Shown one piece after another: positions 1 through 39,357 of a stretch of 39,357 nucleotides of DNA. The DNA lies in the NCBI GenBank assembly GCA_003094555.1, contig NATW01000101.1, positions 1 to 39,357 of the forward strand. The letters are read 5' to 3'. A program made the translations under genes and the position numbers. The notes under the pieces were generated by a model. The model ran no database searches. It was not told the origin of the DNA and worked only from the letters and a program-made list of their open reading frames with translations. The first letter of the stretch is position 1. The number at the start of each line of letters is the position of its first letter. This DNA is from a gamma proteobacterium symbiont of Ctena orbiculata. GTDB taxonomy: Bacteria > Pseudomonadota > Gammaproteobacteria > Chromatiales > Chromatiaceae.

Positions 1-2
1 GT

Positions 3-614
3 TATCCATTCATGGCACTGGGCCTGGTTGCCTGTGTAACAATCAATATCTATTTTCCCGCCGCCGCGGCCGAAGAGGCAGCGCGTACCATCGTGCGCGA
101 TGTGCTTGGTGAGGAGGCAACGCCTGAACAAGAAAAGCCGGCGCCAGATACGGAATCCACAAAGGATGATAAACAGTCTTCACAGGGTATTCTCGAATCG
201 GCCCTGTCGCACACCTTGACCGGGGTGGTGGATTTTCTGATACAGCCAGCCCAGGCGGCGCAACCGAATATCGATATTGAATCGCCGGCCATACGTAAAC
301 TGCGTGCATCCATGTCCGGCAGACAGAGTGGCCTTGCAGCCCACTATCGGTCCGGCGCCCTTGGCTTTACCAACAACGGATCGGTGGCCGTCCGGGATCT
401 GAAGCTGATACCACTGCGTGAGCGAAATAAAGTGAAGAAGCTGGTGGCGGATGAAAATGGCGATCGTAAAGCGCTCTATGCGGAGATTGCCCGTGCCAAT
501 GGACAACCTCAATGGGAAAAAAATATCCGTGATACGTTCGCGAGGGTATGGGTGGAAGAGGCGCCAAAGGGATATTGGTACCAGGATGGCAAGAGCAATT
601 GGCGCCAAAAGTAG
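3..614 (+). CDS. YdbL/DUF1318-family lipoprotein, 5' end outside the window
   Basis: The frame is open to the left edge. The first ATG in view, at 12, would leave only seven residues before the Cys of an LVAC lipobox, too short for a lipoprotein signal, so I infer that the true start lies upstream and the gene is partial. After the lipobox comes a CVTINIYFPAAAAE stretch typical of DUF1318 lipoproteins, then a variable acidic linker of about 80 residues. The C-terminal half resembles E. coli YdbL: an R-x-S...R segment, an ALYAEIARANG helix, and a final GYWYQDGKSNWRQK tail. In E. coli, ydbL follows ydbH and ynbE, an outer-membrane-linked set thought to act in phospholipid transport. Whether those genes precede this one cannot be seen. 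The family call is fairly sure; the function is inference. Confidence 0.75.
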   Translation, partial: YPFMALGLVACVTINIYFPAAAAEEAARTIVRDVLGEEATPEQEKPAPDTESTKDDKQSSQGILESALSHTLTGVVDFLIQPAQAAQPNIDIESPAIRKLRASMSGRQSGLAAHYRSGALGFTNNGSVAVRDLKLIPLRERNKVKKLVADENGDRKALYAEIARANGQPQWEKNIRDTFARVWVEEAPKGYWYQDGKSNWRQK

Positions 615-641
615 CTCGCAAACAATGCCAGCCCAATAACC

Positions 642-1121
642 GTGATAGTAGACAGGACGAATATAGAGTTTGCGAAGATATCCGATGCTGTTGAAATCGG
701 GTTGATGTCAAAAAATGATATCGAATATGGCCTGGGCTGGCGCTACACGCCGGACAGGGTGGCGAAGTTGATTCGCAGTCCTTCGAAAAATGTCGTGGTG
801 GCTCGAAGGGATTCTGAATTGGTTGGCTTTGGGATAATGACCTATCAGGAAGACCAATCTAACCTGGATCTTTTAGCGGTTAAACGAAACTACCGACGCA
901 TGAAGGTAGGTTCTCATATTGTAGATTGGTTGGAGAAGGTTGCCGAAACGGCTGGCGTATTTAACGTGTTTGTTCAAGTAAGAACGAGAAACACCGGTGC
1001 GGTTATGTTCTATGAAAATATAGGTTATTTAGTGATGGATGAGGACAAGAACTATTACAGTGGCGTTGAAGCGGCAGTCTTGATGGTTAAAAGTTTAAGG
1101 CGGATGTATAGGGCAACATAG
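642..1121 (+). CDS. GNAT-family N-acetyltransferase
   Basis: This is a 159-residue protein of the size usual for single-domain GNAT acetyltransferases. The beta4-alpha3 acetyl-CoA binding region is visible around residues 83-98 as LAVKRNYRRMKVGSHIV, matching the R/Q-x-x-G-x-G/A pattern. A later N-T-G-A-V-M-F-Y-E-N-I-G-Y segment is the typical RimI-like C-terminal motif. The start is GTG at 642 with no clear Shine-Dalgarno. I keep it because the residues it adds (IEFAKISDAVEIGLMSKNDIEYGLGW) are normal family sequence, whereas the next ATG at 705 would cut them. The substrate is unknown. It lies 27 bases after the YdbL-like gene and 26 before the NHL gene, so it could be cotranscribed. Confidence 0.8.
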   Translation: MIVDRTNIEFAKISDAVEIGLMSKNDIEYGLGWRYTPDRVAKLIRSPSKNVVVARRDSELVGFGIMTYQEDQSNLDLLAVKRNYRRMKVGSHIVDWLEKVAETAGVFNVFVQVRTRNTGAVMFYENIGYLVMDEDKNYYSGVEAAVLMVKSLRRMYRAT

Positions 1122-1147
1122 CATCACATCGAATACGATCATTTGAC

Positions 1148-2011
1148 ATGAAATTACAGTTTGCTGCCACATTACTGTTGAGCTTGATAGTATGGCCGCT
1201 GTACGCCGAGGTCTCGGCAACGTTAGTGCAGGCGAGCAAGCCAATACTGTCAAACCCACATGACCTTAAATTGTCTCCCGATGGAAGCTATCTATTCGTC
1301 TCTGACGTGGGTAACAATCGCATCGCCATCCTCGACCCGCAAACACTCGAATTGATCGATGCATTTGGCGAAGACCATCAATCCGGCACTCACGACATCG
1401 ACTTCGATAGCATGGGCCGGGCCTATGTCGCCGATACCCACAACAACCGCGTAATCATCTACTCGATAAGTGATACAAATGCCAACCAGGTCGGTGAGCT
1501 GTCAACAGGTATCAGAGGTCCTGAAGGAGTCCTGGCCCACCCCAATGGTCGTATCTATGTGGCTGGTGCCTGGTCGAACAACCTGATGGTGTTTGAAAAC
1601 GGTGTGGTGGTGGATGAACTTCGCGGATTGTCATCACCGCACGATCTCGAACTTGCGGCCAATGGGTTGGATATCTGGCTGGCCGACGCGGGCAATGACC
1701 GCATACTGTTGCTGTCTTCAGAGCTTGCGGTGAAAAGAGAATGGTCCGGTGACACCTACGACTTCGATGGCGTGCGTTACATGGATCTGCTCGATGATGG
1801 TAGCCTGGTCGCGGCGGACAAGAATAACCACCAGATCAAGTTCATCACACCCGATGGCAGGCTTGGCCTGGTGCTCGGTGATGGTAAACCAGGGTTCGGC
1901 GCCAACAAGTTTACAACCCCCGAAGGGGTGGAAGTACGCGGAACCGATCTTTGGCTGTCGGATTCCGGCAACGACCGCATCCTTCGTTACCGTTTGAGGC
2001 TGTCACCCTGA
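1148..2011 (+). CDS. Secreted NHL-repeat beta-propeller protein
   Basis: The 287-residue protein starts with a clear signal peptide (MKLQFAATLLLSLIVWPLYA), which points to a periplasmic or secreted location. The rest is a series of about 45-residue NHL-type blades. Their hallmark strings recur as HDLKLSPDG...VSDVGNNRI, HDIDFDSMGRAYVADTHNNRV, PEGVLAHPNGRIYVAG, HDLELAANGLDIWLADAGNDRI and TPEGVEVRGTDLWLSDSGNDRI, enough for a six-bladed propeller. NHL propellers serve as binding scaffolds or, in some families, as lactonases and lyases. Nothing here fixes a substrate. The 3' end overlaps the convergent histidine phosphatase gene by 25 bases. Confidence 0.8.
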   Translation: MKLQFAATLLLSLIVWPLYAEVSATLVQASKPILSNPHDLKLSPDGSYLFVSDVGNNRIAILDPQTLELIDAFGEDHQSGTHDIDFDSMGRAYVADTHNNRVIIYSISDTNANQVGELSTGIRGPEGVLAHPNGRIYVAGAWSNNLMVFENGVVVDELRGLSSPHDLELAANGLDIWLADAGNDRILLLSSELAVKREWSGDTYDFDGVRYMDLLDDGSLVAADKNNHQIKFITPDGRLGLVLGDGKPGFGANKFTTPEGVEVRGTDLWLSDSGNDRILRYRLRLSP

Positions 2012-2712
2012 GGTCGCATATCGACCTCGAGCATCCGGCGCCAGCGCTCAGGGGGGATGCGTGCAATCACATCGAACCCACCCTTGCCATCGGCAAGAAA
2101 CACCACGCCCTCGCCCTCATCCGGGTAGACCGGTGTCGCCTCTCGAGCAACATTTCCGTGGGCAACGACGACCCTGTTAGCGCCAGCGGCAGGCGGTGTC
2201 GATAGCAGGCGTTGCGCACTCGCAACGATTTTGTCGCGCCCACCGAAATAACCGGCACTCCGCAGGTTCATGACAACAGTAGTCGAGACCACAGGCCCGA
2301 CATCGAACAGCTTTGCTGTTTCCATCGTCCTGCAATAGGGGCTTGCCAATACCTGTCCCACCGGAATTCCCAGGTCGCGGATCGCCTCTCCGATAGCTCT
2401 CGCCTCAGCGCGACCGCTGTCCGAAAGTTGCCGCATTTGGCTGACATCACAACTCAACCAGTCCCCGGCCTTTGTGACGCGATCCTGCTTCGACCAATCA
2501 GTGGCCACATGCCGAAAATAGAGTGTGTAACCCCCGCTGCGCAATTGTGCGAGCAACTCGGTTTCATCGACTGCAATGACCGCTTTCGGGCCGAGGCAGA
2601 CAAGTAGCATCAAAAAAACCAGGAATTTTCCAGACAGCTTCGCACTGGTGGGTGACCGCAGCATGCCGCAGCAAAGAATCCCGAGCCGATGATTTTGAAT
2701 TTTGTAAATCAT
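1987..2712 (-). CDS. Exported histidine phosphatase (SixA/phosphoglycerate mutase superfamily)
   Basis: The 241-residue protein belongs to the histidine phosphatase superfamily. The phospho-accepting His sits in YFRHVATDW near residue 67. A later LASPYCRTMETA segment holds the conserved Arg of the SixA group, and VVVAHGNVARE supplies the second catalytic His. A hydrophobic segment (KFLVFLMLLVCLGPKAVIA) before the domain looks like a signal peptide. The start at 2712 is preceded by AGAAGAG at good spacing. ATG 2664 would give a tidier signal peptide but lacks a ribosome site, so the choice is open. The gene is convergent with the NHL gene and overlaps its 3' end. The substrate is unknown. Confidence 0.8.
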   Translation of the reverse strand: MIYKIQNHRLGILCCGMLRSPTSAKLSGKFLVFLMLLVCLGPKAVIAVDETELLAQLRSGGYTLYFRHVATDWSKQDRVTKAGDWLSCDVSQMRQLSDSGRAEARAIGEAIRDLGIPVGQVLASPYCRTMETAKLFDVGPVVSTTVVMNLRSAGYFGGRDKIVASAQRLLSTPPAAGANRVVVAHGNVAREATPVYPDEGEGVVFLADGKGGFDVIARIPPERWRRMLEVDMRPQGDSLKR

Positions 2713-2888
2713 GCTCTTCTGGTGCCCCTATAAACTTTACACGTGCCTATGGGAATGAGTTCCGATGCTGGTGATTGTTCTCGAGCATAGACAAGGTAAT
2801 TATCTTTTACACCGGTTTGGACAATGGACTGCATCGTAAGACAGGGGGCTTGTTAAAAATGTAACTGTTAAGCGTATATTGGTATGCA

Positions 2889-4019
2889 CTAAGGTTTGGG
2901 GAATAATCGAATGAGCTTTCCGTTATTTGCATCGACTAACAGGTAGATAAGACCATCTGGTCCCTGTCGCACATCCCGGATCCTTCCAAACTCATCGCTT
3001 ACGAGGCGCTCTTCACGGGTAACGGTTTCGCCATCCAGTTCCAGCCTTACGAGTTGGTTGAACTTGAGTGAACCGATAAACAGGTTGTGCTTCCAGTGCT
3101 TGAATTTTTCACCTGTATAGAAGGTCATGCCTGAAGGCCCAATGGAGGGAACCCAATAGTGAATAGGTTGAACCATGCCTGGCTTGTGTGTGCCTTCACC
3201 GATTTTTGTCCCGATGACATAGTTCACACCATACGTGATAACAGGCCAGCCGTGGTTGGCACCGGGGTCGGGTATGTTTAACTCGTCACCGCCTTGAGGA
3301 CCATGTTCGTGGGTCCACAGCTTGCCACTTTCCGGGTGCAGGGCCGCTCCCTGAATATTACGATGTCCATAACTGTAGATCTCTGCCAACTTGTCGCCTT
3401 GGCCGATGAATGGATTCTGTGGTGGTACGCTTCCATCATCATTGATTCGGATTACAGAACCAGCGTGATCACTGAGATCCTGGGCGCGGGGGCGATCGCC
3501 ACGATCACCAAGGGTGATATACAGCTGCCCCTGACGATCAAACACCAGGCGCGATCCGAAATGGTTACGTGTTGGGGTTTTTCGGCTCATGCGGAAAATA
3601 GTTTGTAACTGTTCCAGATGACGTCCTTGCAGCTTGCCCCTGGCCACAGTGGTACCGTAGGTCCCACCATCCGGCTCGGCGTAGGAGAAATAGACCCAAC
3701 GATTATGCTTGAAGTCCGGGTGCAAGACGACGTCAAGCAGGCCGCCCTGTCCATGCTCTCTAATCCTTGGAAGACCCGTGATTGGTTTCGCCTCCAGTTC
3801 GCCTTGGCGATTGACATAACGAAGCGTTCCACGCTTTTCAGTGATGAGCATGCCACCGTCAGGAAGAAAAGCGACAGACCAAGGCTTGTATAGTCCTTCA
3901 ACCAGGGTTTCATAGTCGATGAGGTGTTTTTCCGTATTGATGGCGGCTGCTGAGGCATTGATAGATATCGACAAAAGCAGCGCGGTAAGGAGAACAACTA
4001 GTTTATGGTGGTATCTCAT
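2889..4019 (-). CDS. PQQ-dependent aldose sugar dehydrogenase (YliI-like, GSDH family)
   Basis: The 376-residue protein has an N-terminal signal peptide (MRYHHKLVVLLTALLLSISI, cleavage near ASA-AA) and then a full soluble glucose/sorbosone dehydrogenase propeller. Family strings are VEGLYKPWSVAFLPDGGMLITEKRGTLRYV, GQGGLLDVVLHPDF, RNHFGSRLVFDRQGQLYITLGDRG, GHRNIQGAALHPESGKLW, HEHGPQGGDELNI and WVPSIGPSGMTFYTG. Members bind PQQ and Ca2+ and oxidise aldose sugars in the periplasm, passing electrons to the respiratory chain. E. coli YliI is the closest named relative I can recall. The length matches the family. It lies 176 bases upstream of the phosphatase on the same strand. PQQ synthesis genes are not in the window, so cofactor supply cannot be judged. 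Confidence 0.9.
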   Translation of the reverse strand: MRYHHKLVVLLTALLLSISINASAAAINTEKHLIDYETLVEGLYKPWSVAFLPDGGMLITEKRGTLRYVNRQGELEAKPITGLPRIREHGQGGLLDVVLHPDFKHNRWVYFSYAEPDGGTYGTTVARGKLQGRHLEQLQTIFRMSRKTPTRNHFGSRLVFDRQGQLYITLGDRGDRPRAQDLSDHAGSVIRINDDGSVPPQNPFIGQGDKLAEIYSYGHRNIQGAALHPESGKLWTHEHGPQGGDELNIPDPGANHGWPVITYGVNYVIGTKIGEGTHKPGMVQPIHYWVPSIGPSGMTFYTGEKFKHWKHNLFIGSLKFNQLVRLELDGETVTREERLVSDEFGRIRDVRQGPDGLIYLLVDANNGKLIRLFPKP

Positions 4020-4281
4020 TCCGAGCCTCGTTATTGAAAGTGTATTGTCTAAAAGGATTGATTCATTTAATTTCAGAAAAATCTGATGATCGGTAAAAAT
4101 TGTTATTTACGTCTCATAAGAGTATAGGTAGAAAATATCCATAATTTTCATCAGGATTAGTGTTATCAGGCCCTGGATAAATTGTGGTGACTGGACTCTG
4201 AATCATGATACTCAAGGTGCTACTATAGAGAAGATTCTACTATGCATATTAAAAGATATTAATCATTTGGTGGTTGGTCCC

Positions 4282-4698
4282 ATGGCACTGAAAATATCCA
4301 AGCATGTCTCAGTCCCTGAGAATGAGATCGAAATCAGTGCTATTCGTTCACAAGGAGCGGGTGGGCAGAATGTCAACAAAGTGGCATCTGCCATTCATTT
4401 GCGTTTTAACATATTCAGCTCTTCGCTACCTGAGCACTATCGCCACCGGCTTTTGAAACTGAATGACAAAAGAATCAATAAAGATGGCGTTGTCATAATC
4501 AAAGCACAACGCTACAGAGATCAGGAAAGAAATCGACAGGATGCATTGGAAAGACTTCAATTGTTAATTCGGCGTGTTATAGAGAAACCTAAGAAACGTA
4601 TCCCAACTAAACCGACAAAGGCATCCAATCATCGTCGACTGGAGAGTAAAACCAAACGTGGAAGACAGAAGGCATTGCGGCGTAAAGTGGATGAATAA
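4282..4698 (+). CDS. arfB: Alternative ribosome-rescue factor / peptidyl-tRNA hydrolase ArfB (YaeJ)
   Basis: ArfB frees ribosomes stalled on mRNAs without a stop codon by hydrolysing peptidyl-tRNA in the P site. The GGQ catalytic motif is at residues 27-29 of the protein from ATG 4282 (SQGAGGQNVNKVASAIHLRF), as in E. coli YaeJ. The basic C-terminal tail that enters the empty mRNA channel is present (KPTKASNHRRLESKTKRGRQKALRRK). I chose ATG 4282, giving MALKISKHVSVPE and 138 residues, over the upstream TTG at 4267, because the E. coli protein begins at the equivalent place and is 140 residues long. In E. coli yaeJ sits beside yaeQ. Here gltA separates the two. Confidence 0.92.
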   Translation: MALKISKHVSVPENEIEISAIRSQGAGGQNVNKVASAIHLRFNIFSSSLPEHYRHRLLKLNDKRINKDGVVIIKAQRYRDQERNRQDALERLQLLIRRVIEKPKKRIPTKPTKASNHRRLESKTKRGRQKALRRKVDE

Positions 4699-4771
4699 AG
4701 TTTGTCACGACTGCTTGCAATAGAACATCAACAACTGCCATCTGTCTAACACAACAGCCCCCTTGCCATGG

Positions 4772-4784
4772 CGTATATTATACG
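4772..4784. promoter_or_regulatory. 13-bp palindrome in the gltA upstream region
   Basis: The sequence CGTATATTATACG is a perfect palindrome about a central T, 49 bases before the gltA start. It contains TATTAT and TATATT strings that could serve as a -10 box, but no convincing -35 box sits 16-18 bases upstream. It could be an operator over a weak promoter or chance in an AT-rich stretch. Confidence 0.3.
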
Positions 4785-4833
4785 TTTTTGTAAGAGATCG
4801 GGTCGTGCCCGTAACACTTCGGGAGAATAACAA

Positions 4834-6129
4834 ATGACAGAAAAATATTATTTAATTCAAGAGGATACAGCGCAGAAAAAAATCGATCTTGAAGTTATGA
4901 AACCGGTTCAGGGACCACTGGCCGTTGATGTGACAAAGCTCTATCGGGATCAGGGAATACTGACTTATGATCCCGGATTCATGTCAACGGCAAGCTGCGA
5001 AAGCAGTATTACCTATATCGATGGAGAAGCTGGAGTTCTGGAGTATCGCGGTTACCCCATCGAGCAGCTGGCGAAACAGGCGGACTACCTCGAGGTTGCC
5101 TATCTTCTGCTGTATGGGGAGTTGCCGAATCAAAGCCAACTGCTAGAGTTCGATCACATCATCACCCATCACACCATGCTGAATGAGAATCTCAAGGATT
5201 TCTTTGGTGGTTTCCACTATGATGCACACCCGATGGCGATCATGGTCGGTGTGGTCGGTTCACTATCGGCTTTTTATCACGACTCATTGGATATCAACAA
5301 TCCCCGGCATCGTGAAATCTCAGCCCATCGTCTGATTGCAAAGATGCCGACGATTGCCGCTGCCAGTTATAAGCACAATATAAGCGAGCCGATTGTCTAT
5401 CCGGACAATGACCTCTCCTACTGCGCCAATCTGTTGCAAATGATGTTCGCAACCCCCTGCGAACAATACCATCCAAATCCAATCGCGGTTGAGGCAATGA
5501 ATCTTCTGTTCATCCTCCATTCCGATCATGAACAGAATGCCAGCACTTCAACCGTCAGGTTGGCTGGTAGTTCGCAGGCCAATCCCTTCGCCTGTATTGC
5601 CGCAGGTATTGCATCACTATGGGGTCCCGCTCATGGTGGCGCCAATGAGGCGGTGTTGAACATGCTGACCGAGATTGGAGACCTCTCCAACATCGATAAG
5701 TATATCGCCAAGGCGAAGGACAAGAATGACCCGTTTCGATTGATGGGGTTCGGGCATCGTGTCTATAAGCATTACGATCCACGCGCCAATATCCTGCGTG
5801 AAATGTGCACAAAGGTGCTTAGTGAGCTTGCTGACAGTAATAATCCCATGTTTGAACTGGCGCTCAGGCTGGAAGAGATTGCCCTGAAGGATGAATATTT
5901 CCTGCAGCGTAAGTTGTATCCGAATGTGGATTTCTACTCAGGCATTATCTATCGGGCATTGAACATACCGAAAAATATGTTTACGGTGATGTTTGCCATT
6001 GCACGTACCGTCGGTTGGGTCTCCCATTGGCTGGAGATGATGAGCGATCCGTTGCAGAGAATTGGCCGACCCCGCCAGATCTATATGGGCTCACCTCGCC
6101 GTGACTTCGTTCCGCTGGATGAGCGTTAA
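4834..6129 (+). CDS. gltA: Citrate synthase (type I)
   Basis: Citrate synthase condenses acetyl-CoA with oxaloacetate to start the TCA cycle. The 431-residue length fits the hexameric type I enzyme of Gram-negative bacteria. The catalytic triad can be placed: His267 in GPAHGGANE, His308 in [13 protein letters not shown] and Asp366 in PNVDFYSG. The substrate-binding [10 protein letters not shown] segment is near residues 229-238, and the N-terminal extension with a [13 protein letters not shown] stretch is typical. A GGAG ribosome site lies about ten bases before the ATG. yaeQ starts 14 bases after the stop and is probably cotranscribed. With acs also in the window, the cell can activate acetate and feed it to the cycle. 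Confidence 0.97.
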
Positions 6130-6143
6130 CAGGCCCTAGTATA

Positions 6144-6683
6144 TTGGCCCTGAAGGCAACTATCTTTAAAGCAGAACTCCTGATCTCCGATATGGAGAGA
6201 GGGCATTACCAGACCTATAATCTGACCTTGGCGCGACATCCCTCTGAGACGGATCAGAGGCTGTTGATCCGACTGCTCGCATTTGCCCTGAATGCCGATG
6301 ATGATCTCAGCTTCACCAAGGGCCTGTCTACCGATGACGAACCAGAGCTGTGGCGCAAGAACCTGAGCAATGAGATCGAATTATGGATCGAATTGGGGCA
6401 GCTGGATGAGAAGCGTCTGCGGCGTGCCTGTGGTTTGGCGAAACAGGTCATTGTCTATCTCTATGCAGAACGCAGTGCGTCTGTATGGTGGTCCCAGCAG
6501 CAGGAGATGGTGCAGCGATTCTCCAACTTGCGGGTAGTCATGATATCTGTGGTCGGTGACAGCCGGCTTGAGTCCCTTGCTCAGCGGAACATGTCCCTGC
6601 ATGCCACGATTCAGGATAATCAGATCTGGTTATCTGACGATCAGCAAACGGTAAGCATCGATGTCCAGATCTGGTTTCCATGA
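6144..6683 (+). CDS. yaeQ: YaeQ family protein
   Basis: The 179-residue product matches E. coli YaeQ along its length: MALKATIFKAEL at the start, LTLARHPSETDQRLLIRLLAFAL, FTKGLSTDDEPELW, IELWIELGQLDEKRLRRAC, VWWSQQ and MSLHATIQDNQIWLSDD. YaeQ has a PD-(D/E)XK nuclease-like fold, and its biological role is not firmly known. The start is TTG at 6144. It is accepted because the MALKATI start is strongly conserved and the spacing after gltA (14 bases) suits translational coupling. The 3' end is only seven bases from the end of the convergent methyltransferase gene. Confidence 0.92.
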   Translation: MALKATIFKAELLISDMERGHYQTYNLTLARHPSETDQRLLIRLLAFALNADDDLSFTKGLSTDDEPELWRKNLSNEIELWIELGQLDEKRLRRACGLAKQVIVYLYAERSASVWWSQQQEMVQRFSNLRVVMISVVGDSRLESLAQRNMSLHATIQDNQIWLSDDQQTVSIDVQIWFP

Positions 6684-6690
6684 GATCCGG

Positions 6691-7368
6691 CTACTTTAAT
6701 AGATAGACATGCTCCAACATCTGGCTGACGCCTTTTTCTCGGTAGCGGTCGGTATCCTGCAGGATATTCAAGCTATGCAGGTGCTGGATGGAAAAACGTT
6801 GCTTGAACAGGGCTCTGACTTCATCATCTGAAACACTGAAGGGAGGGCCGTCCATCTCTCCCTGGGGATACTCCATGGTGATCAATAAAACCTTTGCCTG
6901 CTCGGGGAGAAAACGCTTCAGCATTTGTGCATAGTGGATACGCTGATCTGGATTCAGTGCTACCAGGGAGGCCCGGTCATAGACTGCATTGACGTCACTG
7001 TTATCGATCTGTTCAAGGTCAAATATGTCGCCACAATAGATCTCGAAGGGTCCGTCACGCCAGCACTCAAAGTCACCTAAGTACTCAATTCTGGGCTGAA
7101 GGGCATGCTCTTTGAAAAAGGCCTCAATCGCCAACGGGCTCAATTCGACTCCACGGATACGGTATCCATGACCGGCCAGCCAGACCATATCCCTGCTTTT
7201 ACCACAGAGCGGGGCCAATACCATTGAGCCTTGGGGTAGATACAGGGCGTGCCAATGGTTCAACAGATGTTGGTTGAACTCCACATGATGCCAACCGATG
7301 TTGTTTTCTTTCCAGCGCTGCAGCCAGTTGTCGTTTGGTGCTTTGAGTCTGTCGTCCATTGGTGTCAT
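6691..7368 (-). CDS. tpm: Thiopurine S-methyltransferase-type SAM methyltransferase (TPMT/Tpm)
   Basis: The 225-residue protein is a bacterial TPMT homologue. It opens with NWLQRWKENNIGWHHVEFNQ. It then has the SAM-binding region VLAPLCGKSRDMVWLAGHGYRIRGVELSPLAIEAFF, in which the Glu of GVELS follows beta-2, and the CGDIFDL and VYDRASLVALNP motifs. Bacterial enzymes methylate thiols and also selenium and tellurium oxyanions, the latter known from Pseudomonas Tpm. The physiological substrate here is unknown. A second in-frame ATG three codons on is an equally possible start. The gene is convergent with yaeQ at a 7-base gap, and I see no terminator hairpin between them. Confidence 0.88.
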   Translation of the reverse strand: MTPMDDRLKAPNDNWLQRWKENNIGWHHVEFNQHLLNHWHALYLPQGSMVLAPLCGKSRDMVWLAGHGYRIRGVELSPLAIEAFFKEHALQPRIEYLGDFECWRDGPFEIYCGDIFDLEQIDNSDVNAVYDRASLVALNPDQRIHYAQMLKRFLPEQAKVLLITMEYPQGEMDGPPFSVSDDEVRALFKQRFSIQHLHSLNILQDTDRYREKGVSQMLEHVYLLK

Positions 7369-7582
7369 GATGCTGCCTGTTTAGTCACATAACGGTGAGG
7401 CCGTAAATATTCATTTGAAGTGTGGTCTTAGGCAGCTCGTTGCCCGGGCTGTTATTAACCAGGAACTTTAATGGGTCAAGTGCAAGACTGCAAGAATCCC
7501 GGCCTTCCAAGTTAAGGCACTACTGTTGATGATCGGCGTCAAACGAAATAACCACAGTTCAATTCAGAGTATCAGATAAGAG

Positions 7583-8575
7583 ATGGAAGCAGATTCGCAA
7601 GAGCAGGCGTTTGCCACCCTGACACCCGATGCACTATTGGATGCCGTGGAATCGACCGGTGTCAGCTGTAGTGGACAGATGCTGGCCCTCAACAGTTATG
7701 AAAACAGGGTCTATCAAGTTGGCCTGGATGACGGGCCGCCATTGGTGGCCAAGTTCTATCGCCCCAATCGCTGGAGCGATGAGGCGATCCTGGAGGAGCA
7801 CCAATTCACCATTGAATTGGCCCAGCAGGAGATACCGGTCATCGCCCCCATCATTGACGAGCATGGCAAGACCCTGTTGTACCATGAGCAGAGCCGCTTT
7901 GCCCTCTATCCCTGCAAGGGTGGGCGCGCACCGGAGTTGGATGACCCCGGTCATCTGCTTCAATTGGGCCGTTTTATCGCCAGGATACACCTGTTGGGTT
8001 CCACCTGTGACTTCGAGCATCGGCCAGGCATCGACCTGGAGAGCTTCCTGCATCAGCCTAGTCGCTATCTTCTGGAGCATGGATTTATCCCTGCTCACCT
8101 GGTCACTGCCTATGAAACCCTGCTCTCTGATCTGATCGACCGGATCGAGTCCTGCTATGCCAGCGCCGGGGCCTTCAAAACGATTCGATTGCATGGCGAC
8201 TGCCATCCCGGGAATATCCTGTGGCGAGACGATGGGCCGCAAATTGTCGATTTCGATGATGCCAGAATGGGTCCCGCAATCCAGGATCTGTGGATGTTTC
8301 TCTCCGGTGATCGTGGTTACATGAGCGAACGGGCGGCGGATCTGCTGGAAGGGTACAATCAGTTTTACGATTTCAATCCCGCGGAACTCCACTTGTTGGA
8401 AGCATTACGTACCCTGAGGCTGGTCCACTACGCAGGGTGGTTGGGCCGGCGTTGGTATGATCCTGCCTTTCCCAGGGCGTTCCCCTGGTTCGACAGCATG
8501 GCCTTCTGGGAAGAGCATATCCTGACCCTGCGTGAGCAACTGGCAAAGATGGATGAGCCACCCATAGCGGTGTGA
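7583..8575 (+). CDS. srkA: Stress-response serine/threonine kinase SrkA (YihE)
   Basis: SrkA/YihE is an APH/choline-kinase-fold Ser/Thr kinase implicated in E. coli in protection against stress-induced cell death. The 330-residue length matches. Visible elements are a nucleotide-binding Lys57 in LVAKFYRP, the N-terminal NSYENRVYQVG segment, the Brenner catalytic loop LHGDCHPGNIL with Asp206 and Asn211, and the metal-binding VDFDDARMGP with Asp223 and Asp225. A C-terminal ARWLGRRW-like helix region is also family-typical. The start ATG has a weak AGATAAGAG ribosome site. The gene is convergent with greB, with 13 bases between stop codons. Confidence 0.92.
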   Translation: MEADSQEQAFATLTPDALLDAVESTGVSCSGQMLALNSYENRVYQVGLDDGPPLVAKFYRPNRWSDEAILEEHQFTIELAQQEIPVIAPIIDEHGKTLLYHEQSRFALYPCKGGRAPELDDPGHLLQLGRFIARIHLLGSTCDFEHRPGIDLESFLHQPSRYLLEHGFIPAHLVTAYETLLSDLIDRIESCYASAGAFKTIRLHGDCHPGNILWRDDGPQIVDFDDARMGPAIQDLWMFLSGDRGYMSERAADLLEGYNQFYDFNPAELHLLEALRTLRLVHYAGWLGRRWYDPAFPRAFPWFDSMAFWEEHILTLREQLAKMDEPPIAV

Positions 8576-8588
8576 GGCCGGTACGAGG

Positions 8589-9092
8589 CTATCGATCCTC
8601 GTCATATCGGATATCCACAATCCAGTACTGTCTCATGCCATTTGGTGTCTCGACTGTGATTTGGTCGTCCAGACTGCGTCCCAGCAGGGCTTGTGCCAGG
8701 GGGGAATCCAGGCTGATGTAATCCGCCTGCATACCAATCTCATCCGGTCCGACTATCCGATAACTCTGTTCGCTACCATCTTTATCCTCCAGCCACACCC
8801 AGGCGGAGAAAAAGACCTGTTGTTGATTGCCCGGTAGTTGATCGACGACCTTGAGAGCCGGTAGTCTCTTCTGCAAATAGCGGATACGCCAGTCGATTTC
8901 ACGCAACTCCTTTTTGCGATAGATGTATTCCGCGTTCTCTGATCGGTCCCCCTCGGCAGCTGCTGCGGCCAGCGCCTTGGTTACATCCCGCCGACGAATC
9001 CATAGTCCCTGTTCTTCCTGTTTGAGCTGCGCATACCCGGTTTGTGTGATATAGGGGGATTTTGCTGGAGCAGGCGGCTTGTATCGTCCCAT
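8589..9092 (-). CDS. greB: Transcript cleavage factor GreB
   Basis: GreB enters the secondary channel of RNA polymerase and stimulates cleavage of backtracked transcripts. The 167-residue protein has the N-terminal coiled coil with the tip acidic residues in GDRSENAEY (Asp49, Glu52). The GreB-type LREIDWRIRYLQKRL helix and the C-terminal FKBP-like domain with YRIVGPDEIG, DYISLDSPLAQALLGRS and VETPNG follow. The sequence is closer to E. coli GreB than to GreA because of the DRSENA-YxYxKKxLREID pattern. An extra proline-rich N-terminus (GRYKPPAPAKSP) of about ten residues precedes the domain. Confidence 0.93.
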   Translation of the reverse strand: MGRYKPPAPAKSPYITQTGYAQLKQEEQGLWIRRRDVTKALAAAAAEGDRSENAEYIYRKKELREIDWRIRYLQKRLPALKVVDQLPGNQQQVFFSAWVWLEDKDGSEQSYRIVGPDEIGMQADYISLDSPLAQALLGRSLDDQITVETPNGMRQYWIVDIRYDEDR

Positions 9093-9245
9093 GTTTCAAT
9101 TAGACCAGGGTGAGATAGGTAACTTGAGGGTAATGTTAAGTCATAATCCAACTATGAGCACACTCAATATGCCCCGTCAACACTAACATTGTTCAAGATG
9201 TTTTTTGTTGGAGGTAAAAAAAACTAAAGATTTCAGCTGACTTCT

Positions 9246-9273
9246 TTGCAATGGATAGGGCTTGATCTACAAT
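9246..9273 (+). promoter_or_regulatory. Candidate sigma-70 promoter for the subtilase gene
   Basis: TTGCAA at 9246-9251 and TACAAT at 9268-9273 are 16 bases apart, an acceptable sigma-70 layout, and lie 55 bases before the protease ATG. The intergenic region (9093-9328) is also the divergent upstream region of greB. This is a match by eye only. Confidence 0.4.
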
Positions 9274-9328
9274 CGATTGTTCTATCCTCTATCGGGAATC
9301 AGCAAGGACAAATCTGGGAGCAGGCACT

Positions 9329-11893
9329 ATGATTCGATTGGAAAAACTGACTATCACCGGCCTCTCCCTGGTAGTGGCGTCCATGATTGCGGCCTGCGGA
9401 GGCGGCGGTGGTGGCGATAATGCTGATACCCAGTCCAGGGTCAACGTCAGTGGTAATTTGGTCGTTCCCTCCTTTGTTGTTACCGACAGTGACGTCAACG
9501 ATGTGGAGAGCGTCTCTGTCCCCAATCATCCCGCGACCGCCGCGCAGGTGGTACCCAACCCTGTCAATATTGGCGGTTATGTCAATCAGCCTCGCGAGGG
9601 TTTTGCCGGTCTCTCATTCAATTCAGGTGACACGGATGACTACTTTCTCATCGATATGCAGGCGGGCCAGACGCTGTTGCTCAATATCGCCGATCTGTCC
9701 AGCGGTGAGGATCTGGATCTGTTCCTTTTCGACCTCAATGGCCAACTGATTGACGCCTCTTTGGGCGGGCTGGATACCAAGTTCGAGTCACTGGTGATCC
9801 CGGAGGACGGGCAGTACTATGTGAATGTGTATGCCGTTTCCGGTGCCTCCAACTACCTGCTTTCAGTGGGTTTGACGCCTCTGGCAGCGCTGCCTTCCGG
9901 TGCACTCAGGCTATCAGACGACTTTCTGCCTGAGGAGGTATTGGTCCGATTCAATGACCTCTCAGTGCAGGCTCGAATCGAGGATGGCCTGTTGCAGCAG
10001 TTCCAGTTCGACACGGATAACTACAGCGGTGGTGTACAGCGGTTGACATTGAAGGGGCAGGCAGCAGTGGTGGCCGCCCGCACGCTGACCGATATGCAGC
10101 TAACCGAACTGCAACAACAGAAGCTCGATACCCTGCACGCGATCAAGGCGTTACGAAAACGCGATGACGTTGACTATGCGGAGCCCAACTACATCGTACA
10201 CCCCTCGGCCATACCAAATGACGAGCACTACACGCTGCAGTGGCACTATCCGCAGATCAATCTGCCCCAGGCCTGGGATATCACGACAGGGGACACTGAC
10301 GTGATCGTGGCGGTCATCGATACCGGGGTGCTGCTCACTCATCCGGAAATGAGCGGCCAGCTCACGGCGGGATATGATTTCATCTCCGATGCTGAGAGTG
10401 CCGGTGACGGAGATGGTATCGATAGCGACCCCAACGATGAAGGGGATGCCCTGCAGGATGGTACCTCCTCATCCTTTCATGGTACCCATGTGGCCGGTAC
10501 TGTGGCTGCCCGGAGTAACAACAGCCAGGGTGCTGCCGGTGTTGCCTGGGAGAGCAGGATAATGCCGATCCGGGTGCTGGGTAAGGACGGTGGCAATTCA
10601 CTGGATCTCGCGGAAGGGATACGTTATGCGGCCGGGCTTTCCAATGCCTCAGGTACCACACCCGCCCAACCGGCCGATATCATCAATATGAGTCTCGGGG
10701 GAAATTCCGACAGCCAGACCACCCGGGAAGCGGTGGCGGCGGCCCGTGCGGAAGGCGTAATCATTATTGCCGCGTCGGGTAACGAGAGCACATCCCAGCT
10801 CTCCTATCCTGCCTCCTATCCGGGGGTGGTCTCAGTAAGCGCGGTGGACATCAATCGGGATCTCGCATTCTATTCCAACTTTGGCACCATGATCGACGTG
10901 GCGGCGCCCGGTGGTGATTTGCGTGTGGACCTGAATGGGGACTCGAGGCCAGATGGCGTATTGAGTGCGGGTGCAGACGATTCGTCCGACACCCTCAGCT
11001 ATCAGTTGGTATTCTATAACGGTACCTCCATGGCGGCCCCCCATATCGCCGGGGTGGCGGCGCTGATGAAAGCGGTATATCCCGCGATGACCCCTGCCGA
11101 GTTCGATTCCATGCTGGCTGCGGGAGAACTCACCACTGATCTTGGTGATACGGGAAGAGACAATCTCTATGGCCATGGCCTGATCGATGCTTTCAAAGCG
11201 GTGGACGCGGCACAACAGCGGGGAGGGGGCGGAGCGCCCGTGGATCCTGCATTGAGTGTCAATCCCCAGAGCCTGAACTTCTCCCATAATCTGCAGAGCA
11301 CCACACTTTTCATTGAACAGATCGGTGGCGATCTGGGAAGCGTCCAGATCGCTGAGGACATAAGCTGGCTGACCCTGCAAGCCAGTCAGGTGGATGGCTC
11401 GGGTTACGGCAGTTATAACGCCATCATCGATCGTTCCGGACTGGCTGCCGGGACCTATTCTGATACTATTCAGATCAGCGCCGGGAGTGCGAGCGAGACG
11501 GTTCAGGTCATCATGCAGGTGCTGGACATCTCCATTACCGGTGATGCGGGTATCCACTATGTGCTGCTGGTGAATAATGATACCGATCAGGTGTTACAGC
11601 AGTTTCAGGTGGAAGCGGTTGGCGAGAGCGTCAGCTACAGTTTTAGCGAGGTGGCAGCGGGTGACTACCTGATCTTTGCCGGGTCAGACATGGATATGGA
11701 TGGCATCATTTGTGATTCTGGTGAGTCTTGCGGCGCATATGCAACCGCTTCGCAACCCAGCATCATCACTATTGAATCGAGCGATATCGTTGATCTGGAT
11801 TTCACCACCTCTTATGAATACCAGTCACCGAGTTCTCAATCCCTCGAAAATACAACCCGGTCACTGGTTTTAAGACGCCTGGATGTAGAGTAA
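9329..11893 (+). CDS. S8 (subtilisin-like) lipoprotein protease with PPC and BACON-like domains
   Basis: The 854-residue protein begins with a lipoprotein signal ending in MIAAC (Cys23), followed by a Gly-rich tether. A PPC-like domain spans about residues 84-181. A prodomain-like segment (about 195-292) precedes the S8 catalytic domain (about 300-630). The catalytic triad is complete: Asp331 in VAVIDTGV, His384 in HGTHVAG and Ser567 in NGTSMAAPHIAG, with the oxyanion Asn485 in AASGNES. A BACON-like beta domain (LSVNPQSLNF...ISWLTL) and a C-terminal beta domain follow. The enzyme is probably an active cell-envelope or surface protease. The next gene encodes a PrcB-like lipoprotein, which recalls the PrtP-PrcB pairing of Treponema dentilisin. 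Confidence 0.92.
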   Translation: MIRLEKLTITGLSLVVASMIAACGGGGGGDNADTQSRVNVSGNLVVPSFVVTDSDVNDVESVSVPNHPATAAQVVPNPVNIGGYVNQPREGFAGLSFNSGDTDDYFLIDMQAGQTLLLNIADLSSGEDLDLFLFDLNGQLIDASLGGLDTKFESLVIPEDGQYYVNVYAVSGASNYLLSVGLTPLAALPSGALRLSDDFLPEEVLVRFNDLSVQARIEDGLLQQFQFDTDNYSGGVQRLTLKGQAAVVAARTLTDMQLTELQQQKLDTLHAIKALRKRDDVDYAEPNYIVHPSAIPNDEHYTLQWHYPQINLPQAWDITTGDTDVIVAVIDTGVLLTHPEMSGQLTAGYDFISDAESAGDGDGIDSDPNDEGDALQDGTSSSFHGTHVAGTVAARSNNSQGAAGVAWESRIMPIRVLGKDGGNSLDLAEGIRYAAGLSNASGTTPAQPADIINMSLGGNSDSQTTREAVAAARAEGVIIIAASGNESTSQLSYPASYPGVVSVSAVDINRDLAFYSNFGTMIDVAAPGGDLRVDLNGDSRPDGVLSAGADDSSDTLSYQLVFYNGTSMAAPHIAGVAALMKAVYPAMTPAEFDSMLAAGELTTDLGDTGRDNLYGHGLIDAFKAVDAAQQRGGGGAPVDPALSVNPQSLNFSHNLQSTTLFIEQIGGDLGSVQIAEDISWLTLQASQVDGSGYGSYNAIIDRSGLAAGTYSDTIQISAGSASETVQVIMQVLDISITGDAGIHYVLLVNNDTDQVLQQFQVEAVGESVSYSFSEVAAGDYLIFAGSDMDMDGIICDSGESCGAYATASQPSIITIESSDIVDLDFTTSYEYQSPSSQSLENTTRSLVLRRLDVE

Positions 11894-11950
11894 ATCCAGA
11901 GTAGGCAAAGATGCGTAACTCCAATACTGAAATAACTGGGGAATGGCAGG

Positions 11951-12454
11951 ATGATACGATACATGATGCGAGACAATTGGCAGAGATGGGGTGGCTTTGG
12001 GCTGATGTTACTGGTTGTTTCAGGGTGTAATACATTGGCCTTCTCTGCAATCAGCGTGCTTGATAAGGGATATGTATGCAGTGTCAACCAACCTGCGGGC
12101 GTGCAACTGGTGTCTGATAGTGACAGGCAAAAGAGTGACAGCGCCAGAATTGGCAACGCGCCACAACAAAACACTGACAACAGTGCAGATCAGGATCAAT
12201 TCTGGGTAATCAGAGTCAACATGGGGCAGCAACCAAGCGGTGGGTATGGGCTAAGATTACTGTCCGACCGTCTGGAAATCTCGTCCAATAGAGCAAGAGT
12301 CACCCTGGAGTGGTTGCAGCCCAAGCCTGGTAGTGTGCAAATGCAGGCGCTTACCTATCCCTGTCTCTATCTGAAGATTGCCAAGGGCGACTACTCACAG
12401 TTGGAAATCGTTGATCAGGATGGTGAGGTCAGGTTCGACCTGAATCTCAATTGA
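11951..12454 (+). CDS. Lipoprotein with a PrcB C-terminal-like domain
   Basis: The 167-residue protein has a type II signal peptide ending in LVVSGC (Cys26), so it should be a lipoprotein. Residues from about 85 to the end resemble the PrcB C-terminal domain: VIRVNMGQQPSGGYGLRLL, then a TLEWLQPKPGSVQMQAL segment, PCLYLKIAKGDY and a final VDQDGEVRFDLN. In Treponema denticola, PrcB binds and stabilises the surface subtilisin PrtP. The gene starts 57 bases after the S8 protease on the same strand, so they are likely one transcription unit. The start is uncertain: ATG 11951, 11963 and 11966 are all possible, and the GGCAGG site favours the later two. The domain call comes from recall of its pattern and needs a profile search. 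Confidence 0.65.
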   Translation: MIRYMMRDNWQRWGGFGLMLLVVSGCNTLAFSAISVLDKGYVCSVNQPAGVQLVSDSDRQKSDSARIGNAPQQNTDNSADQDQFWVIRVNMGQQPSGGYGLRLLSDRLEISSNRARVTLEWLQPKPGSVQMQALTYPCLYLKIAKGDYSQLEIVDQDGEVRFDLNLN

Positions 12455-12631
12455 TTGCCATCATCTCACTCTTATACCCTGCTCATGTCGGAGCGTGGTG
12501 AGAAGCGATTGTCCGGACAGTGATATTTTGTAATATTTATAAACTGTGTGAAAAAATACCAAGTAAATATTTTTAATCGGTCTAGCATAGTTGTTATGGG
12601 TATTACATTGGTTTCTTAAGGGTAACAAGTC

Positions 12632-13003
12632 GTGTTAGTGGAAAATGCAACTATTACATTCGATGCACCTCATCCGGCGGCTGTATGGGCTGAAGCCATC
12701 TCCCTGGATCCGCTTCAGGTGGACTGCGTTACCACGATCATGCTGACAATCCTCGACAATCAATGCGAAATGGGACTGGAAGAACAGATTGCACTGATGG
12801 CCATATACAGCGTTGTCAAGCATCGTGACGGTGTAGTGTTGGAAAAGGTGGTACACCAGGCAATCGAACGTGCCCAGGTGTCCTACGATCAGCAGATAAC
12901 AGACGAGATCCATGAACTTCGTCTGCATGCCGAGCGGGCAATCCCCCGGCAGATCATGTGCTATTTCAAGCGTTTTCTACATGATTCCCTGTATGGTTTC
13001 TGA
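12632..13003 (+). CDS. Uncharacterised small protein
   Basis: I do not recognise this 123-residue protein. It starts at GTG 12632 (alternative GTG at 12638) and has no signal peptide or membrane segment. It looks mostly helical, with an acidic first half and a central Cys-bearing segment (DCVTTIMLTILDNQCEMG). The C-terminus is more basic and aromatic (RQIMCYFKRFLHDSLYGF). An AT-rich upstream region of about 170 bases suggests its own promoter. The stop is ten bases from the end of the convergent gene at 13014. Coding status rests on the open frame, its position in a gap between other genes and the lack of a better frame. Confidence 0.6.
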   Translation: MLVENATITFDAPHPAAVWAEAISLDPLQVDCVTTIMLTILDNQCEMGLEEQIALMAIYSVVKHRDGVVLEKVVHQAIERAQVSYDQQITDEIHELRLHAERAIPRQIMCYFKRFLHDSLYGF

Positions 13004-13013
13004 CAGCCAGGCC

Positions 13014-13577
13014 CTAGTTCGGGATGATGGAGAGGGAGAGCCAGAGTAACGCAGCCTCATCGTCCTCTTGCAACGAATCCTTGAGAATGACATTTCCAGA
13101 ATCGGTAACCCAATGCAGTACGGATTCCATTCCCTGAATGGTTGGAATCTGGGGATTGCTGTTGGCCGGTGCACCTAGCTGTTGCCAAAGCTGTTGTTTC
13201 AATATTTCATGATACTGACCGCGATAACCGATCTTCACGCCATTTATCCAGCGATCGAGGAAGAAAATGGTTACATAGTGAGCGGGGATATCGTTGAATA
13301 TGCCGATGCGCGAGGCGCATAAGCGATTGCCGAAGTTACTCAATTCATCCTCACATGTCCAGGTTATGTCGGGAAAGACCTGTTTCAAATCCTCTTCACT
13401 GACCTGATTGTCGAGTGCCTTTAGATTCAAGGCGATCTCATCTTCGCCCCACAGGGTCAGTAGAACGATGTCTGTGCGACGCTGGCCATCATCTGTGAAG
13501 ACCAGCCAGAATATCGGTCCGATAACAACGAAGAATGCCAGGATACGTTTATAGAAAGAGGGAATTTTGAAATTCAT
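13014..13577 (-). CDS. Uncharacterised membrane-anchored protein
   Basis: The 187-residue product has a short basic N-terminus and one hydrophobic segment (residues 12-27, ILAFFVVIGPIFWLVF), so it is probably a single-span inner-membrane protein with a periplasmic domain. The soluble part contains two Cys (WTCEDELSNFGNRLCASR) about 14 residues apart that could form a disulfide. It has no motif I recognise. It follows acs on the same strand but is separated from it by a strong hairpin at 13621-13655, so it may be transcribed separately. Confidence 0.65.
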   Translation of the reverse strand: MNFKIPSFYKRILAFFVVIGPIFWLVFTDDGQRRTDIVLLTLWGEDEIALNLKALDNQVSEEDLKQVFPDITWTCEDELSNFGNRLCASRIGIFNDIPAHYVTIFFLDRWINGVKIGYRGQYHEILKQQLWQQLGAPANSNPQIPTIQGMESVLHWVTDSGNVILKDSLQEDDEAALLWLSLSIIPN

Positions 13578-13620
13578 GAAATCATTGATTCTTTTTTAGT
13601 GGCGACACCCGATTGAGAAT

Positions 13621-13655
13621 CGCCCCATCGGTATTCATTCGGTACCGATGGGGCG
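13621..13655 (-). terminator. Hairpin downstream of acs
   Basis: A perfect 13-bp stem (CGCCCCATCGGTA with its exact complement) closes a 9-base loop 37 bases past the acs stop. On the minus strand no U-run follows directly, so it is not a textbook intrinsic terminator. It could block 3' exonucleases or partly end acs transcripts. Confidence 0.5.
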
Positions 13656-13691
13656 CTCCTGATGAGGGGGTTGGACACCAGACTATAGGTG

Positions 13692-15638
<1,947 letters not shown>

Positions 15639-15727
15639 TGGATTCTCCTCAACGGTGGTTATTCATTCTCAACAGCAGATATGTCTCTGTCTTTATATTC
15701 CCATATTTACAACCATTTTATTGCCAG

Positions 15728-16420
15728 TCAGCGTGTAAGGAAACGCTTGAGTTGGCACTGGCTGGGTTTCGGCACCATCTCAGATGCCATGGCTAAAAAC
15801 AATTCAGCAGTGGCGACAGCGTCACTGAGTGCATTGTGTGCCTTGTAATTCGGTAAATTATAACGCGGGCGCAGGTTGAACAGGCGTAGATCCCCAGGCT
15901 GGATGGTGTGATTCCGGCGTTCGAAAATGCGTTGCCCGAGTACCAGGGTGTCGATTATCGGAATCACGAAGGGTGCGCCGAACAACTTTTGACATGCCGC
16001 GTTGATGAAGTTCTGTTCAATCGCGGAATAGTGCACCAGCATAACCTTGCCGGCCATGCGTTGCAGGAGCTCCTGCAGGGCTTCCTGAATCGAAACCCCG
16101 GTCGCCGCTTGGTCATCGGTGATCTGGTGGATCACCGCAGACTCCTCCGGGATATTCTCGTCGACTGTGATCAACTGATGACGTGCCGTCTCGAGTTTGA
16201 TGGTCATATGATGCATCTCAACCAGACCAAAACTGAGAATCTTGTCCTTTTTCGGATCGAGACCAGTGGTTTCAAGATCCAGGGAAACAATCGACAACTC
16301 CTCACATTGGGTTTTATTGGAGGTTAACGGAGTCGATAGATAGTCATGCAGAATCCCCGGTTCAGCTTGGGCCAAAGCTCTTTTTCTTAAGGAATCAAGA
16401 CTGAGAAATTTTGTCAGCAT
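15728..16420 (-). CDS. DEDDh 3'-5' exonuclease (DnaQ/PolC-like), DUF294-associated
   Basis: The 230-residue protein has a DnaQ-type exonuclease fold. ExoI is LDLETTGLDP with Asp48 and Glu50. ExoIII-epsilon is HNALSDAVATAEL with His195 and Asp200. In the ExoII position the usual N-x-x-F-D is replaced by HYSAIEQNF, with Glu135 as the likely acidic ligand. I recall the same change in other exonucleases paired with DUF294 proteins, so it need not be inactivating. The ATG lies two bases after the DUF294 stop, so translation is probably coupled. Such pairs often sit near acs/actP genes. The substrate, possibly a nucleotide signal or nucleic acid, is unknown. Confidence 0.85.
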   Translation of the reverse strand: MLTKFLSLDSLRKRALAQAEPGILHDYLSTPLTSNKTQCEELSIVSLDLETTGLDPKKDKILSFGLVEMHHMTIKLETARHQLITVDENIPEESAVIHQITDDQAATGVSIQEALQELLQRMAGKVMLVHYSAIEQNFINAACQKLFGAPFVIPIIDTLVLGQRIFERRNHTIQPGDLRLFNLRPRYNLPNYKAHNALSDAVATAELFLAMASEMVPKPSQCQLKRFLTR

Positions 16421-16422
16421 AG

Positions 16423-18309
16423 CTATACGAAACGTCCGCCCTGGTAACGGTTTTCCATCGCATCCTGCATCTCCTGGATTACCCGGAAGGCATCCTTCAA
16501 GTGCCTGCGCTCCAGATCCGACAGCTCTTCTGGTGACAGATAGTTGTCGGGTTTGATGCCTTTGCGGATCTGTTCCGCCTGATGATAGATGCGGATGCTG
16601 GCGATGAACTCCAATGCATCGACCAGGTTTTCTCCCATGTCGCGGCTGAGGACGGTGGTTTCCGCCGCTGCCTCCAATCGTTCTGTGGTATTCACCGGCG
16701 TTAGGCCCTGGTCGAGGGCGAACACACGCGCGATATCGGTGATGGGGACGATACCCCGGTGTTTGATATCGAATGTGTCGTCATGTTTTCCACCATGTAT
16801 CAGCACAAAGGTGCGGAAAAATCCGAGCGGTGGCCGGTGTTGCAGGGCGTTGGCCGCCATGAATGCGGTGAATATGCCGTGTCCGCGTGTTTTGTTGAGA
16901 ACGTCTGATCGTAACTCGTTGAACAGCTCAACTTCGCCGTATACCGGGCGTAGATCGAAAAAGATGCTCGACAGCATCAGTGCCATGGGTTCAGGCTTGT
17001 TGATCCAGGTATTGAAATATTTCCGCCAGATTTGCAGGGTCTGGCGCCATTTCGGATTCGTTGCCATGGCATCACCCGGGCAGTAGATGAAACCGCATGC
17101 ATTAAGACCGTCGGAGACCCGCTTCGCCAAGGTCTCGAAGTAGTCGGCGTGTTCAGGTTTCATCTCATCCGATATGAGCAGGGCGTTGTCTTGATCGGAA
17201 TGAGAGGTCTGTTCACCGCGTGCCTGGGAACCGCCGCACAACCAGACATAGCGTACTGGCGGCGGTCCAAGCTCGGTCTCGGCCATTTCGATCAGGCGTG
17301 CCGTCAATGAATCGGTGATAGAGGAGATGGCCTCGCCAATATGCAGTGCCGAGGCATTGGAATTGGCGAGTTGGAACTGCAGGTCTGGCAGCCTTTCGCT
17401 CACCAGTGACAGGTCATCCACGCTGGCGGCCTTGCGGATATCGCTTGCCAGATAGGCCGAGTTCGTGGATTGATGGCGAGCCAGGTCGGTAGCGGTCAGC
17501 ATTCCGACAACATCTTCACCCCGTTTCACCGGGAGATGATGCACATGCAGTCGGGTCATGGTCATCAATGCCTGAATCGCCATGGTGCTTTCCTGAATGG
17601 TTTCCAGGTTTGTGGTCATGATTTGGCTCACCGGGCGATCCACGGAGACGCCTGCCGCAATGCATCGTTTGCGCAGGTCCCGGTCGGTGATGATGCCGGC
17701 CAGCTGTGTCCCATCCATGATCATCACCGATGAGACATTCTTATCGCTCATCAACTCCGCTGCCTGGCGGATTGTGCTGTTGATATCGATCATGACCGGT
17801 CTCTTTTTGATCAGGTCGGAGACCTCGACTGTCATCTCGGCGATGGGACTCTTCTCTTCTCCATAATCCTGCAGGGTACGGACCGCCTGTTTCAGGCGAT
17901 CCCTGATCGATTCGGCAAAGTGACGGTCGAAGGCCGGTTCTGTTTTACGCAGCATCTTCAGCACGTCGCAGGAGAGTTGATAGATCAGGCTGTCCTCGAC
18001 GGCCAGGCCGTGGGTGACCCGGCTGAAATCGATCAACTGGCAATCCGTGGTGTAGAGGCCGCCCTCAGCCAGTTTCTCCACCAGGTTGTCTTCATCGTCG
18101 CGGAGTTCGATGGCGCCGCTACGCAAGATATAGATAAAGCCCTTGAGCGAATCAGCGGGAGGGAACAGGCTGCCTCTACGCAGATAACGAATTTCAAGGG
18201 ATTTGGGAAGTTGATTGAGTTGCTCTTCGGGCAGGGCATCGAAGGGGGGGCGTTGTGCCAGAAAATCGCGAATCTCGACCAGTTCGATTTCCATAGATGG
18301 GGCTCGCAT
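16423..18309 (-). CDS. cNMP-binding / CBS-pair / DUF294 nucleotidyltransferase-like protein
   Basis: The 628-residue protein has four recognisable parts. An N-terminal cyclic-nucleotide-binding-like domain (about 15-140) has the GFIYILRSGAIELRDDEDN core. Two CBS motifs (about 168-225 and 232-285) follow, with SSVMIMDGTQLAGIITDRDLRKR and HHLPVKRGEDVVGMLTATDLAR. A DUF294 nucleotidyltransferase-like domain has GGSQARGEQTSHSDQD at 359-374, with Asp372 and Asp374 in the metal-binding positions of the GlnD/pol-beta family. The DUF294 C-terminal helical domain (about 430-620) includes DLRPVYGE. It is probably a cytosolic sensor of nucleotides that modifies a partner, but the target is not known. It sits between the symporter and acs and is coupled to the exonuclease. 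Confidence 0.88.
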   Translation of the reverse strand: MRAPSMEIELVEIRDFLAQRPPFDALPEEQLNQLPKSLEIRYLRRGSLFPPADSLKGFIYILRSGAIELRDDEDNLVEKLAEGGLYTTDCQLIDFSRVTHGLAVEDSLIYQLSCDVLKMLRKTEPAFDRHFAESIRDRLKQAVRTLQDYGEEKSPIAEMTVEVSDLIKKRPVMIDINSTIRQAAELMSDKNVSSVMIMDGTQLAGIITDRDLRKRCIAAGVSVDRPVSQIMTTNLETIQESTMAIQALMTMTRLHVHHLPVKRGEDVVGMLTATDLARHQSTNSAYLASDIRKAASVDDLSLVSERLPDLQFQLANSNASALHIGEAISSITDSLTARLIEMAETELGPPPVRYVWLCGGSQARGEQTSHSDQDNALLISDEMKPEHADYFETLAKRVSDGLNACGFIYCPGDAMATNPKWRQTLQIWRKYFNTWINKPEPMALMLSSIFFDLRPVYGEVELFNELRSDVLNKTRGHGIFTAFMAANALQHRPPLGFFRTFVLIHGGKHDDTFDIKHRGIVPITDIARVFALDQGLTPVNTTERLEAAAETTVLSRDMGENLVDALEFIASIRIYHQAEQIRKGIKPDNYLSPEELSDLERRHLKDAFRVIQEMQDAMENRYQGGRFV

Positions 18310-18425
18310 ACGGCTGAAATTGAATTCCAGTAGTATGGTGAAAAAAATTAACTTTGTAACTATTCAGCAGCCCTCTGGTGCTAGGCTGGTGGATAGTCAC
18401 CACCGATGATTCTGTACTGCAGTTA

Positions 18426-18448
18426 AAAAGGCCCCGCCGAAGCGGGGC
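18426..18448 (-). terminator. Intrinsic terminator of the symporter operon
   Basis: On the minus strand a 7-bp GC stem (GCCCCGC/GCGGGGC) closes a UUCG tetraloop and is followed by CTTTTT. It lies 28 bases past the symporter stop, between it and the DUF294 gene. This is a textbook rho-independent terminator. Confidence 0.85.
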
Positions 18449-18475
18449 ACTTGATTACAGCTTTATGTTTTTTTA

Positions 18476-20260
18476 TTAGTGATCGATTGCGCCTGCAGCG
18501 CCCTTGGGTACACGGATATCCTCCACCAGGTGCTGGATATGTTCCGGCGGTGGAGCGGTGACCTTGGAGACAATGATGGCGACGACGAAGTTCACCAGTG
18601 CGCCAACGGCACCGAAGGCGTTCGGCGAAATACCGAGGAACCAGCTTGGACCCATGTCACCCAGGAACGAGGTTCCCGGAATGAACATAATGCCCTTGTG
18701 CTGGAACACATACAGCATGGTGACACCGATACCGGAGATCATGCCCCAGATCGCACCCGCACGGTTCATCTTCTTGTAGAAGATACCCATCATCAGCACG
18801 GGGAAGATGGAGCTTGCCGCGAGACCGAAGGCGATGGCCACGGTGCCGGCTGCGAAATCCGGTGGATGGAGACCGAAGTAACCGGCCAGACCGATCGCAC
18901 CCGCCATGGCGATACGTCCCGCCATCAACTCATTCTTCTCTGAAATGTCAGGCACGAAGACACCCTTCAGGAGGTCATGAGAGATGGAGGAGGAGATCGC
19001 CAGCAACAGGCCGGCAGCGGTGGAGAGGGCAGCTGCGAGACCACCGGCCACCACCAGGGCGACAACCCAGTTGGGCAGATTGGCGATTTCCGGATTGGCC
19101 AATACCATGATGTCACGGTCGACCTTGGTCATCTCATTACCCTTCCAACCATAGCTCTCGGCCTTGGCAGCGAACTCCGCGTTCTTCTCGTTGTAGTATT
19201 GGATGCGGCCGTCGCCGTTCTTGTCTTCCCACTGCAACAGGCCGGTCTTCTGCCAGTTGGTCATCCACTGCGGCACCTTGGCGATTTCGATATTGCCTTC
19301 GGCGCTGCCGACTTCACCGGTCTGGATGGTGTTCATCAGGTTCAAGCGAGCCATGGAACCGACAGCAGGTGCTGTGGTGTAGAGAATGGCGATGAAGACC
19401 AGTGCCCAACCGGCTGAGGAACGGGCGTCCTTGACCTTGGGTACAGTGAAGAATCGGATGATGACGTGGGGCAGGCCCGCGGTACCGATCATCAGAGAGA
19501 GGGTATAGACAAACATGTTCAGTTTGCTGCCCATCACCTGCGTCGTGTACTGATTGAAGCCAAGATCCGTTACCACCTGGTCCAGGCGATCCATCATGTA
19601 GGTACCTGAACCGTCCGCCATGGCGCTACCGATTCCCAGCTGGGGAATAGGGTTGCCGGTGATGTTCAGGGAGATGAAGATCGCAGGTACCGTGTAGGCG
19701 AAGATCAACACGCAGTACTGAGCAATCTGGGTGTAGGTGATACCCTTCATGCCGCCCATAACCGCGTAGATGAATACTATGCCCATACCGATGTAGAGAC
19801 CGGTGTCGTATTCAGTCTCGAGAAAGCGGGAGAAGGCAACGCCGATACCCTTCATCTGACCGATTACATAGGTGATCGAGGCGATGATCAGACAGATAAC
19901 CGCTACGATACGCGCGGTACGCGAATAGTAACGATCGCCGATGAACTCGGGTACGGTGAACTTACCGAACTTACGCAGATAGGGGGCAAGCAGCAGTGCC
20001 AGAAGCACGTAGCCGCCGGTCCAGCCCATCAGGAAGACGGAAGCACCATAGCCGTTGAACGCGATCAAACCGGCCATCGAAATAAAAGAAGCAGCGGACA
20101 TCCAGTCAGCAGCGGTTGCCATACCGTTGGCGACGGGGTGAACCCCCCGGCCAGCCGCATAGAACTCACCGGTTGTTCCCGCACGTGCCCAGAAGGCGAT
20201 ACCGATGTAGAGGGCGAAGGTAGCGCCGACTACGATATAGGTTAATGTTTGCAGATCCAT
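18476..20260 (-). CDS. Sodium:solute symporter, VC_2705 subfamily (probable acetate transporter)
   Basis: The 594-residue protein is an SSS/SLC5-family symporter with about 13 membrane spans. The N-terminal AWARAGTTGEFYAAGRGV and GMATAADWMSAASFISMAGLI segments, and IVFIYAVMGGMKGITYTQIAQY, are as in ActP and VC_2705 proteins. It differs from ActP in a long extracellular insert around residues 310-395 that holds an EF-hand-like loop, DKNGDGRIQY, starting at Asp346. The DUF4212 gene lies 16 bases upstream, the standard two-gene layout for this subfamily. Acetate as substrate is inferred from subfamily and from acs nearby. Lactate, pyruvate or other carboxylates remain possible. Confidence 0.93.
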   Translation of the reverse strand: MDLQTLTYIVVGATFALYIGIAFWARAGTTGEFYAAGRGVHPVANGMATAADWMSAASFISMAGLIAFNGYGASVFLMGWTGGYVLLALLLAPYLRKFGKFTVPEFIGDRYYSRTARIVAVICLIIASITYVIGQMKGIGVAFSRFLETEYDTGLYIGMGIVFIYAVMGGMKGITYTQIAQYCVLIFAYTVPAIFISLNITGNPIPQLGIGSAMADGSGTYMMDRLDQVVTDLGFNQYTTQVMGSKLNMFVYTLSLMIGTAGLPHVIIRFFTVPKVKDARSSAGWALVFIAILYTTAPAVGSMARLNLMNTIQTGEVGSAEGNIEIAKVPQWMTNWQKTGLLQWEDKNGDGRIQYYNEKNAEFAAKAESYGWKGNEMTKVDRDIMVLANPEIANLPNWVVALVVAGGLAAALSTAAGLLLAISSSISHDLLKGVFVPDISEKNELMAGRIAMAGAIGLAGYFGLHPPDFAAGTVAIAFGLAASSIFPVLMMGIFYKKMNRAGAIWGMISGIGVTMLYVFQHKGIMFIPGTSFLGDMGPSWFLGISPNAFGAVGALVNFVVAIIVSKVTAPPPEHIQHLVEDIRVPKGAAGAIDH

Positions 20261-20276
20261 GAGTCAGTTTCCCCCA

Positions 20277-20531
20277 TTAGTCCTCATGGACGTCAAATTC
20301 GACATCCAGAGCATTCATGCGTTTAGCGTAGACGTAGATCAGCACCAGAAAGGTATAGATCGAGCCGTTCTGAGCAAACCAGAATCCCAATCCGACGCCG
20401 CCAATCTTAATGGTATTGAGCGGTTCCACTAAGATGATGCCGAATAGGAACGAGCAGATAAACCAAATCGCCAGCAAGATGCTTACTAGGCGAATATTGG
20501 CTTTCCAATACTGTTCAGCAGTTTTATTCAT
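20277..20531 (-). CDS. DUF4212 small membrane subunit of the symporter
   Basis: The 84-residue protein has two hydrophobic segments (about 14-34 and 54-67) and the DUF4212 look: an AEQYWKANIRLVSILLAIWF start, a short GIILVEPLNTI loop and GFWFAQNGSIYTFLVLIYVYAKRMNALD near the end. It is the usual partner encoded just upstream of VC_2705-type symporters, and is analogous to YjcH before ActP. It is probably needed for assembly or regulation of the transporter. It is the first gene of the operon. Its upstream region is long and contains the palindrome at 20768-20786. Confidence 0.92.
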   Translation of the reverse strand: MNKTAEQYWKANIRLVSILLAIWFICSFLFGIILVEPLNTIKIGGVGLGFWFAQNGSIYTFLVLIYVYAKRMNALDVEFDVHED

Positions 20532-21060
20532 GTCATGATCACTCCGCCATATAAATAAGTTCTGTCATAAGAGTGTTTGTCACTTGCTATGACTCCTGTC
20601 GGTTATCGAGTGAAGCGAGATGATCTATCCCTGAAGTGAGCAAACAACGCGTTGTGTTACCGCACAGATAGCGGTCACACACTGCACTATTTTGTGGCGC
20701 AAAGCATGATATTGTCAAATAAAACAATAGCTTAAGCATGTTACAGGCATGTTGCATGGCAGCATTTATGTTACCTTGGGTAACATCTCTACAGGCGGGT
20801 TGTAACCTAAAGAATCGCTGTGCGTTTCCATCGGTAAGAAACTTTTTTTTTCCCGATGATTCGGGCGGGAGGGTAAAGATCCCCCAATCGATACCCTGAG
20901 ATCGGGCACCGGGATGGATGGGGGATTGGGCCAAGGATGCTTTTAGCCACTCGTGATAGCATAATCCCCATCTGATCCGTGGCCTGCCTGGAGAGGGATG
21001 CAAGCAGTCAAAGAGTTGTATAACCAGGATCAGTCAATGTGAGCTTATTTGGATACCCCG
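20532..21060. other. 529-base intergenic region upstream of the DUF4212-symporter operon
   Basis: This gap separates the minus-strand symporter operon from the plus-strand TerB gene. It holds the palindrome at 20768-20786, a short CCCGA/TCGGG hairpin next to a run of nine T (around 20847-20868), and complementary ATCCCCC / GGGGGAT blocks at about 20879 and 20923 that could form a large stem. A 138-codon minus-strand open frame here (20587-21003) lacks any family likeness and coding character, so I treat the whole stretch as regulatory and non-coding. Confidence 0.5.
20768..20786. promoter_or_regulatory. Palindromic operator-like site (ATGTTACC / GGTAACAT)
   Basis: Two perfect 8-base arms, ATGTTACC and GGTAACAT, flank a TTG centre. 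The site lies 237 bases upstream of the DUF4212 start. A near-identical site (27740-27760) precedes the CbrXAB-like operon, which suggests one shared DNA-binding regulator. Confidence 0.55.
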
Positions 21061-21519
21061 ATGATCAAGGCAATCAAAGACTTCTTCGATAGTTATCTTA
21101 TCCCGGACAGTGAGGAAAACAGAGAGCAGTTGCAGCAATCGATTCAGTTGGCGGTCGTGGTATTGTTGATCGAGATTGCCGAGGCCGATTATGAAGATGC
21201 CCCTGCAGAGCGGCAAGCGATTCTGAATGCCATCCAGAAACAGTTTGGTTTAAACAGGGTATCGGCTGAACAGCTGATTGCATTGGCCAAGCAGGAGCAT
21301 GATGAGTCCACCGACTATTTTCAGTTTACCCGCCTGATCAATGAGCACTACTCGGCGGAACAGAAGGTCAAGGTGATGGAGGCTTTCTGGCGGGTCGCCT
21401 TCGCCGACCAAGAGCTTCACCATTATGAAGAGCATGTCATTCGTAGGCTGGCAGATTTAATTCACGTGTCACATATGGATTTCATCGCGGCAAAACATAG
21501 AGTTATGAACTCTTCTTAA
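21061..21519 (+). CDS. TerB-family (tellurite-resistance TerB-like) helical protein
   Basis: The 152-residue protein is all-helical and matches the TerB domain. It has an IQLAVVVLLIEIAEADYEDAPAERQAI first helix pair with the acidic Asp/Glu cluster, and later VMEAFWRVAFADQELHHYEEHVIRRLADLI, the second acidic repeat. In TerB these acidic residues bind metal. Stand-alone TerB-like proteins are common and are not proof of tellurite resistance. I chose ATG 21061 over the TTG at 21049 (four residues more), since neither has a strong ribosome site. It is followed 100 bases later by the PAS-GGDEF regulator on the same strand. Confidence 0.85.
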   Translation: MIKAIKDFFDSYLIPDSEENREQLQQSIQLAVVVLLIEIAEADYEDAPAERQAILNAIQKQFGLNRVSAEQLIALAKQEHDESTDYFQFTRLINEHYSAEQKVKVMEAFWRVAFADQELHHYEEHVIRRLADLIHVSHMDFIAAKHRVMNSS

Positions 21520-21619
21520 AACTCAAATAATAAATTGATCTCTATTGATGACTCCATTTCCTAATTGGCTCTGCCGGTTCATGATATATTCCAAATTGTG
21601 AACTGATGTTGGTTGTCCG

Positions 21620-23023
21620 ATGGAAGCAACACCCATGCAAAAAAAAGAAGATTCCAAGAAACCCAAGTCACCCCTTAAAGGACGCTTATTGATCGTCGAT
21701 GACGAGCCCCGTCATGCGGACAGCCTGGCCATGATGGTGGCTAGTTGGGGATATGATGTCCACACCGCAGAAGATGGAGCCAAGGCTGCGGGTCTGTTGA
21801 TTTCCAAGCCGTTCGATGTGGTACTGCTGGATCTGCACATGCCGGTGGCGGATGGCTATAAGGTAATGGATTTCATTCAGAAACGTGGCTTGAAGACACG
21901 TATCATCACGGTTTCCGGCGATCCCTCGATGGATGATGCGATCAAGTCCCTTAAGAAGGGGGCGGATAATTTCATTCGTAAGCCGGTGACACCGGTGGAC
22001 TTGCTCAAGGCGATAGACGAGAGCCTGAGAAAGAAGGTGAAGGAAGAGCAGCTACAAGGGGTCAAGCGTAAGATCGAGATCAAAAGCAGCCTGCATCGCA
22101 TGATGTTCGATGTGGCGCCCAATATGCAGTTTCTGCTCGATATCAAGGGTAACTTTCGCATGGTGAATACGGTCTTCACCAAGGTGACCGGCTATTCCAA
22201 GCAGGAGATATTGGGAAAGCATTGGAGTTCACTGGTCGAAGGGGACCAAATCGATCGCATGCATCATGTCTTTGAAGAGCGCCGCACCGCACCGGACAGG
22301 ATTCCCGAGGTCGAGCTTAGGCTGCGCTGTAAAGAGTCCGAGCAACAGCACCAGGGGAGGAAGCCGAGAACCATTCTGGTGGCCCTGCAATCCAGACGTC
22401 TCTACACCCAGCAGGGGAAAAAACGGGTATTTTTCGGCACCTATGGGGTTGCCCGGGATATCACCCAATACAACAAGATTGAAGAGCTTAACAAGTATCA
22501 GGAGTTTCATGACGACCTGACCGGATTACCCAATCGGGTGCTGTTCGAGGATTATCTCAGCTTTGCCCTGACACAGGCCAAACAGGAGAATACACCTCTC
22601 TCTCTGTTACATGTGGTGTTGGTGGATTTAAAACAGATTAATGAACGCTACGGGCATGCGGTTGGTGATGAATGTCTGAAGACCATTTCGGCCAGACTCA
22701 AGCGCCAGGTGCGCAAGGGCGATATCCTTTCCCGCATTGACGGCAGTGAATTCGCACTCTTACTACCCCATATTCAGGATGAAAAGTCGGTCATTCATAT
22801 TTCGGAGAAGCTGCGCATCGGACTCTCGAATCCGATCGAGGTCAACGGCAGGAATATAACCCTCGACCTGACCATCGGGTCGTCAGTCTTTCCGAAGGAC
22901 GGTGAGAGCAGTGACGATCTGTTGCGTCATGCCCAGACCAGTCATGGGTTTCACCCGCTTTCCAAGCAGCGACACCTGCTGCAGACATCGAACTGGATCA
23001 AACTGATAAAGACCCAGCACTGA
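21620..23023 (+). CDS. Response regulator with PAS and degenerate GGDEF domain
   Basis: The 467-residue protein has a REC domain (about 22-140) with phospho-acceptor Asp71 in VVLLDLHMP, a PAS/PAC region (about 163-295, ending GVARDITQYNKIEEL), and a GGDEF-family domain (about 300-445) that starts with the usual FHDDLTGLPNRVLFEDYL linker. The active site reads DGSEF instead of GGDEF, so the first Gly and the catalytic-site Asp are changed and cyclase activity is unlikely. After LLRHAQTS the C-terminus departs from the normal D-x-A-M-Y-x-A-K ending. It may act as a c-di-GMP or protein-binding output, or be decaying. No cognate kinase gene is adjacent on this strand. Confidence 0.85.
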   Translation: MEATPMQKKEDSKKPKSPLKGRLLIVDDEPRHADSLAMMVASWGYDVHTAEDGAKAAGLLISKPFDVVLLDLHMPVADGYKVMDFIQKRGLKTRIITVSGDPSMDDAIKSLKKGADNFIRKPVTPVDLLKAIDESLRKKVKEEQLQGVKRKIEIKSSLHRMMFDVAPNMQFLLDIKGNFRMVNTVFTKVTGYSKQEILGKHWSSLVEGDQIDRMHHVFEERRTAPDRIPEVELRLRCKESEQQHQGRKPRTILVALQSRRLYTQQGKKRVFFGTYGVARDITQYNKIEELNKYQEFHDDLTGLPNRVLFEDYLSFALTQAKQENTPLSLLHVVLVDLKQINERYGHAVGDECLKTISARLKRQVRKGDILSRIDGSEFALLLPHIQDEKSVIHISEKLRIGLSNPIEVNGRNITLDLTIGSSVFPKDGESSDDLLRHAQTSHGFHPLSKQRHLLQTSNWIKLIKTQH

Positions 23024-23053
23024 CTAACATTCATTGTTGCCTGTCCAGACAAG

Positions 23054-23139
23054 TGTAGGGTGGGGCAGGGCCCCACCCTGCGCATTGTTTCAGCTCCCTG
23101 CGTGGGAACGAATAACGGTGTGGCAAGCCGCACCCTACA
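23054..23139. repeat. 86-bp composite hairpin repeat (GTAGGGTG family)
   Basis: Outer arms TGTAGGGTG (23054-23062) and CACCCTACA (23131-23139) are exact complements. Inside are two hairpins, one GGTGGGGC-type (23060-23077) and one GGTGTGGC / GCCGCACC (23118-23134). The GTAGGGTGGGGC type resembles a dispersed intergenic repeat common in many bacterial genomes. It lies just past the GGDEF gene and could serve as a bidirectional transcript end. Confidence 0.7.
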
Positions 23140-23170
23140 AGCATTCCATTGGAATTAACCAGTTGCGAAA

Positions 23171-23197
23171 TTTGCGGTGATTTGTGTCCAATTGCGG
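23171..23197 (+). repeat. Dispersed TTTGCGG-type repeat, copy A
   Basis: This roughly 27-base unit starts TTTGCGGTGATTTG and ends ATTGCGG. It matches copies at 35536-35562 and 39136-39162 and, more loosely and reversed, 38790-38817. It lies between two convergent genes. Confidence 0.65.
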
Positions 23198-23248
23198 TTT
23201 GGTCTTATCTCATTGCCAGACATCACGGGTGGAAACAGGTCCGGATCA

Positions 23249-24586
23249 TCAATTTTTCTTGCCCTTCTTCTCCCGCGGAATGCCGAACCTCTGGCGCCGT
23301 TCCCACAGGGCCTTGCGACTGATGCCCAGCTGCTTGGCCAGTTCTGTTTCAGTCATATGATCCTGGTTGTCCAGTACAAAGTGACGAAAGTACTCCTCGA
23401 GGGATAGGCTGTCAGTGGGATTGTCGCTGTTCAATCGCTTGGTGGTGATATGGTGGTCGATGGCCAGCAGCTGCGGGGTGATGTGGTCGCCCTCGCAGAG
23501 GATGACCGCCCGCTCGATGGTGTTTGCCAACTCCCTGACATTGCCGGGCCAATGGTAGCGTCGAATGGCTTCGAGGGCGCTCCTGCTGAGGTTCAATGAT
23601 GGGCGATTGAGCTGGCGGCAGTATTTCGCCAGGAGAAACTTTGCCAATGATTTGATATCACTGCCCCGCTCCCGCAGCGGAGGCAAGGTCATTTCAACCA
23701 CCCGCAGGCGGAAATAGAGATCGCTTCTGAAGGTCTGTTGCTGGACCAGTTTGCGTACATCCCGGTGGGTGGCGGCGATAATCCGGATATTGGGGCCATT
23801 GTTCGCCGTCTCCTGCTGGGTGTCATAGTCATCCCCCTGTAATACCCGTAGCAGGCGGGCTTGCGCTGCCATGGAGAGTTCGCCGACCTCATCCATAAAG
23901 AGGGTTCCACCGTGGGCCTTGGCAAGCAGTCCGGCACGCCTGTTTTCAGCCTCATTCTGGTGGCCGAACAACTCGATCTCCACCTGATTTTCCGGCACTG
24001 CGGCACAGTTGAAAACGATAAAAGGTGATTGGCTGCGTTGACTCTTTTCATGTAACGCCCGGGCCGCCAGCTCTTTGCCCGTGCCTGATTCCCCTAGGAT
24101 CAACACTGTTGCGTCTGTGGGTGCCACCTTGTCGATGCGTCTGAATACATCGATCATTGCCGGGCAGTCGCCAACCATGCCACGCACCGGATAACTCTTT
24201 TCCAGCTCCGATTTGAGAGACTCCTGCTGACGCTGCTGACGATCTTGCTTAATCACACGTTCCACGACCATCAGCAATTCGTCGTGGTCGAAGGGCTTGG
24301 CGATATAATCGATGGCCCCCAGTTTCATCGCATCCACCGCGGAGCGGATACTCGCATAACTGGTCATTATCAGAACCGGTACTGGCGCGGCCGTCTCGAT
24401 GATCTGGGTACCGGGCGCCCCGGGTAACCTGACATCACTGAGAATCAGATCGAAGGAGGTGAGGGGGCGTGATTGGGCCTCCTCAACCGAACCCGCTTCC
24501 GTGACTTGATAGCCGTTGCGTTCGAGCAGGCGCTTGACCGCTCGGCGGATGACTTCCTCGTCTTCAATGATGAGTATCTGATTCAT
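23249..24586 (-). CDS. NtrC-family response regulator lacking the GAFTGA loop (CbrB-like)
   Basis: The 445-residue protein has a REC domain with Asp51 in LILSDVRLPG and Lys97. An AAA+ domain has an intact Walker A (GESGTGKE, 165-172) and Walker B-like GTLFMDEVGEL (about 227-237). The C-terminal Fis-type helix-turn-helix is TELAKQLGISRKALWERRQRFGI. The loop after ELFGH that should read KGAFTGA is replaced by QNEAENRRAGLL (about 210-221), so contact with sigma-54 should fail. It may instead act with sigma-70 as TyrR-type proteins do. The start overlaps the kinase stop by four bases (ATGA), so it is the cognate partner of that kinase. The layout matches CbrB. Confidence 0.9.
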   Translation of the reverse strand: MNQILIIEDEEVIRRAVKRLLERNGYQVTEAGSVEEAQSRPLTSFDLILSDVRLPGAPGTQIIETAAPVPVLIMTSYASIRSAVDAMKLGAIDYIAKPFDHDELLMVVERVIKQDRQQRQQESLKSELEKSYPVRGMVGDCPAMIDVFRRIDKVAPTDATVLILGESGTGKELAARALHEKSQRSQSPFIVFNCAAVPENQVEIELFGHQNEAENRRAGLLAKAHGGTLFMDEVGELSMAAQARLLRVLQGDDYDTQQETANNGPNIRIIAATHRDVRKLVQQQTFRSDLYFRLRVVEMTLPPLRERGSDIKSLAKFLLAKYCRQLNRPSLNLSRSALEAIRRYHWPGNVRELANTIERAVILCEGDHITPQLLAIDHHITTKRLNSDNPTDSLSLEEYFRHFVLDNQDHMTETELAKQLGISRKALWERRQRFGIPREKKGKKN

Positions 24587-27543
24587 GATGTCTCCGCAGT
24601 GATCGCGTTTAAGCCAGTCTTGGGTAGCTCGATGATCACCCTGGTGCCCCTGCCCTTTTCAGAGTCTATGCTGATGGCCCCCTGGTGGTCTGAAACTATT
24701 TTGTAGGCGATGGCCAGGCCGAGCCCGGTGCCATCCCCTGGTGCCTTGGTGGTGAAGAAGGGTTCAAAGATATAACTTAGATCCTGCTCCTCGATGCCTT
24801 CACCCTGATCCTGTACCTCGATTCTTACCTGATCATCGATTTCACGGGCGTGTAGCTCAACCCGGCTCCCGGGGGGTGAGGCATCGCAGGCATTGGTCAG
24901 GATGTTGACCAGGATTTGGGATATGCCCTGGCGATCGGCTGTGATATTGAGATCGGATTGACACAGGTTTTCACATTGGACCTGGCGTCCGTGGCGGGTT
25001 AACTTCACCAGACGAATCGCCTCATCCGCCACATCCCGAATGGAGAAATCCTGTATATCGCCTCCAATGCCGCCGCCTCGGCTGAAGTTCATCAGAGTCT
25101 TTACGATCGTGGTGATACGCTGGGTCTGCTTGAGAATCTCTTCAATACTCTCCCGTACCAACTCCTGATCATCCTCATGGCGTAGGTTTTGCGCCAGGGA
25201 TGCGATGCCGGTTACCGGATTGCCAATCTCATGTGCGACACCCGCTGCCAATCGACCGATGGAGGCGAGACGTTCGCTATGGGCCAACTCAGCCTCCAAT
25301 GTCTCCAGGTCGGTGAGATCTTCCATCAGTATGACCTGGCTGGTACGAGCCTCTTCCACAGGGTGATCAACCGGCAGTGGGGCAGGGATGGCTGCCTTGT
25401 GGAGATTGAACCAACGACTCTTGCCCTGGTGTGTGACTTCCAGATGGTGGATGTGTTCATCGGACGCAGAGGCAAAGCCTGCCAATAGATGTCCCCAGGG
25501 GGCTGGCAGTCGGTGCAACGAAACCCCGATGGCATCCCTGGCGGGCACGCCAGTCATCACCTCCATGGCAAGATTCCAGATGGTCACTGTGCGCAACCTG
25601 TCGATGGTACAGACGCCCAGTGGCAGGTCGAGCAGAATCTGTCGATGGTAACGGCGCAGATTGTCGAGGTCGGCACTGAGTCCGCGCAGTCGTGTTCGCG
25701 AGTGTTCCAGTTGATCCTCGATGAAGCGCATGGAATCAGCCAGGGCCGATTGGGTATGGATGTCCAGCTGCAGTCTTCGGTTGATTATCATATGCGCCAG
25801 CTGCGGACCCAGCAGACCGGACAGGTTTCGCTCGATGCGTTCGCGCAGCCGCCGCAGTTGCGCGGGACGTGTCTCGTTGACGTGGAGGCTAAGATCCCTG
25901 AGTGCCTGGTCCACCTCGCGATGGGCCGCTTCAGCACCCAGCATCTGTGACAGCTGCTTGGTGAATTGGGCGGTGGAGACGGCGTTGACCATGCCCCCCA
26001 GGGGTACCAGTGACTCGCTGCAACAGGCCTGTGCAGCCTCCCTTTCGCCCAGACTCTGCTTACTCATCAGTGAGCCGAAGACAAACAAAAGGATGTTGAC
26101 AGTCAGTGTCCAGAAGGTAGCAAATTCCCACTTGTCCATGCCGGATGCTTGCAACAAAGCGGGTATGTCAAACTCTGTTCGGACAAATCCCGAACTCTCG
26201 AGTAGTGGGATCAGCAAGGTCCCTGTCCAGCCAAGAATGCCGGCGATCAGACCCAGGATGAAACCAAATCGGGTGGCGCGACGCCAATACAGCAGCCCGA
26301 TGATGCCTGGCAGGAACTGGGCCACGGCGACAAAGGAGATCAAGCCCAGTTGCACCAGGCCCGTATGTTTTTCCAACAAAACATAGAATCCATACCCGGC
26401 CATGATGATCAGAGCGATCAACAGTCTGCGTCCCAACAGTAGCCAGCGATAGAGATTGACCTGTGGATCGGGAAAGTTGGTAGGCAACAGGATATGGTTC
26501 AAGGTCATCGATGACAGCGCCAGGGTGGTGATTATCATCATCGCACTGGCTGAGGATATGCCGCCGATAAAGGCAAGAACCGGTAACCAGGAGGGTCCTT
26601 GATCGAGGGTGATGCCGAGGGCGAAATAGTCGGGAGGCAAGGTCAGTCCGAGGGCCTCTCCTCCCCAAAGAATCAGCGGTATGGGTAAGTTGATAAGCAG
26701 CAGGAAGAGTGGGAAACCCCAAGTGGCGGTCTTCAGTGCCTTAGGCTCCAGATTCTCCGCGAACAGCATGTGAAATTGTCGCGGTAGCAGAAACGCGGCT
26801 GCGAAAGCGAGCAACAACAGGGTCGACCAGGGTCCCTCTCGGACGGGTTGATAGAGTCGCTCGAGTACCTCTGGATTTGCCGCAAGCCATTGATTGAGAC
26901 CCGAAAATCCACCGAACACCCCATACAGGGTTACCAGGCCTACCACCAGTAAGGCCACCAGTTTGACTATCGATTCAAATGCTATCGCCAATACCAGACC
27001 ACGATGTTTTTCCCGACTCGTGCTGTGCCTGGCGCCGAACAGAATGGCGAACACAACCAGCGCGGAACAGAAGATCAAGGCCAGGATACGTGGTGCCACG
27101 GTATGGCTGATCATCTGCAGGGAGTCGGTAACCGCACGGATCTGCAGGGCGATATAGGGCAAGGTCCCCACCAGCATGAACAGGGTTACCAGGATGCCTG
27201 CCAATTGGCTGCGGTAGCGGAATGCGAACAGGTCTGCCAGGGAGGTGAGCTGATACTCCCGGGTGAGCCGAAGCAGGGGTTGAAACAGTATCGGTGTAAG
27301 GGCGAATGCCAGGGTGACACCAAGATAGATGGTCAGAAAGAGATAGCCTTGGGTCTTGGCAAAGCCTACGCTGCCATAGTAGGTCCAGGATGTGGCGTAT
27401 ACGCCCAAAGAAAGGACATAGATGAATGGGTGGCGTATCAGGCGCTCTGGGATACGTCCGCTGTCTCCCGCATAGGCGATGACAAACAGCAACGCCAGGT
27501 AGAGAAAGCCTATGCCAAACAGTAACCAGAGATCATGGCTCAT
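24583..27543 (-). CDS. Symporter-domain sensor histidine kinase (CbrA-like SSS-PAS-HisKA-HATPase)
   Basis: The 986-residue protein joins a Na+/solute symporter-like domain (about 1-500, 12-13 membrane spans, ending near LLFVFGSLMS) to a cytoplasmic sensor kinase. The linker (about 510-630) may hold a STAC-type domain. A PAS-like part (about 635-745, LPLGVCTIDRLRTVTIWNLAMEVMTG) precedes the HisKA domain with phospho-His771 in LAAGVAHEIGNP. The HATPase has N box NILTNACDAS, G1 DQGEGI, F box FEPFFTT and G2 GTGLGL. The architecture is that of CbrA and CrbS/MxtR kinases that respond to carbon or acetate state. The gene overlaps the small membrane gene by 11 bases and the regulator by four. Confidence 0.92.
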   Translation of the reverse strand: MSHDLWLLFGIGFLYLALLFVIAYAGDSGRIPERLIRHPFIYVLSLGVYATSWTYYGSVGFAKTQGYLFLTIYLGVTLAFALTPILFQPLLRLTREYQLTSLADLFAFRYRSQLAGILVTLFMLVGTLPYIALQIRAVTDSLQMISHTVAPRILALIFCSALVVFAILFGARHSTSREKHRGLVLAIAFESIVKLVALLVVGLVTLYGVFGGFSGLNQWLAANPEVLERLYQPVREGPWSTLLLLAFAAAFLLPRQFHMLFAENLEPKALKTATWGFPLFLLLINLPIPLILWGGEALGLTLPPDYFALGITLDQGPSWLPVLAFIGGISSASAMMIITTLALSSMTLNHILLPTNFPDPQVNLYRWLLLGRRLLIALIIMAGYGFYVLLEKHTGLVQLGLISFVAVAQFLPGIIGLLYWRRATRFGFILGLIAGILGWTGTLLIPLLESSGFVRTEFDIPALLQASGMDKWEFATFWTLTVNILLFVFGSLMSKQSLGEREAAQACCSESLVPLGGMVNAVSTAQFTKQLSQMLGAEAAHREVDQALRDLSLHVNETRPAQLRRLRERIERNLSGLLGPQLAHMIINRRLQLDIHTQSALADSMRFIEDQLEHSRTRLRGLSADLDNLRRYHRQILLDLPLGVCTIDRLRTVTIWNLAMEVMTGVPARDAIGVSLHRLPAPWGHLLAGFASASDEHIHHLEVTHQGKSRWFNLHKAAIPAPLPVDHPVEEARTSQVILMEDLTDLETLEAELAHSERLASIGRLAAGVAHEIGNPVTGIASLAQNLRHEDDQELVRESIEEILKQTQRITTIVKTLMNFSRGGGIGGDIQDFSIRDVADEAIRLVKLTRHGRQVQCENLCQSDLNITADRQGISQILVNILTNACDASPPGSRVELHAREIDDQVRIEVQDQGEGIEEQDLSYIFEPFFTTKAPGDGTGLGLAIAYKIVSDHQGAISIDSEKGRGTRVIIELPKTGLNAITAETS

Positions 27544-27724
27544 GGCGTCTCAGATTGATCCAGGCGATGATGCAGATGACTACCATCCAGATGAGATAGG
27601 GGAGATACCAGGGGCTGTTGGGCGATGTCCACCAGTTCATGATGGGTGCTGAGAAGAGCAACAGGATCAGCAGACCCAGGGCGACGGTGCGGTCGATATG
27701 TCGATCGGGTGGTGGTTCTCGCAT
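27533..27724 (-). CDS. Small two-TM membrane protein ahead of the kinase (CbrX-like)
   Basis: The 63-residue protein has two hydrophobic segments, about residues 15-30 and 40-56, with a WWTSPNSPWYLPYLIW aromatic loop and a basic C-terminus (NLRRHEP). Its stop overlaps the kinase start by 11 bases, so translation is coupled. A small ORF, cbrX, is translationally coupled to cbrA in Pseudomonas in the same way. The layout also parallels DUF4212 and YjcH, small two-TM subunits encoded before stand-alone SSS symporters. I infer that it assembles with the symporter-like half of the kinase. A palindrome lies 16 bases upstream of its ATG. Confidence 0.75.
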   Translation of the reverse strand: MREPPPDRHIDRTVALGLLILLLFSAPIMNWWTSPNSPWYLPYLIWMVVICIIAWINLRRHEP

Positions 27725-27739
27725 CCCTAGAGCCTAGCA

Positions 27740-27760
27740 GTTGTTACCTTCGGTAACAAC
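27740..27760. promoter_or_regulatory. Palindromic operator-like site (GTTGTTACC / GGTAACAAC)
   Basis: Two perfect 9-base arms, GTTGTTACC and GGTAACAAC, flank a TTC centre. It ends 15 bases before the CbrX-like start codon, so it overlaps the promoter or leader. Its core matches the palindrome upstream of the DUF4212-symporter operon. It could also fold as an RNA hairpin in the leader. Confidence 0.55.
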
Positions 27761-27789
27761 CCTTCGGGATGGCTGGAGATGGTTAATTG

Positions 27790-27830
27790 CAGCCAGCGTT
27801 GCAGGCGGATTGCTCAGCTAACGCTGGCTG
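27790..27830 (-). terminator. Hairpin past cheV
   Basis: An 11-bp stem, CAGCCAGCGTT with its exact complement AACGCTGGCTG, encloses a 19-base loop 15 bases past the cheV stop. No U-run follows on the minus strand, so terminator function is only likely by position. Confidence 0.4.
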
Positions 27831-27844
27831 TTCACATGTCTATA

Positions 27845-28813
27845 TCAGGATTGCTTCTGACCATGCAGATTGTCGATCATTTCATGCAACTTCGCCGATA
27901 GCTCGGTGGGCTCGAATTTTGGTACATAGGCGTCGGCACCCACACCCTTGCCCAACGCCATGTTGGCATCCGCCGAGAGTGATGAATGCATGATTATGGG
28001 TATATCAGCGAAACGGGCATCTTCCTTGATCTTCTTGGTCAGCACATAGCCATCCATCTCGGGCATCTCCACATCGGTGAGGATGATCTGGATAAAATCG
28101 CTGGGTTTGTGATCGGTTGCTTCGGCCCGCTGAGCAATCTCTCTCAACTTATTCCAGGCCTCGGAGCCATTGGTGGTGCCGATATATTTGATGCCCATAT
28201 GCTCCATGGTGCGGATGATCTGATCACGGGCCACGGCCGAATCATCGGCAAACAGCAATGTGACATCACTATCTCCCACCTGCTGGATGCCATCGAATAG
28301 GTCTGCGCCCTGGCCGAATCCGGAGGTTTGGCTGAGGACCATCTCAACATCCATGATCATCACCAGCCGGCTATCCTTCAATTCTGTGACGGCGGTGACC
28401 AGACCACCATGTTGCTGTGCCATCATTGATGGTGGCACCTTGACATCTTCCCAGGCCAGGCGTTCGATGGTATCCACCGCATGCACCAGAAATCCCTGCA
28501 CATTCTTGTTGTACTCGGTGACAATCAGAATGCTTGGACGCTCTTCTGTCTGGATGCCGCAGAAATCGGGCAGATTGATCACAGGTATCATATTTCCACG
28601 CAGGCTGACCATTCCCTCTACTGATGGGGGCATATCCGGAGCATGGGTGATCTCCGGTACCAGCATCACTTCGCGCACCTTGAATACATTCACACCATAG
28701 GTCTCTTCACGGCCTGTTCTGACATCTTTACCCAGACTGAAAAGGAGGACCTCGAGGCGATTCGTACCCGCTAAGCGCGTGCGGTCATCTACAGATTTAA
28801 TAAAATTAGACAT
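27845..28813 (-). CDS. cheV: Chemotaxis protein CheV (CheW-REC fusion)
   Basis: CheV is an adaptor that couples receptors to CheA and is tuned by phosphorylation. The 322-residue protein has an N-terminal CheW-like domain (about 20-160, with TYGVNVFKVREVM, GMVSLRGNMIPVINLPDF and RLVMIMDVEMVL). A receiver domain (about 185-315) has DDSAVARDQI, phospho-acceptor Asp in IILTDVEMPEMDG and the switch Lys in AYVPKFEPTELS. The length matches the family. A candidate sigma-28 promoter lies about 86 bases upstream, fitting flagellar-chemotaxis control. No cheA or receptor gene is adjacent. Confidence 0.95.
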   Translation of the reverse strand: MSNFIKSVDDRTRLAGTNRLEVLLFSLGKDVRTGREETYGVNVFKVREVMLVPEITHAPDMPPSVEGMVSLRGNMIPVINLPDFCGIQTEERPSILIVTEYNKNVQGFLVHAVDTIERLAWEDVKVPPSMMAQQHGGLVTAVTELKDSRLVMIMDVEMVLSQTSGFGQGADLFDGIQQVGDSDVTLLFADDSAVARDQIIRTMEHMGIKYIGTTNGSEAWNKLREIAQRAEATDHKPSDFIQIILTDVEMPEMDGYVLTKKIKEDARFADIPIIMHSSLSADANMALGKGVGADAYVPKFEPTELSAKLHEMIDNLHGQKQS

Positions 28814-29132
28814 GTTTCTATTGCTCTGAAATAGAGGGTGTTTTCTAAGTTAGGAAGAGAGCCATCACTATGTTGATGCCCTTCTCCATATGCATTTTGT
28901 AGCGGTCGAATAGGAAAAAGCTTTAGCTGAGAGGCCTAAATCGGGCAGCAAATCCTGTTTCCGGCGCTGGAGAATGTGTGGTCGGGATATCCGGGATGCA
29001 ACAGGCGAGGGTTTTGGCCATATTTAGCATGATTCGTTAGACAGGAAAGCGCTAAATAACTGGAAAAAAAGTGACTTTTACACCAAGATCTGAGGGATCG
29101 GCATTCTGCGGGCTAAATAGAGGAGAATCGGT
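28814..29132. other. 319-base divergent intergenic region (cheV / DUF6394 operon)
   Basis: The region serves as promoter space for two divergent units. It holds the candidate sigma-28 promoter for cheV at 28899-28925. For the DUF6394 side I see only an AGGAGAATC ribosome site just before the GTG start and no convincing -35/-10 pair. No further gene fits in either strand. Confidence 0.5.
28899..28925 (-). promoter_or_regulatory. Candidate sigma-28 (FliA) promoter of cheV
   Basis: On the minus strand TAAAGCTT (7 of 8 to TAAAGTTT) is followed by exactly 11 bases and then ACCGCTAC (5 of 8 to GCCGATAA). Spacing is right and the downstream gene is a chemotaxis gene. The weak -10 box limits confidence. 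Confidence 0.5.
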
Positions 29133-29516
29133 GTGAATCCGGAGAAGGTGGTTTTTGGTTTTTTCATTGTACTTGCCTTGACCCTGAATTTTGGTTTTTT
29201 TGTGGGTGAACTGGACAATCCGGATCACCACCATGTGTATGAGCTATTTGCAGTCATCGTGGTCAACCTGATTGCTACCGTGCTCAAGTTCGGTGATCGC
29301 ACCCAGATGGGTGCTGTGTTGCTGGCCACCAGTCTTGTGGCCCTGTTGCAGCTATTTACTGCTGCCCTGGTATGGACGGTGGCCGTGCATGTTACCGAGA
29401 CGGGTCTGACCACGGTTACCATGGCCAGTATCGTCTCCCTATCCGGTGGTGCAATGCTGGCGAATGTGGTTTCCGTCGTGTTGTTGATCATCGAAACCGT
29501 GATGCTGCGCCGATAA
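29133..29516 (+). CDS. DUF6394-like membrane protein, channel-associated
   Basis: The 127-residue protein has four hydrophobic segments (about 7-25, 39-52, 60-85 and 98-122) with a short DNPDHHHVYEL loop after the first. It resembles the DUF6394 family, small membrane proteins encoded before NAD-binding potassium channels. It starts at GTG 29133 after AGGAGAATC at good spacing. The channel gene starts 29 bases after its stop, so the two are almost surely one operon. A subunit or regulator of the channel is the simplest guess. The family name is from memory. Confidence 0.75.
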   Translation: MNPEKVVFGFFIVLALTLNFGFFVGELDNPDHHHVYELFAVIVVNLIATVLKFGDRTQMGAVLLATSLVALLQLFTAALVWTVAVHVTETGLTTVTMASIVSLSGGAMLANVVSVVLLIIETVMLRR

Positions 29517-29545
29517 TCCCAGCCGGGCTTGGTGCTGTTGCATAC

Positions 29546-31249
29546 ATGAACAATATCTTCTTTCTGATCTTCAGGCGCATGCGGGCGCCGTTGCTGACCC
29601 TGGTCATGACCTATTCCATCGCTGTGCTGGGCCTGGTACTGATTCCCGGCAAGGATCCCGACGGCAATGTCTGGCACATGGACTTTTTTCATGCCTTCTA
29701 CTTTGTCAGTTTCATGTCCAGTACCATCGGCTTTGGGGAGATACCCTACACCTTCACGGCAGGGCAGCGATTGTGGGTCAGTTTTTCTATCTTCTTTACC
29801 GTTGTGGTATGGCTCTATTCCATAGGTACGGTGTTGGCATTGCTCAAGGATGAAACCTTTCAAAATGCTTTAACTGAGAGAAGATTTACTAAACAAATCA
29901 ATAGAATGCGTGAGGCATTTTATCTTGTTTGCGGGTATGGCCAGACCGGTGAGGCACTGGTCAAGGCATTGACCGATAGAAATCAGCATGCGGTGGTGAT
30001 CGATATTCTTGAAGATCGCGTGAATATGCTCAAGCTGGAAAATCTGCGTGAATATGTCCCCGGTCTCTGCGGTGATGCCAGTCTGCCAGCCCATCTCCTG
30101 GAAGCCGGCCTGAACCATCCACTGTGCGAGGGGGTGGTGGCCCTGACCAACGCCAACGAGGTCAATCTAAAGATCGCCATAACCGCAAAATTGTTACATC
30201 CCGAGATCGGGGTGATCTGTCGTGCCGACTCCCATGACGTGGAAAAAAATATGGCCTCCTTCGGCACCGATTTCATTATCGATCCGTTTGATGCCTTCGC
30301 CTTGCATCTGGCGACCGCTATCCAGGCGCCCTGTCTAAGCCTGTTGCAGGAATGGCTCTCCCTGGGGCGACGGGATATGCTCAATGATCCCGTCTATCCC
30401 CCCTCTAAGGGACTCTGGGTGATTTGTGGCTATGGCCGTTTCGGCAAGGCCGTTTATGAAAAGCTTGTGCGCGAGGGATTGGAGGTAATCGTGGTGGAAG
30501 CGGAACCCGACACGACGGGTATCCCGTCATCACCTTATATAAAGGGTCGCGGCACCGAGGCGGATACCCTGCAGCAAGCGGAGATAGAGCGGGCCGTCGG
30601 TCTGGTGGCGGGCACCGATAACGATGCCAACAATCTCTCCATCATCATGACTGCACGGGCCATGAATAGCGATCTGTTCGTGATTCTACGCCAGAATCTC
30701 AAACACAACGATGCGGTAATAGCAGCCGTCGGGGCAGACATGGTGATGCTTCCCAGCGATATCATTGCCAACCGCATTCGGGTATTGTTGGGTGCTCCGA
30801 TGCAGCATCAGTTCGTGAAGCTTGTGTTACACCAGGATGATGAGTGGGCCTGTCAGCTGATCAGCAGGATATCCGCCCTGGTGACCCACCACGCACCGGA
30901 GGTGTGGGAGGTGGTTTTTTCGGAGTACGATTCCCATGCGGTGTGTGCCCATGTTCAACGGGGGAACCATCTGACCCTGGGGGATCTGATGACGGATCCC
31001 CGGGATAGAGACAGTCAACTGTCCTGTATTCCCCTGATGCTCTATCGCCATAATGACTACTTATTGCTACCTGAAATGGACCTCAAGGTGCAAAAGGATG
31101 ACCATTTACTCTTTTGCGGATCTGTTTACGCCAAAAACCGTATGGACTGGACCCTGCAAAATGAAAACGCCCTGAACTATATTTTAACCGGGGAGGCCAG
31201 ACCGGAGGGTTGGGTCTGGCGGCGCTTGAGAAAAAGAGAGGTACTATGA
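29546..31249 (+). CDS. Two-TM potassium channel with twin RCK/TrkA domains
   Basis: The 567-residue protein has a first span (about 16-33), a pore loop with the selectivity filter TIGFG at 60-64, and a second span (about 76-100), then two RCK units. Each RCK starts with a nucleotide-binding motif: YLVCGYGQTGEALV at about 127 and WVICGYGRFGKAVY near 335. Such channels gate on nucleotides or ions and move K+ across the inner membrane. I set the start at ATG 29546 because the open frame reaching back to 29372 runs through the preceding gene in another frame. The stop overlaps the hemerythrin start by four bases (ATGA), giving strong translational coupling. Confidence 0.9.
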   Translation: MNNIFFLIFRRMRAPLLTLVMTYSIAVLGLVLIPGKDPDGNVWHMDFFHAFYFVSFMSSTIGFGEIPYTFTAGQRLWVSFSIFFTVVVWLYSIGTVLALLKDETFQNALTERRFTKQINRMREAFYLVCGYGQTGEALVKALTDRNQHAVVIDILEDRVNMLKLENLREYVPGLCGDASLPAHLLEAGLNHPLCEGVVALTNANEVNLKIAITAKLLHPEIGVICRADSHDVEKNMASFGTDFIIDPFDAFALHLATAIQAPCLSLLQEWLSLGRRDMLNDPVYPPSKGLWVICGYGRFGKAVYEKLVREGLEVIVVEAEPDTTGIPSSPYIKGRGTEADTLQQAEIERAVGLVAGTDNDANNLSIIMTARAMNSDLFVILRQNLKHNDAVIAAVGADMVMLPSDIIANRIRVLLGAPMQHQFVKLVLHQDDEWACQLISRISALVTHHAPEVWEVVFSEYDSHAVCAHVQRGNHLTLGDLMTDPRDRDSQLSCIPLMLYRHNDYLLLPEMDLKVQKDDHLLFCGSVYAKNRMDWTLQNENALNYILTGEARPEGWVWRRLRKREVL

Positions 31250-31803
31250 GACCGCTACTGGAAAAACTCCATAAAGACCATATCAATCTGGCTCGCCTGC
31301 TCGATCTGATGAGTAGCGAATTGGATGCCCTGAATGCCGGACATGAAGCAAACTTCGATCTCAAGATCGAAATGCTGGACTACGTCGAGCACTATGCCGA
31401 ACAATCGCACCATCCCACCGAAGATCAGATCAATAAGGTTGCATTTCGCAAGAAATCGATGCAACAGCACAAGGCGCTCTACGAACGGATATGCAAGGAG
31501 CATGTGGAGCTGATTGGATTGGCGCGCAACTACAGAAAGACCCTGGAGGGGGCCATGCAGGGTGAGGTGCTGCTGAGAGAGGAGGTAGAGACACGGGGCA
31601 GGGAGTTTGTCGCCTTGCAGCGTCAACATATCGACCTGGAGGAGCATGAGGTCTTTCCTCTGCTGGAAAAAGTGCTCAACGACAAGGATTGGCAGAAACT
31701 GGAGCAGGAGATTTCCCATGGAGAGGATCCCCTGTTTCACCGCCAGGACTTCAATCGCTTTCGCAGTCTTATCGACTATCTGAAGGCGCACGAAAACGAA
31801 TAG
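31246..31803 (+). CDS. Hemerythrin-like HHE-domain protein
   Basis: The 185-residue protein has the hemerythrin diiron-ligand spacing: H-x-x-H in LHKDHINL, HYAEQSHHPTED, MQQHKALYERICKEH, and the C-terminal QRQHIDLEEHEVFPLLE with the H...E-x-x-E/H pattern. Hemerythrins of this class bind oxygen or nitric oxide, or sense redox state. The start is ATG 31246, preceded by AGAGAGG at ideal spacing and overlapping the channel stop by four bases. The longer frame from 31210 would intrude into the channel gene and is rejected. Coupling to a K+ channel suggests that it senses or protects in relation to that channel. This is inference. Confidence 0.9.
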   Translation: MRPLLEKLHKDHINLARLLDLMSSELDALNAGHEANFDLKIEMLDYVEHYAEQSHHPTEDQINKVAFRKKSMQQHKALYERICKEHVELIGLARNYRKTLEGAMQGEVLLREEVETRGREFVALQRQHIDLEEHEVFPLLEKVLNDKDWQKLEQEISHGEDPLFHRQDFNRFRSLIDYLKAHENE

Positions 31804-31883
31804 CATCTGACTCAGAACTACCTTCAATATCCCTCTTCAATACAGAATTTACCTAGTTCTTGTCCATAACAATGGGTCTGAAG

Positions 31884-31902
31884 GGTGGGGTCCAGCCCCA
31901 CC
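31884..31902. repeat. GGTGGGG/CCCCACC hairpin repeat
   Basis: GGTGGGG and CCCCACC arms surround a 5-base TCCAG loop. It is the same type of unit as at 39048-39066 and inside 23054-23139. It lies 81 bases after the hemerythrin gene and may help end its transcript. Confidence 0.6.
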
Positions 31903-31960
31903 AGTCATGGCTGAATCGGTGCTTCCGCAACCAATTTAAGCAATCAGGTGAGTGCCAGGT

Positions 31961-31987
31961 TAAGGATAGATATCGACTGGCCGATAA
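31961..31987 (+). promoter_or_regulatory. Sigma-28 (FliA) promoter of motY
   Basis: An exact GCCGATAA -10 box (31980-31987) is preceded, at exactly 11 bases, by TAAGGATA (5 of 8 to TAAAGTTT). It lies 31 bases before the motY ATG. A perfect -10 box, right spacing and a flagellar gene downstream make this a good call. Confidence 0.7.
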
Positions 31988-32018
31988 GCTCTCAAGAGTC
32001 GTTGGTTATTAAGTCGAT

Positions 32019-32936
32019 ATGGTTATGATGCTTTCGGATTACCGGCAAAACATCTCCCTGTTCACTACGCTCATAAAGCGCCTGCTGGTAGTTGCTATGC
32101 TCATACCTGCCAGTCTCAATGGCGCTGCACTGGAGGACCAGCTCTACATGGCGGGCATCCATGAGTCTGTTTGGGTGTTTTCCGGATCGGGTTACAGCTG
32201 TGAACTGAAACATGAGATACCCCAGTTCGGTGAGGCCCGATTCAGGCGCATCGCGGGTGAGCATCTGCATTTTTTCATCGATAGCTTCCAGCCCGTGCCA
32301 GAGTCTGTGGAGGGGTTTGTAAGAGAGCTCTCCCCTGCCTGGGAACATACCCCGCCGGATACCTTGCAGCAGAGCATATTGATACAAACCGGGATGCGCC
32401 CCATGGCGTTAAAGCGGAAGCAGGCCGGGTGGCTGCTGACCTCCTTGACCAAGGGGCAGATCGGCAGCTTTTCATTTGCCGATTGGGATGACAATCGCAG
32501 ACAGGTCAGGGTGCAGTTGTCACCGGTGAATTTTCAAAAACCCTATCGGGAATTCAAGCGCTGTCTACGTCAACTGCCGGCGAGTGGGGGATTTGCCGGT
32601 TTGCAGCACTCGACGGTTCATTTCGCCCTGGATGTGGACACCCTCGATAGCAAAGAAGCGCAGCGGCTTGCCCAGTTGGCCGCCTATGTTGTGGCCGATG
32701 AGAAGATCAAGCGTATCACCATCGAGGGGCACGCGGACGATCAAGGTTCAACCAGCTACAACAAGCGCCTTTCGGCCAGACGCGCGGCAGGTGTCTACAA
32801 ATATCTCTCCGGCAAGGGGATCAAGGGAGGGATGATGAGCCAAAGGCACTACGGTGAGTCACGACCCAAGATAGCAAAACGCACTGAGCGCGCCAGGGCG
32901 GCCAACCGACGGGTTGAAATCAAGTTACAGCGATAG
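32019..32936 (+). CDS. motY: Flagellar motor protein MotY (OmpA-family, T-ring)
   Basis: MotY forms part of the T ring that holds stator units of polar flagella. The 305-residue protein has a hydrophobic signal segment (about 18-38), an N-terminal MotY domain with the diagnostic YSCELKHEIPQFGEARFRR, FSFADWD and LSPVNFQKPYREFKRCL strings, and a C-terminal OmpA peptidoglycan-binding domain (about 195-305). The OmpA domain shows TIEGHADDQGSTSYNKRLSARRAAGVYKYL and ANRRVEIKL. The two Cys match those of Vibrio MotY. ATG 32019 is used, but 32025 and 32028 are also possible. The sigma-28 promoter just upstream supports a flagellar role. Confidence 0.9.
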   Translation: MVMMLSDYRQNISLFTTLIKRLLVVAMLIPASLNGAALEDQLYMAGIHESVWVFSGSGYSCELKHEIPQFGEARFRRIAGEHLHFFIDSFQPVPESVEGFVRELSPAWEHTPPDTLQQSILIQTGMRPMALKRKQAGWLLTSLTKGQIGSFSFADWDDNRRQVRVQLSPVNFQKPYREFKRCLRQLPASGGFAGLQHSTVHFALDVDTLDSKEAQRLAQLAAYVVADEKIKRITIEGHADDQGSTSYNKRLSARRAAGVYKYLSGKGIKGGMMSQRHYGESRPKIAKRTERARAANRRVEIKLQR

Positions 32937-33035
32937 ATCCAGCCAAAGTCATCCATCTCAGGCAAAATACCCTTAAGCCATAGTCCCTGATCCCTCTGCT
33001 TCATGGAAGCATGCCGTGGTATGCTTTGACGCATC

Positions 33036-34409
33036 ATGGATAGTCAACCCATATCAGATGCTGATGCAGGCCGATTGACATGGTTTGAAAAAACCTGGCA
33101 GGGTTTCTGTCGGCTCGTGGTCAGGGTGTTTTATCGTCGATTCGAGGTTGTGGGCAGGGAAAGCCTGCCAATGGGGCAGGGTACAATCCTATGTGCCAAT
33201 CATGTCAATGCCCTGGCGGATGCGGTGGTACTTCAGGCGGCCACCACAAAGGCGATTCGGCCACTGGCGCGCAGCGGCCTGTTCGATAATCCCGTGCTCA
33301 AGCCTATCCTGGGTTTGATCGGTGCGGTCCCTATCTACCGGCGCGGTGATCCGGGGGCTGATGTCAGCAACAACAAAGATACTTTTTCACGCTGTTATGA
33401 ACTGCTCGCCGAAGGAGAGACCCTGATCATATTCCCCGAGGGTCAGAGTCATGACGTGCCCCGCCTGATGACACTGAAGACCGGCGCCGCACGTCTGGCC
33501 ATTGAGACGACCAAGGTAACAGGCAAACAGCCGGCGCTTATCCCGGTGGGACTGACCTTTCCCGAGAAGGGCCAGTTCCGCAGTTCAGTGTTGGTGCAAT
33601 TCGGCAAACCGATTGAGTTCGCCCACTCTGGAGAGGAGACGGATGAACATCGTGTAATCGAATTGACCGAACGGATTCGTAAAGGACTGGAAGCCTTGAC
33701 ACTGAATGCCGAGAGTTGGGAGGAGGTCAACCTGATTACAAGGCTGGAGCGATTTTTCGCCTTTCGTCACGGCAAGTATCGGCAGCGCAACCTGCAACAA
33801 CGCCTGCGCGCCCAGCAACGCCTGATTGATGCGCAACGCCTGTTGAGAGAGTACGAACCCGATCGGGTGCGGGCATTGATGATCCAATTGAAGCAGTTTG
33901 AGAAGATCTGCCGTTACTGCGGGGTGAAGGATTACCAGCTTAATATCGAGTACAAACCAACCCTGATCGTGCTCTATATTCTGCGTGCGATCTGGATGTC
34001 CCTGGTGGTCTTTCCCGTGGTTATGTGGGGTGTGATCAACAGCTATCTTCCCTATCAATTGACTAAACGGCTGGCAGACAATTTTGCCAAGGGGACGAAT
34101 CAGTCAGACACCGCCAACATGGTCTTGGGACTGCTCTTTTTCAGCATCTTCTGGTTGTTGCAGAGCTATCTGGTTTATCACTATTTCGGTTTGATGTGGA
34201 TGACTCTGTATATTCTCACTCTCATAGCCAGCAGTGTGGTCGCTCTCCTGGTGCGTGGTGAGTTGCGGCGAATCCGCGAGAATGCCCGGGTGTTCCTGCT
34301 GTTTCTGCGTCGACGTGACCTCAAGACCTATCTGCGACAGAAGCGTCAGGAGCTGGAACAGGAGTTGGCGCGCATGGTTCGCATCGCCAATCGTCTCTCC
34401 CATCACTGA
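33036..34409 (+). CDS. PlsC-type 1-acyl-glycerol-3-phosphate acyltransferase-like membrane protein
   Basis: The 457-residue protein has a PlsC/LPLAT domain (about 30-260). Motif I is NHVNALAD, with His56 and Asp62 five residues apart rather than four, as in the yeast Gat/SCT group. Motif III is the FPEGQSHD stretch, with VPIYRRGD upstream and a P-x-G-x-x-F motif IV near residue 170. Residues about 300-420 hold membrane spans (TLIVLYILRAIWMSLVVFPVVMW and the SIFWLLQSYLVYHY region), followed by a basic coiled C-terminus. It probably acylates glycerophospholipid precursors at the inner membrane. The acceptor is unknown. The lipase gene follows 17 bases later. Confidence 0.88.
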   Translation: MDSQPISDADAGRLTWFEKTWQGFCRLVVRVFYRRFEVVGRESLPMGQGTILCANHVNALADAVVLQAATTKAIRPLARSGLFDNPVLKPILGLIGAVPIYRRGDPGADVSNNKDTFSRCYELLAEGETLIIFPEGQSHDVPRLMTLKTGAARLAIETTKVTGKQPALIPVGLTFPEKGQFRSSVLVQFGKPIEFAHSGEETDEHRVIELTERIRKGLEALTLNAESWEEVNLITRLERFFAFRHGKYRQRNLQQRLRAQQRLIDAQRLLREYEPDRVRALMIQLKQFEKICRYCGVKDYQLNIEYKPTLIVLYILRAIWMSLVVFPVVMWGVINSYLPYQLTKRLADNFAKGTNQSDTANMVLGLLFFSIFWLLQSYLVYHYFGLMWMTLYILTLIASSVVALLVRGELRRIRENARVFLLFLRRRDLKTYLRQKRQELEQELARMVRIANRLSHH

Positions 34410-34426
34410 AGCCCGGTTTTTATCTC

Positions 34427-35173
34427 ATGAAATTTGCGATCCATATGATTCTGTACTCTATGCTTTTGCCGACCCTGTCCCTGGCGGCGCAATCGGAGTG
34501 CGTGATTCTGTTGCATGGCATGGGGCGCACCGCCTTTTCCATGGGTGCGATCGAAGTGTCATTGGCGAAGCAGCATTATCATGTGTGGAATAAGAGCTAT
34601 CCCGGTCTGAGCCAAAGTGTGGAGGAGCTATCCGCTCCCGCCATCGAGGCAGGCCTGGACTACTGTCGCAGCAAACAGGCGCAAGGCATCCATTTTGTCA
34701 CCCACTCCCTGGGGGGCATACTTGTCAGATACTATCTGCAGGACCACTCCATAACCGGCCTTGGCCGGATCATCATGTTGGCGCCACCCAACCGGGGCAG
34801 CGAGGTGGCCGACGAAATGAAGGATGGATTTTTCTACCAGACCATTATGGGACCTGCCGCTCAAGAGCTGGGTACAGATGCGAACAGCCTGCCCAACAGA
34901 CTAAAGCCCATCGCCGGTGAGATCGGGATTATCGCGGGCAGGACCGACGGCGAGCCCTGGTTTCTACCCGGGATACCCGGCGAGGATGACGGCAAGGTTG
35001 CGGTGGAGCGCACCAAGCTTGCCGAGATGAAGGACTTTCTGCTGGTGAACGTGGGGCATACCTTCATCATGGATGATGATGAAGTAATCCGCCAGATAGC
35101 CTATTTCCTGAAACATGGTGTGTTTGACCAGTCAAGGCTGTTGCAGGGCGATGATGGCAATTTAAAGAAATGA
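34427..35173 (+). CDS. Secreted alpha/beta-hydrolase (esterase/lipase family)
   Basis: The 248-residue protein has a signal peptide (MKFAIHMILYSMLLPTLSLA). A lipase-like alpha/beta-hydrolase fold follows: the oxyanion region VILLHGMGRT, the nucleophile elbow VTHSLGGIL with Ser94, an acidic residue in GEDDGKVAVE, and His211 in VNVGHTFIM. Its substrate, probably an ester or a membrane lipid, is not clear. It starts 17 bases after the acyltransferase, so the pair may act in lipid remodelling. The TGA stop ends at 35173, directly next to the CCA end of the convergent tRNA-Val gene. Confidence 0.85.
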   Translation: MKFAIHMILYSMLLPTLSLAAQSECVILLHGMGRTAFSMGAIEVSLAKQHYHVWNKSYPGLSQSVEELSAPAIEAGLDYCRSKQAQGIHFVTHSLGGILVRYYLQDHSITGLGRIIMLAPPNRGSEVADEMKDGFFYQTIMGPAAQELGTDANSLPNRLKPIAGEIGIIAGRTDGEPWFLPGIPGEDDGKVAVERTKLAEMKDFLLVNVGHTFIMDDDEVIRQIAYFLKHGVFDQSRLLQGDDGNLKK

Positions 35174-35249
35174 TGGTGGGCGCAACAGGGATCGAACCTG
35201 TGACCTCTGCAATGTGACTGCAGCGCTCTCCCAGCTGAGCTATGCGCCC
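35174..35249 (-). tRNA. tRNA-Val (anticodon CAC)
   Basis: The minus strand gives a full 76-nt cloverleaf. The acceptor stem is GGGCGCA/TGCGCCC, the D arm GCTC/GAGC, the anticodon stem CTGCA/TGCAG with loop GTCACAT, the T arm ACAGG/CCTGT, and the CCA is encoded. The anticodon CAC reads GUG. In E. coli the valUXY tRNA genes also adjoin gltX. Confidence 0.97.
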
Positions 35250-35267
35250 GATAATGGCGAGATGGGC

Positions 35268-35296
35268 ATTCTAAAGAGCTAATCGAAGTGGGTCAA
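35268..35296 (-). promoter_or_regulatory. Sigma-70 promoter of tRNA-Val
   Basis: On the minus strand TTGACC and TAGAAT are separated by exactly 17 bases, with the -10 box ending 19 bases before the tRNA 5' end. The GC-rich stretch after the -10 box is of the kind seen in stringently controlled stable-RNA promoters. Confidence 0.7.
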
Positions 35297-35317
35297 ACGA
35301 GTGTTTTACTTACCCCC

Positions 35318-35423
35318 GGCGGCTGACGGTTGTCTTTCTCCGTCGCCCCGAAAGCACGTCCATGTGCTGACGGGGCTAGCGCGGCATCCCTGCCGCTACT
35401 ACGAAAGACAACCGTCAGCCGCC
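35318..35423. repeat. 106-bp structured repeat, copy 1
   Basis: Outer arms of 21 bases (35318-35338 and 35403-35423) are perfect inverted complements beginning GGCGGCTGACGG. Inside are two hairpins: GCCCCG/CGGGGC with AGCAC/GTGCT above it, and GCGGCA/TGCCGC around a TCCC loop. Copy 2 at 38884-38989 has the same length and plan. TACC follows the right arm and also precedes the left arm by a few C residues in both copies, so it is part of the element rather than a target duplication. Confidence 0.85.
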
Positions 35424-35535
35424 TACCAACGTTCATATGGTTCCCCACGGACATTTTTTGAGGGATAGTAACAATTACCCGGATCACCATAAATGAATGC
35501 GAAATTTACTTCATCACATGGTGGATTTGCGTTAA

Positions 35536-35562
35536 TTCGCGGTGATTTGCGACCATTTGCGG
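35536..35562 (+). repeat. Dispersed TTTGCGG-type repeat, copy B
   Basis: The unit runs from TTCGCGGTGATTTGCG to CATTTGCGG, 64 bases before the gltX start. It differs from copies A and C at only a few bases. Confidence 0.7.
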
Positions 35563-35625
35563 CTTTCGAATCATACCGCGTCTGTTAGAATCGCGGTTTT
35601 GCAATAACCGGATTTCAGCCTGACC

Positions 35626-37038
35626 ATGACCATCCGTACCCGATTCGCGCCCAGCCCCACCGGCTATCTCCACGTGGGAGGTGCCCGTACCGCCCTCTTT
35701 TCCTGGCTCTATGCCCGCAAGCACGGGGGCAAGTTCGTGCTGCGTATCGAGGATACCGACCTGGAGCGGTCCACCATGGAGTCGGTGAATGCCATTCTCG
35801 AGGGTATGACCTGGCTCGGCCTGGAGTATGACGAAGGCCCCTTCTACCAGACCAAACGCTTCGACCGCTACGATGAGGTGATCCAGGATCTGCTGGCCCG
35901 GGGGCTGGCCTATCGCTGCAACTGCAGCCGTGAGCGGCTCGACCGGCTGCGCGATGAGGCGATGAAGAATAAGCAAAAGCCCCGTTACGACGGCCATTGC
36001 AGGGCACGGACGGTGAGTCCCGACGAACCCCATGTGATCCGTTTTCGTAATCCCGATAACGGGATCGTGGTGGTGGATGATCTGATTCGGGGCAGGGTCA
36101 GCTTCAACAACGAGGAGTTGGATGACCTGATCATCCGCCGTACCGATGGATCACCCACCTACAACCTGACGGTGGTGGTGGACGATCTGGATATGCAGAT
36201 CACCCATGTCATCCGTGGTGATGACCATCTCAATAACACCCCGAGGCAGGTCAATATTCTGCAGGCCCTGGGTACGAACCCGCCCAAGTATGGGCATGTG
36301 CCGATGATCCTGGGTGATGACGGCTCACGCTTGTCGAAGCGCCATGGCGCGGTGAGTGTGATGCAGTATCGGGAGGCGGGATTTCTCCCCGAGGCGCTGC
36401 TCAACTACCTGGTGCGTCTGGGTTGGTCCCATGGGGATCAGGAGATCTTCAGTATCGATGAGATGATCGAGCTGTTCGATATCGATGCGGTAAACAAGGC
36501 TGCCTCCAGCTTCAACACAGACAAGCTTTTGTGGTTGAATCAGCACTATATCAAGCAGGAGAGTGCAAAGCGTATTGCCCACCTGTTGAGTCCGCATATG
36601 GGGGATCTCGACATCGATCCCTCCCAGGGTCCCGATCTGGTGGCCGTGGCAGAGGCCCATCAGGAGCGTGCCAACACCCTGGTCGAGATGGCCGAGATGA
36701 GTGCCTTCTGTTACCGGGATTTCGAGACCTTTGAGGAGAAGGCCGCCAAGAAACATCTGCGTCCCGCCGCCAGGGAACCCCTGCAGCGCATGCGAGAGGC
36801 GTTGGCCAGCTTGGGTGATTGGACAGGGGAGACCCTGCATCGGGCAGTGGATCTGGTGGCTGCGGAACTGGATGTGAAGATGGGCAAGGTGGCCCAACCG
36901 CTGCGTGTGGCCCTGGTGGGGCGCGCCGCATCTCCCGGGATCGATGTGACCCTCTATCTGGTGGGGAAGGAGGCCAGTCTGCGGCGCATCGACAAGGCCC
37001 TTGAATATATCGATCAGCGTGAAGCGAATGCGGGCTGA
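35626..37038 (+). CDS. gltX: Glutamyl-tRNA synthetase
   Basis: GltX charges tRNA-Glu, or both tRNA-Glu and tRNA-Gln if non-discriminating. A glnS gene follows, so it is probably discriminating. The 470-residue length is standard. The HIGH-equivalent motif is in [18 protein letters not shown], and the KMSKS-equivalent is [13 protein letters not shown] zinc-type CNC...YDGHC set (residues about 99-127) matches E. coli GltX. The [17 protein letters not shown] and [11 protein letters not shown] strings are typical. glnS starts 38 bases after the stop and is probably cotranscribed. Confidence 0.97.
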
Positions 37039-37076
37039 TGGCGTTATGGACATAACCGAGACAAGAAGCAGAGACC

Positions 37077-38771
37077 ATGAGTAAACCCCAATCCAGCACA
37101 CCGACCAATTTTATCCGCCAGATCATCGATCAGGATCTGCAGACGGGTAAACACGATGGACGGGTGCACACCCGTTTCCCCCCCGAACCCAATGGCTATC
37201 TGCATATCGGTCATGCCAAGTCGATCGTACTCAATTTCGGTGTCGCTGAGGACTATCAGGGCCTGTGTAATCTGCGTTTCGACGATACCAATCCCCACAA
37301 GGAAAATATCGAGTTCGTGGAGAGTATCCAGGCGGATGTACGCTGGCTCGGATATGATTGGGATGAGCGTCTTTTCTATGCCTCCGACTACTTTCAACAG
37401 CTCTACGACTTTGCAGTAGAGCTGATCCGGGCCGACAAGGCCTTCGTCTGTGATCTGGATGGGGAGCAGATGCGCGCCTATCGCGGTACCCTGACCGAGC
37501 CTGGCCAGGAGAGTCCCTATCGCAGCCGTTCCGTGGAGGAGAATCTGGATCTCTTCGCGCGCATGAAAGCGGGCGAATTCGAAGACGGTGCGCGGGTGTT
37601 GCGGGCCAAGATCGATATGGCGTCGCCGAATATGAACATGCGTGACCCGACCCTGTATCGCATCCGCCACGGGGTGATCCATCATCAGACCGGCGAGGCC
37701 TGGTGTATCTATCCCATGTACGACTATACCCATCCGGTCTCGGATGCCCTGGAGGGGATCACCCACTCCCTCTGTACCCTGGAATTCGAGGATCACCGCC
37801 CCCTCTACGACTGGGTGCTGGATAACATCTCGATTCCCAATCACCCGCAGCAGATCGAGTTTTCCCGGCTCAATCTCGAGTACACCATTGTCAGCAAGCG
37901 CAAGCTCACCCAGCTGGTTGACGATGGATTCGTGGAGGGTTGGGACGACCCGCGCATGCCGACTCTGGCGGGGATGCGGCGGCGCGGCTACACGGCCGCA
38001 TCGATTCGTGAATTCTGCCAGCGTATCGGCGTCACCAAGGCGGATGGCCTGGTGGAGATGGGTATGCTGGAGAACTGTATCCGCGAGGATCTCGATGCCC
38101 ATGCGCCCAGACGCATGGCGGTGATGCATCCTTTGAAGCTGGTGATCGAAAACTATCCAGAGGATCAGAGCGAAACCCTGCAGGCGCCAAATCACCCCAA
38201 GGATGAGACCATGGGGGTACGCGAAATCGAGTTCTGTGGTGAGATCTATATCGACCAGGCCGATTTTCGTGAACAGGCGAATAAGAAATACAAGCGTTTG
38301 GTGACTGGCGGGGAGGTGCGTCTGCGCAATGCCTACGTCATCAAATGTGAAGAGGTCGTGAAGAACAACCAGGGTGAAATCATCGAGCTACGTTGTAGCT
38401 ACGATCCTGAGACCCTTGGAAAAAACCCGGAAGGACGCAAGGTCAGGGGGGTTGTCCACTGGGTGTCCGCCAGGCATGGCATCAAGGGCGAGGTGCGTCT
38501 CTATGACCGCCTCTTCAATACGGCCGATGCCGACAGGGTCGAGGAGGGAGGCAGTTTTACCGATAACCTCAATCCCGACTCCCTGCGCACCCTGACGGAT
38601 TGCTACTTTGAGCCGGCATTGGGGAGTGCCGCGGCGGGCGAGCAGTATCAGTTCGAGCGGGAAGGCTATTTCATACTCGACAGCCGCGAGGCCAGCAGGG
38701 AGGAGCCGGTCTTCAACCGCATCATCACCCTGCGTGACTCCTGGGCCAAGATCGACAAGCCTGGTGGGTGA
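37077..38771 (+). CDS. glnS: Glutaminyl-tRNA synthetase
   Basis: GlnS charges tRNA-Gln directly. The 564-residue protein has the family N-terminus [11 protein letters not shown]...[21 protein letters not shown] with its HIGH motif, FDDTNPHKE, and [32 protein letters not shown]. The KMSKS-equivalent VSKRKL is near residue 275. The beta-barrel anticodon-binding region continues to a normal C-terminus ending [13 protein letters not shown] direct GlnS implies that the cell does not need the GatCAB route for Gln-tRNA. It is the second gene after gltX. Confidence 0.97.
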
Positions 38772-38789
38772 AAAGGTGTTGGTTTCAGT

Positions 38790-38817
38790 CCGCAAATGAA
38801 CGCTAATAAACGTAAAT
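38790..38817 (-). repeat. Dispersed TTTGCGG-type repeat, copy D (reversed, diverged)
   Basis: On the minus strand the unit ends GCGTTCATTTGCGG and is preceded by TTTACGTTTATTA, matching the plan of copies A-C with more changes. It begins 18 bases past the glnS stop. Confidence 0.5.
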
Positions 38818-38883
38818 AAGTTCGAGTAAACCATATAGACTGGCTAGCTTCACTCCAGAAGAAACGAGCACTCTCTATACCCC

Positions 38884-38989
38884 GGCACCTGACGGTTGTC
38901 TTTCTCCGACGCCCCGACAGTACTTCCCTGTGCTGACGGGGCTTACGCGACATCCCTGTCGCTACTGCGAAAGACAACCATCAGGTGCC
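38884..38989. repeat. 106-bp structured repeat, copy 2
   Basis: Outer arms (38884-38904 and 38969-38989) pair over 21 bases with one G-T wobble. The inner hairpins match copy 1 in place and loop sequence. Where copy 1 and copy 2 differ in the stems, both sides change together: the outer arm GGCGGC/GCCGCC becomes GGCACC/GGTGCC, and the inner GCGGCA/TGCCGC becomes GCGACA/TGTCGC. Confidence 0.85.
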
Positions 38990-39047
38990 TACCCGCTATC
39001 ATCTGGTTTATGTAATCTATTGAATATTAGGATTTCAAGCGAACTAT

Positions 39048-39066
39048 GGTGGGGCTCTGCCCCACC
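39048..39066. repeat. GGTGGGGC/GCCCCACC hairpin repeat
   Basis: Perfect 8-base arms surround a TCT loop, the same unit type as at 31884-31902 and within 23054-23139. Confidence 0.65.
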
Positions 39067-39135
39067 AATCACCGCGAATATACGGTATAAAGCTAATTTA
39101 AAGGCTAGGCTGAGACCTAATACTATTTGCGCAAA

Positions 39136-39162
39136 TTGGCGGTGATTGGCGTCCATTTGCGG
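39136..39162 (+). repeat. Dispersed TTTGCGG-type repeat, copy C
   Basis: The unit starts TTGGCGGTGATTGGCG and ends CATTTGCGG, 75 bases before tRNA-Ala. Confidence 0.7.
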
Positions 39163-39236
39163 TTAGATTCTTTCTTGCAAGCGGGAAAAAAGCAGTGGAC
39201 AAAACTGTCATAATCCCCTAATATTCGCGGCTTTCC

Positions 39237-39312
39237 GGGGCCATAGCTCAGCTGGGAGAGCGCAACACTGGCAGTGTTGAGGTCGGCGGTTCGATCCCGC
39301 CTGGCTCCACCA
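39237..39312 (+). tRNA. tRNA-Ala (anticodon GGC)
   Basis: A full 76-nt cloverleaf is present. The acceptor stem is GGGGCCA/TGGCTCC with one G-U pair, the D arm GCTC/GAGC, the anticodon stem CAACA/TGTTG with loop CTGGCAG, the T arm GGCGG/CCGCC, and the CCA is encoded. The anticodon GGC reads GCC and GCU. In E. coli the tRNA-Ala(GGC) genes alaWX also lie near gltX. Confidence 0.98.
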
Positions 39313-39357
39313 ATTTCTTGTGAAGCAGGCGCTGATTCATTAGACCTGGGTATCCAC

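Follow-up and report, generated by a model that had tools for sequence, protein, structure and literature searches.

A dispersed three-stem repeat beside gltX and glnS matches the TwoAYGGAY RNA motif and carries paired hairpin loops that fit the CsrA-binding motif

The window, meaning the whole stretch of DNA that was analysed (39,357 nucleotides, contig NATW01000101.1, from a gammaproteobacterial symbiont of Ctena orbiculata), contains two repeats that lie on either side of the gltX and glnS genes. As the earlier note had described, both copies are present, at 35318-35423 and 38884-38989, and both are 106 bp long. Their features, with genome G039 being from the same species, are as follows:

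35318 to 35423, minus strand: copy 1, a 106-bp three-way-junction element that folds; 123.2 bits with the covariance model R1, of which this copy is a part, and 38.1 bits with RF01731
35318 to 35338, unstranded: outer arm of copy 1, paired with 35403 to 35423 in the fold
35403 to 35423, unstranded: outer arm of copy 1, paired with 35318 to 35338 in the fold
35381 to 35396, minus strand: hairpin 1 of copy 1; minus-strand loop AGGGAT, CANGGANG-type
35345 to 35376, minus strand: hairpin 2 of copy 1; minus-strand loop ATGGAC, CANGGANG-type
35424 to 35454, minus strand: left extension of copy 1, a subtype A flank (...CATATGAACGTTGGTA) common to other subtype A copies; limit approximate, set by eye
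35298 to 35317, minus strand: right extension of copy 1, GGGGGTAAGTAAAACACTCG; limit approximate, set by eye
38884 to 38989, minus strand: copy 2, the 106-bp element downstream of glnS; 119.7 bits with R1, of which this copy is a part, and 33.7 bits with RF01731
38990 to 39016, minus strand: left extension of copy 2, AACCAGATGATAGCGGGTA; the same piece is in the opposite orientation in G039
38850 to 38883, minus strand: right extension of copy 2, GGGGTATAGAGAGTGCTCG...TTCTGGA; limit approximate, set by eye

Folding bears out the 21-bp outer arms in both copies. In copy 1 all 21 positions pair, and in copy 2 all 21 pair on the minus strand, where one pair is T-G, whereas 20 of 21 pair on the plus strand, where one position is C-A. 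Both folds are far more stable than those of shuffled sequences (z of -8.5 to -11.8 over both strands, with RNA and DNA parameters), and in each of eight fold tests none of 200 shuffles was as stable as the window copies. The differences between the copies that had been read as compensatory are likewise real, both the outer-stem change of GG to AC with a matching change of CC to GT and the change of G-C to A-T, which lies in one inner hairpin. The TCCC loop said to be common to the inner hairpins is exact in only one of them; in the other, the two copies have different loops (GTCCAT versus TTCCCT, plus strand). The copies do flank gltX-glnS, but this arrangement is incidental, the two sites having separate histories. 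A pair of elements 3565 bp apart in another genome, G004, was at one point taken for the same gltX-glnS pair; this was wrong, as gltX of that genome sits elsewhere.

The two repeats are no product of chance and are members of a dispersed family. With blastn we found 20 places in the genome of the window, the query included (22 rows, two of them the query's own arms), and with R1 at least 19 places (30 rows, 11 of them reverse-strand echoes), a lower bound given that 101 of 1355 first-look candidates were scored. R1 finds 23 places in G039 and has matches in 10 of 39 genomes. The family, which is one of clam symbionts and further marine bacteria, is present in Candidatus Thiodiazotropha, the core of the element is also found in Rheinheimera, Arsukibacterium and Marinobacter, and at orthologous sites the element persists across several species, with 106-bp and 132-bp forms alternating; a search of plasmids and phages gave no match to 35280-35460. 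In the broad alignment A3 the outer stem aligned poorly. The earlier note had offered a mobile repeat family or a structured RNA; the element proves to be a dispersed repeat family and a structured-RNA family (RF01731) at once, and its copies keep their pairing.

The family of the two window repeats matches Rfam TwoAYGGAY (RF01731), read on the minus strand. The Rfam model matches both window copies over their full length, with scores (38.1 and 33.7 bits) below its gathering score of 43, and two other copies in the same genome exceed that score (50.8 and 45.2 bits; with stricter filters one of these two was reported). Window copies and above-gathering copies all align as one family. As in TwoAYGGAY RNA, two AYGGAY-like hairpin loops are accompanied by an outer stem: ANGGA is found in the first loop of 52 of 59 copies and likewise in the second loop of 52 of 59, the second base often being G or A and not Y. 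TwoAYGGAY is a known but unexplained RNA motif, which a 2010 table in PMC2864571 gives as probably RNA and probably not cis-regulatory, from human gut, gamma-proteobacteria and Clostridiales, and which Rfam labels Cis-reg. Unlike that RNA, the element studied here is a dispersed, multi-copy repeat that occurs in both orientations at orthologous sites, and its window copies fall below gathering. In the parts of the TwoAYGGAY literature consulted (including PMC2864571, PMC4333381, PMC11701678 and PMC7657543) no account of the motif as a dispersed repeat was found. Matches to RF01731 in one further genome, G032, proved to come from a different and larger repeat, which has a similar hairpin and is not matched by R1.

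Covariation is strong: over 13 copies, pairing holds in 97.2% of cells, and at 20 of 39 pairs both partners change. Shuffling gives 6.5 such pairs and sliding the structure no more than 5; none of 500 shuffles reaches the observed count, and RNAalifold recovers the same structure. Pairing is thus kept across copies, but the selection on the fold that the earlier note had proposed does not follow from compensation alone. At the gltX site, genomes G019 and G006 carry C5/C15 on both arms and the window copy carries new bases on both, but in G039 the new bases are on one arm only, leaving two unpaired positions. At the glnS site, copy 2 lies the other way round from its counterpart in G006 and from a truncated remnant present in G039, and at five orthologous sites, judged by both flanks, the element is found in opposite orientations. 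Because of the two-mismatch intermediate and these inversions we suspect template switching or a similar process, a mutation mechanism described for RNA stems (PMC8794818), and for the same reason compensation is insufficient as proof of selection on the fold; template switching may account for part of the matched stem changes. At copy C24 of G019 a flank has been copied across the palindrome: 17 of its 20 bases agree with the opposite flank when that is inverted, compared with 7 of 20 in G006.

Loop A and GGA change at a lower rate than other unpaired positions. Over 56 orthologous pairs from 25 sites, which are not independent because copies recur among them, differences are seen in 17 of 448 cells of the loop A and GGA columns, in 81 of 220 cells of the loop N and Y columns and in 117 of 1007 cells of the remaining unpaired columns. 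In the 30 pairs made up of two 106-bp copies, none of the 240 loop A and GGA cells differs; in the 26 pairs that include a copy of another length, 17 of 208 change, in about six or seven copies. A strictly invariant GGA held for 21 hand-picked pairs of 106-bp copies and failed over all 56 orthologous pairs. Two exact CANGGANG motifs are found in only 47 of 86 copies, and three copies have AGGTAA as the first loop. The junction positions are at least 95% constant. The second GGA does not vary among 16 sequences drawn from five bacterial groups, and neither does the first, which the search pattern had fixed for most of those from outside Thiodiazotropha.

These comparisons bear on one account of the family, that its members are neutral palindromes, repeats without function whose arms are kept perfect by template switching. 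It would fit the gltX-site intermediate in G039, the copied flank in G019, the opposite orientations at orthologous sites and the loss of GGA from several copies of other lengths. Template switching gives no explanation for loop A and GGA changing less than other unpaired positions, for the constancy of the junction or for a second GGA that is invariant across distant genera, and we regard neutrality as a decidedly unlikely account of the family. A MITE of a classical DDE insertion sequence, in which the three-stem body would be passive cargo between ends of the AGTGTCCGTCCAGAAAC kind, also leaves the loop constraint unexplained. In its favour, subtype A copies have some 30-40 bp in common on either side, several of them ending in matching inverted repeats, and by eye possible 4-bp duplications, AATT and AACT, were seen at two copies. 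Against it, subtypes B and C keep the body without the subtype A ends, and the end pattern, allowing up to two mismatches, gave 15 matches here (5 forward, 10 reverse) versus 7 in a reversed control (3 and 4). Pfam searches of one open reading frame near each of 10 of these 15 matches found no transposase family, three of the frames matching nothing. When the flanks of eight sites were searched in seven genomes, neither a clean filled/empty pair nor a clean target-site duplication was found (two loci could not be aligned), and the clearest empty-site candidate looks like a deletion in genome G000. The element resembles structured MITEs such as NEMIS/Correia, ERIC and YPAL, which are intergenic, about 100-200 bp long and strongly folded, with long inverted repeats (PMC3733652), but differs from them in that these searches revealed neither a clear target-site duplication nor a cognate insertion sequence; we consider an origin as such a MITE unlikely.

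We judge it very unlikely that the element is of REP/REPIN type and moved by a Y1 (HUH) transposase reading single-stranded DNA hairpins, the GYAG ahead of hairpin 1 serving as REP tag. Like REP, REPIN and BIME sequences associated with RAYT, the copies are intergenic palindromes; 47 of 59 have GYAG immediately ahead of hairpin 1 (15 of 59 have GTAG itself), and some form close inverted pairs, BIME-like in arrangement (G000 C62, G019 C2, G010 C7). Moreover, PF01797 is present in all 17 other genomes searched, each of which bears the element, and CANGGANG hairpins of at least four pairs occur in 5 of 20 Y1 regions, lying immediately upstream of the Y1 gene in two of these five. The tag, however, is absent from the second hairpin, as GYAG or as GTAG, and the unit is a three-stem element of 106 bp, compared with 20-40 bp for REP units (PMC3733652). 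A link to the TnpA-REP-type (Y1) transposase raised in the earlier note is not supported: PF01797 is absent from the window's own genome (99.96% complete, 193 contigs), and in the 17 carriers an R1 search with E up to 1 turned up no element in 36 regions that together contain all 38 Y1 matches; Rfam finds no TwoAYGGAY in 16 of those 36 regions.

The hairpin loops resemble a binding site for CsrA, which is present in the genome of the window. The loop GGA triplets fit the CsrA/RsmE motif CANGGANG; the Rsm/CsrA consensus is quoted as A/UCANGGANGU/A in PMC6849547, and CsrA binding of TwoAYGGAY has been proposed in PMC4333381. Because of this fit, the likeliest role for the element would be that of a repeat with paired CsrA sites. 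In common with CsrA/RsmA-binding RNAs it combines a pair of CANGGANG-type hairpin loops within a single molecule; unlike them, its copies lie in either orientation to genes. No sense bias is seen with respect to neighbouring genes (7 sense and 12 antisense in codirectional contexts), which weakens a cis role in mRNA, and a scan of copy 1 gave no convincing promoter or terminator of its own. We found nothing in the literature that joins CsrA binding with repetitive extragenic palindromic sequences. The constancy of GGA could also be the work of a protein that recognises the loops of hairpins formed by single-stranded DNA.

Drawing these lines together from sequence comparison, we tentatively propose, at somewhat less than an even chance, a dispersed non-coding mobile repeat whose arms are kept by template switching and by the loss of decayed copies and which presents a paired CsrA platform. 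Its conserved body is the 106-bp TwoAYGGAY motif. The outer stem of 21 bp is perfect or nearly so, an unpaired G and A are conserved at the junction, and both hairpin loops read ANGGA(Y) on one of the strands; in subtype A this body lies inside longer inverted ends of about AGTGTCCGTCCAGAAAC. The repeat may have spread as a small non-autonomous mobile element, with template switching across the palindrome and the disappearance of decayed copies keeping the arms perfect. On transcription of the minus strand, the pair of ANGGA hairpins would form a paired binding platform for CsrA/RsmA, acting as a decoy or as a UTR module, and it is this platform that would keep the loops and the junction.

A broader proposal, somewhat unlikely as it stands, is that TwoAYGGAY is not a single-site regulatory RNA and is instead a mobile repeat that scatters double CsrA-binding platforms, so that a genome would contain about 20 dispersed decoys or UTR modules that can be switched, some of them inverting where they lie. 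Under the paired-platform reading an orphan RNA motif gains a testable role, and from the copies themselves it gains a genomic behaviour, being dispersed, multi-copy and found in both orientations at the same site. The family also offers a natural set in which selection on RNA pairing can be told apart from the repair of palindromes by template switching, with the caution that covariation within repeats is not by itself proof of RNA function. In the window, the right extension of copy 1 ends at a promoter-like site ahead of tRNA-Val.

Searches of the window's genome and of related genomes, which the earlier note had suggested for its 106-bp three-stem element, returned further copies in both, by blastn, by a covariance model (R1) and by pattern scan, and the family is real and dispersed. 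In the window's genome blastn locates 20 places, the query counted, of which L013, at a contig end, shares its right flank with L005 and may be one copy with it. R1, built from 13 copies of this genome, finds at least 19 places (30 rows, 11 of them reverse-strand echoes of the palindrome), a lower bound given that scoring covered 101 of the 1355 first-look candidates, and 23 places in the same-species genome G039 (37 rows, 14 echoes). Across the window's genome and 38 relatives, R1 matches occur in 10 of 39 genomes: 8 of the 21 in the window's genus and, in other families of the class, G031 and G035. The pattern scan of named genomes yielded 49 stretches, carried by Ctena clam symbionts, Candidatus Thiodiazotropha endolucinida, Rheinheimera, Arsukibacterium, Marinobacter sp. 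SS21 and other Gammaproteobacteria, and 44 R1 matches lie within 24 stretches from outside Thiodiazotropha.

Two loci have unusual arrangements. At L164 (G039 C1:4137407-4138259) four elements with AGCC-type arms form a head-to-tail array of period 249 bp, each accompanied by flanking repeats. At L202 (Rheinheimera sp. EpRS3) three elements alternate in orientation among genes that we take, from their translations, to be pyrE-, dgkA-, slmA- and dut-like; by eye, the L202 flanks resemble those in L180, L201 and L206.

The element is an additional member of the already known TwoAYGGAY motif family (RF01731). The Rfam model aligns full length, on the minus strand, to both window copies with scores of 38.1 and 33.7, under the gathering score of 43, and two further copies in the window's genome exceed that score (50.8 and 45.2). 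RF01731 was also surveyed, under stricter filters and with seven candidates scored in each, over 370 genomes of the class: it matched at E <=0.001 in 24 and above gathering in 15, and at least four matches were listed in 10 of the 24. G032, the one of these ten that was read, holds a different, larger repeat. That repeat (L032-L052; another family of the class) is highly uniform, with a CATGGATG hairpin. Its scores come close to the RF01731 gathering value (43 for one copy), and unrelated repeats may thus be pooled in the Rfam model. We found no description of TwoAYGGAY behaving as a dispersed repeat in the literature searched.

The two window copies are present where the earlier note had placed them:

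35318-35423, copy 1, gltX side
38884-38989, copy 2, glnS side

In each, a 21-bp outer stem encloses two hairpins, with a fold stability of z = -8.5 to -11.8 against dinucleotide shuffles (both strands, RNA and DNA parameters) that 0 of 200 shuffles matched in every test. The base changes reported between the copies are real, and the TCCC loop is shared exactly between them in one inner hairpin but not in the other. Both copies have a second dispersed repeat (TTTGCGGTGATTTGCGACCATTTGCGG-like; related ATGAACGCAAATAAACGC) nearby, at ~35525-35563 and 39126-39164, which is also seen by eye close to several elements in other places. Copy 2 is adjoined at 39047-39067 by a GGTGGGGC...GCCCCACC hairpin repeat, of which G039 has a longer version at the same site.

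Nothing was found that ties the element to gltX or glnS. gltX is present in 22 of 22 genus genomes, and where its upstream region could be read (nine genomes) the element is found in four (the window's genome, G039, G019 and G006) and not in five. The glnS-side copy is common to the window and G006, with a remnant in G039; the two sites have separate histories.

Pairing is kept across copies in the alignment of 13, on which covariation, a check that the earlier note had suggested, was counted: standard pairs fill 97.2% of cells, and both partners change in 20 of 39 pairs, versus 6.5 on average in shuffles (none of 500 as high). Sliding the partner by 1 to 3 columns leaves at most 5 such pairs, and RNAalifold, with no structure supplied, returned the same fold. 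Many of the stem differences between the closest orthologs affect one side only, and some of them break pairs, so it seems that the arms do lose perfect pairing and regain it over time.

The arms change in blocks, as seen in an intermediate at the gltX site, in inverted orthologs and in a copied flank. At the gltX site the arms of G019 are identical, with C at positions 5 and 15; G006 also has these bases, plus one other non-identical position; G039 has new bases on one arm only, leaving two positions unpaired; and the window copy has them on both. Five orthologous pairs with both flanks matched are in opposite orientation, and a sixth is matched by one flank:

Inverted orthologous pairs
Window glnS-side copy and G006, both flanks
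G000 (the window's genome) C125 and G039, both flanks
G000 C111 and G019 C4, both flanks
G019 C23 and G006 C98, both flanks
G019 C24 and G006 C117, both flanks
G019 C50:84664 and G006 C52, one flank

Eight more inverted rows were set aside as uninformative, since a single double site, with its two neighbouring copies inverted to each other, accounts for all of them. The G039 glnS site holds a truncated remnant in the orientation opposite to the window copy. At G019 C24 the left flank equals the inverted right flank in 17 of 20 bases, versus 7 of 20 in G006. The earlier note took the paired stem changes to suggest selection on folded RNA or DNA, or spread by a transposase that depends on the fold; pairing is indeed kept, but the block changes and inversions are compatible with template switching, proposed in PMC8794818 as a mutation mechanism for RNA stems. 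Arm-to-arm recombination or conversion from other copies could contribute alongside template switching.

Evidence of constraint comes from the loops. We compared 56 ortholog pairs with both flanks matched, from 25 sites in the genus, in which copies recur and pairs are not independent; changes fell in 17/448 cells of the loop A and GGA columns, 81/220 of loop N and Y, and 117/1007 of other unpaired columns. The corresponding values are 0/240, 42/120 and 48/540 where both copies measure 106 bp (30 pairs), versus 17/208, 39/100 and 69/467 where at least one copy has a different length (26 pairs); some six or seven copies account for those 17 changes. The loops are thus under constraint when the copy is full-length, and in some altered copies they decay. 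In the set of 59 copies with 106 bp, the first loop keeps ANGGA in 52 and the second loop also in 52, junction positions 22, 24, 27, 44, 47, 80, 83 and 85 are at least 95% constant, and positions 23, 26, 34, 45, 46, 62, 66 and 81 vary. Neither GGA triplet varies among 16 sequences drawn from five bacterial groups, but the scan pattern preset the first for most non-Thiodiazotropha sequences, leaving only the second as free evidence, and covariance models favouring that second GGA helped find some of the compared copies.

Spread is shown by the distribution. A Y1 transposase (PF01797), which the earlier note had raised, was not found in the window's genome; Y1 genes occur in 17 of 17 other carriers, with no element beside any of the 38 Y1 matches, and plasmid and phage records gave no element match. 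Comparisons of filled with empty sites provided no clean case, and by eye two copies have possible 4-bp duplications. Subtype A extends ~30-40 bp past the conserved body on each side, several copies reaching inverted ends like AGTGTCCGTCCAGAAAC; the flanks of subtypes B and C are different. Orthologous sites can hold either the 106-bp form or a 132-bp form, which has an additional 26 bp in hairpin 2 (G000 C116:45432-45563; also in G039, G019 and G006). The 26-bp unit (~ACCCCAAGGGCACTTCCTTCGGGCGC) occupies one fixed place, present or absent among orthologs; it is reversed in G019 C2:81650, and a unit resembling it occurs outside an element in G001 C64.

The element loops agree with the Rsm/CsrA consensus A/UCANGGANGU/A (as stated in PMC6849547), CsrA binding of TwoAYGGAY has been put forward from motif matches, with Clostridia in mind (PMC4333381), and CsrA is encoded in the window's genome. 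Together these favour a role as paired CsrA sites, which is plausible from the motifs; the step from motif to binding we infer. Counting against this role, two exact CANGGANG occur in only 47 of 86 copies, and gene context is mixed: among 37 loci of three genomes (orthologs included, simple ORF calling), the 35 with two called neighbours comprise 19 codirectional (7 sense, 12 antisense), 9 convergent and 7 divergent. An ORF runs across the element at 11 of the 37; ten of these ORFs, with 71 to 168 codons, may be spurious, and the eleventh (L034) has 630. At copy 1 nothing like a promoter of its own was found, the sole promoter-like site lying directly before tRNA-Val, and one terminator-like site versus 0.5 expected is no evidence of a terminator.

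Separately, at two loci (L287 near 1783, L290 near 1668) a CANGGANG hairpin (TGAACAAGGATGTTCA, TGAACAAGGACGTTCA) lies directly 5' of an ATG that looks like the start codon of a Y1 transposase gene, in G039 and in G006, a placement expected of a CsrA site over a start region.
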